A stretch of 64,000 nt of DNA from Candidatus Absconditabacterales bacterium (lineage in GTDB: Bacteria; Patescibacteriota; Gracilibacteria; Absconditabacterales; Absconditicoccaceae), in contig JANWWO010000009.1 in the NCBI GenBank assembly GCA_025057375.1, positions 1 through 64,000 of the forward strand, read 5' to 3'. Below the pieces are notes generated by a model. That model ran no database searches. It was not told the origin of the DNA and worked only from the letters and a program-made list of their open reading frames with translations. Every line of letters begins with the position of its first letter. Positions within the stretch are counted from its first letter, which is position 1. This document shows, one piece after another, positions 1 to 64,000 of the stretch. Position numbers and translations under genes: made by a program.

Positions 1-1
1 T

Positions 2-178
2 GATCTAGATGGAGCAATCGTATCTTTTTCGACCATTCCACAATACAACCATCCATCACCTTTATGTTTTCCTTCCTGTCATGATAAATCAGCATCATTT
101 TGAGCAAAAGATAAGAGAGGAAAAAGAAAACATACGAAAGAGATCAAATATATTGTCATACCTCACGAAAAAGAATAA
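2..178 (+). CDS. C-terminal end of an unidentified protein (5' partial)
   Basis: The gene is cut by the window edge; 58 codons remain before a TAA. I do not recognise it. The frame holds one in-frame TGA read as Gly and uses the codons typical of this genome (ATC, GAT, CCA, AAA). The visible part starts with a short hydrophobic and acidic stretch (DLDGAIVSF), followed by a Pro/His/Cys-containing segment and a very basic, Lys-rich tail ending HEKE. The other two frames give low-complexity peptides with worse codon use, so this frame is preferred. No neighbour is visible upstream. Confidence 0.4.
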
Positions 179-363
179 AGAAAAAAACTATCATATCAAT
201 CTCATCTCTTCTTTAAATATACTGTATCATTCTCCAAGAATGCAAATTTTTCGTACAAAAGTCATCATTATATCCTTGACCAACCGATCAAAAATCATTT
301 TGCCTTGAAAAATCAAAAAAAATCACCATAGATTAAGTAGTATTTTATCTTTTTTTCTTGATC

Positions 364-915
364 ATGAAAATCACAACCTCTGATGTAACAATCTGAACAG
401 TCCTTGAGCTGGATGGCTGACTATTCAAGGTAATCGATATGGCACATACACATACCGGAAGATGATGAGCCACTGATTCATTCAAAGTCAAAGATATCGT
501 ATCGGGAAAGGTAAAAAACGTCACATACAATGCGGGAGCAACGCTCGAAAAAGCAAATGTCCAGATAAACAATGCCGTCTTTCTCTACAAAGCAGGAGAT
601 AATTATACCTTTATGGAAAATGATACGGGAGAAATGTTTGATCTACCCGGAGACTCAATCGATGATATCGTTTTGTATCTCAAAGAAAACCTTGATTGTT
701 ATTTGATGAAACACAATGGCAACGTCCTTAGTGTCATTCTCCCATCAACAATTAGTTATGTCATCACAAGCACAGTTCCTGGCATCAAAGGAGATAGATC
801 CAAGGCAGGAACTAAACCAGCAACACTTGAAACGTGACTCGAAGTCCAAATCCCTCTCCATAAAGAAGTAGGAGATACGGTAACAATCAACACCCAAACA
901 GGAAAAGTGAGCTAA
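364..915 (+). CDS. efp: Elongation factor P
   Basis: EF-P binds ribosomes stalled on polyproline stretches and promotes peptide-bond formation from the E/P-site interface. The 183-residue product matches the family length, with the KOW-like N-domain, two OB domains and a C-terminal segment containing GIKGDRSKAGTKPATLETG, a recognisable EF-P signature. Five TGA codons fall at glycines, including the GG of GRGGA. At the tip of domain I, where many EF-Ps carry PGKG with a modified lysine, this one reads TGRGGA with Arg, as in the EarP/rhamnosyl-Arg type, although the surrounding loop is not the usual one. The start ATG follows a U-rich tract and a 185 bp gap after the previous gene. Confidence 0.97.
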
Positions 916-1007
916 GAAGCCTCGATGCTATACACATGGTTGTTGCCGAAAATCGATATTATTGTACCTACTGATTCCTTTAGAGCATTTTTATTGTTTT
1001 CCCGTCG

Positions 1008-1388
1008 ATGACATTGTTTCATATCATCTCGTTGATAAAAGCATGTGTCTGAGTAAGCATGATCTATGGGGTCTACTATTATATCAATCCTCGCCTTGAT
1101 CCCCTAGCAGCAATAGGGTTTGGAGCTACAGGAATATTTTTATTGTTACGATGACTATCATTTCGAATCAGCTATGGTCTTTTGTGGCTCATTTTGCCGC
1201 GTCGTGAGACTCTTTCTACATTGTGCTACAAAATTTCTTTTCTGATCTGAGGATTTTGATTAACCAATATGTTGTTATTTTTCTGAGAACGATGGGATCG
1301 ATTGAGTGGCCTGATTGTTCTTGGACTCTTTTGTGGTTTAGGATTTTTATTATTTTTTCGTTATGATGAGTGAGCAGAAACAGAATAA
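1008..1388 (+). CDS. Small integral membrane protein, unknown function
   Basis: A 126-residue protein with no recognised family. It contains about four hydrophobic segments: near residues 3-20, 27-55, 75-95 and 98-115. They are separated by short basic loops, one of them PRRET. It ends in an acidic tail (YDEGAETE). Six TGA-Gly codons lie mainly inside the hydrophobic segments, as expected for a real membrane protein in this code. The preceding in-frame stop is at about 981, and ATG 1008 is the first ATG after it. The 3' end overlaps the start of the next gene by 26 bp, so the two are probably co-translated. A role connected with Fe-S assembly is possible only by association. Confidence 0.72.
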
Positions 1389-1740
1389 TCCACCAATAAC
1401 CCAGGAACAAGTCATACATCGTAATGATACCGCACATCCTCTCTATGCTGTTGTCATTGATCAATTGATGACAGTCTATGATCCAGAAGTACCCCTCATT
1501 GATATCTACACACTCTGACTTATCTATGGGATCACCTTTGATGATGCAACAACCACTGTTAATATTATAATGACATTTACTACACCAGCCTGCCCTATGG
1601 GAGATCTCCTCAAATCAATGACCACGGATGCAGTTCACCGCTGATGTCCATGACGAACCTGCCTACTTGAAATCACGTTTGATCCTATGCGGTGACCAGC
1701 AATGATCAAAGATGAGGACCTCCAAAGAATGTTTGTATAA
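1363..1740 (+). CDS. MIP18/DUF59-family Fe-S cluster assembly factor (SufT/PaaD-like)
   Basis: Proteins of this family help to build or deliver iron-sulfur clusters. The 125-residue sequence has the family order: an N-terminal helix ending in YDPEVPLIDIYTLGLI (residues about 37-52), the FTTPACPMGD motif with its conserved Cys (about residue 77), and a C-terminal LEITFDPMRGPAMIKDEDL motif preceding the end. Four TGA-Gly codons occur, one in the YTLGLI stretch. Two tandem ATG codons (1363 and 1366) are possible starts. The gene overlaps the upstream membrane-protein gene. A cysteine desulfurase gene lies far away at about 48 kb in the same window, so the Suf-type genes are not clustered here. 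Confidence 0.88.
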
Positions 1741-1782
1741 CACCATCTCTCAGAAACAATCACAAAAAACCATGAAAATCAG

Positions 1783-1810
1783 TTGCTTTTTCTTTAAATA
1801 TCACTATATT
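1783..1810 (+). promoter_or_regulatory. Predicted promoter of the RRM-protein gene
   Basis: TTGCTT and TATATT are separated by 16 nt. This fits the TTGCAN/TANNNT pattern seen repeatedly in this window. The predicted transcript would start near 1817 and give a leader of about 100 nt to the ATG at 1920. Confidence 0.5.
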
Positions 1811-1919
1811 TCTTATATGACAGACCATCGTCATGAAACCTGCGTGTGATTGTCGCTGATTTTCACCCTCGTATCTGATTATGTCTTGTCGCTTTTTTAT
1901 CTTTTTTTATATACAACGC

Positions 1920-2246
1920 ATGATTGAAAAAAACAAACTCTTTGTTGGTAATCTTGATGGACGCATCAAATGGCGACACTTAAAAGAATTTTTCTCAAAA
2001 TTCGGAAAGGTGACCTATACAAAAGTCGCTATCAACAAAGCAACAGGAAAAAGTAGAGGATTTGGTTTTGTGGTTTTTGCAGAAGAAAGCGAAGCAGAAA
2101 ATGCTTTGAATAATGCAAGTGGAAAAATCCTTACTGCATCTGATAAAGATGGAAACGAAATTATCTTTGGTGACAAAGAAATTCGTTGTATGTATGCTCA
2201 AGCGCAAGAAGGAAGAAGCGATCACACGTCTCATGATGCTGCATAA
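1920..2246 (+). CDS. RRM-domain RNA-binding protein
   Basis: A 108-residue single RNA-recognition-motif protein of the cyanobacterial/CPR Rbp type, probably binding single-stranded RNA. Both ribonucleoprotein motifs are intact: RNP2 as LFVGNL (residues 7-12) and RNP1 as RGFGFVVF (about 50-57), with the aromatic residues that stack on bases. The tail after the RRM is short, polar and Ser/His-rich. The ATG at 1920 is chosen because it directly precedes the canonical start of the fold and follows a U-rich leader; an in-frame ATG at 1881 would add 13 hydrophobic residues. None of its roughly ten glycines is encoded by TGA, unlike most neighbours. It is transcribed alone between a promoter and a terminator. 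Confidence 0.9.
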   Translation: MIEKNKLFVGNLDGRIKWRHLKEFFSKFGKVTYTKVAINKATGKSRGFGFVVFAEESEAENALNNASGKILTASDKDGNEIIFGDKEIRCMYAQAQEGRSDHTSHDAA

Positions 2247-2274
2247 AAAAATATTTCTTCCCCAACTCATTGAG

Positions 2275-2301
2275 AGTCCTCACCACCATGAGGACTTTTT
2301 T
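2275..2301 (+). terminator. Rho-independent terminator after the RRM gene
   Basis: A perfect 8-bp stem (AGTCCTCA with TGAGGACT) around a 6-nt loop is followed by five T residues. Confidence 0.87.
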
Positions 2302-2379
2302 GATATCCAAAACTATTGCAATAAAGAAAAAAAATAATACAGTACCATATCCTAGTCTTTTATCCCACTACTGTTATCA

Positions 2380-3366
2380 ATGTTCGTATGAATACTCATA
2401 CTCCGACTTATGATTCATGGACTCAGTTATACTCACACATGGATTGGTGAAATAATTGTCAGTTTTCGCCCGCTTTTTTTAATTTGACATATCATAGTCT
2501 TTAGCGGATTATGTATCCGAACACGATGGTGTCTCAAAAAAAAACATCACCAGACCCCATTCTCTCCAGACACTATGATCATCGTCTGGCTCATTTTTCT
2601 GGTTCCCACCTGTGCAAATATATACTTTGTTCATACAGACTATGCCTGACAGTTTTGGGAAGATACTCGCACCAATCACCCATCAGGCATTCCTATCCTC
2701 TACGCCAATATTCTCAAAACAAACAGAAACTATGAAGAAATCAAGACACTCATCATGCAAACCAACCCAACAATCATTTTTTTTGCAGAACGACAAGCTC
2801 ACCATACCGCCAATGTTCCACTCCTTGATCAATATCCCTATACTGGTCGTTATCGTTCTGAAAATGTCATTTTTTCCAAAATTCCCTTTACCTCACTCCC
2901 CTCGTTGGTAGAACCATACAGTGGACGATTCTATCCTCGCATCACCATAACACTGGGTGAACAACGCTGGAGAATTGACTTTGTACACACAACATCACCA
3001 ACATCCCCTCGCAATTTCCGTCAAAGAAATCATCAACTTACTTTTCTTGTGTCAAACATACAGGAGGATCCTAATCCCTATCTTATCCTAGGTGATTTTA
3101 ATGTGACACCTCATTCATCATATTACAAACAGACACTTGGGGGAGCTTCTTGACTAACCAATGTATCAATGACAGACTATACACCACGAACACGAACATT
3201 TGGCAATAGCTCAGTTCTGCCTGCTGCTCACATTGATCATGTCTTTGTCAGCAATGCAGATGCCATTACCAATTTTCGTATCATCAATCTCAAATGATCT
3301 GATCATCATGCCTTCTTCTTCCATCTTACTCCCTCATCACCAATCACCTCATCATCTCGTCAGTAA
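2380..3366 (+). CDS. Membrane-anchored endonuclease/exonuclease/phosphatase (EEP) family protein
   Basis: EEP enzymes are Mg-dependent phosphodiesterases acting on nucleic acids, lipids or phospho-substrates. The 328-residue protein starts with about three hydrophobic segments (residues 1-12, 20-45 and 65-80). The catalytic fold follows, with LGDFN at about residue 238, HIDHVF at about 284 and SDHHAF at about 306, the conserved Asp/Asn/His catalytic set near the C-terminus. The N-terminal catalytic Glu probably lies in the FFAE segment at about 130. This arrangement, membrane helices before an EEP domain, is common for envelope-located members. Four TGA-Gly codons are present. The following isomerase gene starts 25 bp downstream. 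Confidence 0.9.
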
Positions 3367-3391
3367 TCATTTTTTTTATTTTTTAGCTTCC

Positions 3392-4399
3392 ATGACCGAT
3401 CCTAGCAGTACTGCATGTCTCTCACTACCTTCACAAGCATCACGACTATCTCCACACCATTATCTTCATCTCCGCCAAAAATCAGCCCCCATCCATCGTA
3501 TTCTTTTTATAGGAATGGGTGGTTCATGACTAGCATCCAAACTCCTCATAGACGCATTTGGCGATCGTATTTTTGTTCCTCGAGCTCGATGTCATGACTA
3601 TCATATTCCCGATCGAGTCAATGCCTATACATTGGTCATCGCGTGTTCATACTCAGGAAATAGCGATGAAACACTGACCGCAGTTCATGAAGCACATGAT
3701 CGTCATGCACACTGCATCTGTATCACAAGTGGATGATCATTGAACGAACGAGCCACGACATACCATCATGATCTCATCACACTTCCTTCATGAAGTACTG
3801 CAAGACGAGCGCTTGGTCGAAGTTTTGTAGCACATGCATCATGTCTCATACATTATGGACTGGCTGATATCACACACGAAGAAAGTACAGCACGATGATC
3901 ATTTCTTGAAAAGCATCATGACATCATCTCCCAACAAGCACATATCATTACCCAAACAATCGCGTCGAGAACACCAGTGATCTATACGCCATCCACGATG
4001 GAATCACTGGGGATTAGAGCAAGACAACAACTCAATGAAAACAGCAAAATACTCTGTCGACATCATCACTATCCTGATGCAAATCATAACGAATTGATGT
4101 GATGGACAGCAGGTGGTGACCACTACGCTGCCATAATCATCAATGATCCGTTCAACGATTCTCGTAATCATATTCGTATGACGATTATGGATCAATGGAT
4201 TCGTGATCAATGATGATATTCCTGTCGGCTTACTCTCCATGGAACTACACGCTGTGAACGTCTGCGATGGGGAATATGGATGTGGGATCGAACCAGTCTT
4301 TTTCTTGCTCATGCTCATAATCGTGATCCACTATCAATGACGTGAGTCGAGCACTTTAAAAGAAGATTAAACGATTTTGTCAACAAAAAAGATGAATAG
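3392..4399 (+). CDS. SIS-domain phosphoglucose/phosphomannose isomerase-like protein
   Basis: The 335-residue protein resembles the bifunctional PGI/PMI family, which interconverts fructose-6-P with glucose-6-P and mannose-6-P. Two SIS domains are apparent. The first has FIGMGGSGLASKLL (from about residue 40) and the sugar-binding CSYSGNSDE loop (about residue 86). The second contains the family motif NHNEL (about residue 231) before a GG-containing segment. Several Gly codons, including the last Gly of GGSG, are TGA. ATG 3392 follows a long T-rich stretch. It is co-directional with the EEP gene. Substrate preference cannot be told from the sequence; a glucosamine-6-P-type SIS isomerase is the alternative. 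Confidence 0.86.
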
Positions 4400-4412
4400 A
4401 TGTTTTTTTTTC

Positions 4413-4440
4413 TTGCATTTTAAAAAAAAATTCTTATGAT
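4413..4440 (+). promoter_or_regulatory. Predicted promoter upstream of tRNA-Ser
   Basis: TTGCAT and TATGAT are separated by 16 nt. This is the only recognised promoter-like pair before the tRNA; transcription would begin about 80 nt upstream of it. Confidence 0.5.
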
Positions 4441-4524
4441 AGAGAATGTATCGTGAAAAGATCTGTATTAGATACACATACATGGCACTCCAGATACTCA
4501 TATATATATGATATGATGTATTGT

Positions 4525-4614
4525 GGAGAGGTGGCAGAGTGGTTTAATGCAGACGCCTTGAAAGCGTCCGTACCTTGACGGGTACCGTGGGTTCAAATCC
4601 CACCCTCTCCGCCA
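4525..4614 (+). tRNA. tRNA-Ser(UGA)
   Basis: A 90-nt class II tRNA. The acceptor stem GGAGAGG pairs with CCTCTCC, and CCA is encoded. The D-arm (GGCAGAGTGGTTTAATGC), a 5-bp anticodon stem around loop CTTGAAA, a long variable arm (CCGTACC...GGTACCG) and a T-arm with GTTCAAATC are all present. The anticodon TGA reads UCA serine codons. It is not the tRNA that decodes UGA as glycine, which would need anticodon UCA. Confidence 0.98.
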
Positions 4615-4631
4615 TTTATTGTTTTTTTTTG

Positions 4632-5834
4632 ATGGCAAAATCATTTGTTTTCCGTTGATTATTTAGTTTCATTTTTTTTGTTCTTTTTGCTACATTTTCG
4701 TACTCATTCATCGTCGTATGATGAGACGCCAAAAATATAAAAACCCGTCTTACACAAGTCAGTGCAAATTTTCTTTCGATAGAGTCTGACGAATCAAATA
4801 CGATCAATATGGGTTCTATTACATCAATTATTATTGACGAATCTGACATAGCAGACGTCCAAACTACTTTTCTTGAATACAATGTTCAAGCATGAGATAA
4901 TCTCTCATCTATAGCGTCACAGTTTTGAACCACTGTTGATGCAATTAAACGTGTCAATAATCTTGATTCTTCATCATTGAGAATTGGTCAAAAACTCTTC
5001 ATTACAAGTGTTGAATGATTTATCTATCAAATCGAAGAATCAACTTATCCCGTTATTTTTGCGAGTCAATACAATATCAATCTTGACGACCTTCTCTCCG
5101 TTAATAACATCAAAAATAAATTGATGATCATCAACAAATGAGAAGAGATCTTTGTTCCACTCTCTCGTGAAGAAGGAATCAAGCGTTGATTAATTCAGGC
5201 ATCGCTTGCTGGACTCCAACAAGATCGTCCAAAACCAGTTCCAGAACGTCCTTCTGCAAGATCTTCTCGTATCCTTATAGGTAATATACCATCTCAATCA
5301 CAGCAATCATCACCAAGAACATCAGAATGATCACAAAACGGTTCAACACCATCAGTAAGAACAAACAATCAACATATTGTTTCACAATGGGCATACTCAT
5401 CAAGAATTTGGAATGGGTTTGCTGCATGATTTTGTACACGATATGCTGCTGTCAAATCACCATGGGCGTTCCCCTTCATCTCAGAAGGCAGACAGTACAA
5501 ATCGTGGCATGGCGACGCAAAGCTATGGTATGATAGAGCAAAAGCAGCATGATTTAAGGTCTCATCCACACCAAGTGTCTGAGCGATTGTTGTCCTTTCA
5601 CGTGCTCAATGATGATATGCAAGTGCATGACATGTAGGGATTGTAGTTGATGTTGATTGGAACCAAAAAAGATTTATGATCGAAGATATGAATTATTATG
5701 GACTATGGATCGTCACCAGACGTTGGATCTATATGGACGATTCCATGACAAAAGCTACTGCAAATTCTGCTCCTATTATTTGATTTATTCCCAAACAACA
5801 AACACCACAACGAATTTTGGACGAAATACAATAA
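4632..5834 (+). CDS. Secreted or anchored LysM-CHAP peptidoglycan hydrolase
   Basis: The 400-residue protein combines an N-terminal membrane anchor or signal (about residues 8-32) with at least one LysM domain (about 78-125; YNVQAGDNLSSIA...), a second LysM-like repeat (about 130-180), a Ser/Gln/Pro-rich linker and a C-terminal CHAP domain. The catalytic Cys sits in FCTRYAA (about 267), the His in GHVGIV (about 332) and the third polar residue in the MIEDMNY strand (about 348). CHAP amidases or endopeptidases cleave peptidoglycan cross-links or stems. A role in cell separation, or in attacking a host cell wall, are both open. About 17 TGA-Gly codons include those of GFC and GHVG. It begins 17 bp after the tRNA gene. 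Confidence 0.91.
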
Positions 5835-5840
5835 AAAATA

Positions 5841-5866
5841 ACGTGGGTAACAATTCTCACGTCTTT
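5841..5866 (+). terminator. Probable terminator of the LysM-CHAP gene
   Basis: ACGTGGG pairs with CTCACGT (one G-T pair) around a loop of about 8 nt, followed by TCTTTTG. Confidence 0.6.
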
Positions 5867-5911
5867 TGTTAAGCAAAATGATACTCGTTTTTCTTATTCA
5901 TACATGATTCG

Positions 5912-6712
5912 CTACGCAACGTTCTTGGAATCAAAAAGCACACGACGGTACTGTTCAAAACGTTTCATCACCTGAATAATATCTTTTTCATAATCCAAAT
6001 CATATCTCAAAATCAACCCCAAGGCCTCAAAACGAGCTAATTCATCCTTGATAGCATTAATGCTTTGAGCATATCGTTGCCATCATCGACGAAATACAAG
6101 AGGCGTCACGACAAACTTATCCAAAACAATTTTGACAAAACTCGCTGCCAAAATCAACCAAAATAGTCACCAATACGACTGAACAACTTCTTTCATATCA
6201 TGAAGCATATATGTTACAGACATAACAAACCCAACCGATACAAAAATATCAAGGAATAACACAAAACTAGACACAAGCCCAAAAAGACGAGCTAGGCGTA
6301 GATACCAACGTTCTTTTTTTTTCCATACGCCCTGCAATCATGACCAAGAACGCGTGATATCATCTACATACTGTGTGCCATAAGAAAGCTTTGTTTTTGC
6401 TTGAAGACGAGCAAATGCAGGCTTGTATAGGTCTAAAACTAAAGAATGAAGGGTTTCACTTACAAGACGCGACGCTTGAGAAAAACATCGATAAATATGA
6501 TAACGTTCACGATATTTATACCATTTCCATAGCTTCTGAAACAATGCATCATACACAGGAATGCTCTTGTGACGAGAATAAAACTGAAAAAATGAAGGCT
6601 TATACTGAAGCGTCTGATCACAATCCATCACATAAGACAATACTAATGATGGGAAACGAGGTGTTTTTTGAGGAGAAGGGAGACGTCTCCATGATAAAAA
6701 AAATGGAATCAT
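5912..6712 (-). CDS. Membrane protein of unknown function
   Basis: A 266-residue protein that I cannot assign. The N-terminal 120 residues are basic and aromatic. They are followed by two strong transmembrane segments (about residues 140-165, LFGLVSSFVLFLDIFVSVGFV, shown here only in its first 20 or so residues, and about 180-200, YWGLFWLILAASFVKIV). A charged C-terminal helix follows (about 205-266). Two TGA-Gly codons are used. ATG 6712 follows an in-frame TAA. The gene is convergent with the LysM-CHAP gene, 77 bp away, and divergent from the glycosyltransferase gene. Confidence 0.74.
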
Positions 6713-6792
6713 CGCTTGATTTTACGATAAAAAACACTAGCATCACGGTATCATTATTAGCACTATAATGGATTTTTCATTTTTTTCAAGCT

Positions 6793-7929
6793 ATGATCCT
6801 TTTTGTTCTCGAATACTTTTGGCCACGTTGTGGATGAGTAGAAGCGTTGTTTGGTGGGATAGTCGAAAAACTATATCGTGATCATGGTATTCGTAGTGCC
6901 GTTGTGACTTCATGTCATGAACCATATCTTCCCCTTCTTGAGCATCATGATCGAGGAAGCATTTGGAGATACAAAGGATCAAGAAAAACATTTTGACTAA
7001 CCGTTCTTCGTTCCTTAGTGCACAATCCAGAACGAACACAGAATGTCACATGTGTGTATACATCAACCTTTGTGGCATGATTCATATGATGGATCATTGC
7101 ACAGTACCTGAAAAAACCATGTATTTTGACTGTCCATGAATTGTTTGGGTCATGATGGGAAATAATCAAGCCTGGCTTTATGTGACAAGTATTTAAACGA
7201 GCAGAAAAATTATTACTCCGTCTTCCTTTTACTCACTACCATGTCGTCTCTCATGCAAGTGCAACAACGCTCATATCACGTGTTCCTTCAATAGCATTTA
7301 AACATAGTGTTGTTTACAATGCGATTGACTATGATGCTCGAAACGATACTATTATCTGAACCGAGATGAGAAAACAACTGTCTGCGATGTATTGCTTGGA
7401 TGGGAAAAAAATTTTTATGTACGTAGGTCACTGTGGCAGATCAAAAGGCATTGATATCTTGCTTGATGCATGGGAGCAACGAAGCCCTCACCATCCAGAT
7501 ACAATTTTGATATGTAATCTTTTGCCTAGTGATGCACGTAATGCGACGCACGCACGTATCCTCTCATGACCAACAAAAAACCAAATCATTACGTTTTTAG
7601 GTATGACAAAAAATGAGCTTCTTGCCAAAGTCTGTCTTGCTGATTGTATCATTATCCCATCGAGAAGCGAAGGGTTTGGTATTTTTGCTGCAGAGGCCTC
7701 CGCACTCAAAAAAGATCTGATCGTTGCTCGTACATCTGCTCTACCCGAAGTCGTTTCAGGGAATATCCGACGATTTGAATGCTGATCATCATCGTCTCTT
7801 ATCACCAAACTTGATGCACGATATCAACAACAATGACCTGATGAAATCATTCCACCTCGTCACTTCCCATGGAGCCACACAATCCAGGGAGTCAAACAGA
7901 TTATCGATCATGTAACGAGTTGTCCATAA
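6793..7929 (+). CDS. GT4-family glycosyltransferase
   Basis: A 378-residue retaining glycosyltransferase with the GT-B fold, transferring sugar from a nucleotide donor to an envelope glycan or lipid. The N-domain opens with the typical glycine loop (WPRCGGVEALFGGIV, residues about 10-24). The C-domain has the donor-binding YVGHCGRSKGIDILLDAW stretch (about 216-233) and the EX7E motif within SEGFGIFAAEA (about 290). About nine TGA-Gly codons are used. A TATAAT-like box at 6764-6769 lies just upstream. The sugar specificity cannot be deduced. Downstream lies a convergent O-methyltransferase, which may act on the same surface glycan, but this is inference only. Confidence 0.9.
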
Positions 7930-8067
7930 AAACAATCATGCAAGGATTAGCCCAAAACATCAAAGGGTCTCTCGCATGCTCACACAGTGTAGAAACCAAG
8001 AGACATACCCATCACATTTTGATAGTATAAAAATATCCTCTCCTCATCAATCAAGCAATACATCCTC

Positions 8068-8817
8068 TTATGATGATGAACCATCTACCCGCTCCCATCT
8101 CATACCTAGCATTTCACATCGTCCACAACAACGGTCTACTTCTGATGGTCAGGTAACAAGCAGAGAATCACCATCTCATGGATAGATACGGATCATTTTC
8201 CATTGCAATTTATGTAAAAAACTATATAACGATTGAGTTTTTGATGACGAGGTCGTCATATCGTCAAATATGACCATGCTTGTCTGTTTACAATATGGCA
8301 CCAGTATCTCACAATAGTGTGTATAAAGTATTTTTCTTGCATCGATAAAGATCAAGTCATACAATGGATGCAAACATAGATTTCTGCCATACGCACTGAG
8401 CGAGCAGATATCAAAAGGAAAAATATGCCGACTGATCAGGGAAGAAGCACAGTCCAATCATGCATATCATATCTCTCCCAACCTCGTATCATATGCAATC
8501 GATCTTGCAACTGCATGACGATACGCAACAAGCGAAACATCAAAACCAGTCAAAATCATTATTTTTTTCTGTGCTCACAGCATATAATCCTGGCGGCCAC
8601 GTGCTATCATCGATTCGTACACAACTGACATACTATATCATACTGATGTTCCTATTTCACAGTAGGACTGCGGCGCAAGACATGTAACACAGTGACGCAA
8701 AAAAATCTCTGTATGCTCAGAAATAATAGGCGTAGAAGATGCCTGTGCTCGATGACGATAGGCTGTCAATAACATCTGTGAAGGGACTTCCATCAAACAA
8801 CTATAAAATAAAATCAT
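8068..8817 (-). CDS. O-methyltransferase (class I SAM-dependent, caffeoyl-CoA OMT-like)
   Basis: A SAM-dependent methyltransferase of about 249 residues. Motif I reads YCEIGTSVGYS, the acidic motif DLIFIDARK (where family members bind substrate and metal) comes about 100 residues later, and a VIFDD strand follows. The spacing matches the O-methyltransferase family 3 fold. The start is uncertain because the frame stays open to about 9100; ATG 8817 gives an N-terminus of typical length before motif I, and ATG at 8844 or further upstream is possible. TGA encodes Gly at several sites. The gene converges on the glycosyltransferase and diverges from RNase J. Confidence 0.74.
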
Positions 8818-9114
8818 CTCGTTATCAAAACTGCTTCCTCACATACCAGAATCGTATTGCAGAAGACATCAAACAATCATCTCAACAATACCAAAATACC
8901 TAGTCTCAGTACTCATCCTCCACAACACATTTGTCATTACTGCCTCTTTATTGCCCCTCTGCATTATTCATGCATCTTTATACAAAAAATAGTCATCAAT
9001 TGCAAGCAATTCCATCATAACAGATGCCGAGTGAGATCGTCTTCACATATTTTTCTTTTTGCTTCCAGGCATATTTTCAATCATTTTTTTACCTTTTTAT
9101 TTTCATTTTTTTCA

Positions 9115-11094
9115 ATGACTGATATTCAAACAAATGTTTCTGTACAATTTAACGTACCATCAAAATCTGATCTTCCTCCTACACAGGAAAACATATCCTC
9201 ATCCGAGAGACCGCCACGCACTCGTTCCAGAAGGAGATCATGATGATCAAATCGCCCTGCACCAAGCCTCAATAAATATTTTGGAACCCAAGAACCTGCA
9301 TACAAACCTTTTGATTTTGTGATCAAACCCAAAGAAGAACCTGTCAGAGTAGTATGTTTGATGGGGCTAGAGCAAGTATGACAATGTATCTTAATCGAGT
9401 ATCAAGACGATATGATCATTGTCGATGCTGGAATGGAATTTGCCTCTGGAGACGCCACACTTGGTGCTGATTATATTATTCCTGATGTCTCGTATATCAA
9501 AAAAAACATCAAAAAACTCAGATGAATTATTTTGACACATGGACATCTGGATCATATTGGTGCACTTAAACACCTCCTCCCCGATCTTGGACGACCAACC
9601 ATCTATACAACACCTCTGACCCTTGGTATTGTCAAAAAAACCTTTGATGACAAAAAAGATTTGATAAAAATCAAACACCATCTCGTCAATCCAGAAACAG
9701 AAATCCTCAAATTGTGATGTTTTACCATCGAATTTGCTGAAGTCAATCACAACATTCCCGAAACATATGCGTTAGCGATTCACACCCCCAAAGGCGTCAT
9801 CTTCACATCAGCCGACTTCAAATTTGACTACACACCAGCTATTGGAAAACCATCAGACTTATCAAAAATTGCAAGAATCTGATCAGAATGAGTCAAGCTC
9901 TATATCTGAGATTCACTCAATTCATGGAAGCAAGGCTATGTCCCATCAGAAAAAGAAATCGGTAAAACGCTTGATGATGCAATAAGAATGGCAGGAGGAA
10001 GAATCCTCATTGCCACATTCGCAACCAATGTCTGAAGAATCATCCAAATCATCAAATCTGCTGTCAAACACAATAAGATCGTTTTCCTTTCAGGAAGATC
10101 AATGGTCAACAATGTCGAAATCTGCCAAGAATTAGGCTATATCAACGTCCCAAAACACATGATCCGCAAACTTGACAAAACAGCAGACGAAATGCCGGAC
10201 CAAAAAGTTGTGATTTTGTGTACTGGTGCGCAAGGTGAGGAATTCTCAGCCCTTGCGAGGATGTCAAGAGGAGAACACCAACAAATCACCCTAAGAAGAG
10301 GAGATACCATTCTTCTCTCCTCATCAACCATCCCAGGAAACGAACTGGCGATGGCAAGTATGAAAAATAACCTTGTCTCCAAAGATATCAAACTCATCAC
10401 CAATGATAGCATGGATATCCATACCTCAGGACACGGTGGAGCAGAAGATCACAAATTGATGCTCACATTACTCAAACCTCAATTTTTTCTCCCTTTCTTC
10501 TTGGATGCGACAGCGAGGTATGCTCACCGTGATCTCGCGATTAATATGGGATTTGATCCATCAAAAATTTTGATGCCAAACGAGACAGGGTCAATCATCG
10601 AACTTTTTGATAATGGTGTCAGAGTCGCAGAAAAAAAACTCCCACTTCGTACTGTCTTGGTAGATGGGAAATGAATTGGTCATCTATCAGGTGAATGTGT
10701 GATCAAAGCACGTCAACAGATGTCCAAAGGATGAGTTGTCGCCTTCTTGCTCAAGATTGATAGTGAATCAAAGACGTTGGTCGGAAATGTCCAGCTCGAA
10801 TCAAGATGATTTGTGTACTCATCAGAAGTAAAAAAAATCCATACTGACATTGTCACGTTTATCGCCAAAACTTACGATCAGCTCCTCAACAAAAAAATGT
10901 CAATTAGAGAAATTCTCAGAAAACTCAAAGACGACCTCACCAAACATATCGAAGGATTGATCGGTAGGGAACCTATCGTCATCCCTATGTTCCTCTATGT
11001 CACCAAAGATGCTTTCAACTTTGATGCACAAACGTCAAACGATGACTCCATCATAGGTATGACGCTCGAAGAGCAAGGCTATGGTGCTGATTAA
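9115..11094 (+). CDS. rnj: Ribonuclease J
   Basis: RNase J is a 5'-3' exonuclease and endonuclease of mRNA decay and rRNA maturation in bacteria that lack the RNase E system. The 659-residue protein has a low-complexity, basic N-tail (about 80 residues, RTRSRRRSGG), the metallo-beta-lactamase core with THGHLDHIGA (residues about 140-149), SADFKFD (about 235), the beta-CASP domain (FLSGRSM, SGHGG) and a C-terminal domain starting near 560. Many glycines are TGA-encoded. ATG 9115 follows a very U-rich leader (about 9060-9114). The extra N-terminal tail is longer than in Bacillus enzymes and may mediate RNA or partner contacts. Confidence 0.96.
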
Positions 11095-11162
11095 TTACAA
11101 TCATCGATAGTAGAGCATATACCACTACACAATTCACTTGCATTTCTCACCAAAAAGGAAAT

Positions 11163-11193
11163 AGTGCAAGTGTTTTTTCTTTTTGCACTTTTG
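11163..11193 (+). terminator. Possible terminator downstream of RNase J
   Basis: AGTGCAA pairs with TTGCACT across a 13-nt T-rich loop, followed by TTTTG. It is weak because of the loop size. The rest of 11095-11271 shows no gene that I can support. Confidence 0.4.
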
Positions 11194-11271
11194 TTTGATA
11201 GACCAGATAACACGACAAGACAATAGCAACACAAACGGCTCACAAACATACAAACCCGTACAGTCTCTTTG

Positions 11272-12929
11272 ATGACCACGACCATCACAACCTCAAATCT
11301 CATAATCAGCAACAGTATTTTCTCCATGGATTTTTACTTTCTCATGATTCTATGACGTATCGAAAGCATCGATTCTCCCCAACGGGTGATTCGTGTGATT
11401 GTTGCTGTTTGTTTGTGGTGGTTTGTTTCTTTTCTAATCAAACGCCTCATTCCATCACAGACAGCATCTCAGTATTGTGCCTCTTTTACAGGGATTACTC
11501 TCGTGATGTGATTGGAAATATATTTTCTTCTTATGCTTCCCTCAGATACATGATAGATCGTAAGACCTGATTTATCACTTGGACTGCGATGGACCATACT
11601 GATGATAATCTATGCAATGACCAGGACACAACCATAGACAGCCTGTTGTATCTGCCTTGCTAGTGTTGGCTACCTATCTATATGACGATTTGATATCGTA
11701 GGTTCTGGTATGTTGAAATCTGGCTCTATATGCTCCTAGGATGATCAGTGATAGGACTTCGTGTACCATGAATCACAACCTCTCTTACACATTCATCTGC
11801 AGCAACAATCGTCGGACAGATCATCACCTTCCCCTATGAGTACTTTCGTAGCATTATCCATCTTCCATGGAGAGACAGTTTTTCTTTTCCTCATAGTGAT
11901 CAGAGTAGGATATGGATCAAACGAGCTATGTGATGAGGCATTTTCTTTTTCCTCCTTCTCATCATTATCCTCCTCTTGAAAAAACAACCCCTGATTTTTA
12001 CCTACGTTCTTGATACGTATATCTGGCTTCCTCTTGTCGAATTACTTCGCACCATTCCTCTGGATGTCATTGTCGAAATTGCTGTTCTCTCGCTCATGGG
12101 ACTCGCCATTACGAACACTGCAAGATATACAAGCAACACAGATATTCCGTCTCTATCAGATAAGACAAAGGAAACACGAACCGTCGATGATAGCATCATG
12201 GTAATAATCATTTGTTGACTGGTTTATGTCTATCTCCTTGGTATAAAGATAAAGTACTTTTTTACATGAACTCTTGGCGACACTCTCAATAACGTATGCA
12301 AAGTATGATCAGCAAGGTTTGATTGAACTTATTATCGTCTGTCTTTTCAATCTCTGCATCGTATGATGTGTATGGTCTTACAATCTACCTCAGATATCTA
12401 GCTTACCAAAAGCTGGACGACCATTCTCCTTGCATCGACGACACTGTTGTGTGTATCACGCAAACAACGTACGTAACAATATATTGCTTCCTATGAATTT
12501 ACCGATGATAGTGTCGTGGTATTTTTTGTGATTTGGTTGATTATAAGACGATCGTCGCTTACAGGCATGAGCCTTCATCGTCGTTGATGTGCAATACTCC
12601 AGTCAGGAATCATTTTTTCTCTCATCAGTTTTTTTGTCCTCATGTATAGCAATGTCGATTATCAAATCGCCTGGGGACGTGTCGAGTTTCATCTACAAAT
12701 AGAAACGTATTGGTTTCGTAAAACTACACACTGTGACTATAAATACCTTCTGTCACTGAGCGATGATGCCTTTTCAATCAACCTTCATGCATATCAACAA
12801 GGACTCATCCCCTCCTCCGTTTCTTTCGATCAAATGATTGATCCCTATGCTCGTGATGCAGATACCCCTTTACTGTATAATACTATCTCACACCATCGCG
12901 CTCGTCAGTGGTTTCGTCGTCAAGAATAA
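11272..12929 (+). pseudogene. Frameshifted multi-pass membrane protein gene (DUF4173/DUF4153-like C-terminus)
   Basis: Coding-quality sequence on the + strand runs through this region but moves between all three frames. Frame 1 (from ATG 11272 or 11326) gives a membrane N-terminus up to a TAG near 11551 and continues past it. Short pieces in the next frames carry hydrophobic segments (for example VSALLVLATYL). A long piece from about 11655 to 12400 has three to four transmembrane stretches, and a further piece at about 12270-12560 lies in another frame. The C-terminal piece (12642-12929) has a YLLSLSDDA motif resembling the soluble tail of DUF4173-type proteins. In-frame TAG and TAA codons interrupt it. 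Decay or sequence errors are the two explanations. Confidence 0.55.
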
Positions 12930-12931
12930 AA

Positions 12932-12959
12932 AAAGGAGCCACAGCAATGTGGCTCCTTT
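12932..12959. terminator. Bidirectional terminator between convergent genes
   Basis: A perfect 12-bp stem (AAAGGAGCCACA with TGTGGCTCCTTT) encloses the tetraloop GCAA. A-rich sequence lies before it and T residues end it, so it can serve both strands. Confidence 0.88.
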
Positions 12960-12969
12960 CGCTTAGAAA

Positions 12970-13443
12970 TTACCGCAACTCTATCCGTACGACACGTTTG
13001 ATCGGAGGAAGCCCCCTACCATTGTGATAACATATAATGCTCACAGATAAGATTATGGGGCACGGACCTCTTAGAAGAAATTTGTCAGAGGCATACATGC
13101 CGTTACCCATATATGATAAAATTGTGGGCTCAGTTTCAAGAAGCTTACGCTTATTAGGATCATTTGGATGCTGAGATACGTTTTCAATAGAGTACGTCAT
13201 TTCCACAATCGGCACCTGGGATTTGATGACGGTATCTACCATGACCATAACCCAGAAGTTTGGATCAGAGTCATTTGAAACGAGAACAATAGCGGATAAA
13301 GAGTCTGCATGTAACTCCTGAACAACGTTTTTCACGCATTGCGCATGCACATTTCTGTCAATACAAACGATTGACAAAACAAACAAAAGAAAAGAGAACA
13401 GGAACGGTGACGTCAAAAGAACGTCTTTAAATTGTTTGTACAT
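12970..13443 (-). CDS. Exported protein of unknown function
   Basis: A 157-residue protein with a clear Sec signal peptide (hydrophobic core about residues 12-28, cleavage likely after NVHA near 34) and a mature domain with four Cys residues that could form disulfides, two of them in GPCPI and IICYH. No family is recognised. None of its glycines is encoded by TGA, in contrast to surrounding genes. It ends against the bidirectional hairpin and has its own leader of about 130 bp separating it from the downstream-oriented ABC-F gene. Confidence 0.76.
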   Translation of the reverse strand: MYKQFKDVLLTSPFLFSFLLFVLSIVCIDRNVHAQCVKNVVQELHADSLSAIVLVSNDSDPNFWVMVMVDTVIKSQVPIVEMTYSIENVSQHPNDPNKRKLLETEPTILSYMGNGMYASDKFLLRGPCPIILSVSIICYHNGRGLPPIKRVVRIELR

Positions 13444-13573
13444 AACAATTGGAGATTTAAGTTACACAATTCTTTTTCCGTAAAAACCGAACTTACATCG
13501 CAATATGCAAGTGATTTTTACAAAAGGGATAATAACAAAAAAAAAACATAAAGTCAAGTCTTTTTTTTACTTG

Positions 13574-15034
13574 TTATATTTTCATCACATCAATATGCTC
13601 AAAACCTTGTAATGCACGGACAAATCATTCATCATGACACACAACAATCACCGCACCTTCATACGCATTGATTGCTTGAGCAATGATGGGCAAATGACGA
13701 AAGTTGACGTGATTGGTCGGTTCATCGAGGATAAGAAGATGAGGTTTTTGGATAACAAAGCGAGCATAACACAGCAATGCCTTTTGTCATTCGGACATAA
13801 CATAGATAGGATTTTTGAGGACATCACCTTGAAGCAAAAATCATGATGCAATCTTGTAGACTTCCTGGTCTGTCACTTCATTGCTCATCTCATGCAAGGC
13901 ATCCCACACAACCATATCCAGATCAAGTGCAGAGAAATCTTGAGAATAATAGCCTACACGGACACCCTCATGGATCATAGCATCAGCATCATGGGCATTG
14001 ACGAGTCTTTTGAGCAACGTTGATTTCCCAATCCCATTGGGTCCATGAAGCATGACTTTATGTTTTTTGCGCAGTTCCAACCCTAGATGCTTCTCTCTTG
14101 GTGTCCCATTAAGTAAGAGAGAAATCGTATTGATGGTGACGATTGGTCAGACAAAGTTTTCAAAAGGAATTTCAAAGGGACGAATTGTTTTATCGTCTTT
14201 ACGAACATCAACCAAATTTTCTTCTGCCTCTGCGATTTCATCTCTCATTTTGGAAGCAATTTTTCTCATTTTCCCTCATTTATTCGAAAAATAGTTGATC
14301 TTTTCTTTTGCGTCTCTGATTTGTTTTTCCATTCTTGCATTTTGCATCTCTTCTTTTTCTATTTGTCTCTGAATTTGATCAAGGACATCATAATAATCAC
14401 CTCGATATTGCTCCACTTTTTTGCGTTGGACATTGAGATACAAGACACCATCAGTAAACATATTGAGAAAATCAGCATCATGAGAAATGACGATGACCGT
14501 TTTTTCATATGTCATCAAAAATGCTATCAAGTCACCAATACCCTGCCTATCAAGATTATTGGTTGGCTCATCAAGGAGCAAAATATCAGGTTCCTGGATC
14601 AACGCGAACGCAAGAAGCAAACGTGCCTGCTGTCAGCCAGAATGTTCTTTCAGTACTCTATCAAGATCCGTTGTCAAATTGACTTGATCAAGGACTTTAC
14701 CTATTTTCTTATCAAGAGCAAAATCTTTTTCGGAAAAAGCACGAGAAAAATATTCTCTGACCGTCAGTCACAACCAGTCACGAGGGATGACCTGTCTGGC
14801 GATGGCAATGCGACAATCCTGATTGATGAGCACCCTGCCTGCATCTGGCTGTTGCTCACCTATCAACATTTTGAAAATGGTCGACTTCCCTGCACCATTT
14901 TGGCCCATCAGAGATATTTTGGTACGTTCACGAATAGAAAAATCTACGTCATCCAAAATGATTTTTTTCCCTTCATTGAACGCAAGAGAGACATTTTGGA
15001 AACGAACAATAACGGGATTGTTTTGATTGGACAT
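13574..15034 (-). CDS. ABC-F family ATPase (ribosome-associated)
   Basis: ABC-F proteins bind the ribosomal E site and modulate translation or antibiotic resistance. The 486-residue protein has two soluble ATP-binding cassettes. The first has Walker A GQNGAGKST (residues 44-52), signature HSGGQQ (about 133) and Walker B ILLLDEPTNNLD (about 150). The second has GPNGIGKST (about 331), signature MSEGQ (about 415) and LILDEPTNH (about 431). A charged, helical linker (P-site tRNA interaction motif region) lies at about 200-270. The glycines of both signature motifs include TGA codons, strong evidence for the code. ATG 15034 precedes the conserved first strand. The N-terminus is slightly short compared with EttA, so a Uup-like or uncharacterised subclass is likely. 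Confidence 0.95.
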
Positions 15035-15192
15035 TAGGCACAGAAAAACGAATAAAACATAAGACACTATTAGCTTTTGCATACACCATCAAGCAACGTA
15101 CACAAAAAGAGCTTTGCAGTACTTTTGGTACCACCCATCACAAATCACTATACCAATTTTTCACCAAAACACAAGAGAAAAGAGAAAAAACC

Positions 15193-15220
15193 TTGCAAAC
15201 AATGGAAAAATCACTAGGAT
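15193..15220 (+). promoter_or_regulatory. Predicted promoter of the Kazal-like protein gene
   Basis: TTGCAA and TAGGAT are separated by 16 nt, about 48 nt before the start codon at 15269. This is the same TTGCAN pattern as elsewhere. Confidence 0.5.
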
Positions 15221-15268
15221 ACATCCTAATCATAGAAGTCAGTTTTTATTTCTTTTCTTTCTCATCTC

Positions 15269-16471
15269 ATGACTATATTCGTTCTCAGTCTTTTCATATT
15301 CCTGCCCTTTTGGACATTTGCACAAATGGCATGTGCATGGACGTATCAACCAGTCTGTGCTGTCTCAAGATCACATGAAGAAGGAGACGCTCTCAGAGAA
15401 ATTTTGTGGACATATCACAATTCCTGTGTGGCACAGGCTCGCAATGCTCGCATCATCAGTGAAGGAGTATGTACACAACCATCACGTATCGTTCCACGTC
15501 TAAACCAACAAGAGCAACCAACCCCATCATGAAACCTCATACAGCACACATCCCAATGACAACTATCAGTCCCAACATCACAATCCGTTCGTGAGCCAGC
15601 GAAGCCTTTTGCAGACTATCTGCAGTCATCAGACCAAACACTCACAGCAATGCGAAAATCAATTGTAACAAGAATTGAAAACAAATCCTTGACTGAAAAA
15701 ATAAGGTTTTTGACCACATTTCTTGAGACCCTCAGTAACCAACTCACAGCACTCGATACATCCTCACCAACCTACACACAGCTCGCAACCATCCGCACAA
15801 GTATTCAAACATGGCTTGACGATGCACAAGGACAAACACCAGCAACCCAACACACTACGCAACCAATTCAATCAGCACCACCAGCAAACAAAACCACACA
15901 GCGATGACCAATTTCTATCTCAAGTGATGGACGAACACGAACACCTCAGGGAAATATACTCAGGGGAACAAAAAATGGAGAAACGATAGTAATTACCTTT
16001 GAAGCATCATCGACCACTACGTCTATATCCAAACCACTACGAAGTGGCCAAGCGCTCGCATCATGATCATCGTTTGATGCCATCGTCTATAGTCATATCA
16101 GAGATGCAATCTGCGAACCCAGACCAAATACTGTCAGAACAATCGCCTACCAAGCCTTGCGACAAGAGGCATGATCATTCGCAAACCAACAAGACAGAGT
16201 CATCATTGTCATGTGTCGTCATCGACCTAGTCCAAAGACAGCAACAAGCCAACCACTCAGCCTCATTATCAGACCTCTACGTCTCAAAACTATCGAACGT
16301 GATACACAAACAATCCTGACCGATCTCACTATTGTTCCTATTGATGGTACCTATAGCGACGTCATCACGACACAATTCCCCTCTGCCGTCCATGCTGTCT
16401 TAACCGGAAAAGATCCTACTCGCTACCAAGCCATCATCCAATCCTTGACACAAATCAATAAAAATATGTAA
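15269..16471 (+). CDS. Exported protein with N-terminal Kazal-like domain
   Basis: A 400-residue exported protein. A signal peptide (residues about 1-19) is followed directly by a Kazal-type module. Its spacing is Cys-Ala-Trp-Thr-Tyr-x-Pro-Val-Cys, then TYHNSC about 25 residues later, and GVC at the end (about 22-70). Kazal modules are serine-protease inhibitors or adhesive domains, common in eukaryotes and rarer in bacteria. A coiled-coil-prone, Gln/Thr/Ser-rich middle part follows (about 110-210), then a C-terminal beta-rich domain (about 215-400) with no recognised family. Several TGA-Gly codons are present. It is followed 59 bp later by trpS, to which it need not be functionally linked. 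Confidence 0.84.
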
Positions 16472-16530
16472 AACATCATACACATCGCCCACACATTACA
16501 TCGCACTGATACCTTTATCCCCATATCCTC

Positions 16531-17514
16531 ATGAAAATCCTCACCTGATTCAAACCTACCGCTGATCAACTCCATATTGGCAACTATCTAGGAGCAATGA
16601 AACCATTGATGAACCTCGCAACAGCACATCCTCACGCATCAATCAATCTCTTTGTCGCTTCGATGCATGCCTATACTTATGACTCGATGCATACTCCTGG
16701 CGCAATCAATGCGAACACACTGACATTTCTCAAACTTTTTGTCGCCAGTGGTGCGGACCTGTCACGCTATCTTATCTATGACCAATGGCATATTCCTGAA
16801 CATACACAATTGACCCGGACACTCACGTGCCTCAGTCATATGGGAATGCTCGAAAGAATGCATGCCTACAAAGACGCTGTCGCAAAAGGCAAAGCAAACG
16901 AGATCTCAGTATGAGTCTTTCTATATCCAGTCTTGATGGCAGCCGATATTCTTCTATATGATGCAACCCATATTCCCGTCTGACAAGACCAAAAACAGCA
17001 TGTCGAACTCGCAAGAGATTTGGCAATCAAGGTTAACAATATCTACGGTGACGTTTGTGTCATCCCAGAACCGATTATTGGTACAGAAATAGGGACTATA
17101 CCCTGAATCGATGGCCGCAAAATGTCCAAATCACACAACAATTTTTTGGGATTGCTGGATGATGAGGAGACTCTTCGTTCCAAAATAAAAAAAATATCGA
17201 CTGACATGAAAACGGTGGATGAACCCAAAGATCCTGATACCTGCAATGTCTATGCCATCATCAAACATTTTTTGACGAGCGATGAGCAAGAAAATCTCAC
17301 AAAACGCTATCGTGCCTGATGACTCTCCTACAAAGAACTCAAAGACTATGCCTTCGAAACTCTCTGGAAAACAATCAAGCCTATCCAAGATGCGTATCAT
17401 GCAATGGATGATAGTACAATACTAAAGGTCGTACATCAAGGCACAGAACAAGCACGTGAGTATGCACAAAAAAAAATACGCCACATCAACGCTGCTATGG
17501 GTTATCATACATAA
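16531..17514 (+). CDS. trpS: Tryptophanyl-tRNA synthetase
   Basis: Charges tRNA-Trp. The 327-residue length is normal for bacterial TrpRS. Class I signatures are present: the HIGH-type motif LHIGNYLGA (residues about 15-23, after GFKPTADQ), [13 protein letters not shown] (about 133-145), [11 protein letters not shown] (about 152) and KMSKS (about 197-201, in DGRKMSKS). Glycines within GFKPT, GQDQ and the loop before KMSKS are TGA. ATG 16531 begins the standard first strand. It sits in the same orientation as the exported protein gene upstream. Confidence 0.97.
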
Positions 17515-17684
17515 ACGTATCCACTACGACCAGAACATCCCTACTTTCATGTCCATACAACATGATACTTTCAGGACACGATAGCAGATAACATGATATC
17601 CTATAAACAAAACTATGAAATACAGTCTCCTCATTTTTATGAACACATCCTTCTCATGAACAAACTTTTTATTAGAAACAAATC

Positions 17685-18467
17685 ATGAGCATATCAGTAC
17701 CCAAACTTCGTGACGCATTTCATCAGTGACGAAGATCCTATCTCATATGTACTGCTCTCTTAGGACTACTTTGAGGCTACTGTGTATTGAGTAAAACATG
17801 CAAACCATATCGTCACTGTCTCAAAACGTGAATCAAAGTATATTCAATTCTCTCTGATAATGACCGCAAAGCCCGCTATGATAGTCTCGTACATATAGTC
17901 GGACACTCTCATCTTCCAGACTATTTTACAAAAATACTACCTGCTCTCGCAATCGTAGAGTCTGACCTAAACCCTTGTGCAACCAGCAATGTGTGAGCAG
18001 CATGACTATGGCAACTGATGCCAGCAACAGCTCGCGAATATGGGCTCATCATCGATACAACAACCGATCAAAGATATGATCTTACTGCATCCACATATGC
18101 AGCAATACAACATATCAACACAATCATGATGAGAATTCACTCGTCACCTGCCTATTCAACACTCACATCCTACCTTGATTGCCAAAAAATAACGTGGAAT
18201 ACCGAATCGCTTCTCTATCCACTGGTTATCATCGCTTATCATGCAGGAGAAAGACATGTCACCAATATGATAAAAAAATATCCCGAATTCCTCTACACAT
18301 ATCCCACAATCGATCCAGGAGAAACATGTGAAATATTTCTGACCTGAATGATACAACGATACGCAACTACACCATGAGCACAACAATGATTTCATAAAAA
18401 ATTTTGACCAGCCAGTGCTCACTACTATAAGAAGGTTACGACCGTGGCAGCGTATCTTGATCATTAA
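17685..18467 (+). CDS. Membrane-anchored lytic transglycosylase (SLT domain)
   Basis: Cleaves the glycan strands of peptidoglycan with formation of 1,6-anhydro-muramic ends. The 260-residue protein has one N-terminal transmembrane segment (residues about 20-38) and an SLT lysozyme-like domain. The catalytic Glu lies in IVESDLNP (about residue 95), followed by the family motif GAAGLWQLMPATAREYG (about 107-123) and a second motif AYHAGE (about 185). The first and second Gly of GAAGLW are TGA-encoded. The 170 bp upstream shows no supported gene. Together with the LysM-CHAP enzyme and Alr it forms the peptidoglycan set of this window. Confidence 0.9.
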
Positions 18468-18619
18468 CATACGCTATCAAAAAACACACCATTCCTCGAT
18501 GATCGACACATATCCTCACGAATCTGATGCAACTATCGTATCTACGATACCCAACCTTATTACAATTGAATACAATTGAAGATGAGATATCACATGCCAC
18601 CAATCATGTCTCTTCTCTT

Positions 18620-20440
18620 TTATGTTTTTCTTAAGCGTTGTTTCCAGGCGGCAGAAAGACTTTCCCATCAAGCCTCATTGGTCCCGTACACAGACTCTCC
18701 CTCCACCAATGCGACCGTACAATCAAGATCAATCGTATCAGATATACGTGAGTGGTCATCTGCCAGTGAACATGCTCTACGTGCATCAGCAATCACCTGA
18801 TCTGGGCTACGATCAAGTGAGGTCAAAAATGCTGTGGTTGACAAGGAAGATCAAAACGCATCACGAAAAAGCTCTGATGAGGGTTTGGATGATCATAATG
18901 CCCAGACAGCCATCATTTCAGGACCAATACGATGATTATCAACCAAATAACCATCACGGTCAGTAAAATATTTTTTCCGTTGTTCGACAGCGAGTGTTGC
19001 CATTCCATATCCATGATAATAACATGAGGAGTTTCGCGAATAGATATGAGGAATAGTCAACAAACGCAGTGAAGGTGTTGCCTGATCAAATAATGTCACA
19101 GACAGCTCACGAGCTTTTGCACAGACAGTAGCAGGTGTCAGTTCATCCTCACGAGCTGTATACAAAAATTTTTCGAATAAAACAACAGACGCAATGCCAA
19201 GCATAGATCTCCCACGCATAACATATGTTTTGCGCACAGATTCATCAAAAAAATGAAAGGGATATGAGGTTCCATCCAAAGTTTTTGCATAACGACATTT
19301 TCGCTGGATATTATCAAATATATCATCCAAAAACATCGACTGTGTCTCTGCCCACGCAACAGATTGAGGAATATACTCAGTATTGAGGATGACATCCTGA
19401 CAGTCCATATTCGCAAAATGTGCTGCATGACCACCTTCATGAAATAACGTATTCCCTGTACTCTGACCCGATCCAATTTGTCCGACAATAGCAGTACAGG
19501 TAAAATTTATTTGACAAGGACTTCTCTGATTATCACGATATGACACAGGACGAGGGCTATGACAAAATCCATTATTATATTTCCCCTTCCTCTCCAAGAG
19601 ATCAAGATTCATCGTTGCTCCACGATAGGAAATACCCAAACCAGTAAACGAACGACCCCACACATCCAGAATTGTCTCAAGAGGAAAATACGGATCATCA
19701 CGTTTGAGACTATCGCCATTAAGCCTATAGGCAAACTCTCGTGGTTCACGCAAGTCTGGATAGACGGATTCCATCTCACGAATCTCTGCATGGGGTATTG
19801 TCAAAAAGGGAATCATTTCCTCAAACAATGACCAAATCTCTTGTGCAGACATTCTCTCCTCTGTTTGTGCTTTATAGTCATAAAAATGATCATATCCCAT
19901 CAAACGAGCAAAACGATTTCTCGCATTAACAAGTCGAATCAGATCTTCCACAAATGCAGCACTTGTTTCCTCTCTACCCATAAATGCTGCCTTTCTAAGC
20001 TGTCCATCATCATTGGTGGCCATCATCATCCCAAGTCATGCCCATGTCTTCTGATGAAACTCACCCGTATATGGATTGGTATAGCCACTGGTGAGGTTTG
20101 CCATGGCGGTTTGGATACTCGCCTCACGCGCATCAATCTCTTGTTTGAGAGTTTTCGCTTCATCAGAAAATGATTGCAGAGAAAAATATCGATCCCACTG
20201 ACCTAAACGACGAGCTAGTTCAGAATGAGGATTGATCTTGTTTTCATGATCCAATAAAGAACGAATACGTGCACGATACTCACTGTTTGCCTTGAAAGCA
20301 TCTATAATTGCACTTGCCTGTGCAAAATCATCAGCACATGAAAGATCTCCCATATACTTTTTTCGAAATAATGATTCATATTGATAATGAATATCTGTAT
20401 ACACTGTATTGAGTAATGACAAAAAACCATGAGCAGACAT
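18620..20440 (-). CDS. M3-family zinc metallopeptidase (oligoendopeptidase F-like)
   Basis: A 606-residue oligopeptidase that degrades short peptides inside the cell. It carries the HExxH zinc motif as HEGGH (about residue 333), a downstream Glu in the AWAETQSMF segment that would be the third ligand (about 365), and the all-helical M3 architecture with typical length. The C-terminal part includes the HGYGMATLA stretch with the conserved Tyr residues that bind substrate. TGA encodes glycines at several points, including one after VWAL near the C-terminus. ATG 20440 is preferred over an upstream TTG. Useful for peptide scavenging in a cell with reduced biosynthesis. Confidence 0.92.
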
Positions 20441-20845
20441 TCCACAATGAAACAAAGAATAAAATAACGCCTACGGTGACCTTACAACATATCAAACACG
20501 CGACAAACAGTATCCTCATTTATGAGAATTATACTACAAATACAAGCTTTTTATTATCAACTCCGTTATAAGGAGAGGAACCGCATGCGATTGTGGATTT
20601 ATTAACATAAAAAACAACGTCCTACCGGGAAACGGGGAATAAAAATAGTAAAACTATCAAACTATCACATACCAAACAAAAAAACCTCCTGTCTTCCTAT
20701 ACGAGTTTTTTTGGGTAATACAAGAGAAAAAAAAGAAAAATAAGAGACAATGACATACATCTCGTGCTTGCCAACAAAAAAATTTGCATCAAATTCACAA
20801 AATCACTATACTTATATTACTTTTTTTATTTTTTGGAAATAGAGC
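20441..20845. other. Divergent intergenic region between the M3 peptidase and pilin-like genes
   Basis: About 405 bp without a supportable gene. It is AT-rich and contains the predicted promoter at 20784-20812 for the right-hand genes. The left part should hold the promoter of the minus-strand peptidase gene, but I see no convincing box pair there. Confidence 0.6.
20784..20812 (+). promoter_or_regulatory. Predicted promoter of the first pilin-like pair
   Basis: TTGCAT and TATACT are separated by 17 nt. Transcription would start near 20819, about 27 nt before the ATG at 20846. Confidence 0.6.
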
Positions 20846-21328
20846 ATGGGGGTTATCCGCATTATCGTATCTCTCGTCGGTATGGGAATCATACGATGAT
20901 GGACCACAGCACAATTACAGCCATTAGTAGAACAGTCACATTTCTCTATCCTTCCCAATCAAATTTCACAAGTTGCCAATACAAACAACATGGACAATCC
21001 CATTCGTCAATGATCGCTCGAAGCTGCACAAAGCGGCAACCTCCTGAGAGCCAACACCCGTGACGGTGTTATTGGGGGGGACGATAGTATCTTGACGACG
21101 ATCACGATTATCAGAAATGGGATCAATTATCTTTTATGATTTTTGGGTCTTATTGCCTTGATCTTTATGCTCTGGCATTGATTCCGCTATGTATCACAAG
21201 AGGCAGAAGAAGCAGCACAAGATGCCGTTGCAAAAATTAAACAGGCTGCAATTGCTATCTGAGGAATTGGCATCTCATGGTTTGTCGTAAGCTTTATCCT
21301 CTATATCATCAATCTCCTTATCAGATAA
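20846..21328 (+). CDS. Pilin-like membrane protein (T4SS_pilin/TrbC-VirB2-like)
   Basis: A 160-residue protein. An N-terminal hydrophobic segment (residues 3-18) is followed by a polar extracytoplasmic part with Asn/Gln and then two transmembrane helices. Helix one is at about 88-108 (YLLGFLGLIALIFMLW), then a charged loop rich in Ala/Glu/Lys (EAEEAAQDAVAKIKQA), and helix two at about 135-155. This helix, charged loop, helix arrangement resembles the T4SS_pilin/VirB2-type small pilins widespread in CPR genomes. TGA-Gly codons occur at five or more sites. It is followed by a second membrane protein of similar C-terminal design. Function as a pilus or as a holin-like protein is not shown. Confidence 0.78.
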
Positions 21329-21406
21329 TCCTCCAAAAACTACAGAAACATATACTCATTACTTCATCATCCTATAGTCATCAATCTTTTACTCCTCACA
21401 GCACTC

Positions 21407-21958
21407 ATGAGTATCATTCTCTTTACCCTCATACTCATCATTCTTTCTCCTGTGTATGGCATCGAAGGGAATCGATCAGCAGCAGGAGATAAAACAACAT
21501 TCCCCTTCGAAAGAGTTCTTGAACAAGGAGAACGTGAAGCTATCAGAAATGGAGGAGCCTCAGTAGAGTTTCGCAATTTTATGAAAGAAAGAGTTATTGA
21601 AGGAGATCTTGCTTGATCAAATACCAGATGATCATACTTTAAACAATTTCTCAAACTTTTTAGACTTCAATGATTTACTGCAAATGTGAAAGGTCCTTGA
21701 GCAGTCGCATTTACCGAAGATAAAGCTGGGATAGCATTCATTTTTAATATCATTAATGTGGTGATTGCCTTATCATCCTTTGTTGCAGTTTGATTCTTAA
21801 TTTATTGATTTTATGGGATTTTTTTTGCATCAGATGATGATGGCTATGCTACTGCAAAAACAATTACAAAAAATACTGCTATAGCACTTTTTATCATTTG
21901 ATTGAGTTTTTTCGTCACTACAATGGTCCTGTACATGTACAACACAATCGTCAAATAA
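21407..21958 (+). CDS. Second pilin-like membrane protein of the pair
   Basis: A 183-residue protein with a signal peptide (residues 1-18), a charged soluble segment (about 20-95) and two C-terminal helices (about 100-125 and 153-180). They are separated by an acidic turn and Thr/Lys-rich stretch (ASDDDGYATAKTITKN). The C-terminal half has the same helix, polar loop, helix pattern as the preceding gene. Seven TGA-Gly codons are used. An alternative upstream start (GTC or ATC codons before 21407) is possible but not needed. It follows the first gene by 78 bp and is probably in the same transcript. The same two-gene design recurs at 43.4-44.3 kb. Confidence 0.76.
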
Positions 21959-22044
21959 TCATCACAACCTATTCACGCTTGCAATTTGTATCCAAATCAT
22001 TATATCCTGTCAATCAGGATTTTTTTGTTTTTTTTCTTATTCCC

Positions 22045-23685
22045 ATGTCATACTCATCATCTGACGTCAGACGTCTTCGAACACAATTTTGGGAGTCTAA
22101 ACAGCACATATATGCCCACCCTGCAAGCTTGGTTGCAAGTAGTGATGATCCTACTGCTCTTTTTACTGTCGCAGGTATGCAACCTCTCGTCCCCTATCTC
22201 AGTGGACAACCACATCCATCAGGCAAACGCTTATACAACATCCAACGCTGTATCAGAACCAATGATATTGAAGAGATCGGAGACAACACCCACCATACAA
22301 TGTTTGAGATGATGGGCAATCGATCCCTTGGTGATTACTTCAAAAAAGATTCACTAACCCGAACAATTGAGTTTCTAACTGACATTGTGGGCATCCCTCT
22401 CCAAAAACTTGGTGGTACAGTATTTTGAGGATATGACGACCCAACCAATCCTATCCCCTTTGATCATGAAGCAAAAAATATCCTAATTGGTTTAGGCATT
22501 CCTGAGCATGCTATTACGAGCGTTCCCATGATCAAAGGGAAAAAATGCGATAATTTTTGGGGACCAGCAGGTACAATTTGACCATGTGGTCCCTGTTGCG
22601 AAATTTATTATGACAAAGGTGATGCTTTTGGACCACAAGACTATGACTACACAAACAATCCAAGATATGTCGAAATTTGGAATAATGTGTTTATGGACAG
22701 CTATAAAAACGCCGATGGAACACTGACTCCTCTTGCTCACAAAAATATCGATACCGGAATGGGATTCGAAAGGCTCATAACTATCCTCCAAAATGCCAAA
22801 TCTGCGTACGAAACAGATCTCTTTGCGGGCATCATACAAACGATCGAAACACTCACACACACAGTATATTATCCTGATGCTGATACACCAACCAAAAAAT
22901 CACTCAGAATTATTGCAGAACATGCAAGATCATGTGCATTTTTGGCGATGGATGGGGTAAGTCCGTCTAATGAATGAAGAGGATATATTATGAGAAGACT
23001 CCTCAGAAGAATGCGATTCCATCTCCTTTTGGTAGCCAAAAATCAAAATCTTGATTCCTCCCATTGCGCAACAGAACTCGTCTCCGCTGTCACAACGATC
23101 TATCACCACCACTATCCTCATCTCCTCGAGACACAAACAGCAACCATCAGCATGCGATCCAAAGAGCGGCTCCAATTCTCCAAAACAATTACGAAGTGAC
23201 GTGCCGTTCTTGATCACTGGATCACCAAAAATACCGACCATGATCTTCTTCCCTGAGATTTTGTTTTCCAATTACATGATACCTATGGGCTACCTCCCGA
23301 CATCAGCGACGATATTCTTCACACGATGGGAAAACGTATTGATCGAGAATGATTTGATGCAGCCAAGCAACGTGCACGTGAAGCATCTAAACAAGGAGCC
23401 GACAAAAAATTTGGGAAACGTGTCGATCGAGCAGCAATCTGTGCTAATATCCCCAAAACACGCTTTGTCGGCTATAGTGACTATGAGATCACCAATGCTA
23501 CCATCCTTAAACAAACTATTCTCGATGATGGAAGAATGATCATCATCACCGATATTACTCCCCTGTATGCAGAAAGCGGTGGACAGTGCTCAGATCATGG
23601 GAAAATAATCACTGACGATGGTCAAGAGTATACTGTCTATGACGTCATCAAATATGATGGTGTATGGATCCATATCGTCAAATAA
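22045..23685 (+). CDS. alaS: Alanyl-tRNA synthetase, short form ending inside the editing domain
   Basis: Charges tRNA-Ala. The 546-residue protein has the class II catalytic core (residues about 1-250, with GPCGPCCEIYYDKG and DTGMGFERL), the tRNA-recognition region ([25 protein letters not shown] near 295-320, quoted here by its ends only) and the beginning of the editing domain (LYAESGGQ at about 505). It then stops at TAA. The HxxxH ... CxxxH zinc site of the editing domain and the C-Ala domain, normally another 250-330 residues, are absent. The next 28 bp lead into a convergent gene, so there is no room for them. TGA encodes the first Gly of GPCGPC. ATG 22045 starts the normal first helix. 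Confidence 0.93.
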
Positions 23686-23713
23686 GATACACAAAGTATA
23701 CCAATTCGTGTAC

Positions 23714-24148
23714 CTATTTCGCTCTTTTCGCTCTCTCCCATCATTCTTTTCTTCAACCTATGACAACACTTCGACTCCGGACATCCAACACACTCTCCAT
23801 GTCGAGTGTATACCAATCATAAAAAAAACAATTGGCATTCATGCAATCACGAGATTGTGATTCCAGTGTACAAAGTAGCAAATTTGAACCAAAAAACACG
23901 ATATAATGTCGACGGACATCGTAGACGCTTTGTAATCAGATCGAGTCGGTTTTCTTGTTGGATCTCAGATTCATCACTCCTACCCCTCTCTCAGAAAACA
24001 ATTCTTTATACCCAAAAACAGGCATAAAAACATCATCTATCTTTTGCCAGTGAGGACAGTCTCTTATGACAACCAATACATCTCTGTATGATATACTAAA
24101 AACGGACCTACCAGATCTCACCCACCATCAATCATAAAAGAAGGGCAT
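23714..24148 (-). CDS. Conserved-looking protein of unknown function
   Basis: A 144-residue soluble protein that I cannot assign. It starts MPFFYDGWWVRSG and continues with a hydrophobic strand (RDVLVVIRD), a DDVFMPVFGYKELF segment, a basic stretch around MNLRSNKKTD and a tail of charged residues (WERAKRAK). The alternation of strands and helices suggests a small alpha/beta fold. Four TGA-Gly codons keep the frame open. ATG 24148 is the first plausible start; upstream codons would run into the end of the ABC transporter gene. It lies 86 bp downstream of that gene and converges with alaS. Confidence 0.66.
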
Positions 24149-24234
24149 TGTAAAAAACCATACACATCAAATCATAAACAAAGATCATATTATCATCTTT
24201 CATGATAGAAATATCGAACACGACGCATATAAAA

Positions 24235-25989
24235 CTATTCCCCTATCTTCCCTCATCCTTGTTGTCTCCATAATGCGGCATACAAGCCATTTTTTGTAAT
24301 CAACTCCTCATGTGTCCCCATTTCTTCCACACGTCATTGTTCCAATACAATAATGCAATCAGCACGCATCACAGTCGATAATCTATGTGCGATCAAAATA
24401 GTCATCATATTCTTCCTCTCACGAGCAATAGCGTACATAGTGTCAGTAATCTCTTTTTCGACCAAACTATCCAAAGCTGATGTGGCCTCATCAAAAATAA
24501 CAAGATGAGGTTCACGAATCAAGGCACGAGCAATAGCAAGACGCTGTTTTTGTCATCATGATAATTTAAGTCCTCCTTCACCAATCTGCGTAGCAAGTCA
24601 CTGATCTAAACTACGAACAAAAGAAGCCAACTGCGCCTGCTCCAACACATGCCACACCATCTCATCAGTCGCATCAGGACGGACAAAACGAATGTTATCA
24701 GCAATAGTCCCACTAAAAAGCTGTGCATCTTGACTGACAATACCAAGCAAGGAAGAAAACACAGTCATATCCCATGTTGTCAATGAACGCTCATTGATCA
24801 AAACACGACCCTGAGTCGGTGCATACAATCACGCAAGCAACTTCACAATCGTCGATTTCCCTGATCATGATGGTCAGACAAAAGCAAGAGTCTTTCCAGG
24901 TTGTAAGGACCAAGAAATATCATGCAATACGGGCGTATGATTGTATCCAAACGTCACATGATCAAAACGAATCGATGAAAGGTAAGGTTGAGAAAACGGA
25001 TTGATGGGAGGTGTTTCTTTAGGAATATCCATGATTTGACGGAGGAGATCGTGACCAGCTTTGGCTTCTTGATATGTTTTGACAACGGTACCAAATTGTG
25101 ACAATCACCCAAAGACATAAAAACTATAAAAAAAGAGGGAAAAAAATTCACCGACCGACATCATGAACTGACTGACCATCCAAAAACACGCACCAATCAA
25201 CACTACTCTGATCGTATTAATCATAGTTCCTTGGATAAATTCCAATGTCCTGACTGTTTTGATTTTACGCAATTCAAGATCATGGATCTGATGATTTGCG
25301 TCATGAAGCCTCACCAACTCTTGCTGACCAAGGCCCAGCATTTTAATCAAAGAAATATTACGGATTGTTTCTGTCGTGACTCAGGCAAGACGTGCAGATT
25401 GAGAGACAATGGCATCTTGAGCATATTTAATACGTTTTGATAAGAGCGCCATTACTCAAGTCATGATAGGAATAATAGTCACAAATAACAATCCAATCAT
25501 TCGATGCACAACAAAAGCATAGACGAGAACAAAAACAACAGATATCAAAGGCAAAAAAGCCATATTGATCATATTTGCGATGAAGGCTTGGATATCAGCA
25601 CGCGCTTTTGTAAGTTTTTGAATAAGCTGTCATGATTGTTGATCCTCAAGTTGAGCATACGGCAACGAAAGTGCGTGAGATAAGGTATTTTGATAAATTA
25701 CCAATCAGATATCCTGAGTCATACAATTGACATAGTAATCTTGAAAGTTTTTTGCCAAACGTGAAATCATCGCAACACCTGACAACCCAAGCATACCTAA
25801 TAAAACCAAGTGAGCAAATTGCTGAGGGGTGAGTGTGTTGATATTAACAAGAATCGTATCTGTCATCCAACGAAACACCTGAGGATCTAACAACGAAAAG
25901 ACTTGATTGACTACAGCAAGAAACAAAGAAAGACAGAGAAGTTTTCGATGAGGACGAAGATAGTCCCATATAAATCTAATATTCATCAT
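24235..25989 (-). CDS. ABC transporter, fused permease and ATPase (MsbA/MdlB-like exporter)
   Basis: A 584-residue half-transporter that works as a dimer to export lipids, peptides or drugs. The N-terminal six-helix membrane domain (about residues 15-310) is followed by the nucleotide-binding domain. It has Walker A GPSGSGKST (about 373), Q-loop VSQDAQLF (about 420), signature LSGGQKQR (about 476), Walker B VIFDEATSALDS (about 499) and H-loop IAHRLSTV (about 530). Two glycines of the P-loop and both glycines of LSGGQ are TGA, among the best evidence for the code. Two adjacent ATGs are possible starts (25989, 25986). It follows the DUF6526 gene by 113 bp on the same strand. Confidence 0.95.
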
Positions 25990-26102
25990 CCAAAAAAAGT
26001 TAAAAAAACAACTCCACACTACTAATCTCCATTGGTAGCAATGGACACCAAGTAATAACAGACAATTGATAGAACAACCACCTCTCGCGAGTATCAATCT
26101 CT

Positions 26103-26525
26103 TTATACTCTCAATGTATCTGGCCTCCACATTGTGATGGCTTGTTTAATTTGTTTGGGAGTAAGAGTGTCGCGAACCGTACGTTCGATCAAGGCAGGCA
26201 GTTCTTGATCACTAGCAAAACGCAACGCAATGATTTGAGAAAGAGTCAAACGGTCCTCATCTCCCAGTCACAAACGTTGATAACGAAGCTTTTCTTCCAG
26301 CCTAATAAGACGATCTTGGACAGTAAGCGGATAGCGTCTCAAACGTGTCCATAAAAGAATAACTCATCCAAACATCATAAAACTTCCAATGATAGCAAAA
26401 GAAGGAAACATCTCTCGATAACGAATAACCATTCCTATAAGTATCCCTGCTCATGGGACAAAAAGCAGCGTCCCTATACCAAATAGAGGATCAAGTCTTA
26501 TGTGATTTGCAGCAGTTTGTGTCAT
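26103..26525 (-). CDS. DUF6526-family membrane protein
   Basis: A 140-residue protein matching the DUF6526 pattern. The N-terminus reads NHIRLDPLFGIGTLL. Two transmembrane helices follow (about 12-30 and 40-60). The conserved cytoplasmic part contains VQDRLIRLEEKLR (about 70-82) and the signature LRFASDQELPALIERT (about 102-117), and the protein ends near IKQAITMWRPDTLRV. Function is unknown in the literature known to me. ATG 26525 gives the family-typical N-terminus; the frame is open further upstream. It is transcribed from a well-placed TTGCAA promoter and precedes the ABC exporter gene. Confidence 0.86.
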
Positions 26526-26591
26526 CAAAAAAAAGAACAATAAAAAACAATACGACCAATACGAGACTCTCATCGAGCGAACATCTCGCTG

Positions 26592-26619
26592 ACTATAGTG
26601 CTTTGCAAGATAATTGCAA
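26592..26619 (-). promoter_or_regulatory. Predicted promoter of the DUF6526 gene
   Basis: Read on the minus strand: TTGCAA (26614-26619), 16 nt, TATAGT (26592-26597). The surrounding 40 bp hold three copies of TTGCAA, two within the repeated word TAATTGCAAG, so alternative promoters or a binding site are possible. Confidence 0.55.
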
Positions 26620-26730
26620 GAGCTTAATTGCAAGGGCTAGACAAAATAATTGTCATATTTTGGACTTGCATCTGATAAAAAAAACGCTAAAAATTACTTA
26701 TTATAGTATTTTTTATTTTGTATATCACAC

Positions 26731-27486
26731 ATGGGACTTCCTTATTCCCAAGAACTTCGTAGTCATCGCGAACTCGATCACCATCGTAGCGAATGGCACG
26801 CATTTGTCGGAGAGATTGTCTATGGAGGGATAGACGGCATCGTCACCACATTCGCTGTCGTTGCATGATTTGCTGGCGCAGGAGCAGGTGAAGGTATTGT
26901 GCAGGTAGGATGAATTGCTGTCGTCTTGTTTGGATTGGCAAATCTTATTGGTGATGGTGTATCGATGGGCCTGGGGAAATATCTTGCTACTCGTAGCGAA
27001 CAAGACATCTATCATCGCGAATGGAATAACGAAAAAAACTCCATCCAACAACTGCCCGACCGTGAACGTGCAGAGACTATAGAATTGATGAAAGCACAAG
27101 GAATGAGTGATGAGGATGCAGCCCATTTTACTGAACTTCTTGCTCGTTATCCTGATGCGCGAGTCAAGTGGCAAATGGATAATGAACTCGCTATGCCTGA
27201 TGTTCGTGACGAAAACCCTTTGATCCAATGATTGATTACGTTATGATCATTTGTTGTATTCTGATTTATTCCGCTCATCCCCTATATTATCTCTCCCGAC
27301 GCAAGTGGTTCCTGGATTGTATCAATTGCTGTTACCATGGGAGCATTGACCATTCTTGGTATTGTTCGCCGATATATAACTAGAATGAATTTTATGGCGA
27401 CTGTTTTCCAAATGGTCTTCTTAGGGATGGTTGCTGCCTGATGTGCATGGATAGCCTGACGATACGTCTCGATCATTCGAGGGTAA
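26731..27486 (+). CDS. VIT1/CCC1-family metal transporter
   Basis: A 251-residue membrane protein of the vacuolar iron/manganese transporter family, which moves Fe2+ or Mn2+ out of the cytoplasm. The family start [20 protein letters not shown] (about residues 27-46) is intact. Helix 2 and the amphipathic segment [19 protein letters not shown] (about 76-94) follow, then a cytoplasmic metal-binding region with acidic residues (about 95-165) and three C-terminal helices. About seven glycines are TGA. ATG 26731 follows a U-rich leader. It diverges from the DUF6526 gene. The physiological metal is not determined by the sequence. Confidence 0.93.
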
Positions 27487-27570
27487 AAATAACGATCAAT
27501 ACCACACAAAACTTTCATAGCAACATACAGATACTATTCATTACTATCAGTTTTTTATTTTCTTGTTTCT

Positions 27571-28482
27571 ATGCCTGACTTTCTTTCCTCTCAGGATCAA
27601 TGGGCTATTGTAGGCCGCCAATCACCAAAAGAGATTATGAAACAGTATGGGAAAAGCTACTATCTTGCGACCAAATTTATCAATCCGCGCAAAAAAAATG
27701 CTATCTACAATTTGTATAAATTGGTGAGAATCCCCGATCTTGTTGTTGATACTCACCAAAACCATGCTACCAATGAACAAAAAAAAGAAACACTGACCCT
27801 CCTTCGTGCCCACCGACACAGAGTTCTCGACCAGCGTCAGTATGATGATGTCTTTTTTGGGTCGGTTAGCTATATGGTTCGTGATATGAAACTTAATACG
27901 ACATGGATCGAAGCCTTTTGGGATGCAATGGAGCGTGATACAGTAGTATTCCGCTACCACACACGATCTGACCTATGTCAGTATATGTATGGATCTGCAG
28001 AAGTTGTCTGACTATTGATGACTCAAATCATCTGATACTCTCACGAAGCAGCACTTCCTTATGCTCAAACCCTCTGACGTGCAATGCAATATGCAAACTT
28101 TTTGAGAGATGTTCGTGAAGATTGGGAAGAATTAGGACGCATCTATCTCCCTGCGCAAGACTTGGCGTGATTTTGACTGACGCACGAAGATATCATCCAC
28201 TTCTGCAACACTAAAACAATCGATGATCGCCGAATGGCGTATATGAAACGAGCAATCAATCGCTGTGACGACCTTTTTGAACAAAGTTTTTCTGGACTCA
28301 AATATCTGACCAAATTCTCTCGTCAAGCTATATATCTTGCCGCAAGGCTGTACCAAAGCATTCTTCGCAAAATAGAAAACATCGACTACAATGTCTTTGC
28401 ACTCAGTGCAAGAACAACGCCAACCGAAAAATTTATTACACTTTCACGCTACGTCGTAGATCGTAGCTGGCTCAAAAAATAA
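27571..28482 (+). CDS. Phytoene/squalene synthase-family protein
   Basis: A 303-residue all-helical prenyl-condensing enzyme that joins two isoprenyl diphosphates head to head. Both Asp-rich, Mg-binding motifs are visible. The first is DLVVD (about residues 54-58), which replaces the usual DDIVD. The second is DVRED in [21 protein letters not shown] (about 171-191). The region between shows a conserved [10 protein letters not shown] helix. Three to five glycines are TGA. No other isoprenoid gene is in this window, so its product (carotenoid precursor, squalene or other) is unknown. It is co-directional with the VIT gene and folD. Confidence 0.91.
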
Positions 28483-28578
28483 AACTTACATCACTAACAC
28501 CCTGGTATATTTGCTGTAGATGAATCAATCTCTTTTGTTCTCTGGACTTATTCCATCTTTTATCATTTATCTCCCGCC

Positions 28579-29445
28579 ATGTCACGTCGATTGCGTGGTC
28601 GTGAACCATCTAACAGTCTCAATCAAATCACAGCATCATTTTTTTGACAACATCCGTGATATTATGTTGCCATCATTTTTGTTGGTGATAATCCCTCCAG
28701 TGCTATGTATGTCCACATGAAACAAACCAAAGCATATGAGCTATGATTAGCAATCAGAATTTTTTGAGAAAATACCCCATCTGCAGATGCAATTTGTGAA
28801 CGAATAGCAAGTTGTAATATCGATCCGCTCTGTGCTGGTATTCTCGTCCAATTACCCCTACCTCCCTATCTTCAAGCTGATCAAGCACGCATTGTGAAGA
28901 CTATTGCCCCAGAAAAAGATTGTGACGGACTCAGTGGCATCACACTTGGACAATCACTTCTAGGATATGGAATGGTCAACCCCGCGACACCACAAGCGGT
29001 TTTGAACCTACTTGACTGGTATCATCTTGGTGATGTACGTGGATGTACTTGTCTCGTTATTGGACAGTCAAACCTCATCGGCAAACCCTTGGTAGCAATG
29101 CTCCAAGCTCGTAACGCGAGTGTGCTCTCAGCAAATAACGATACTAGTTATGAACAACTCACTCGTCGATGTCAAGAAAGTGATTATATTTTTTCTGCAA
29201 CCTGAGTAGCCAATCTCATTATTCCTTCGATGGTTCGTCATGATAATAGTCAAATTATTGTGGATATCTGACGATGAAAAAAAAATGGCAAAGCCCATGG
29301 AGACTGTGCCAGTCAAGATCTTTTTCCTTTGGTTCGTGCAATTACCCCTGTACCATGAGGTGTTGGTCCGATGACGATTGCAACCCTGTTTTATCAGTGT
29401 TTCCTTCTAGTTGCTGCGCAGGAAAAAGGGAATCATCAAGTGTAG
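28579..29445 (+). CDS. folD: Methylenetetrahydrofolate dehydrogenase/cyclohydrolase
   Basis: FolD converts 5,10-methylene-THF to 10-formyl-THF. The 288-residue enzyme contains the catalytic Lys in YVHMKQTKAYELG (about residue 53), the CAGILVQLPLP segment (about 92-102), the NADP-binding loop GQSNLIGKPLVAML (about 160-173) and the family signature TPVPGGVGPMTIATL (about 254-268). The first Gly of PGGVG is a TGA codon. Its last 104 bp overlap the 3' end of the convergent exported-protein gene. Because the overlapped part includes the PGGVGPMT motif, the overlap is real on the folD side. Confidence 0.95.
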
Positions 29446-31279
29446 CGGCTTTCACCATTGATGCAATATTGAGATTCATCGACCCCAAATAATCTTGATA
29501 TGTAATAAGATGATTGAGCATCGAAATAGTGATATCATGTTTGGTGATAATTTTTTCGCATTGATGAATATTGATATTGATCGTATCAATTTTTTCCTTG
29601 ATACTATCCAAATGTTTTTGCAATCATACAATACTTGCCATTTGTGATTTGAGGCTGACATCAAGAGCAAGTTTCGTATCAGGATTTTGTTCACTAAGAA
29701 TCAGATGCTCTCATTTTTTGACCAAATGTTCTTTGATATCAATTTGATGCTTGGTATAGACGTAATTGTACTGCAATTGCTTTTTGCTAATATCATGAAT
29801 AGCTTTTTCTTTAGCAGCGATACTCATTGCAATATATTCGACGACAAGAGATTGTTCAATCATAATCATATGGAATAATCATCCCGCCCCTGTAAGATCA
29901 CGATGAGGCTGAAGATACTCAAGCAATGATGTGATATACGTATGATAGGTATTGAGATATTTGAGTGTCCCATCATAATGATCAAGAGTTTCTTTACTTA
30001 GATGAGCAAAATCATCAGTAATCATCGCATGAATCTCCTCAAGCTGTTTGACGAGATGACGAATTTCTTGGACTTGTGCACTGTAGCCAAGATTTTGATT
30101 GATAGACCCAATCAGTTCACGATACACCCCATAATGTGTTGCAATTTTTTGTTGATTTTCTGCCAAAAAATCGTGAGTAATTGACATCAATAATTCTTGT
30201 TTTGCATTTTTGAATTGACGAGAGATAAGATTCAAAAACTCCTCTCTTGTCTTCTCGACCAAACCACGACTCGCTTCATAATCCTCACGAGTGATACGAG
30301 GCACTGTTCCCATCTCCTCTTCAAGATCAAGTTGATTACGAGAAAAATCATCATTTTCAGGATCAATCTGAAGCAAAACTTGATAACGACGCAGCTCTTC
30401 TTCACGACGACATTGCGCCTCTCGTTGATCATGTACTTTTTTTGCAGCACTCACTGCTTCTTGATGGCGGGCCCATAAGGCATCAAAATCTTTCTTGAGT
30501 AATCAAAAATCTAATGTGAGCAACGCATGAGATGTCTGGTCATAGACAGTCTCATCAGCAGCTCATTGTTCGAAAGGACGCTCGTCACGTTTTCTTAATC
30601 CTATCACTCATTCCTCATCGGTCACATCATAGGTATAATCTGCATCATTGATGATTTGATTAGGGAGAAGTTTCCCTGTTGTCGAAAAATACACAATCTG
30701 GATCATGCCTTCAAATTCATTTTTCCCACTAAAAATCAACTGATACAGTCATTTTTCGGCAGAAAATCTGAGCGTCTTTGCTTCCCAATTTGCAAGTTTT
30801 AAGTGATCTTTATCAATTGATAATTTGATATGATCTATCGTTTTTTTAATAATATACTTGATATCACTGATGAGATCAATATAATTCGTTTTAGGATTGG
30901 TATATTTATTAAGAATATGCTGAAAATACTCACGAAAAGCATCTGCATGAATAATACTCGTATTCAGAGATAACATCCCATCATGCCACAAAAAAAGTTG
31001 TTCACTATTACCAAACTGGACAAGTCAAGGAAATAAAGTATTCCCATCTAGTTCTTGATATTGAGCAAGATGATACGAAACCCCATCACGAACATAGGTC
31101 AACATGCCATCATGACAATAGAGCAATCCTGTCCCCAGCGTATCTCTTAATGTGCCATCAAGATAAGCATAATCCAATATTCCATCATGTAAAAGGCTAG
31201 CAACAGAGCTCATAGCAACAAGCATAAAGAATAAAAAAAGTGACCCATGCACTATCCTCAGTATAGCCACAAGAGACAC
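29342..31279 (-). CDS. Long exported coiled-coil protein with HDG repeats
   Basis: A 645-residue protein without recognised family. A hydrophobic N-terminus (residues about 5-28) acts as signal peptide or anchor. The next 100 residues contain three copies of an H-D-G-(I/M)-L motif (LHDGILDY, CHDGMLTY, WHDGMLSL). These suggest short beta-hairpin repeats, vaguely MORN/WG-like. A central charged domain follows (about 150-270), then a long helical, coiled-coil region rich in Glu/Lys/Gln/Ile (about 280-600). Ten or so TGA-Gly codons keep one frame open throughout. The likely start is GTG 31279. A structural surface protein is the simplest guess. Confidence 0.78.
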
Positions 31280-31420
31280 AGAATACCAAAAATCAAGACT
31301 CCTTCAGATATCTTTCCTTGACTCTCTACCATAAAAAAAAATGAATACTTGACTTTTATTTTCAAATACCTCTCTTCCTATACGTACTCTCATATCTCGT
31401 TTTTTATTAGCTTATGAACA

Positions 31421-32140
31421 ATGTATATCCAACAATATCTTGCACACAAAAATATCTGTTCTCGTCGTCAAGGAGAATCCTGGGTTCGTCAAGGACGGGT
31501 ATTAGTTAATGGACAGCCTGCTCAATGTGGACAAAAAGTATCTGATATAGATCATATAATCTGTGATCCCCGTTGCTTTCAAAAAATATATACCTACTAT
31601 GCCTACCATAAACCCGCATGAATCCTCACAATCAACCCGCAACCAGGAGAACAGGCAATTGCAGACATCATCGATCTTCCTCCCGACGTACTTCCAATGG
31701 GAAGACTGGACAAAGACACATCATGATTATTGATCCTGACCAATGATAGAACAGTCCCCAAACGTATTCTTGATCCACTCGCCAACTGTGAAAAAGAGTA
31801 TGATATCACGAGCTCATATCCCATCACCGACGCACACTGCAGACAGCTAGAGTACGGAATCATCATCAATGGATATCGTACGAAACCAGCAAAAACGCAT
31901 CGTCTCTCATGACATCGTATTCGTCTCATTATCACTGAAGGCAAAAAAAGACAGGTCAGAGAAATGATGAGACGCGTCTGACATCACACAATCATCCTTA
32001 CAAGAGTAAGAATTGGTCCCATCCATCTTGGAGACCTCAAAATCTGAGCCTATCGTCCGCTAACTGAAAAAGAAAAATTCTGGAAACACACATCTACTAT
32101 CCATGATCCTTCACCCATTGGCACACATACTCCTCAATAG
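31421..32140 (+). CDS. rRNA/tRNA pseudouridine synthase (RluB/RluE/RluF family)
   Basis: Isomerises uridine to pseudouridine in rRNA. The 239-residue protein has an N-terminal S4 RNA-binding domain (residues 1-55; CSRRQGESWVRQGRVLVNG) and the catalytic domain, with Asp in GRLDKDTSGLLILTND (about 94-109) and the C-terminal KRQVREMMRRVGH motif (about 178-190). Which uridine is modified cannot be told. TGA-Gly codons include that of KPAGIL and DTSGLL. The 3' end overlaps the convergent pth gene by 44 bp. Confidence 0.94.
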
Positions 32141-32633
32141 CAGGGAATTGGTTTGATATAGCATCTTTTTCTTGTTGAGAAGGAACAGAAAGAACAAAAT
32201 CTGAAACTGACTGAGATGGATGCATCGGCCTCCCAATTCATATTCTAATCCTCGTAAAATCAGGCGTCCCTATGTGTGCGGCAATACTCCTCAGACCATT
32301 GTGTCCAGCCATTCACCCACCATGTTTGACTTTTCGCTGACCAGGGAGTAATTCAAGCTCATCATGAACAACAAGGACATGATGGTGAGGAATAGAATAA
32401 AAAGAACAGAGAGATTTGACACAGACACCACTCCCATTCATCAATGTCGTCGGTTTGACACAAAGACACCCGACTCATCATACCGTCCATGACACAAGCA
32501 GTCAGTAATGATTCTTTTTTTCGGTCCACACAACATCCTGCCCGACCAACCAATCAAGAAATCGTCGTCATGCATTGTGACGTGTCTCACGATAGCGTAT
32601 TCAAATATTCCCTAGTCATACGACAAGAATCAT
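32097..32633 (-). CDS. pth: Peptidyl-tRNA hydrolase
   Basis: Recycles peptidyl-tRNA that drops off ribosomes. The 178-residue length is slightly short of the typical 190. Family motifs are in order: VVGLGNIGIRYRETRHNAG (about 4-22, with the catalytic His), LCVKPTTLMNGSG (about 61-73), VVHDELELLPGQRK (about 92-105) and GGGMAGHNGLRSI (about 109-121). TGA encodes glycines of VVGLGN and HNAG. It is convergent with the pseudouridine synthase gene and lies directly downstream of miaB, 35 bp away, on the same strand. Confidence 0.95.
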
Positions 32634-32668
32634 CAAAAAAATATACGTAAAAAAAATATACGTAAAGC

Positions 32669-34168
32669 TTATATACTTTTTATCCCAACAACGAGACGTT
32701 TTTTTGGAATAGATTTACTAAGGAGCTCACCATCAAGATGCAGTCATTGCGTACCAGTAATGACAACATCCACAAATTGTCCAACCAATGTCTTATCATG
32801 ACAAGTTGGTATAATAATATTATGCATATACTGGTTATAGCCTTTTGCACCTTGCTTACTTACATGCGTAATCAAGACCTCATGCGTTTGTCCAATAAAC
32901 TGCTGAAACTGACGAGCGGCATTCGCCATAAAACATTCATTCAAACGACGTCGTCTTTCTTCTTTTTCTTGTTTTGTAATTGTATCTTTGAGATGATTGG
33001 CTGCATATGTACCAGGTCTTACAGAATATTTCCCTATATAGATCATAGTAAATTGCGCATAATCGACCAAATCAAGCGTTTTGAGAAAATCTTCCTCCGT
33101 TTCATCACAAAATCATACAATAACATCAGTCGTCAAGTTGATATAACGATCAAGTGAACGAATCTTGACAATCATAGAACGAAACTGCTCACTGGTATAT
33201 CACCTATGCATTGCTTTAAGAATAGTATCAGATCATGACTGGAGAGGGATATGGATATGAGGACATAACCTTGGCTCTTCAGCATGTAGTTTGATCAAGG
33301 CGTCAGAATAAAATGTTGGATATGGTGATGTATACCTCAGCCATTTAAGGTCACTCTCCATTGCAAAAATCTGTTCGAGAATAGAGACAAACTGGGGATG
33401 TTTATTGACAATCTGTCCAAGCAGAGTTATTTCCTGGACTCATTGATCAAGATGGTGACGAATCTGTGTGAGAATCATTTCTGGATCAAGGTGATTTTCA
33501 AGTCCTCTGGCATACGGCACAATACAATAACTGCAAAACTGTGAGCATCCAGTAGAGATAGGAACAAAAGAAGAAACAGTCGTAGCCTGTGTGTGCATCG
33601 TTGTTGGTTGCATGATAATTTCATTGTACTCGTCATAACTCTGGGATTTTTCCTCACCAATATCATATCCCAAGGCTCTGACAATACTAGGCAAATGTCA
33701 GGTATCGTCAATACGAAAAAAAAGCTCAATATTATCGTACGTTGTTTTAAGGGTATGATACAAAGGATTGAATGCATAATTGACAGGAATGACATTTTTT
33801 GCTTTGGATGTTGCGACACTGTCACTATCTCGTCAGACAATCGTTGCTCATTTTTTTGCTTTCCCTAGAAAATTCCCAATCTTAAAAAGTGACGGTGTTT
33901 TTTTTGAATCCAATAATCTAGCTGTTTTGATAAAATGCTGAGGCATACATCATGTCATCCAGATCTTTTGATGTTTGGGGATTGTCATCAGTCTTCCCGT
34001 GATCTTATCTTCTGCCTTTTCTCTCACACTACAAGTCACAAAAATAATAATATCAGCATCTTCCTCTTTGGAAACATGCATTCGTCAAATATACTGAAGC
34101 ATAGAACGTATTCTTGCCGCATCAGCGTAATTCATCTGGCACCCAAAGGTGAGTGTAATAAATTTCAT
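32669..34168 (-). CDS. miaB: tRNA-2-methylthio-N6-dimethylallyladenosine synthase
   Basis: Radical-SAM methylthiotransferase that adds the methylthio group to i6A37 of tRNAs; MiaA, encoded at 44.4 kb, supplies i6A. The 499-residue protein has the N-terminal UPF0004 domain with its three cluster cysteines (FGCQMNYAD, VTCSVREKAED, MTGCMPQHF). The radical-SAM triad CSQFCSYC lies in STGCSQFCSYCIVPYARG at about residue 215, and a TRAM domain at the C-terminus (about 430-499). It is longer than the E. coli enzyme (474), with an insertion of about 30 residues before the radical-SAM domain. TGA-Gly codons are used throughout. Confidence 0.94.
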
Positions 34169-34275
34169 TCTTTGACAGGAAGATAAAACATGAAGCAATC
34201 CCACCACTAATCATTCTCAGTATCAGGAACGAAGGCAATAATGATACGTATGTATCGATTTTTTTTTCAATTGCA

Positions 34276-34302
34276 AGAAAAAAAACCGACAGCGTTGTGT
34301 CG
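34276..34302 (-). terminator. Terminator on the minus strand after the cold-shock gene
   Basis: Read on the minus strand, CGACA pairs with TGTCG around CAACGC and is followed by GTTTTTTTT. The sequence between it and the csp stop (34303-34486) shows no gene. Confidence 0.65.
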
Positions 34303-34486
34303 ATTGATTTAGACAATTCCTACAATATGGCATCCAGCGACCGCATTTGTAATAGCATAATAATAGTGGTTTACTCTACCCCAAAAACCAATATATAATA
34401 TACGCAAAACAATATACTACTAAAGATGAGAAAAAGAAAAATACATATACTCACCCTCTACAATAATGAGATCAGACAAGATTTGA

Positions 34487-34696
34487 CTATGCAGCATCAT
34501 CAAGACATAAAACATTGACAGCATTGAGTCCCTTTGCAGTTTCTTGAATAGTATAAGATACTCTTTGTCACTCTACAGGATTGTATCCTTGAGGAAGTAC
34601 TGTAATGTGTACAAAAACATCTTTTGATCCATCATCAGGAACAATTAAACCCAAAGCCTTTGTCAGTGTTGAAAAATTAATAGTACCGGTACTCAT
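34487..34696 (-). CDS. Cold-shock domain protein (CspA family)
   Basis: A 69-residue single cold-shock domain, an RNA chaperone or single-stranded nucleic-acid binder. The five-strand layout, the length and the RNP2 motif (DVFVHIT, about residues 26-32) fit the family. The RNP1 motif, usually KGFGFI or KGYGFI, reads KALGLI here, so two of the aromatic residues that stack on bases are missing. The C-terminal GLNAVNV segment replaces the usual GPQAANV. One Gly is TGA. It is transcribed from a TTGCAA-type promoter with a leader of about 30 nt and ends before a hairpin terminator. Confidence 0.88.
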
Positions 34697-35021
34697 AAAA
34701 AATAAATAAAAAACAACAACTCAGTCTTTTGTATACAGCATTTTCTCAGATTGCAAGAAATAATCACAATAAAAACATAATATCACGTCTCACCACCCTC
34801 TCCTCGAGATTCACTTGCAAAGACAAAAAAAAAAGATACCATGTATAAGTAGTATATGAAATATAACCCTTCTTCTTACAATACACCCACTACAATCACA
34901 ATCATCTCCTTCATGGGGAAACGACCACATATCTCACAACACATATACTTTTCACTGTCAGTATCATTGTTTTTATCTTTCTACCCCTATCCTCGTGCTT
35001 CTATCTCGATTGTCTCAACTG
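34697..35021. other. Divergent intergenic region between csp and alr
   Basis: About 325 bp. It holds the csp promoter at 34730-34756. TTGCAA words occur at 34751 and 34812. A + strand reading frame from 34856 overlaps alr out of frame and is not supported as a gene. The alr promoter was not identified. Confidence 0.55.
34730..34756 (-). promoter_or_regulatory. Predicted promoter of the cold-shock gene
   Basis: On the minus strand: TTGCAA (34751-34756), 15 nt, TATACA (34730-34735). Transcription would begin near 34723, giving a leader of about 27 nt. Confidence 0.5.
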
Positions 35022-36146
35022 ATGACACCATCATCCTATACTCCTCTCAATACAATAACCATCAATATCGACGCACTTGATCACAATTTCTCTCATCTCA
35101 CTAGCCTGATTCCAGATCAACCTCTTTTCCCCGTCCTCAAATCCAACGCCTATGGTCATGGAATCACACTTGTGGCAAAACAATGTGCCAAGCGAAAACC
35201 ACCACTCGTCATCGTCGAAAACATCCCTGAATATAATCATATCAAAAAAATCTATCCAGGAACCATCCTTATCATGGGTGAATCGTCACCATCCAACTAC
35301 CGTACACTCAATCATCGCCGTATCCATATCACTGTTGGAAGCATCGAACTCCTCAAGTCTCTTGCTCAAACACATATTCCGTTCTCTCTTCATCTCTTTC
35401 TTGATACAGGAATGAGCAGAGAAGGTATCCTCCTCCATGAACTCCCTGAAGCTCTATCTATCATCAATCAATCATCACTTCATCTTGCTGGATATACAAC
35501 ACATCTAGCAATGAGTGAAGACACACACCATCCATACACCCAACAACAATATAAACGTTTTGAAGAATGATTGGGGATACTGATCCGTTGATGACAACAT
35601 CCTCGCCGGATTCATTGTACTAATACATGAGCTGCTGACACATCACCACCATGGTGTACAGCCAGAAGAGCAGGGAAATGATTGTATGGACTGCATCCAT
35701 GGCGAAACCATGACATACAACCATCACGAACACACGATCTTCGTCTTGCACTTTCACGATCAGCAACCATTACCAAAACACAAGACTATCCCGAAGGATC
35801 AGCTATTTCCTACAATGCAAGCTATATAACCAAAACAGCTACAAGACTAGCCGTACTTCCGTGTTGATTCTTTGAATGACTGCCTCGTTGCTGATCAGGG
35901 AAACTGATTGGAATTCATAAAAATGGACTATGTTTCCAACGTTGATCTATCTGTATGAATACGAGTATATGGGAAGTTCCTTCACAGGCAGCCTGGGGAG
36001 ATACAATCCACCTTCTTGTTCCTGATCAGACAAGTCCCTCCTCCTTATATGCATGGGCTCGTGCTACACAAATGCTGCCGTCAGATATTCTTGTACATAT
36101 CAACCAATGATTAAGAAGATCTCATATACATGACAATCAAATATAA
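35022..36146 (+). CDS. alr: Alanine racemase
   Basis: PLP enzyme producing D-alanine for peptidoglycan. The 374-residue protein has the PLP lysine in VLKSNAYGHG (about residues 38-47), the LDTGMSREGI segment (about 131-140), GYTTHLAMSED (about 157-167), the catalytic Tyr region ISYNASYIT (about 266-274) and a C-terminal domain with SICMNTSIWEV (about 308-318). The usual GYADG motif reads GFFEG, a notable substitution next to the active site. Many Gly codons are TGA. ATG 35022 begins the standard first strand; a GTG at 34995 would add nine residues. It implies that the cell makes at least part of its own wall precursors. Confidence 0.93.
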
Positions 36147-36825
36147 TATTTATATATAATATTTATATTTTATTTATATTTATGCTCAAGTTCCCATATG
36201 GCACCACAGCGTCTTCTCCTTTTTTTTTCTCATAGTATCGACAGTAGAAATAGCATATGAAAACAGTACGACATTGCTGATTTTGTATAGGAAAGAAAAA
36301 AAACTTTATCAGCAACAACAATCGCCTTTCTGACTATCCCGTCACAACAGCAAAAGACTTGGCCACCATTCTTGATACATGCTATATAGAGTTTTGTCCC
36401 AAGGAACCAAATACACTTTCTCGCAATCACTGATAGTGTAAACCACTGATTTTTTCTTATCATGAAATGTCAAACATAGAGACTACACAACTTTTCTTTC
36501 CTCGCAAAAAAATAGAAGCTATTCACTATTTTCGATCCCTCCTCCTCTCTCAGTAAAACTGAGACAAAACATCATAAAAAAGGACCATATATCTAATAAC
36601 ATATCGCACGACGTATACTCTAACGTCAATGCTGCAGGATACGCGATTTTTTGATATCAAAAGTAATAAAATGTATTGACTTTTTTTTATAAAATATTAT
36701 TTATAAAATCTAATATAAATGGCACAATATGCCATCATACTCCTATCAACCATCTATCCTTTCAATCATAATACTCATACCACCAAAACTTATTGATCTA
36801 AAGCAGATTTATCCCAATCATATCC
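36147..36825. other. Long AT-rich intergenic region, no supported gene
   Basis: About 680 bp. It begins with a near-pure A/T stretch with repeated TATTTATAT words (36144-36185). It ends with a TTGACT box at 36676 followed by several TATAAA/TATTAT words that may form the promoter of the next gene. A minus-strand frame of about 95 codons (about 36177-36463) is open with TGA = Gly, but its composition is poor and it is not called. Confidence 0.55.
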
Positions 36826-38067
36826 ATGCCAAACGAACCAAACACTCCTCCTATCACAATTTTACAGCAGATCTTCCCACCTAGCACACATCCATTTTTG
36901 CAGGAATTATCAAAAGACGTACAACAAAAACTTGTCGAGATCTTCTCCTCAACACCACAACCAGACTATACTGAGAGTCATCCAGACTCCATCCAATCAT
37001 CGATACAATGCTCACGTGACGAGGCAAAAACAATGATATGCAAATACATCACGCAGATGAACAATTCTCATACCTGACACAAAAAATCAGACTCAACCAA
37101 TCAACCCACTCAAGCAGAAGACCTCACCACTAACAAGACATCGTCTGATATCCATCTCCAGACACTTCATCTTATCAATCAACTAATCACAGACATAGAA
37201 ACAGATCTGTGTATAAGGGACTGACAAGCACAAGAAACATACTCTAAACACCACATCATGCAAACGATCAAAAGACATGTAGCTATATTCATGCAGTATC
37301 TCATCAACAACAACCTCATACATCTTCCTACCAAAGGAAGATGCGGAACGATTCTCATCCCTTTTATTGCACAGATCGAAAACGGACAAGATAAGATCAA
37401 TCATACAATCAAGTTCCAATCCATGATCGACCATGCAGACATTGTCCTTGCTCTCCTCAAATATCTCAATACATTCTGTATTAAAGAGAGCAGTAAACAA
37501 AACCAAATGAGAAATCCTCTTTGTCATGAACCACTGCTGCAGCGAAATACATACTATGGCAAATATGATCCAGACCCAAGAATAACACGCCTTGGGAAAC
37601 GAATCAGAAAAATGAATATCGATGAACTTCTCCAAATTCTCCTCATCAGAAATGATCATCTCTCCATTCGTGGTCGTCTGTGGAAATATCTCTGACGCCA
37701 TATCTTCCTCACCAAAGAGGCATGGAATAAAATCCAGCATACAACAAACATTGATCTTGCAGGTATCAGACCCTGCGTCCCGCATTATGCCACAACCCTC
37801 GCCACACTCTATGCAGCAACACAGGATAATACCATCAAAACAGTCATTGATGCTATCAAACTCTGATGATATACATGATTTATTCCTCTGACGTATGCAA
37901 TCCAAGGAAACTATTCTATCCATCAAACAAATGCAGCACTCATAACCCTCAAAGACTCATTACACGAAGAACAACGAAAACAACTCTGTATTATTCTATT
38001 TAATGAAGGGATGAAAAAGAAGTTCTGACGGTTTCGAGGAATCCAACTAGCCTGGCTAATCCGCTAG
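36826..38067 (+). CDS. Orphan helical protein of unknown function
   Basis: A 413-residue soluble protein without recognised domains. The N-terminal third is Pro/Ser/Thr/Gln-rich and probably disordered (to about residue 130). The rest is predicted to be helical and rich in Leu/Ile/Asn/Lys, with a basic RLGKRIRKMN stretch (about 252-261) and a hydrophobic LGGYTGFIPL segment near 350. No signal peptide or transmembrane helix is evident. Seven TGA-Gly codons occur. It stands alone between a long AT-rich region and a terminator that overlaps its stop codon. The length and isolation suggest an independently regulated lineage-specific gene. Confidence 0.8.
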
Positions 38068-38075
38068 GTTTTTTT
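38047..38075 (+). terminator. Terminator overlapping the end of the orphan gene
   Basis: CTAGC pairs with GCTAG around an 11-nt loop, and a run of seven T residues follows. The stem starts inside the last codons of the gene. Confidence 0.7.
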
Positions 38076-38078
38076 CAC

Positions 38079-38106
38079 TTGCAAATACAGACAAAATCAC
38101 TATCAT
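38079..38106 (+). promoter_or_regulatory. Predicted promoter of hisS
   Basis: TTGCAA and TATCAT are separated by 16 nt. It begins right after the upstream T-run and lies about 54 nt before ATG 38160. Confidence 0.58.
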
Positions 38107-38159
38107 TACCTGTATCTGCCCTCATATATGCAAAAAAAATTTTTATTCCTCGTACTCTG

Positions 38160-39434
38160 ATGACCAAACTTTCTACCTCCCCAGTACTGGGCACTGCTGA
38201 CCGAGATCCTCAAGAATTTTTGCGTAGACAGTATCTTTTCTCTGCGCGACGTCGTGTCTGTCAGCGTTTTGGGTATGAAGAATATCTCACTCCCCTCGTC
38301 GAAGATAAAGCACTCTATGAAGCAAAATCAGGAGAAGATGTCTGAGGAACTGAACTTACGAGAATTACCAACAGAGAAGGAGAATTGACCAACCTTGTCA
38401 TCAGACCAGAGCTCACCCCATCTGTCACGCGTCTCGTTGCAAAAACATATCGTCAGCGTCCCAAACCCATCAAACGATTTGCTATTCCCAACTTTTACCG
38501 TAACGAAAAACCGCAAAAAGGAAGGAATAGAGAATTTTGGCAGCTCAACATTGATATTTTTGGATCGACACATAGCCATGCCGACTGTGAATTGATGCAA
38601 ATGGCAATCACGATCATGCGTGAACTCAATGCCCAAGACCATATGTGGACACTGAGAATCAACGATCGTATACTTCTCAATGCTCTCCTCCTTCATTATG
38701 CACCAACCATCAATCCTTCCCTCATCGCTCGTACACTAGATAAACGAACAAAGAGATCACTGACAGACAATCTCTCAGCTCTCCGCAATTGTGGATGCGA
38801 TGAGACAGCGATCACTGTCTTGTCTCAGTGGATGGCAAGCACCTCACTCACCGATGTCCTTTCCCTCCTTCCTCCATCATCACACGATCGTGCACATCAC
38901 ATTCTCTCCCTTATTTCAACAGTACAAACCATAACAGCTTGTCAGTCTGTTGTTTTTGATCCTAGTATTATTAGATGATTTGATTACTATGATGGAATTG
39001 TTTTTGAAATGACGGATAATCATCCAAGCTTTGGACGTTCACTCTTGGGATGAGGGAGATATAATTGATTGGGTGGACTATTTGGCATCGACGATCTCCC
39101 CGCTCTTGGTCTTGGATCAGGGGATGAGCCAATGATGATTTTTTTGGACAATCGATGACTACTCCCTAAAACACCAGAAAAAAATATCGCATACTTTCCT
39201 TGGCTCCAAGATGTTTCATTTCAGGACTATCAATTCGCCTTACACAAAGCAAGATCTCACTGATATAATTGCCTTGGGACCTTTGAACAGCAAAAGTTTC
39301 CAAAAATCTTTTCTGAATGAGAAAAACGCTGATGTCGTGATGTGATGATTTTGGGACCTGATGATGTCACTCATCGCACGATTATGATCAAAAATCTCAG
39401 CACAGGAATACAAACATCACGATCATATGCTTAA
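38160..39434 (+). CDS. hisS: Histidyl-tRNA synthetase
   Basis: Class II synthetase for tRNA-His. The 424-residue protein carries motif 2 in IPNFYRNEKPQKGRNREFWQ (about 118-137), the histidine-binding motif RGFDYYDGIVFE (about 269-280), the SLLGGGRYNGLGGLFG motif-3 region (about 294-309) and a short anticodon-binding domain. Glycines of RGFDYY, GGGRY and YNGLGG are TGA codons. ATG 38160 follows a promoter by a leader of about 47 nt; an earlier TTG at 38079 overlaps that promoter and is therefore unlikely. Confidence 0.96.
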
Positions 39435-39479
39435 AAACATATAACAAGAATCTTGATTGTTTTATTTTTTCTTTCTCCA

Positions 39480-39698
39480 ATGAACTTATCAGAGTATGAA
39501 GCACTGGTAACGCAACCATTACCTGATTCTGTAGATGAATGTATTGCACTCCTTGAAAAGATAAAAGCAGCAATACAATCTCCAACACTATCATTTACCC
39601 ACATTTCCGTCCTCAATACACATGCCCAAAAACTAGGAAATCATGCAAAAACGCTTCTTTATCATACCCAGCATGACAATGATTCATTCTCGTGCTAA
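39480..39698 (+). CDS. Small helical protein of unknown function
   Basis: A 72-residue polar protein with predicted helices (residues about 4-12, 21-35 and 45-65) and a C-terminal Cys. It contains few glycines and none encoded by TGA. The start ATG 39480 follows a run of T/C, as is usual here. Its last 20 bp overlap the start of the Q-rich membrane protein gene, so the two are probably translated from one message. No family is recognised. Confidence 0.62.
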   Translation: MNLSEYEALVTQPLPDSVDECIALLEKIKAAIQSPTLSFTHISVLNTHAQKLGNHAKTLLYHTQHDNDSFSC

Positions 39699-41187
39699 AC
39701 CGCATTTATCTATTCAGTGACCATTACTTCCACCCATTCCTTCCCTTCCCTATCCTCGCTTGTTTGTGGGATTATGTTTTGGCATTATCATTGGTGTAGG
39801 AATTTTGTTTGGAATGATGTGGAACGATGTCCGTGCTCTCGTGACATCTCGTACTGATTTACTCAATCAGCTATCTTTTTCCCATCCTCTTTTCCCTCCA
39901 CTCACAAATCCTCTAACCTGAGCATCTCTGATCTACACTGCCTATGAGCGTTTTTTGAGTGCATCATGACATAGCGGTCTTTTGGAGAGTTACCAAACAA
40001 TCACAATGGCACGTGACCAACTCGAAAACGAAATTCTTCTGTATCCCAGACTTTTTCCTCACAGTCAAAAAAAAAATCGACAGACAGCAACCACGATGCG
40101 ATGAGTTATTCATATTGCACTCTGTCATTCCTCGCTCAATCTTGCACGTGATACATTACCCATCATCACAACCAGTCTGGATAGAATTTTTTCCCTCCAA
40201 AGAAAAAGTTTTGTAACAATTGCAAAAGCGCCAACAAGCGTTCGCCGTCGTGTAGGAGAAGAATGCATCACTCGTTCCCTGGAAATAATTGGTGAACAAG
40301 GACAAACCACGAGAGAACAAAAAAAACGCTTTGACGAAATAGCAACCTCACTGCTCTCATTGTCTGCATCAATTAGTGCCAATCCACTTCAGTGCCTTGC
40401 ATTACCAACCGTCTTTTTAGACAACCCTGATGGAGTCATCGACGATCTCACGACACAAGAAATGACACGATCAATGATTGATTCACTTATTACAGAGGAT
40501 CTTGGTGCTGCTCTCGAGCTTTTTTGTACCACCAATCCTGATCAATCACAAAACAACAACAATCAACAAAACAATCAACAACCGAATGACAACAGTCCTC
40601 CCCAACATACCCCATCCGATCAACAATCACGTCCTGACCAATCCTGATCTCCTCAAGAACCCCGTGATCAAGGTGCGCAAGGTGATGGTCAATGACAATG
40701 ACAAACCCAATCATCACAAGGGGAACAGAGCAATCAACATACCACCACCTCATCAGATACCCCCTGAGGAGAACAACCAAATAACCATCCTTTACGTGGA
40801 ATCTTTGCTGATCGTGGAGAGCAAAACAATCAACAAACCCAAGGACAAAGTCTATGACAAAATAATCTCTCCCAATGGCAACAACAACTCGATGATATCA
40901 TACAAACACCTCCCTCCCTAAACGATAACGATCATGCCTGATGACTAACTGAGGAACAACAAGGCTTTCCTGATCAATGGGAAGGATATGTGGACAATAT
41001 CAGACGTCTCCAAACAGAACGACAGCACGAAGTCGATATGCGCCTTCGCAATCAAAACTATGGACCATATGATGAAATCCTCAATACCTTTGAGACATTT
41101 TTTGGGGATACAGAAGCGTTTCGTGAACGTTCACGTATGAGGCAACATGATGATCGAAGTATCTTTAACGAATGATCCTTTCAATAA
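39679..41187 (+). CDS. Membrane-anchored Gln/Asn-rich protein, unknown function
   Basis: A 502-residue protein. One transmembrane helix sits near the N-terminus (about residues 29-50, GLCFGIIIGVGILFGMMW), followed by a helical extracytoplasmic domain (about 55-290). A long low-complexity stretch of Gln, Asn, Pro, Gly and Ser comes next (about 290-430), then a charged C-terminal helical domain (about 430-502). The low-complexity stretch could be a flexible surface stalk or aggregation-prone segment. About 11 TGA-Gly codons occur. An ATG two codons upstream (39673) is an alternative start. It heads a run with the DUF58 and polytopic genes. Confidence 0.82.
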
Positions 41188-41223
41188 TTCACTCTCACTT
41201 GCTTTTACTTTTTTGTCGCTTCC

Positions 41224-41913
41224 ATGCTCGATCTCAGCACGCGTATCATCAACCAACGATCAAAACGAGATCATACTATTCTTCGTCGTTCAGGAAGCTA
41301 CAATGCAGGAAGCCCCTGAATATGAGTCGAATTACGGGATCATCGTGACGGTGATGATATGACTCCGGCAAAAATGATTGATCGAAAACACTCGTATGAT
41401 GATACGCTCATTGCAAAACGTTTTGAACAAGAAAGTCAGATCGACACCATCTGTCTCACTATTGATCACCCAAATCGATATCTTGGCACTCCATCATGGT
41501 ATACATACAAACAGACAATTACCGATGAACTCACTCATTTTTGGTCACATCATGGACATCATGTCAACTTCCTGCATTGTTCGATGCAAGGAATAAGTTC
41601 TGATGATTGCTCACAAAATGATAGACCATCCTGGATATCACGATTTGCTAAGGTATGGACATACCAGTTTTTAGGATCACAAAAAACACTCCACACCCAT
41701 CTTGATTCAATCATCAATACATACCCTTATGCTTTTTATTGTATACGATGAGACGCTCGACTAGCACCCTATTTCCAAACCAAACTGCACAACCATCAGT
41801 ATATCCATCTTTTTATCAACCCTGCCTATTATTGATGACTCATCTGATCACCCTTACCTTCATCATCATTCTCATCATCCGACCATCCTCTTGATTGGCA
41901 AACTGTGACATAA
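41224..41913 (+). CDS. DUF58-family protein
   Basis: A 229-residue protein with the DUF58 core motif. It reads LRRSGSYNAGSPGIGVELRD (about 21-40), then the GDD element with a basic segment (HRDGDDMTPAKMIDRK) and the AKRFEQES strand. A Rossmann/VWA-like C-terminal region follows. DUF58 proteins usually accompany MoxR-type AAA ATPases and VWA proteins and are thought to act in envelope complex assembly, but no MoxR gene is in this window. The consensus Arg-x-x-Asp-Trp portion is poorly kept. It overlaps the following polytopic gene by 79 bp and follows the Q-rich gene by 36 bp. Confidence 0.76.
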
Positions 41914-43226
41914 CCATACCTCCTATGGTTGTACGTGATACACGATTCCCTATCGAAGGGATATCTCTCATCAATAGCACTCTCAGCGGCAACGCGATGA
42001 TGATAGACCCTCTTTCATGATGACGTATCCAACAAGTAGGATCCTACACCATCAACATCTCCTCACCTTCCTGCCAAAGCTCTCAAACAGTTCGCGTAGT
42101 GCCGAAACTGATGATAGGCATTTCATCATTTTGACGGACTCCCAATCGTACTCAAGAACCCTATATAATAGGAAATTTTTGACTTTTTTGGCTTTCTTCA
42201 GCATTCAAAAAAGAATCTCCAATCACATCATATCTCCTCCACAATGCCTACTCTCTCCTTGTCATGACTGAGTCGCCAGCACAAACCCTAGCTGTCTTGA
42301 GACAAATGCCCGAAAACAAAAAAAACGCCTTAATTGTCGTTCCTAGCCAAGATGCAACCTACGAAGCTAGACTCTTTGGTCATCTATACGCACAATATGC
42401 ACAAAAACTCTATTTTTTCAATCGCAGTGATGTTATAGAATTTGATTATAATATTTCGCGTGGGAAATGATCTGCCGATACCATTCCCTCAAAAGCATAC
42501 CCCATAGAACCTCGTCGTATAGGACTTTTTTCATGGGTAGGATTTGTCTGGATGATTGATGCTTTGTTATGGGGAGGCATCAACGAAGCAACGATTACCT
42601 TTTTGTATGGCATTATTGCATGTTTTGTTGTCTTGGTAATGCGAAAATATATCATCGGATGACCAGGACGATGACTCATCAACCCTCTTCTTCTTGCCTG
42701 ATCAGCTGTCCTTTTGGGGCCAACAATTATGATAATGGCCTGCGTTCGATGATGGTTTTGGGCAGTAGCATATGGTTCGATGCATAAAAAAACCACACTT
42801 CATTTGTTCAGCAAACAAAGTATGTACTATGGGATCTTTTTTCTCTCTGTTTTGTTGTCGATTACAATTTTTCATATCAATGGCATACTCCCTCAACTTC
42901 ATACGCTTAGTTGATCATTGGTAGGATGACTCCTCATGGTATCACTATGATGTTTCAAAATTTTTGGACTCAAAAAATTTGGGTCGATGTCGACATATAG
43001 TACTACAGCACTCGTCATCGGTGTTGTAGGCTTGTGTGTTATCCTCCTCGTTAATGATTCGATTGCCTATTTTCATCTTTCACATCCCCGAATCATGCGA
43101 GTCTATCTAGGAGCATTAATTGGCATTGGGCAATATCAATGACTGACCTTATACGAAATGATCCGCTTTCGTAGATTACTTCTTACATGATTTATTACCA
43201 AATTCCTGAGTAACAAACCTCAATAA
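41835..43226 (+). CDS. Polytopic membrane protein with exported N-terminal domain
   Basis: A 463-residue protein. A signal or first helix (residues 3-20) is followed by an extracytoplasmic domain of about 200 residues with a beta-sandwich-like start (ITIPPMVVRDTRFP) and an alpha/beta second half. About eight transmembrane helices follow (about 213-450). The overall plan, an exported domain followed by many helices next to a DUF58 gene, recalls BatD/VWA-type operons, but no family motif is recognised. About 16 TGA-Gly codons are used, mostly in membrane segments. Its start lies inside the DUF58 gene, indicating translational coupling. Confidence 0.82.
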
Positions 43227-43342
43227 AAAAGTAGACAAATCATAACTCTACCATACCATCACATAAACAATACAACCACCATCATTATCTTCCTTCTCTG
43301 TATGATGATCGCATCAATCCCTTCATGCGTTTTGCAATAAAT

Positions 43343-43371
43343 TTGACAAAAAATAAAAATATCACTATAAT
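43343..43371 (+). promoter_or_regulatory. Consensus sigma70-type promoter of the second pilin-like pair
   Basis: TTGACA and TATAAT are separated by exactly 17 nt, a perfect match to the bacterial consensus and the strongest promoter in the window. Transcription would start near 43378, about 40 nt before ATG 43418. Confidence 0.9.
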
Positions 43372-43417
43372 TAATTACGTAGGTATTGATATTTTTATTC
43401 TTGAACAAGCAATCCTT

Positions 43418-43897
43418 ATGCGATCATTTCTTTTGCTGCTATGTATTTTTTTCATAAGCAATGTCCAAACATTTGCAGTGCAGGATTTGATGCAACAAGC
43501 CTTTGTACCCTCAACTACCAATCAGCAAATTGTTAATCTTGGGAATACAAAAATGGCTGTTGGGAATACAGTATTTTTTTGATCACATGGCTTGTCATGT
43601 GGAAGAGTTGATGGGCGCCTCCAATGTCGCCAATCAAATACGCCGCCTCTTATAGTTCATATTATCAAACTTTTACTTAGAACAACTATCGTTCTTGCCA
43701 TCCCCTTTCTTCTCTTCAATGCTGTCTGATTTGTGACAGCAATCATTGGGTGAGCAGTGAGTGACTATTTGACATATACCTATCGTATTTTGATTTGAAT
43801 TGCAGCGATTCTTACCTCTATTGCAATCATTTGGCTTATTCAATCAGCGGTTGTTGCAACAATCTTATGAGAACTACTAAGATGATTATTGGGCTAG
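43418..43897 (+). CDS. Membrane protein of the second pilin-like pair
   Basis: A 159-residue protein with a signal peptide (residues about 1-20), a short exported segment with three Cys (about 22-85) and two to three C-terminal helices (about 90-115 and 124-150). They are separated by a DYLTYTYRIL turn. Seven TGA-Gly codons lie in or near helices. The general design, signal peptide, polar segment and two helices, is that of the 21407-21958 gene. It is transcribed from a perfect consensus promoter, implying high expression, and is followed 37 bp later by a second small pilin-like gene. Confidence 0.77.
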
Positions 43898-43934
43898 ATA
43901 ATAGGCACTATCCTTTTTTACCCTCCTTTTTCGC

Positions 43935-44309
43935 ATGAGAGCTTTGTTGATATGAATCATAGGCATTATCACACGGTCAATAATACCTGTCCTATGATTC
44001 AAATACAATATCTTGGTCCCTCCCAATCAAGGAGAACAAGACTATCAAGGACCCCCTCAGGGCTTGTCAAGAATTTCTGGACAAGAAGATGATATATATA
44101 TTATCATTGATTTTATCAATCAGCATCTTGTTTTTTTTATTGCTGTTGTGGCCTTTCTTGCAGTCTTGTATACAGGCTATAAATTTATTACCCAAGGACC
44201 TGACGAAAGTGTGCAAGCAGGAAAAAACCTTCTCACCTGATTAGGGATTGCAGTTTTTATCGCTGTTTTTTCATATGCATTTGTCAGGCTCGTCACAAAT
44301 TTGATCTAG
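43935..44309 (+). CDS. Pilin-like membrane protein (T4SS_pilin family-like)
   Basis: A 124-residue protein with an N-terminal hydrophobic segment, a Pro/Gln-rich linker and two helices (about 62-80 and 97-120). The helices flank the loop YKFITQGPDESVQAGKNL (about 79-96). This glycine, acidic residue and Ala-Lys loop between two helices closely follows the T4SS_pilin pattern found in CPR genomes. Three or four Gly codons are TGA. It shares layout with the 20846-21328 product. A pilus subunit role is inference from the pattern only; other parts of a type IV secretion system are not in the window. Confidence 0.78.
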
Positions 44310-44315
44310 CACGTC

Positions 44316-44343
44316 TTGCAATACTACAAAAAATGTGTATATT
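44316..44343 (+). promoter_or_regulatory. Predicted promoter of miaA
   Basis: TTGCAA and TATATT are separated by 16 nt, starting seven bases after the stop of the pilin-like gene. The predicted start site near 44350 lies about 20 nt before ATG 44370. Confidence 0.6.
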
Positions 44344-44369
44344 TTCCATATTTTACTCTCACCAACACC

Positions 44370-45335
44370 ATGATTCCTTATGCATTTGGTGACGTCCTTC
44401 ATCATTGTGAACTCTTTTGCAAAAATAATCCGAAAGGAAGTATCATTATCCGAGGAACAACAGCAAGTGGCAAATCACAGTTGGCAATCGACCTATCACA
44501 AATCCTCCCCTTACGTATTATCTCTGCTGACTCAAGACAAATTTTTCGTTGAATGGATATTGGTACAGACAAAGTGTCAAAAGAGATAAGAGAAAAAATT
44601 CCTCACTGACAAATTGACATCGTCAACCCTGACCAATCATATACTGCCTGACAGTGGCATATCGATAGCAAAGCATTAATGCATACAGCACGAACATCTC
44701 AAAACATCCCGCTTATTGTGTGATGAACCGGTCTATATATTGACACCATCTACAAAAACTTCCTTATGCCTGAAGTTGAACCCAATGAAGAACTCAGACA
44801 GGAACTATACAAAAAAGAAGAAGCAACACCATGAGTGCTCCATCGTCTCCTGCAAGATGTCGATCCAGAGAGTGCAAAAGCAATTCATCCTCGTTCACTA
44901 AGGTATATCATCAGAGCATTAGAAATTTTTTATGCAACAGGACAACCCAAATCACATCTTGCTGTCATGCAATGACCCGATCACCCTATTCTGATGATTT
45001 GACTACGAAGAGCTCAAGGAGATAATGATAGTAGAATTCACGCAAGAGTCATTCGTATGCTCGAATTGTGACTGATTGAAGAAACCAAAAAACTACGCTC
45101 TCTTTGATATGGAGATACCCTACAATCAATGCAGGGAATCTGATATCGTGAAACATGACTCTATCTCAACTGACATATTTCCTATGATGAGTTGATCCAA
45201 TCGATCTCATCGAGAACACGTCTGTATGCCAAAAGACAAAGAACACGACTCAGAAGATATATCGATGATAGCATAACTCGTCCCTTTGGAGACCGTGTGA
45301 CATATCGTATCTACACCATGAGTGGTGAAATATAG
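44370..45335 (+). CDS. miaA: tRNA dimethylallyltransferase
   Basis: Adds dimethylallyl to A37 of tRNAs reading UNN codons, making the substrate of MiaB (encoded at 32.7-34.2 kb). The 321-residue protein has the P-loop [11 protein letters not shown] (about 29-39), the [16 protein letters not shown] motif (about 53-68), IVGGTGLYID (about 117-126), [13 protein letters not shown] (about 188-200) and a C-terminal [11 protein letters not shown] basic motif. Both glycines of VGGTG and that of FRGMDIGT include TGA codons. It has its own promoter just after the pilin-like pair. Confidence 0.95.
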
Positions 45336-45482
45336 TCGTCTCTCTTCGGAACACGTCATCGAAAAAACCTCTTTAAACCAAGATACGAGTATATTACTCT
45401 TGCAATTGCACTCCTATATGAATCTATCTCTTCGTCTCACTCTATCGCTTGTCAGATAACGAATTTTATTTTTACTCACACT

Positions 45483-46703
45483 ATGATTCTTGTGCATTGC
45501 CGATGGATGCCTGGATGAGGGCGTGATGTAGCAATTTCTCTCCTTCGTACTGCAATCAAACAAGGACATCATCCCCAAAAAATCTATACGCTTTTTTCTG
45601 ATGCATCATCAGTCGCGATTGATAATCACACAATCCCTATTATCACTCCATGGTGATCATGGCGAAACGCTTTTTTTGTGGGATCTCCCAAGACTCCCAA
45701 AGATCATAGACTATGGTTTTTTCTTACTCCACTTCTTCTCCTATGGATATCACTGCGCCTTCGCACTGAGCAATCCACGACTATCCTTATCTCATCCTTT
45801 GCTGTCACCAAAAACATCTGGCTGTGGAAAAAACACCGTCGATATATCTATCTCCATTCTGCCAATCAGTATGTTTGGTCACATTATAAAGAATACAGCT
45901 CGATACTTACAGGATGGAAACGTCGATTATTTATTTTCTGAACTCCAATATTTCGTTTCCGAGATAAATATACCAATACATGACCTCAAACACCACGAAC
46001 TCTCTGCATGGCGAATAGTCCAGACACCAAGCGACGAGCATCCAAACTCTATCGTCGATCATCAATCACAGTTGTTTTGCCTGAAGTCTCATCGTTATAT
46101 ACCAATCGATCAGGACAAAGATCACATGACATCATAACACATGCCATATCACTCGATCACCCTATCAAATACACACATTGTCATCCTGCCATCCCTTCGT
46201 CCTGGTATGGGAAATATATGGTCGTCGTAGGAAGAGTATCTCGAATTATTAGACATCAAGATATAATCCTCAGAGTATGCCAAAAATGTGGAATTCCTCT
46301 TGTTATTGTAGGACATTGACCTGACTATACCAAAACAGTTGCAATGGCACAGGCAACAACACGTTGTCTCGGACGATGCGATCACGAAACGATACTTCCG
46401 ATCATCCTCCATGCCAAATGACTTATCAATCTTGCATATGAAAGTTTTGGGCTCAATATGATGGAGGCATTACTACTTGGGACTCCTGTCCTCGCAAGAG
46501 ATTGTGGCAATGCTCCATATATGATTGATCATGTATCCGGAGTCTTAGTTTCCGATCTCACTGACGAATCATTAACAATATGAATGGATCGCTTTTTGTC
46601 TACTCGTTTTTATCATGAAGAAATCAGTTTCCGTGCCAAACAACGATACAATCGTTATCTGACAACCTGAAAAGTCAACCTTTCAGATTCGCTTAGCGAA
46701 TAA
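45483..46703 (+). CDS. GT4-family glycosyltransferase
   Basis: A 406-residue glycosyltransferase with GT-B fold. The N-domain begins ILVHCRWMPGGGRDVAISLL (about 2-21), the glycine loop being partly TGA-encoded. The C-domain has a VVVGRVSRIIRHQDIILRV segment (about 249-267) and the EX7E motif in YESFGLNMMEALLLGTPVLA (about 319-338). An inverted repeat TTCGC/GCGAA lies over the stop codon and may act in termination. It is a second, unlinked GT4 enzyme besides the one at 6.8 kb. Acceptor and donor are unknown; envelope glycan synthesis is likely. Confidence 0.9.
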
Positions 46704-46730
46704 GAGCTTCTTTTATCTTTTTTTCTTGTG

Positions 46731-46985
46731 ATGGAATTTATTCGTCTTCGAACACCGCATTCCTGAAGGGTCATCAAAAAATTGACAATAGAACTCATCA
46801 ATAGACATCCGCAAGCAGTAGTTTTTACTTATAAAAATTGCAATTACTACCACGCTACATGACCCAAAACAATACAAAAATCCCTATGATCAATCATCGA
46901 CATAGGACTACCAGGGGGAATACCAGAAAATTTTTTTCATCTTTGTCAAAACATTTTTTGAGATAAAATCTTTTTCATTAGGTAA
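46731..46985 (+). CDS. Small basic protein of unknown function
   Basis: An 84-residue basic protein with no recognised family. It reads MEFIRLRTPHSGRVIKKLT at the start and has a YKNCNYYHATG stretch with Cys/His/Tyr in the middle. Six TGA-Gly codons keep the frame open. The start follows a T-rich tract (CTTTTTTTCTTGTG), typical for this genome. An equally long open frame exists on the opposite strand, so the call is moderate. It follows the glycosyltransferase by 27 bp. Confidence 0.45.
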
Positions 46986-47144
46986 AACCTATCATTTATC
47001 ACATCAAAGAAACATCAAAAATATCTTGCATTTCGAAAAAAAAACCATACAAGCAGTCCGAGCGTCGAGCATAATGCTGCTGTTTCCATCAGTGCATATA
47101 TGTATTCTATCGATGTGTTTTTTTTTATTTTTTTATTTATAATT

Positions 47145-47468
47145 ATGGTAATCAAATCTCTTCTTACAATTTCTACGCTGCTTGTTCTTGCTGGTTGTTC
47201 ATTGGGACCCAAAGCTCCTGAAACTACTCCTGAAACGACACCAGAAACTACTACAACTGAAACTACAACTGAAGAAGTAATGCCTACTGATGAAGCAACG
47301 ATGGAAGCTCCTGCAATTGAAGAAACAATGCCAGAAGTAATCGTTGAAGAAGTAGTAACTGGTGATGTAGCAACTGGCGAAACAGCAACTGATGATGCAG
47401 TAACTGGAGAAACAGCAAATGGGACTGGGACAGTTAATGTCGAAATTGTTCCAAATCCAGAATACTAA
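47145..47468 (+). CDS. Thr/Glu-rich lipoprotein
   Basis: A 107-residue lipoprotein. The signal ends in the lipobox LVLAGC (Cys about residue 18), so the mature N-terminus would be lipidated and anchored outside the cytoplasmic membrane. The mature part is a low-complexity repeat of Pro, Glu and Thr (TTPETTPETT) followed by Val/Glu/Thr/Gly-Asp repeats (VVTGDVATGETATDDAV), probably an extended surface chain. It has no Cys other than the lipid anchor. None of about seven glycines uses TGA. The start at 47145 directly precedes the signal sequence; an earlier ATG at 47100 is less suitable. Confidence 0.84.
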   Translation: MVIKSLLTISTLLVLAGCSLGPKAPETTPETTPETTTTETTTEEVMPTDEATMEAPAIEETMPEVIVEEVVTGDVATGETATDDAVTGETANGTGTVNVEIVPNPEY

Positions 47469-47773
47469 TTACATCACGGATGTACGACAAAATCAAGGTT
47501 ATTCCCCTTGGTTTTTTTTGTACAAAAAAAATTGATCGTAGAAATATCGTTTCTTATCATCACCATCGTTATGCTATAAAATATCATACGAAACGATGTG
47601 ACGACTGTGCTGTATCTTATCTGGAAGGATTCAACCACAATAGTCGTATCATTCGAGTCTTGTAACTTTCCCCCGACTAATTCAGCGTAATAAACGAAAG
47701 GAGAATAGTGAAACAAAAAACTCCTACCCACTCAGTCGTCTCAATCATTTCTAGTCTATATCATACCACTATC
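47469..47773. other. Convergent intergenic region after the lipoprotein gene
   Basis: About 305 bp between the lipoprotein gene and the stop of the cysteine desulfurase gene. It contains the terminator at 47494-47519. Short overlapping frames on both strands are not supported. Confidence 0.6.
47494..47519 (+). terminator. Terminator of the lipoprotein gene
   Basis: CAAGG pairs with CCTTG around a 7-nt loop, followed by G and a run of eight T residues. Confidence 0.75.
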
Positions 47774-48988
47774 CTAGAGACAGTAGCATGTACAAAACGC
47801 ATCCATCCTTTCCCAAAAACACTGTATATCATCAGGAGTTGTATATATCCCACAACTGACTCTCACTGTACCCTCAGGAAGTCACAAAAAATGCATCAAT
47901 GGATATGCACAATGCCCTCATCCTCTCACACACACCCCAGCATCTCACAATCGTTGGGTCACTGCCCTCAATCCAAGACCTGTTTTTTGTGTCAATCATG
48001 CACATGAAAACGAATAAACAGGACAATGATTCGTTCCTGATGGAAGAGCGTGAATCATGGGTCATCGCTTGTCCACAAACTGTTGCTGCATTGTCATCAT
48101 AACAGTATCAAGACTATGTTCGTATTCACGCATCGCAGCAATTCATCATCATGCAAGACAATACTCCAAGCTTGCTCCCAATGATACAATGCTTTCAAGA
48201 TTCGGCGTTCCTGGCTCTCGTCATGCTGTTCACGATTTTCTCACAAATCCATCAGTCCTCACATCCTCCACTATACCTCCCCCACCATGACGAGGGATAC
48301 AACGATCACGAAGGGAAGGATCAAGTCGCCCTATTCAACATCACGTCAATGCATATGCTTTGTGGCTCGTTGCAAAGCACGCATCATATGAAGCATCTGC
48401 ACAATCTCGATGAGCAAACGTCTGCGACATATCGAGTACAAGTAGGGTCTTTTGATCGAGAGACTGACGCAAACGATAGGTGTCTACCACCATACCTGTC
48501 ACGTTTGATGCATGCGAACAGACAAACAAATCACAGGGATTACGAACTAATCGATCATAATCAGGATCTCCTCACTCATCCAATGGACAATAATCAAGAA
48601 CAAAATGATAGTGTTGCTGAGCAAGGTAAAGAGGCACAATCGTCGCATGATGATCCCATATTCCTACACAAACACGGCGAATACCAGGCATAGCAACAAG
48701 AGCGTCGATTATCCACTGTGCAAGTGTCGTCCCTGAAGGACCAAAGACAATATCACGTTCATGCTTACCAAGCCATTGAGCACAGAGTTTTTTAGTGTGC
48801 TGATACAATTGCTCAGAACGAAATGCCGCATCATAATCTCCTCTATGAATATTACTATAATCATGGGCAAGATAATGACTGACTGCATTGATAACCGCCT
48901 GAGGTTTTTGAGTACTTGCTGCACTATCAAGATAAACTAGACTAGGATTATGAACAAAAAAAGGGAAATCATCACGAGAAAACACCAT
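47774..48988 (-). CDS. sufS: Cysteine desulfurase (SufS/CsdA type)
   Basis: PLP enzyme that takes sulfur from cysteine for Fe-S clusters and thio-modified tRNA (MiaB needs such clusters). The 404-residue protein starts with LVYLDSAASTQKPQAV (about 19-34). The PLP lysine lies in TSHKAYALTGCGIG (about 206-219). The persulfide Cys lies in GVCVRGGHCAYPLM (about 363-376), where the family consensus is RTGHHCA. TGA-Gly codons include those of LTGCGIG and RGGHC. ATG 48988 is used; an upstream TTG would add five residues. No SufU/IscU gene is adjacent. Confidence 0.92.
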
Positions 48989-49061
48989 CCAATAAATAAT
49001 CAAATAAAATCATCACGACAATGATAGTAGCTGTTTTTTGAGAGGATTCAAGAGAAAACAC

Positions 49062-49089
49062 TTGCATTAAAAAGAAAAATAACTATGGT
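49062..49089 (+). promoter_or_regulatory. Predicted promoter of the 49.1 kb gene
   Basis: TTGCAT and TATGGT are separated by 16 nt. The -10 box overlaps the in-frame ATG at 49085, so transcription would start after it; this is why ATG 49121 is chosen as the start. Confidence 0.5.
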
Positions 49090-49120
49090 ACAAAGATACT
49101 TTTACTTACTTCTTGACCGT

Positions 49121-50002
49121 ATGAATATCTGAGTCCATTCTTTTGATTCTACTGAACATGAATCATTGTACGAATCTCTCCCATCTACCCATATTATTGT
49201 GGATGAACAGACAGCTGATGGGAAACAGTCCTGGATCACTGCAGGCTGACGTGCCGACACACTTCTTACCCTTTTCCCATGATTCATCGTTGTTGTGATC
49301 TTGAGACATCGCAGTCTCCATGATATCAACTGGGACAATGCAGACCTCACTCGCCTCATCGTCTGGGATCTGTCAGCCTGATGCGACCATGTCCACCAAA
49401 AACATAGCCACTGACCATATCCCTTCCCACCATTCTGATCATCTCTCTGTCCTAATTCATGGACCCAATGGCAACACTATCAGCGAGTGCCATCTACCTA
49501 TATCTGGCTTCCCAAGACAGATCCGATACCAGATAACACCATGCGTCATCTTGATGCATTTCATCAAACAACCCAAAAACCTACTGATCATCCTCTCATC
49601 ACACTTATCTGTCCACCAAGTCTAGTCACTCACTTTGCCCCCTTGATCCAATGGTGAAAAGAAGGATGAATCTCCATCTCGATCCTCTCAAGTAGCAATC
49701 TCTTACCAACAATCTTATCAGAACCAACAATTGATGCCTTGTATGCATCTGGTCGTATCTGGCTCTGTTGCGACTGGATGTATGCCACTGAACGATTCAC
49801 TCACCGAGAGGCTCTCATCAGCTGACTATGATTTTCGTACTCAGTCATACATCCTCAGCGAGACGCTATTCGCTCGTTTGATTTTTGGGAAGCCTATCAT
49901 GAAATCTACAATCACGACCGTCTCATCGCCGAAATAGCCAATCATGACACTCGACAACAAGCACTAGAACGTGAACAATCTAGTAACGACGATGAACGAT
50001 AA
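49121..50002 (+). CDS. Soluble protein of unknown function
   Basis: A 293-residue protein (305 if ATG 49085 is used) that I cannot assign. Hydrophobic strands alternate with helices: FIVVVILRH near 50, LIVWDLSAG near 75, LITLICPP near 160 and ISISILSSSN near 180. This could be a Rossmann-like alpha/beta fold. A segment rich in Trp, Pro and Ser lies at about 90-120. The C-terminus is a charged helix (HDTRQQALEREQSS). There is no signal peptide. About 11 TGA-Gly codons occur. It is divergent from the cysteine desulfurase gene and convergent with rplK. Confidence 0.72.
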
Positions 50003-50014
50003 TAACAATAAACA

Positions 50015-50045
50015 CTAAAAAGTTATCCGTCAACCAACGGATAAC
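50015..50045 (-). terminator. Terminator of rplK
   Basis: A perfect 9-bp stem (GTTATCCGT with ACGGATAAC) with a 6-nt loop. On the minus strand it is followed by TTTTTAG, so it ends the rplK transcript. Confidence 0.8.
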
Positions 50046-50081
50046 CATAGGAAATTGGGAATACTAGAAATACAAAGAATA

Positions 50082-50522
50082 TTAGACAATATCAACTCAC
50101 ATATTTCTGCATGTACCCATCACGGACTTCATCATCGATTCTATGTTATCAGTATTCATATCTCCTGCTTTGAGCTGAGCAATAGTACGAATATCGTCTT
50201 TTGTTAGTTTTCCAATTTTTTTCTTATTTGGTTCTCATGACCCAAGTTTTTGGTTAAGCTTCCATAAGATAAGTGTTGATGTCACCTTCCCCCCAATTTC
50301 GATAGTAAAGGTTCTATCGACAAAAATAGAAAGTTTGACTTTGACTTTGATATCTGCTCATGCAAATTCTTGCATAATGGGCATTGTCATTGCGTTAAAG
50401 TCTTTGATGAACATTCAGATATTGACTCAGTTTGCTCATAACATTGGTCACAAAGGTGGTGCTGGCTGAGCTTTTCACGCTACTACTTCAAGATACAAAA
50501 TTTTTTGGAGTTTTGCTGCCAT
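50082..50522 (-). CDS. rplK: Ribosomal protein uL11
   Basis: Large-subunit protein of the GTPase-associated centre that binds 23S rRNA helices 43/44. The 146-residue product shows the N-terminal signature [29 protein letters not shown] (quoted by its parts: [25 protein letters not shown]). It also has the RTFTIEIGGK strand region and a C-terminal rRNA-binding domain starting near KIGKLTKDDI. Seven of its glycines are TGA codons, showing that even a ribosomal protein uses the recoded codon freely. rplA, nusG and secE, usual neighbours, are absent; the gene stands alone before a terminator. Confidence 0.97.
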
Positions 50523-50870
50523 ACGAATACGAAACAAAAAATAAAAAATATAGATATAGGTTGTGGATCGATCCACACACTCATAGACTAAAAAGCGTCA
50601 TAGGAAGTTGGAGAGAAGCCACAATGTGGACAAACATCACTGTGCACCACACAGTCCTCTATTTTTTATAGTGATTTCTTCGTGTTTTGCAAGTGTTTTT
50701 TGGTATTTTTGGACCTAATACTACAGACTATACATTCTTTTGCGATCCAATCACCTACTTTGTCTTGCTATTTTCCTCAAAAACGATATATCAACAATGA
50801 TCATACCCTCGTTCCTACACGTTCTTTGATGATTGTCAGTTGTTCTTTTTTTTATTCTTCTCTTCCTCCA
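50523..50870. other. Divergent intergenic region between rplK and rseP
   Basis: About 348 bp. It must contain the promoters of both genes. A short minus-strand frame at 50588-50665 contains a zinc-knuckle-like CPHCG, but lies behind an in-frame TAA and is not called. An in-frame ATG at 50829 could extend rseP by 14 residues. Confidence 0.5.
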
Positions 50871-52067
50871 ATGTTGTTTTTCTCACTTCTCTGATGAATT
50901 GCCTGATTTATGTTTTTGGTCCTCATTCACGAACTTGGACACTTTTTGGCTGCAAAATGGCGTGGTGTCAAGGTCTTAGAATTTGGCATGGGGATACCTC
51001 CTCGTCTCTTCAGGATGCGACAAGACAAATCAGGCACTGAGTATACACTCAATGCCATTCCTCTTGGGTGATTTGTCAGACTCAAAGGAGAAGACCCGAA
51101 AAATCCGGATGACTTCAACGCTCCAGATTCCTTTATGTCAGCATCATTTGTCTCCAAAACGATTGTTTTGCTTGCTGGTATTATTGTCAATATATTTTTT
51201 TGATGGCTTGCCTTGACGATAGTCTTTTTTGTCTGATCTACACCACTCTTTGTCCTCCCAGACAACGCAATGCCTAGTCATGTTCATAGCTACGTCTATC
51301 CAAGCATCGGGATGCTACGTGATGAATGACGAATTACCGGCGAAGTCGAAACACCATGAGCTTTGATTAGGGAAGTCTTGTCTGGCGGTTTGGCTGCAAG
51401 CGGAGGCTTGATGTCTGGAGACTTGATAACCAAGATTGACGACCACCCAGTCACCTCACTATCTCTCCAACGTATTCTTGCCTGACGTATTGGTCAATCA
51501 TTTGTGGTGCACTACGAAAGAAACAATACTTCCTGACAGATAACGATGTCCTGCCCTCCTGATCATTGTCTCCTCGGAATCATGATTGACTCCACACCAC
51601 TTCCTGATTTCACAATTCGCTTTGGATTGGGACGTGCGATGGTTGAGGCTGGGCGTGAGATTCGTAACCAATTTGTTATGACGGTTGGCGTATTATGACA
51701 ACTCTTCACCAATCTCTTTACCTTCCAAAAAGAAGAACTCAAAGAGGATGTCGAAAAACTTTCCTGACCCGTCGGAGCGATGAGAATCTTTGTGATGATT
51801 GGAGAGCTGTGAAATGTCAGCCAATTTGTCCAATTTCTTGCATTGATTTCTCTTGCATTGGGGATTTTTAATCTCTTGCCTATTCCTGCCTTGGATGGAG
51901 GAAGACTGCTTGGTGTCATAATCCAATCCTGACTTCGTCTTACAAAAGAAAAATATTTTACTATCGAAGGCTACATCAATTTTTTCTTTTTTGTCCTCTT
52001 AATGGGACTAGGGATTTGGTTAATTTTTAAAGATTTGGCGAGATTTTGGGGTGTAACATTGTGGTAG
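50871..52067 (+). CDS. rseP: RseP-type site-2 intramembrane metalloprotease
   Basis: Cleaves transmembrane segments, releasing regulators or removing signal-peptide remnants. The 398-residue protein has helix one ending in the zinc motif HELGH (residues 19-23), the NAIPLGGFVRL segment (about 62-72), a PDZ domain (about 155-240, with SGGLAASGGLMSGD) and the second active-site motif PALDGGRL (about 338-345) before the last helices. Glycines at several conserved positions are TGA. ATG 50871 gives a typical short N-terminus. The anti-sigma or other substrate is not in the window. It is followed by ychF after 114 bp. Confidence 0.95.
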
Positions 52068-52181
52068 GAGCACATCACACTGATCACAACAACTGAGTCT
52101 CTGTCGTCTCGTCCATACACTATCATTGTAACGACCACTATCATCGTTCCATCGCTGATCCTCTTTACTTTCCTTATTTTC

Positions 52182-53279
52182 ATGAAAATCTGAATTGTGT
52201 GACTCCCCAACGTTGGGAAATCGACTCTTTTTAATGCATTGACCAATACCTATGCCGCAGATGCAGCGAATTTCCCTTTTTGTACCATCGAGCCCAATGT
52301 CGGCGTAGTAGAGGTTCGTGATCCGCGTTTGTATGAGCTCGCACGTCAATCACAGTCAGCCAAGATTATTCCCGCAACTATAGATTTTGTCGATATCGCC
52401 TGATTGGTCAAGGGTGCATCACAAGGACAAGGGATGGGAAACGCTTTTTTGGGGAATATCAAAAATGTCGATGCAATCGTCCATGTCGTCAGACATTTTG
52501 CTGATGAAAGAATTATCCATGTCAATGGTCGTGTGGATGCCCGTGCTGATGCAGAGACGATTTGTACTGAACTGATGCTTGCAGATCTCGACCAAGTTGA
52601 GAAAAAAATCTGACAATTGACACCAAAAGCAAAAAGTGGTGATGCAACAATCAAAAAAAACCTTAGCTGCCTAACACAAATCAAAGAGCATCTCACCAAT
52701 GGCATCTGGTTGCACGATATCCTATCAACATTGGATGAGGACGATAGATCTTTTATCAATACTTTGCATCTCTTAAGCGCCAAACCAATGATTTATGCAA
52801 TCAATGTGTGATTGGATGATTTGCCTCGCCATAAAGAAATCAAAGCACAGTATGATGAACAGTTGGGGACGTGTTGTATCGTCTGCGCAGCACTGGAAGC
52901 AGAGATGATTGGTATGCAGGCAGATGAGAAGCAGAGCTTTGTCCTGGATGCGGTAGGAGATACGACAGCTCCACTCCCAACGCTCGACACCTTGATAGCA
53001 ACAGCATTTGATGCGGTAGGATTGATGTATTATTTCACGACGTGACCTCAAGAAACAAGGGCGTGGACGATCCCCAAATGATCCTCCGCACCCAAAGCTG
53101 CCGGCAAAATCCATCAAGATTTTGAAAAAAAGTTTATTAGAGCAGAAGTTATTGCGTATAGCGATTTGGCACACTATGGCTCATGGACCAAAGCAAAAGA
53201 GGCAGGAAAATTGCGCATAGAAGGCAAAGAGTATATTGTACAGGATGGCGATGTGATGTATTTTAGGATTGGAGGGTAG
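52182..53279 (+). CDS. ychF: Ribosome-binding GTPase/ATPase YchF
   Basis: OBG-family P-loop protein that binds ribosomes and prefers ATP. The 365-residue length matches the family. It shows G1 GLPNVGKST (residues 7-15), the switch region [11 protein letters not shown] (about 34-44), G3 [17 protein letters not shown] (about 70-86), an AINV element in place of NKxD as in YchF, and the C-terminal TGS-like domain with RAWTIPKG and [12 protein letters not shown]. Glycines in GIVGLP, IAGLVKG and IPKGS are TGA. ATG 52182 starts the first strand. It is in the same direction as rseP, holA and rsmE. Confidence 0.96.
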
Positions 53280-53430
53280 GAAAACACCCAATCATTGATA
53301 GAAGGCACCAAACATCACACTCTCACTAACGGCCACGACACAGACATCACACACCATCCTCTCCATACACAACCCAAGCATCATATCGATCGCAAACTCA
53401 CCAGCATTTTTATCGTTTTCATACTTGATT

Positions 53431-54417
53431 ATGCTTTTTGTCCTCACATGAACAGAAGAGTTTTTGATCTCACTCAAACTCCAAACATGGAAAGATCAAT
53501 TTTGAACCAAATATGGCAGTGATGCGATCTGTTCGTGGACCTTTGGTGAGGATGATGTCTCCTGGCTTGCTCAAGAATTGGGGTCAGTCGGTCTTTTTTT
53601 CGAAAAAAAAATGCTCATTATCCATGGCTTCCCCTATCCTCCCAAAACACGTGAATCAGCACTCCAAATGAGTGACGATGTTCTTGGGCTCATCACACAA
53701 TACCACGCAGACCCTGCTATTATGCTCGTTCTTGTTGCTCCCTCACCGGACAAAAGAACCAAAGCCTACAAAGATATAGAACTACTCACCAAAACGCAGG
53801 GAAAAATGGAAAAATTTGAGGGGAAAAATGAAAGAGAACGGGATATATGGCTCCAAGAATTTCCTGGCGGTCGCGTGATGACACCGACCCAAAGAAAACA
53901 GCTCATCGAATGGACCGGCATGGATGCATGACGTATGTACAACGAACTCATGAAGCGAAAAACAGCAACTGACCTGTGATTATATGACCAATGGACCACT
54001 CTTATCTATCGTGATTTTCACGCAACAGTGTTTGTTTTTTTGGATGCGTTGGGAGGAGAAAAAGAGCAAGCCATGAAGCTTTTTGGAGAATTACGTACGC
54101 AACATGAATGGACCGTAGATGGAACAATGATGACAATGGGAGGATTTTTGTGGGGACAAAAAGTGATGCTCCTTGTTGCACTTGCTCATGAACAATGATT
54201 GGACAAAGAGCAAACCAAAGACGCAACAGGACTTCATCCTTTTGTCATCGCAAAAACAGCAAGCACGATAAAAAAACGCTGACTGACAAGTACTCGTCTT
54301 GTAGACACATATGAAGCAATACTCGACGCAGATTATCAATACAAAACAGGATGACTCTCTCCCTCACTTCTGTGGACAACAATCCAAGGCATCTACGAAT
54401 GATTATATACCCAATAA
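53431..54417 (+). CDS. holA: DNA polymerase III delta subunit
   Basis: The delta subunit opens the sliding clamp in the clamp-loader complex. The 328-residue protein starts MLFVLTGTEEFLIS, the usual non-hydrolysing AAA N-terminus. It has the GSVGLFFEKKMLIIHG strand-turn (about 50-65), the polar WLQEFPGGR segment, and a C-terminal helical collar domain (from about 215) with MMTMGGFLWGQKVMLL. Sequence conservation in this family is low, so the call rests on overall pattern and length. Eight TGA-Gly codons are present. ATG 53431 lies 151 bp after ychF; rsmE follows 46 bp later. Confidence 0.85.
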
Positions 54418-54463
54418 AATCTCTTGGGTCCAATGTTCACTGTTTTATTTTTGTATCATGGGT

Positions 54464-55216
54464 ATGCAACTCTTTTACTGCGATTCTCCTCCCTCTCTCC
54501 AGTCATGAATGATCACTCTTCATGATGATCGCATCAACCATCAATGCCTCCATGTCCTCAGGATGCGTCCAGGAAAACCTGCGGTCCTACAACGATGAAC
54601 AACCAGATGGTACTGTCTCTTCGATCATTATATTCCATCACAGTCAGCCTCGCACAAATGAACACCACCAACAACAATCCGATCTATCAAAACACAAGAT
54701 ACACATCACACTCCTCCCAACCCCCACGCACTCTGTCTCGCGATGCTCAATAAATGGGACAAAGTCGAACTTGTCGCCCAAAAAATTGCTGAATGTGGTC
54801 TGTGAACTCTTTATCTTTTCCCTGCACACAGATCCTGTATCTCACAACCAAACCACAAAAAAATGGAAAGACTGACTCTCATTGCCCGTGAAGCCAGTGA
54901 ACAGTCACGAAACTGGTATCTACCTTCAATTATCTGGGTTGATCATCCCCCTCAATGATATCATATGATCAAAGCAGATTTTGGAGGACAAAATGCTCGT
55001 GACTGGATACAGCAACAAAAAACAATACACTGACCCATATGTCTGTGTATCGGTCCAGAATGATGATGGGATGAGCGTGATCCTATCCATACCTTCTATC
55101 CCCTCTCACTCTGATCCTCAGTCCTCAGAGCAGAGACGGCAGCGATCATTGGATGATGGATATTGTGCAACATGGACCACCCACAAGAAACACGTGCACG
55201 AGCTGACCAGATATAA
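54464..55216 (+). CDS. rsmE: 16S rRNA (uracil1498-N3)-methyltransferase
   Basis: SPOUT-fold enzyme methylating U1498 of 16S rRNA. The 250-residue protein has a PUA-like N-domain (NHQCLHVLRMRPG, about 24-36), the SPOUT domain with NKWDKVELVAQKIAECGLG (about 101-119), ERLTLIAREASEQS (about 141-154), and the knotted SAM site formed by CLCIGPEGGW (about 192-201) and LGSSVLRAETAAI (about 215-227). TGA encodes glycines in PEGGW and LGS. In-frame ATGs at 54458 and 54464 are both possible. The product of the adjacent minus-strand locus is a pseudogene, so rsmE ends the run ychF-holA-rsmE. Confidence 0.94.
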
Positions 55217-55219
55217 TAC

Positions 55220-56017
55220 ACCCGTTCGAAGATCATCCAGTCATCTGGATCTCCATCATACCATCACCACACATTCCTTAGCAAGAAAGTCATTTCTTTT
55301 CATCGATCAACGATATCATACTCATCAAGGGAGATCAGATCCTGTATGCGAAGCAGTAAATGATCGACACAATCTTTCTCAGGACGTCTCATCAGATGAG
55401 ATCTTACAATACAGCAATCATCGATCAACATATCATTAAATGGCTCTGATGTCTGTGACGACATACAAACCTCATAGCAGTAATGGATAAACGCTGAAGA
55501 AAGCACATCGCTCGCATGAGCAATCTGGAGTGATCCTTATCACGTCTTTGGGACCGATACATACCACAGCAATACCAAAGTACCCTATTATCTTCACATC
55601 ATTCATCAAAAAAATACAACACCCATCATCGCTAACGTACCCTTCTGTGCATGTTCATGATCCAACGCGATCATCATAATCTGATACTCACACAATCTCC
55701 GACAAGACAGTGATACAACGATCTTTTTGACCCAAACAGAGAACCTATCGCATCGATCCACGCCTGTACTCTGGATGAGGAGATAATATCAACCGTACAT
55801 GCGAGCAACGCAACCTCATCGCGCATAGACTGTGTCAGGAGCATCATGACATCGGAAGACGGATCTTTCAAAGGCGACGCACCATACACAAGAGGGGGTT
55901 GCCTGCATCATTAACATCAAAAAGCAGACGATCAAGAAGAGATACACTGTCACCATACTCAAATCCAACAAGTACTTCATAAATATGGCTTGCATAGCGA
56001 GGAAAGTCTGGACTCAT
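55220..56017 (-). pseudogene. Frameshifted gene of unknown function
   Basis: Protein-like sequence on the minus strand is spread over at least three frames. It starts at ATG 56017 (MSPDFPRYASHIYEVL, then DSVSLLDRLLFDVNDAGN). It passes near 55890 to a second frame (DPSSDVMMLLTQSMRDEV, then VQAWIDAIGSLFGSK) that ends at about 55632. It continues in other frames (EGYVSDDGCCIFLM, about 55510-55650; then a frame at about 55300-55506 with CVDHLLLRIQDLI). No frame is complete and no family is recognised. Decay or errors in the consensus are both possible. Confidence 0.45.
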
Positions 56018-56177
56018 CCCTACTATACCATCATCTTGTTTACAATATAAGTATCGCTTAACAATCTTTTTTCATCTTTTCCTCTCTCGTATCTCAAACA
56101 GGTTATTGAAAGTAATAGATATTTCTTGCTCATGATGCAAGTTTTTTTCCAAAAATTTCTTTATCTCTTCACCTCTC

Positions 56178-56761
56178 ATGTTTACCTGAATCATTTCTCA
56201 TCAAAATACCGTTCTTTCCAGGATGTGATGACATATTGTCATGACCAAAACTGATACCGTACCTCTCACGATCGGTCAGAGTATTGCCTATGATGGTGCT
56301 TGTATGAGTTCACAGACATCACAGACACCACCTACTCCTTTTTTGCAATGGAAGAGTTACTCACCACAACCACGTTGGGACTCAAACACCCATAAGATAT
56401 GATCAATATCGAATACTCTCTCCGTATGGGTGATCGTATGGACGGACATCTCGTGACGTGACATATCGACTGTCGTGGCGAGATTCTCACGATACAAGAT
56501 GCCGTTGATGGATCACGTCAACGTCGTAGTGGCTATCCATCATCCTTTTCTCATCTCATCATCCCCAAAGGAAGTATTGCGCTCAATGGCGTCTCACTCA
56601 CGGTTGCCGATGATGACAGAATGACGCGTCAGTCATCTTTTTCCGTATGGTTGATTCCTCTGACACTGAAACTTACCAATCTCTCCCTCCTCCAACCAGG
56701 CGATTATGTAAACCTGGAATTTAATCTTTTTGCCAAATATGCTCACAAACGTCCATCCTAA
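56178..56761 (+). pseudogene. ribE: Riboflavin synthase (alpha chain) gene, interrupted
   Basis: Riboflavin synthase dismutates lumazine to riboflavin. The start MFTGIISH and the element LTIGQSIAYDGAC (first barrel) lie in one frame. The sequence then continues one frame back as FTDITDTTYSFFAMEELLTT, up to a TAA at about 56393. Beyond this TAA, in the same frame, come SLRMGDRMDGHLVTGHIDCRGEI and the second barrel with PKGSIALNGVSLTVAD and a GDYVNLE end. So the full-length gene is present, but carries one frameshift near 56306 and one in-frame TAA. It overlaps the ribF-like start by 23 bp, the usual sign of a working operon. Either recent loss or two base errors explain it. Confidence 0.8.
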
Positions 56762-57542
56762 TATCTTCTCCTGACCCGTCATCCATGGCAAAAAACATGG
56801 TCGTCAGATTGGTTTCCCGACAGCCAACGTTTTTTTGGAAACGAACAAAAAACCTCATCCAGGAACTTATGGTTGCATCTGCCTCCTGGGAACCTTTGCG
56901 AGTCTGCGAGACGATGATGTCATCATCATGGGAAAAAAGTGGGCGACTGCCAGGATTGAGGGCTTGGCATGTTTTCGTGAGGGAACCGATATCCTGGAAG
57001 TCCATCTCCTTGATCGATCAGGCGACCTCTATGAACACACGATCACCGTCAGTCTCCTCACCTACTTGAGACCAAATTATTCTTTCTCCTCTCGTGAGCA
57101 ACTCGCATCTCAGATTCACCATGATCTTCAAACCTGGGCCAATACACGCCTGATTGGGATGAATTTTGGGACATTTGACTATCTCCATCATGGTCATCTA
57201 CGATATTGTACCCAAGCAAGTCTGATGAGCAAACACCTGATCACCATCGTCAGTCATGATACCCATCGCAAACCTGATACACAAAAAAGCATGGCAAAAA
57301 GAATAAATGACCTCACAGCATGGAAACTACCTCAGCATACCATCCTCGGTGGACATCCTCATGATTATCTGTTTTATCCCCATCACTATCGTCCAGAGAT
57401 CTTTTTCCTTGGCTATGATCAACCCCAGGGTAAGGAACGCCTCAGTCAGTATCGCTATGACAGCAAGGTGTGCCATATTGATGCCTATGAGCCCCATCGT
57501 TTCAAATCCTCGCATCTCAAAAAAACCAGCATATCATCCTAG
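56739..57542 (+). CDS. Riboflavin kinase fused to a C-terminal RibL/TagD-like nucleotidyltransferase
   Basis: The 267-residue protein would make FMN and probably FAD. The N-terminal half is a riboflavin kinase domain: GKKHGRQIGFPTANVFLET (about 16-34), a GTYGCIC strand (about 39-45) and the end motif ILEVHLLDRSGDLYEHTI (about 84-101). The C-terminal half has the cytidylyltransferase-like motif NFGTFDYLHHGHL (about 141-153) and a second motif IFFLGYDQP (about 219-227), as in archaeal RibL or TagD-type enzymes. Usual bacterial RibF has the reverse domain order. Only one Gly is TGA-encoded, in FSGPVIHG. The start ATG 56739 overlaps the end of ribE. Confidence 0.88.
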
Positions 57543-58041
57543 AGAACATCACTCCTTGAGAAAGCAGTCATCGAACGTCTTCTCCCATTGAGATACACGA
57601 ACCGTACCCTCAGCCATATCCTCACCACCACACACCACGTTCGAGGATGATACATGGGTGCCGTTAGTCATTTTTTTTCGACCAAGCGTGATACTATTAT
57701 CCCCAATCTTCCCATCAAACCACATGCCACACACACAAGATTATCTCTCGTTGGGCTTTTTTGCCGTTCTCCCCGTTGTAGGGATGTACCCACACGTGCG
57801 GTAGTAACGAAATCCTTACACCAAAACAAACCATTCCTGGACACTGTCAAGCCAAAGTCGCCATTTCCTCTTGCATTCGCCTCCCGAAATCTCATACTCG
57901 CACCCAGCCCATCATGGGTACATCCATAACCTTTTTCACAAACAGTCTCAGTAGATGATTACATAACACCCTACATCATACTCCAAACCTCACTTTTCTC
58001 AACGCTAGCAAAGCATTAGCTATGTTTTTTGCTATTTTCTC
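57543..58041. other. GC-richer non-coding stretch, candidate structured RNA
   Basis: No frame in this stretch gives a recognisable protein on either strand. The + strand frame that continues after the ribF-like stop is open to 57929 and could be decayed coding sequence at first, but becomes Pro/Arg/Ser-rich. The part 57655-57935 is richer in G+C than its surroundings. It contains an 11-bp inverted repeat, GGATGTACCCA at 57782-57792 and TGGGTACATCC at 57915-57925, that could close a folded RNA of about 145 nt. I could not match it to RNase P RNA, tmRNA, 6S or SRP RNA. Confidence 0.4.
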
Positions 58042-58069
58042 TTGCAATCAATCCAAAAAGTCCTATACT
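58042..58069 (+). promoter_or_regulatory. Predicted promoter of the 58.1 kb gene
   Basis: TTGCAA and TATACT are separated by 16 nt. Start of transcription near 58076 would leave a U-rich leader of about 54 nt. Confidence 0.62.
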
Positions 58070-58129
58070 TTCCCCCAAATATGGGGAGCCAAATAACTGG
58101 CATTTTTGTTTTTTTTTCTTTATCGTATC

Positions 58130-58783
58130 ATGGAATTGTTCAAAAATCAATTAACTCAAAAAGATCCCACAACTCAAAAAGATCCCACAACTCAAGAAGA
58201 TCCCAAAAGAATGTGATTGTGAAAAAAACTCGCCATGTTAGGAGCGATAATAGCAATATGTATATGAGTATGAGCACAATTTACTAAATGAAACAAAATC
58301 GAAGAAGAAGCCAACAAAATAGCCAACGCAGTGAGGAACGTTCTTAATGGAACTTATATTGATAGACATCATCCGGATTTGCTGAAAAAGAAGCAAGAAG
58401 AAGAAAATGATGAAGCATGAAACGCTAGCGGCGGTTTAAATCCAGAAAATCCAAACTTCACCACACCCACACCAGAAGACGAAAAACAAACCCCATCCAC
58501 ATGGACAATCAACGGCACAGCATACACTGCACAGCAAATTAAAGACAAAATGGACACAGATCCTGATTTTGCTTATAAGGTGCATAGTATAAATGATCCA
58601 AACTTTCGGAAACGATACTATGAACAAACAGGTCTTTCTGATGAACGAAAAGAAAAAGTTAAAAAATCTGAACAAGAACTTCAGCAATCTACAGAAGAGG
58701 CAAAGCAAGCTAGAAAAGAGGCAGAGGCAGCTAAAACATTAAGACAAATTGTTGATGAAACAGCAAGGAAAAAAGACCAATAA
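58130..58783 (+). CDS. Membrane-anchored protein with repeat N-terminus and coiled-coil C-terminus
   Basis: A 217-residue protein without recognised family. Three copies of the hexapeptide-like unit TQKDPT/TQEDPK (residues about 9-25) precede a basic patch and one transmembrane helix (about 31-50, KKLAMLGAIIAICIGVGAQF). The exported part has a Pro/Thr-rich linker (about 95-125), a small domain (WTINGTAYTAQQIKDKM, about 127-143) and a C-terminal coiled coil of Glu/Lys/Ala (about 170-217). Six TGA-Gly codons occur around the membrane segment. It has its own promoter and a strong terminator. The gene heads a run of three unknown genes. Confidence 0.83.
58153..58206 (+). repeat. 18-bp tandem repeat, three copies, inside the 58.1 kb gene
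   Basis: Unit AACTCAAAAAGATCCCAC occurs twice exactly and a third time with two changes. Being a multiple of three, it can change copy number without frameshift. Confidence 0.95.
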
Positions 58784-58806
58784 AAATCTCACTATGTGCC
58801 GCTAAC

Positions 58807-58835
58807 AGACATATCTTGTGATATGTCTTTTTTTT
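58807..58835 (+). terminator. Strong Rho-independent terminator
   Basis: A perfect 9-bp stem (AGACATATC with GATATGTCT), loop TTGT, followed by seven T residues. Confidence 0.92.
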
Positions 58836-58846
58836 GTATCCAAAAC

Positions 58847-58875
58847 TTGCATTATCTACACATAGTGATTATATT
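58847..58875 (+). promoter_or_regulatory. Predicted promoter giving a nearly leaderless transcript
   Basis: TTGCAT and TATATT are separated by 17 nt. The expected start site (about 58882) is within one or two bases of the ATG at 58884. Confidence 0.6.
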
Positions 58876-58883
58876 TTAGTAGG

Positions 58884-59336
58884 ATGTTTTATTTGTTTAT
58901 GTTCTTACTCATAATCTGGTATCAACATCACGAAACGCTAAAAAATAATGAGCATCTGTCAAAAAATGAGTCTTTTCTGAAAACGCTTGAATCACACATT
59001 CATCTTCCCAATCCTGATGATCAGAAAAAATTCAATAGATTAATCCAACAAGAAGCAATGATCGATCCCAACATTCACAAACCTATTCCTCTTCCTCTCA
59101 CTGATGAACAAAAAACAATGCTCAATGCACTAGACAAAAATGACAAAAAAGTACAGTTCATATGATTAAGCAAGACGTGAATACCATGAGAATTAGGAAC
59201 AATTGTTCAAGAAATACGAAACACAACACATCAACTTCCTACCCATATTTCCATTGCCGATGTCATTGCCTTCAATGTTCTCAAACAAACCACTACTGGA
59301 CATAGTGACTGAAGAGAAAAAAACAGTAACACTTAA
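58884..59336 (+). CDS. Unknown protein with N-terminal membrane anchor
   Basis: A 150-residue protein. One hydrophobic segment starts directly at the N-terminus (residues 1-12, MFYLFMFLLIIW). A charged, mostly helical domain follows, rich in His, Asn, Lys and Gln (about 13-105). The last 45 residues are polar and contain a GELGTIVQEIRNTTHQL helix. Four TGA-Gly codons occur near the C-terminal end. It is probably translated from a leaderless message, because the -10 box ends eight bases before the ATG. Its 3' end overlaps the candidate GTG start of the next gene by 32 bp. No family is recognised. Confidence 0.75.
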
Positions 59337-60975
59337 ACAGTGATTGAGAATTGTGAAACACTTACAAAATAGTCAGAATAAAGAAAAAGAGAGTCAAAAT
59401 ACATCAAGAATACTCATATCCATTCTCAAAACAAACACCATCACTGACATCCGTTCCATTCCTATCAGCGATTCACATCCTGATTTTCTCGATGCGTCCA
59501 GCAAACTGGGAGTCCTCTCACCCACCATCAAAACCATCAACACACAGATCATCAACTCCCTCAAACCTAAAGATGCACCTCCCATCACCGACACCGAAGC
59601 CATCACCATCCTCGCCCGTCTCCTCGCCCTTCAAGCACAACAACGTGCCCAGGCACAAGTAACCTACAAACAACACGCTGCATCCCTCCAAGCTATCCAA
59701 AACCAGCTCGCAACTATCCCCGAAGGCACACCAGAACACACGGCCAAATCCGCGGAACTCGACGCCAAACGTCAACAACTCGAAACCTCCTTCACCGCCT
59801 ACGCCCAAGCCCACGAAACCGCCCTTGCTTCTTACGATGGACTCTGAGTCTCTCCCCCCCTTTCCTCGCCAGATCCTCCGCGCACTCCCAATCCCACCAA
59901 CCACAAAACAGTCCAAATGCTTGATCTTGTGAGATTTATGAATGACCCAAATACCTGAGCACCCTGATTAGATGTTCAAGCCTTTACTCGTGGCGATAGT
60001 ATCTCACTGCATAAAGCGAGATATTCTTCTTTATGTTCACTTCTTCAGATTGCACATAGGACAAGTAATGTTTCCACCCCCGAACAGACGATGCTTCAGA
60101 TGAAAGTAGGATTTTGACAACCCTTACAGAGATTATCAAAAATGCCACGAATAACATCAAAATCAATGATCCTCTCGCTCGTAAATTTCTCTATGGTGAT
60201 ACCCTCTTATATGAACGACACCGATGCAGCAATCTGGAAACAAAAGAGTCCTACTGACAGACTGGTCGCGCTGTTTGATTGTTTTTCATTTGGGCCTGAT
60301 ACCAACGACACTCCTAGATACAAAAAGCAAAATGTGGTCGATCCGTGATTTTTTTACACTTTTACGCAAACGTTGATCAACGATACAATGGATGGTAATT
60401 CCCAGTATACACATGGGAAAACAAAGACATTTTATGGCGCAATCGCACACACCAAAACAGACATTGCCGATGTCGAATCATGAATAATCGAAAATCCAGT
60501 TCGAAAAAATAGTCAGGAAAGACTTAGGCAGTCTCTCCTTGCCTACTATGCTGAGGTCAAAAAAATACAACTAGACCAAAAAATACAGGAATCGACACAC
60601 CAAGAACAAGTTGCCTTTGCTGAAAAAGATGAAGCAATCTCATCAGGTGATCCCAAAAAAATCGATCATGTATGGAAAGAACAATTTGACGCATACGACA
60701 AAACATTTCATCAAAAATTTGATGGGACAGGGAATAAGGTTATTGACAGAGATGGGAAGAAAGTGGAAATCGTAATGAGGCCAGAAATGGGTGATCTGTG
60801 GGAAGATTTTATAACGACAGATGCCAAAACCGTCACCCTAACCAAATCTGATGGCACAGTATTCCGCTTTGATTTCCAGGCACGAAGACCCCTGATCAAC
60901 GATATCCCAACCAAAGAAAAACAACAAGAAACATTTGCAAACCTTGTCCTCAAAGCAAAAGGAGAAATAACATAA
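59305..60975 (+). CDS. Large soluble protein of unknown function with Ala/Gln-rich helical segment
   Basis: A 556-residue protein without recognised domains. GTG 59305 is the preferred start because it overlaps the upstream gene and precedes a basic N-terminus; TTG 59344 is an alternative. Residues about 85-180 form a long helical stretch rich in Ala, Gln, Leu and Thr (LLALQAQQRAQAQ). Its codons end in C far more often than those of neighbours (ATC, CTC, GCC, ACC). A Pro-rich linker follows, then a mixed middle part and a C-terminal charged domain (about 400-556) that includes DGTGNKVIDRDGKKVE. Six or so TGA-Gly codons. A secreted effector or scaffold is possible but there is no signal peptide. 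Confidence 0.78.
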
Positions 60976-61153
60976 TATCAGATCGACTTATTGTTGGGGA
61001 TATATCCCACACACCATCCCCATTCCCATCACGCATAGTACCCTCGCAGCTGCTCCATCCTGTCATTCACCACCAATCATTACATGAAACCACAGAGGAT
61101 ACCGCTATGATACACAACACAATATCTCAACAATACATCATACCATTTTCCCC

Positions 61154-61194
61154 TTGCAAAAAAGAAAAAAATACGTATATTCCGAACATGTTCG
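61154..61194 (+). promoter_or_regulatory. gdhA promoter with overlapping palindrome
   Basis: TTGCAA (61154-61159), 16 nt, TATATT (61176-61181). Directly downstream, covering the expected transcription start, is the perfect 12-bp palindrome CGAACATGTTCG (61183-61194), a good candidate operator. The rest of 60976-61242 shows no gene. Confidence 0.6.
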
Positions 61195-61242
61195 ACAATT
61201 TGTCCATCATCGAACGTCAGGATTTTATTTTTTTTTTTTGCT

Positions 61243-62577
<1,335 letters not shown>

Positions 62578-63073
62578 AAACAAACAACGATAAGCATGGT
62601 ATCCTTCTTTTATTTTTTCTTTCATAGATGGAATGAGGTTTATATTTCTCTCAACTTCCTGCAGCGCAACAAGAGTTTTTGTTTTTTGAACCAATCTCCC
62701 GACACATTAAGAACATTAGTAGACAGACATACAAAGTCCATTAGCACAGTCATTACAGCTTTGCGTATTCTCCAATACGACCACAAAAGACATATACCAA
62801 CATCCTCTGGCAATACGTTGGCAGGCGTACTAGGATAATTAATATGGAAAATCCTTGGAGACCAAAGGCCTGTAGGAGAGTGTTGATATAAAGATCTCCT
62901 TGATGTTCTGCAAAAACACTGATTCAATACTGAAGTACGTTTTGAGGATATCTATCATGCCAAAAGCTCCAAAAGAGCATGAACTGATGTACCTGTCTTA
63001 TGATGTTTTTTATGTGAATAGTTGTCGAGCATGACTATAACGGTAGACTGATTTTTTATTTTTTGTGAAGCAT
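62578..63073. other. Region after gdhA with possible broken small membrane gene
   Basis: About 496 bp. On the minus strand a 75-codon frame (62753-62980) encodes HQGDLYINTLLQAFGLQG and a following hydrophobic stretch faintly like ExoD-type proteins. The next frame carries on with other protein-like sequence (about 62640-62800). This could be a frameshifted small gene, but support is weak. No terminator for gdhA was recognised. Confidence 0.35.
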
Positions 63074-63676
63074 ATGGATAACAACCCACCCATTTTCTTC
63101 TTTTCTGAACTGCCCATCCACCAACAAGAATTACTCCTCTGTAGAACCACGAATGAGATCAAAGACGTTGTTCACAAATATTATCCTGAGTATACATGGA
63201 CACCAGACATCACAAAGATTGCCAATGCCCTCTTATCCCAAGGACCACATATCGGAGGCATGGAAAAACCTCTCTGTCCTCCTTCAATGTACAACACACT
63301 AGGAGCTATCATTTGACAAATGACATGGAAGGATATCCGCAAAATCAGACAAATATGAGAAAAAACATATCTAAAACTCTTTGAGCTTCTCCAACTCTGG
63401 TGATTCAATCCATCACTGTCCTATGAATCTGTTCATAAAAGCAACACTCCCATTCTATGAGGGAAATTGCAATTCATGACACAAGAGTTGTATGAGCTAC
63501 TTAGCTGACCAGATCGAACCACAGACATCCGTTCTATGCTCACAAAAATTGCATTATGAATCAATCCTGATAGTAATAGACTTGAGGAATACATCAGATG
63601 ATTGGCAGAGCGACTTAATCGCCTTCCTTTTTCTCCCTATACAATTGTCCTGCAACCAAAAGAAAAATGAGCATAA
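63074..63676 (+). CDS. Soluble protein of unknown function
   Basis: A 200-residue protein that I cannot assign. The N-terminal part contains FFFSELPIHQQELLL and an NEIKDVVHKYYPEY helix. The middle has a PPSMYNTLGAIIGQMTW segment and a helical KTYLKLFELLQLWG stretch. The C-terminus is helical (EEYIRGLAERLNRL). No signal peptide or transmembrane segment is evident, and predicted structure is mostly alpha. Eight TGA-Gly codons keep one frame open. ATG 63074 is used; an in-frame GTG lies three codons upstream. It is followed by a promoter for the next gene, so it is probably the end of a transcript. Confidence 0.7.
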
Positions 63677-63697
63677 AAACTGACTATAGAGTAGACC

Positions 63698-63726
63698 TTG
63701 CACACACTGCTACACTCGCATAATAC
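63698..63726 (+). promoter_or_regulatory. Predicted promoter of the terminal gene
   Basis: TTGCAC and TAATAC are separated by 17 nt. Transcription would start near 63733. Confidence 0.5.
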
Positions 63727-63794
63727 TCCTACACATCCTCTTCTCAAAAAAAACGTCTTCCAACCTCATCATTTTTATTTCCTGATACATTCCT

Positions 63795-64000
63795 GTGTCT
63801 CGTTCATGACCACAACCCTCTTCGTCACATACACCACCTCCTGCTTTTATCCTTGTGTGCGGAATGCCAGGGTCAGGCAAATCACATACGGCACAGAAAC
63901 TAAAAAAACTCCTTGGGTATCAATGCATCATCATTGATGAAATAAGACACTGCATCCTCAAGATTGCTCACCTCTCTCGTGAAGAACAAACGCAAAGGAT
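63795..64000 (+). CDS. P-loop kinase-like protein (3' partial)
   Basis: The gene runs off the window. The visible N-terminus has a strand and a perfect Walker A motif, ILVCGMPGSGKSHTAQKL. A second strand with acidic residues, CIIIDEIRH, follows about 25 residues later. This is typical of nucleoside/shikimate-type kinases, adenylylsulfate kinases or zeta-toxin-like proteins, where Asp after the second strand binds substrate. The visible part is too short to choose between them. The start is uncertain: GTG 63795 is the best candidate in frame, because no ATG precedes the P-loop after the upstream TAG. Confidence 0.65.

Follow-up and report, generated by a model that had tools for sequence, protein, structure and literature searches.

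A kinase-first fusion of riboflavin kinase and a RibL-like nucleotidyltransferase in Absconditabacterales: a probable FAD synthetase built independently of RibF

Known FAD Synthetases

The prokaryotic FAD synthetases described so far are all bifunctional and joined to a riboflavin kinase, with the exception of that of M. jannaschii (2022 paper, PMC9678776). In RibF/RibC (TIGR00083, PF06574 plus PF01687) the two activities share one chain, on which the nucleotidyltransferase precedes the kinase. RibL of M. jannaschii is instead described as a stand-alone FAD synthetase (Mashhadi et al. 2010, Biochemistry 49:8748, as cited in PMC9678776). The RibL type also extends outside Archaea, as an archaeal-type FADS of Entamoeba histolytica, eukaryotic and unfused, has 41% identity to M. 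jannaschii RibL and has been shown to possess FAD synthase activity (PMC11423594). A 2015 genome study also reported Parcubacteria to be devoid of ribKL/ribF yet to keep FAD enzymes such as MurB and TrxB (PMC4508563).

Here, we describe a gene found in a window of 64,000 nucleotides (the whole stretch of DNA analysed) from a Candidatus Absconditabacterales bacterium, whose product, P0001, very probably represents a bifunctional riboflavin kinase/FMN adenylyltransferase (FAD synthetase) assembled independently of RibF. Along this chain, an N-terminal flavokinase of the bacterial/eukaryotic type would convert riboflavin and ATP to FMN, and a C-terminal RibL-type HxGH nucleotidyltransferase would transfer AMP from ATP onto FMN, generating FAD and pyrophosphate. 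The initial annotation had proposed a bifunctional FMN/FAD enzyme, and this holds for the identity of the domains, while both catalytic activities are predicted from homology, co-occurrence and operon context.

The Fused Gene and Its Domains

The fused gene (56739..57542, plus strand) encodes 267 amino acids under genetic code 25, in which TGA is read as glycine. The frame is open under this reading only and includes a single in-frame TGA (56772..56774), corresponding to Gly12, a glycine that is invariant across all fused relatives; the source genome (1.13 Mb, 97% complete) reads TGA through in its genes. Translation probably begins at ATG 56739, with TTG 56730 as a possible alternative start.

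The first domain (residues 7-133; 56757..57137, plus strand) matches Flavokinase (PF01687) at 83.5 bits (E = 1.8e-23) against a curated cut-off of 19.6, which assigns P0001 to the riboflavin kinase family. T28, N30 and E87, which represent the PTAN motif and the catalytic glutamate, are invariant among the fused relatives. The second is a predicted RibL-like FMN adenylyltransferase domain (residues ~139-262; 57153..57524, plus strand), recognised by the archaeal RibL-like profile and by CTP_transf_like, whose Pfam match spans residues 143-207 and scores 24.2 bits, barely above the curated value of 21. Three motifs on the plus strand characterise this half: the nucleotide-binding HxGH (HHGH, residues 150-153; 57186..57197), which lies in invariant columns of alignments A1, A2 and A4; GYDQ (residues 225-228; 57411..57422), invariant in alignment A4 and replaced by GDDW in TagD rows; and KSS (residues 256-258; 57504..57512), which occupies the position of the ISSTxxR/HSS motif. 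The stretches IGFPTAN, GTFDYLHHGH and FLGYDQP that had drawn attention to the gene are all found in P0001, and the positions of the two domains confirm that the kinase comes first and the nucleotidyltransferase second, the opposite of RibF.

An AlphaFold2 model of P0001, obtained with 20 fused sequences, consists of two ordered domains (mean pLDDT 84.9, pTM 0.84), with a low-confidence loop at residues 58-69 that falls within an insertion peculiar to this protein. In Foldseek searches, the kinase half retrieves the riboflavin kinases 5a88 and 1nb0. The second half retrieves 3glv of Thermoplasma volcanium with the highest target TM among the matches listed (0.80), and phosphopantetheine adenylyltransferases are matched as well. 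The predicted structure is thus that of a riboflavin kinase followed by a RibL-like domain. In parallel, a PDB profile search with the family profile gives 132 bits over the full length to 3glv, 60 to TagD (1coz) and 53 to HldE. 3glv is therefore the closest solved structure to the second half; it differs in being stand-alone, and it is deposited as a 'lipopolysaccharide core biosynthesis protein', a name that makes no reference to FAD.

Identity of the Second Half

The nature of the second half was evaluated with three profiles of different depth, namely archaeal RibL-like (24 rows, including 3glv), TagD-like (7 rows) and RibF-N, which is thin at two sequences. The archaeal rows came from a pattern scan headed by a putative M. 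jannaschii RibL sequence, to which they are 40-60% identical; they are named RibL-like because this putative sequence led the alignment used to fetch them. It is absent from the archaeal profile and enters only alignment A3 and one row of a tree.

The second half of P0001 scores 54 bits with the archaeal RibL-like profile, 27 with TagD and 1.3 with RibF-N, the latter built from two sequences. The corresponding ranges are 85-114, 46-61 and 5-19 bits for the other fused proteins, and 71-148, 27-79 and 3-20 bits for the separate RibL-like genes of Gracilibacteria. As an internal control, the rows of each built-in group score highest with their own profile. Since the RibF-N profile is thin, a second leg of the argument is provided by Pfam, where P0001 has no match to FAD_syn at E<=10. 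In addition, the RibF model TIGR00083 reaches 84.2 bits through the kinase part only, against a cut-off of 184, and the TagD model TIGR01518 reaches 18.8 bits against a cut-off of 165, with KSS in place of ISTT. On its sequence, the second half is placed in the RibL family and not with a permuted RibF. The archaeal-type module and the assembly separate from RibF, both suggested by the initial annotation, are in line with these scores; of its double label "TagD/RibL-like", the RibL part stands and the TagD part is the weaker one.

These scores bear on two other origins of the second half. In the first, the N-terminal FAD_syn domain of RibF would have moved to the C-terminus, giving a circularly rearranged RibF with the same two activities. 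The NCBIfam RibF models do match the kinase half of P0001, and the trees described below tolerate a grouping with RibF-N; against this stand the missing FAD_syn match, the profile scores and the presence of the same nucleotidyltransferase as a stand-alone gene in most of the class. Such a rearrangement is strongly disfavoured and very improbable, a permuted RibF being ruled out on the profile scores and not on the trees alone. In the second, a cytidylyltransferase of the TagD/Pct kind, as in CDP-glycerol synthesis, would have been fused by chance to the kinase. Membership in the CTP_transf_like superfamily, the occurrence of TagD, HldE and Pct as the next-best matches after RibL-like, and the report that M. 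jannaschii RibL accepts CTP at 40% (PMC11423594) are compatible with this origin. Nevertheless, the TagD score is half of the RibL-like score, which rules out TagD identity as such, and GYDQ and KSS stand where the TagD type has GDDW and ISTT. The co-occurrence with riboflavin kinase, the ribE-ribH operon and the failure to find an alternative FAD synthetase also speak against a chance fusion with a cytidylyltransferase, which is quite unlikely.

Phylogenetic analysis is less discriminating. The trees are built on a domain of ~130 residues (142 columns), in which P0001 and RibF-N form long branches. A quickly built tree (101 rows) unites every fused row except P0001 in a single group with an SH-aLRT of 94, close to RibL-like rows from archaea, DPANN and CPR, while P0001, with a branch length of 1.79, is placed outside the fused clade. 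This free placement represents a failure of the search, because constraining the fused rows, P0001 included, to a single group raises the log-likelihood by 16.9. In a reduced tree, the RibL-like rows lie on one side of a branch with support 86, on few columns and with alternatives that survive the AU test. Indeed, AU tests on the 142 columns reject no topology (p 0.38-0.60), including the one that joins the fused second halves with the two RibF-N rows (p=0.60). The long branches of P0001 and RibF-N and the limited number of columns explain why the trees could not reject a permuted RibF. The tree of this short domain is too weak and neither proves nor refutes ancestry. The phylogeny of the second half thus leaves a grouping with RibF-N unrejected, and it is the profiles that separate the two.

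Comparison with Known Enzymes

P0001 resembles RibF/RibC in carrying the two predicted reactions on one chain and in its homologous kinase module; it differs in the reversed order, in a second module that is not FAD_syn and in a RibF score of 84 bits versus the cut-off of 184. It is thus predicted to work like RibF without being RibF. It shares with archaeal RibL a nucleotidyltransferase of ~130 residues with HxGH, GYDQ/GPDQ and the SS motif; however, RibL stands alone, whereas P0001 bears an ATP-type flavokinase on the same chain. The archaeal riboflavin kinase is of a CTP-dependent type and unrelated.

The two cysteines associated with the air sensitivity of M. jannaschii RibL are not conserved, since fused and separate members alike have P..YKSS in place of the Cys-containing end. 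They are not taken as defining, because the active Entamoeba enzyme also lacks them (PMC11423594). The closest enzymes with experimental support for the predicted FAD-forming step are RibL of M. jannaschii and its Entamoeba counterpart.

Conservation of the Fusion and Operon Context

When the fused alignment was used to search the class (353 genomes), 37 genomes proved to encode both halves at full length and in the same order, every one with in-frame TGA and all within three TGA-recoded families. Five belong to the family of the window's own genome (f1, this genome included), 31 to family f14 and one to f22; elsewhere in the class, kinase and RibL-like halves are mostly separate genes. Two separate genes united by an assembly or frame error had been raised as an alternative to a true fusion, and next to the gene ribE does change frame and contain a stop. 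Yet the same fusion recurs as one continuous frame in 37 genomes, which refutes a joining by error and leaves it next to no probability. In family f73, the separate RibL-like and kinase genes adjoin each other, with an 11-base overlap in G493. Viral contigs contain no fused relative, as their three matches concern the kinase half only.

Among the 30 fused loci examined, 26 have ribE and/or ribH directly upstream on the same strand, usually in the order ribE-ribH-fusion, which ties the protein to flavin synthesis; the other four all belong to genus g18. At one locus (L219, G131), a tandem pair of lumazine synthase matches lies between ribE and the fused gene.

The Gene in Its Own Genome

P0001 is the most divergent fused member, with a mean identity to the others of 0.34 in the kinase and 0.31 in the second half, compared with 0.50 and 0.48 among the remaining fused proteins. 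It keeps 13 of the 15 residues that are invariant in the other kinase halves and 19 of 23 in the second halves; the TVxxIKG stretch is missing from P0001, and ~18 residues are inserted in its kinase.

The gene for riboflavin synthase alpha (ribE; 56178..56761, plus strand), whose 3' end overlaps the fused gene, is broken by a frame change near 56300 followed by an in-frame TAA (56393-56395), a lesion that may be an assembly error. In the same 97% complete genome, ribH (lumazine synthase) and ribB (DHBP synthase) were not found, nor was another FAD synthetase by FAD_syn and RibL-like searches. Given the lesion in ribE and the failure to detect ribH or ribB, P0001 probably serves flavin salvage, working on scavenged riboflavin. 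The simplest account of this genome is that riboflavin synthesis has been lost and the FMN/FAD step retained for salvage.

Alternatively, the gene could be decaying together with the riboflavin operon, so that the kinase may work while the nucleotidyltransferase half is inactive. The broken ribE, the ribH and ribB not found, the long branch of 1.79 and the lost TVxxIKG stretch agree with decay. Against it, the full-length frame is open, the fold is predicted confidently, the conserved residues of the second half include HxGH, Arg188, GYDQ and Lys256, and the searches returned no further FAD synthetase in the genome; overall, decay appears unlikely. Three points weigh against the preferred reading of a bifunctional FAD synthetase, namely the divergence of P0001, the missing cysteines of archaeal RibL and the existence of genomes with one half and not the other.

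Distribution of Kinase, RibL-like Gene and FAD_syn

The last point can be set against the overall distribution of the two genes. With RibL-like presence defined as at least 80 bits (the next match being at 65), 99 relatives include 48 with the kinase, 50 with the RibL-like gene, 45 with both and 46 with neither (Fisher p=9e-19). Across the phylum, the kinase is present in 66 of 241 genomes and the RibL-like gene in 72, with 57 having both, nine the kinase only, 15 the RibL-like gene only and 160 neither (Fisher p=2e-31). The sampled genomes are related, and both p-values therefore overstate independence. The association persists outside the class, where 37 genomes have both, nine the kinase only, 14 the RibL-like gene only and 160 neither. 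A convincing full FAD_syn occurs in one of the 99 relatives (G046, L062) and in one of the 241 phylum genomes (G359, L237), while control genomes matched as expected. The first carrier is 67% complete, and its FAD_syn may be contamination.

Five genomes (G089, G048, G078, G001 and G050) have a RibL-like gene with no detectable riboflavin kinase; these perhaps take up FMN, or their assemblies lack the kinase gene.

Both domains are also found in other fusions. The RibL-like domain is joined to a TruB pseudouridine synthase at L254 (G523; 1288-2451, minus strand) and lies behind an S4/FtsJ-type RNA methyltransferase at L255 (G365; 1269-2408). In other bacteria, truB often adjoins ribF, and thus at L254 the RibL-like gene may have taken the place of ribF in the operon. 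The riboflavin kinase is fused behind an EamA transporter at L041 (G080) and apparently in the same way at L256 (G002; 379-1704), where the kinase match falls in the terminal part of an EamA-like ORF. EamA genes also occur near the kinase in family f73, and a transporter near or fused to the kinase is a possible flavin importer. Further kinase fusions involve 5-formyltetrahydrofolate cyclo-ligase (L033, G054, family f7) and a Wzy_C membrane protein (L043, G065, family f6).

Implications for FAD Synthesis in Patescibacteria

A description of RibL or of the reversed fusion in CPR was not found in the open-licence literature. As for transfer between archaea and CPR, the trees are too weak to favour either direction. 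Across Patescibacteria/CPR, it is likely that an archaeal-type RibL has replaced the RibF adenylyltransferase, usually as a separate gene beside a stand-alone kinase, and that in TGA-to-glycine lineages of Gracilibacteria the two have been fused kinase-first into a second, mirror-ordered bifunctional FAD synthetase independent of RibF. If true, this would represent a differently built bifunctional solution and a clear example of convergence, the same pair of steps having been fused independently. For those Parcubacteria that carry the gene, a RibL-like gene that tracks riboflavin kinase offers a direct and testable answer to their FAD gap. Collectively, the kinase-first fusion, common to many relatives, suggests how this large bacterial group makes FAD without the usual enzyme.
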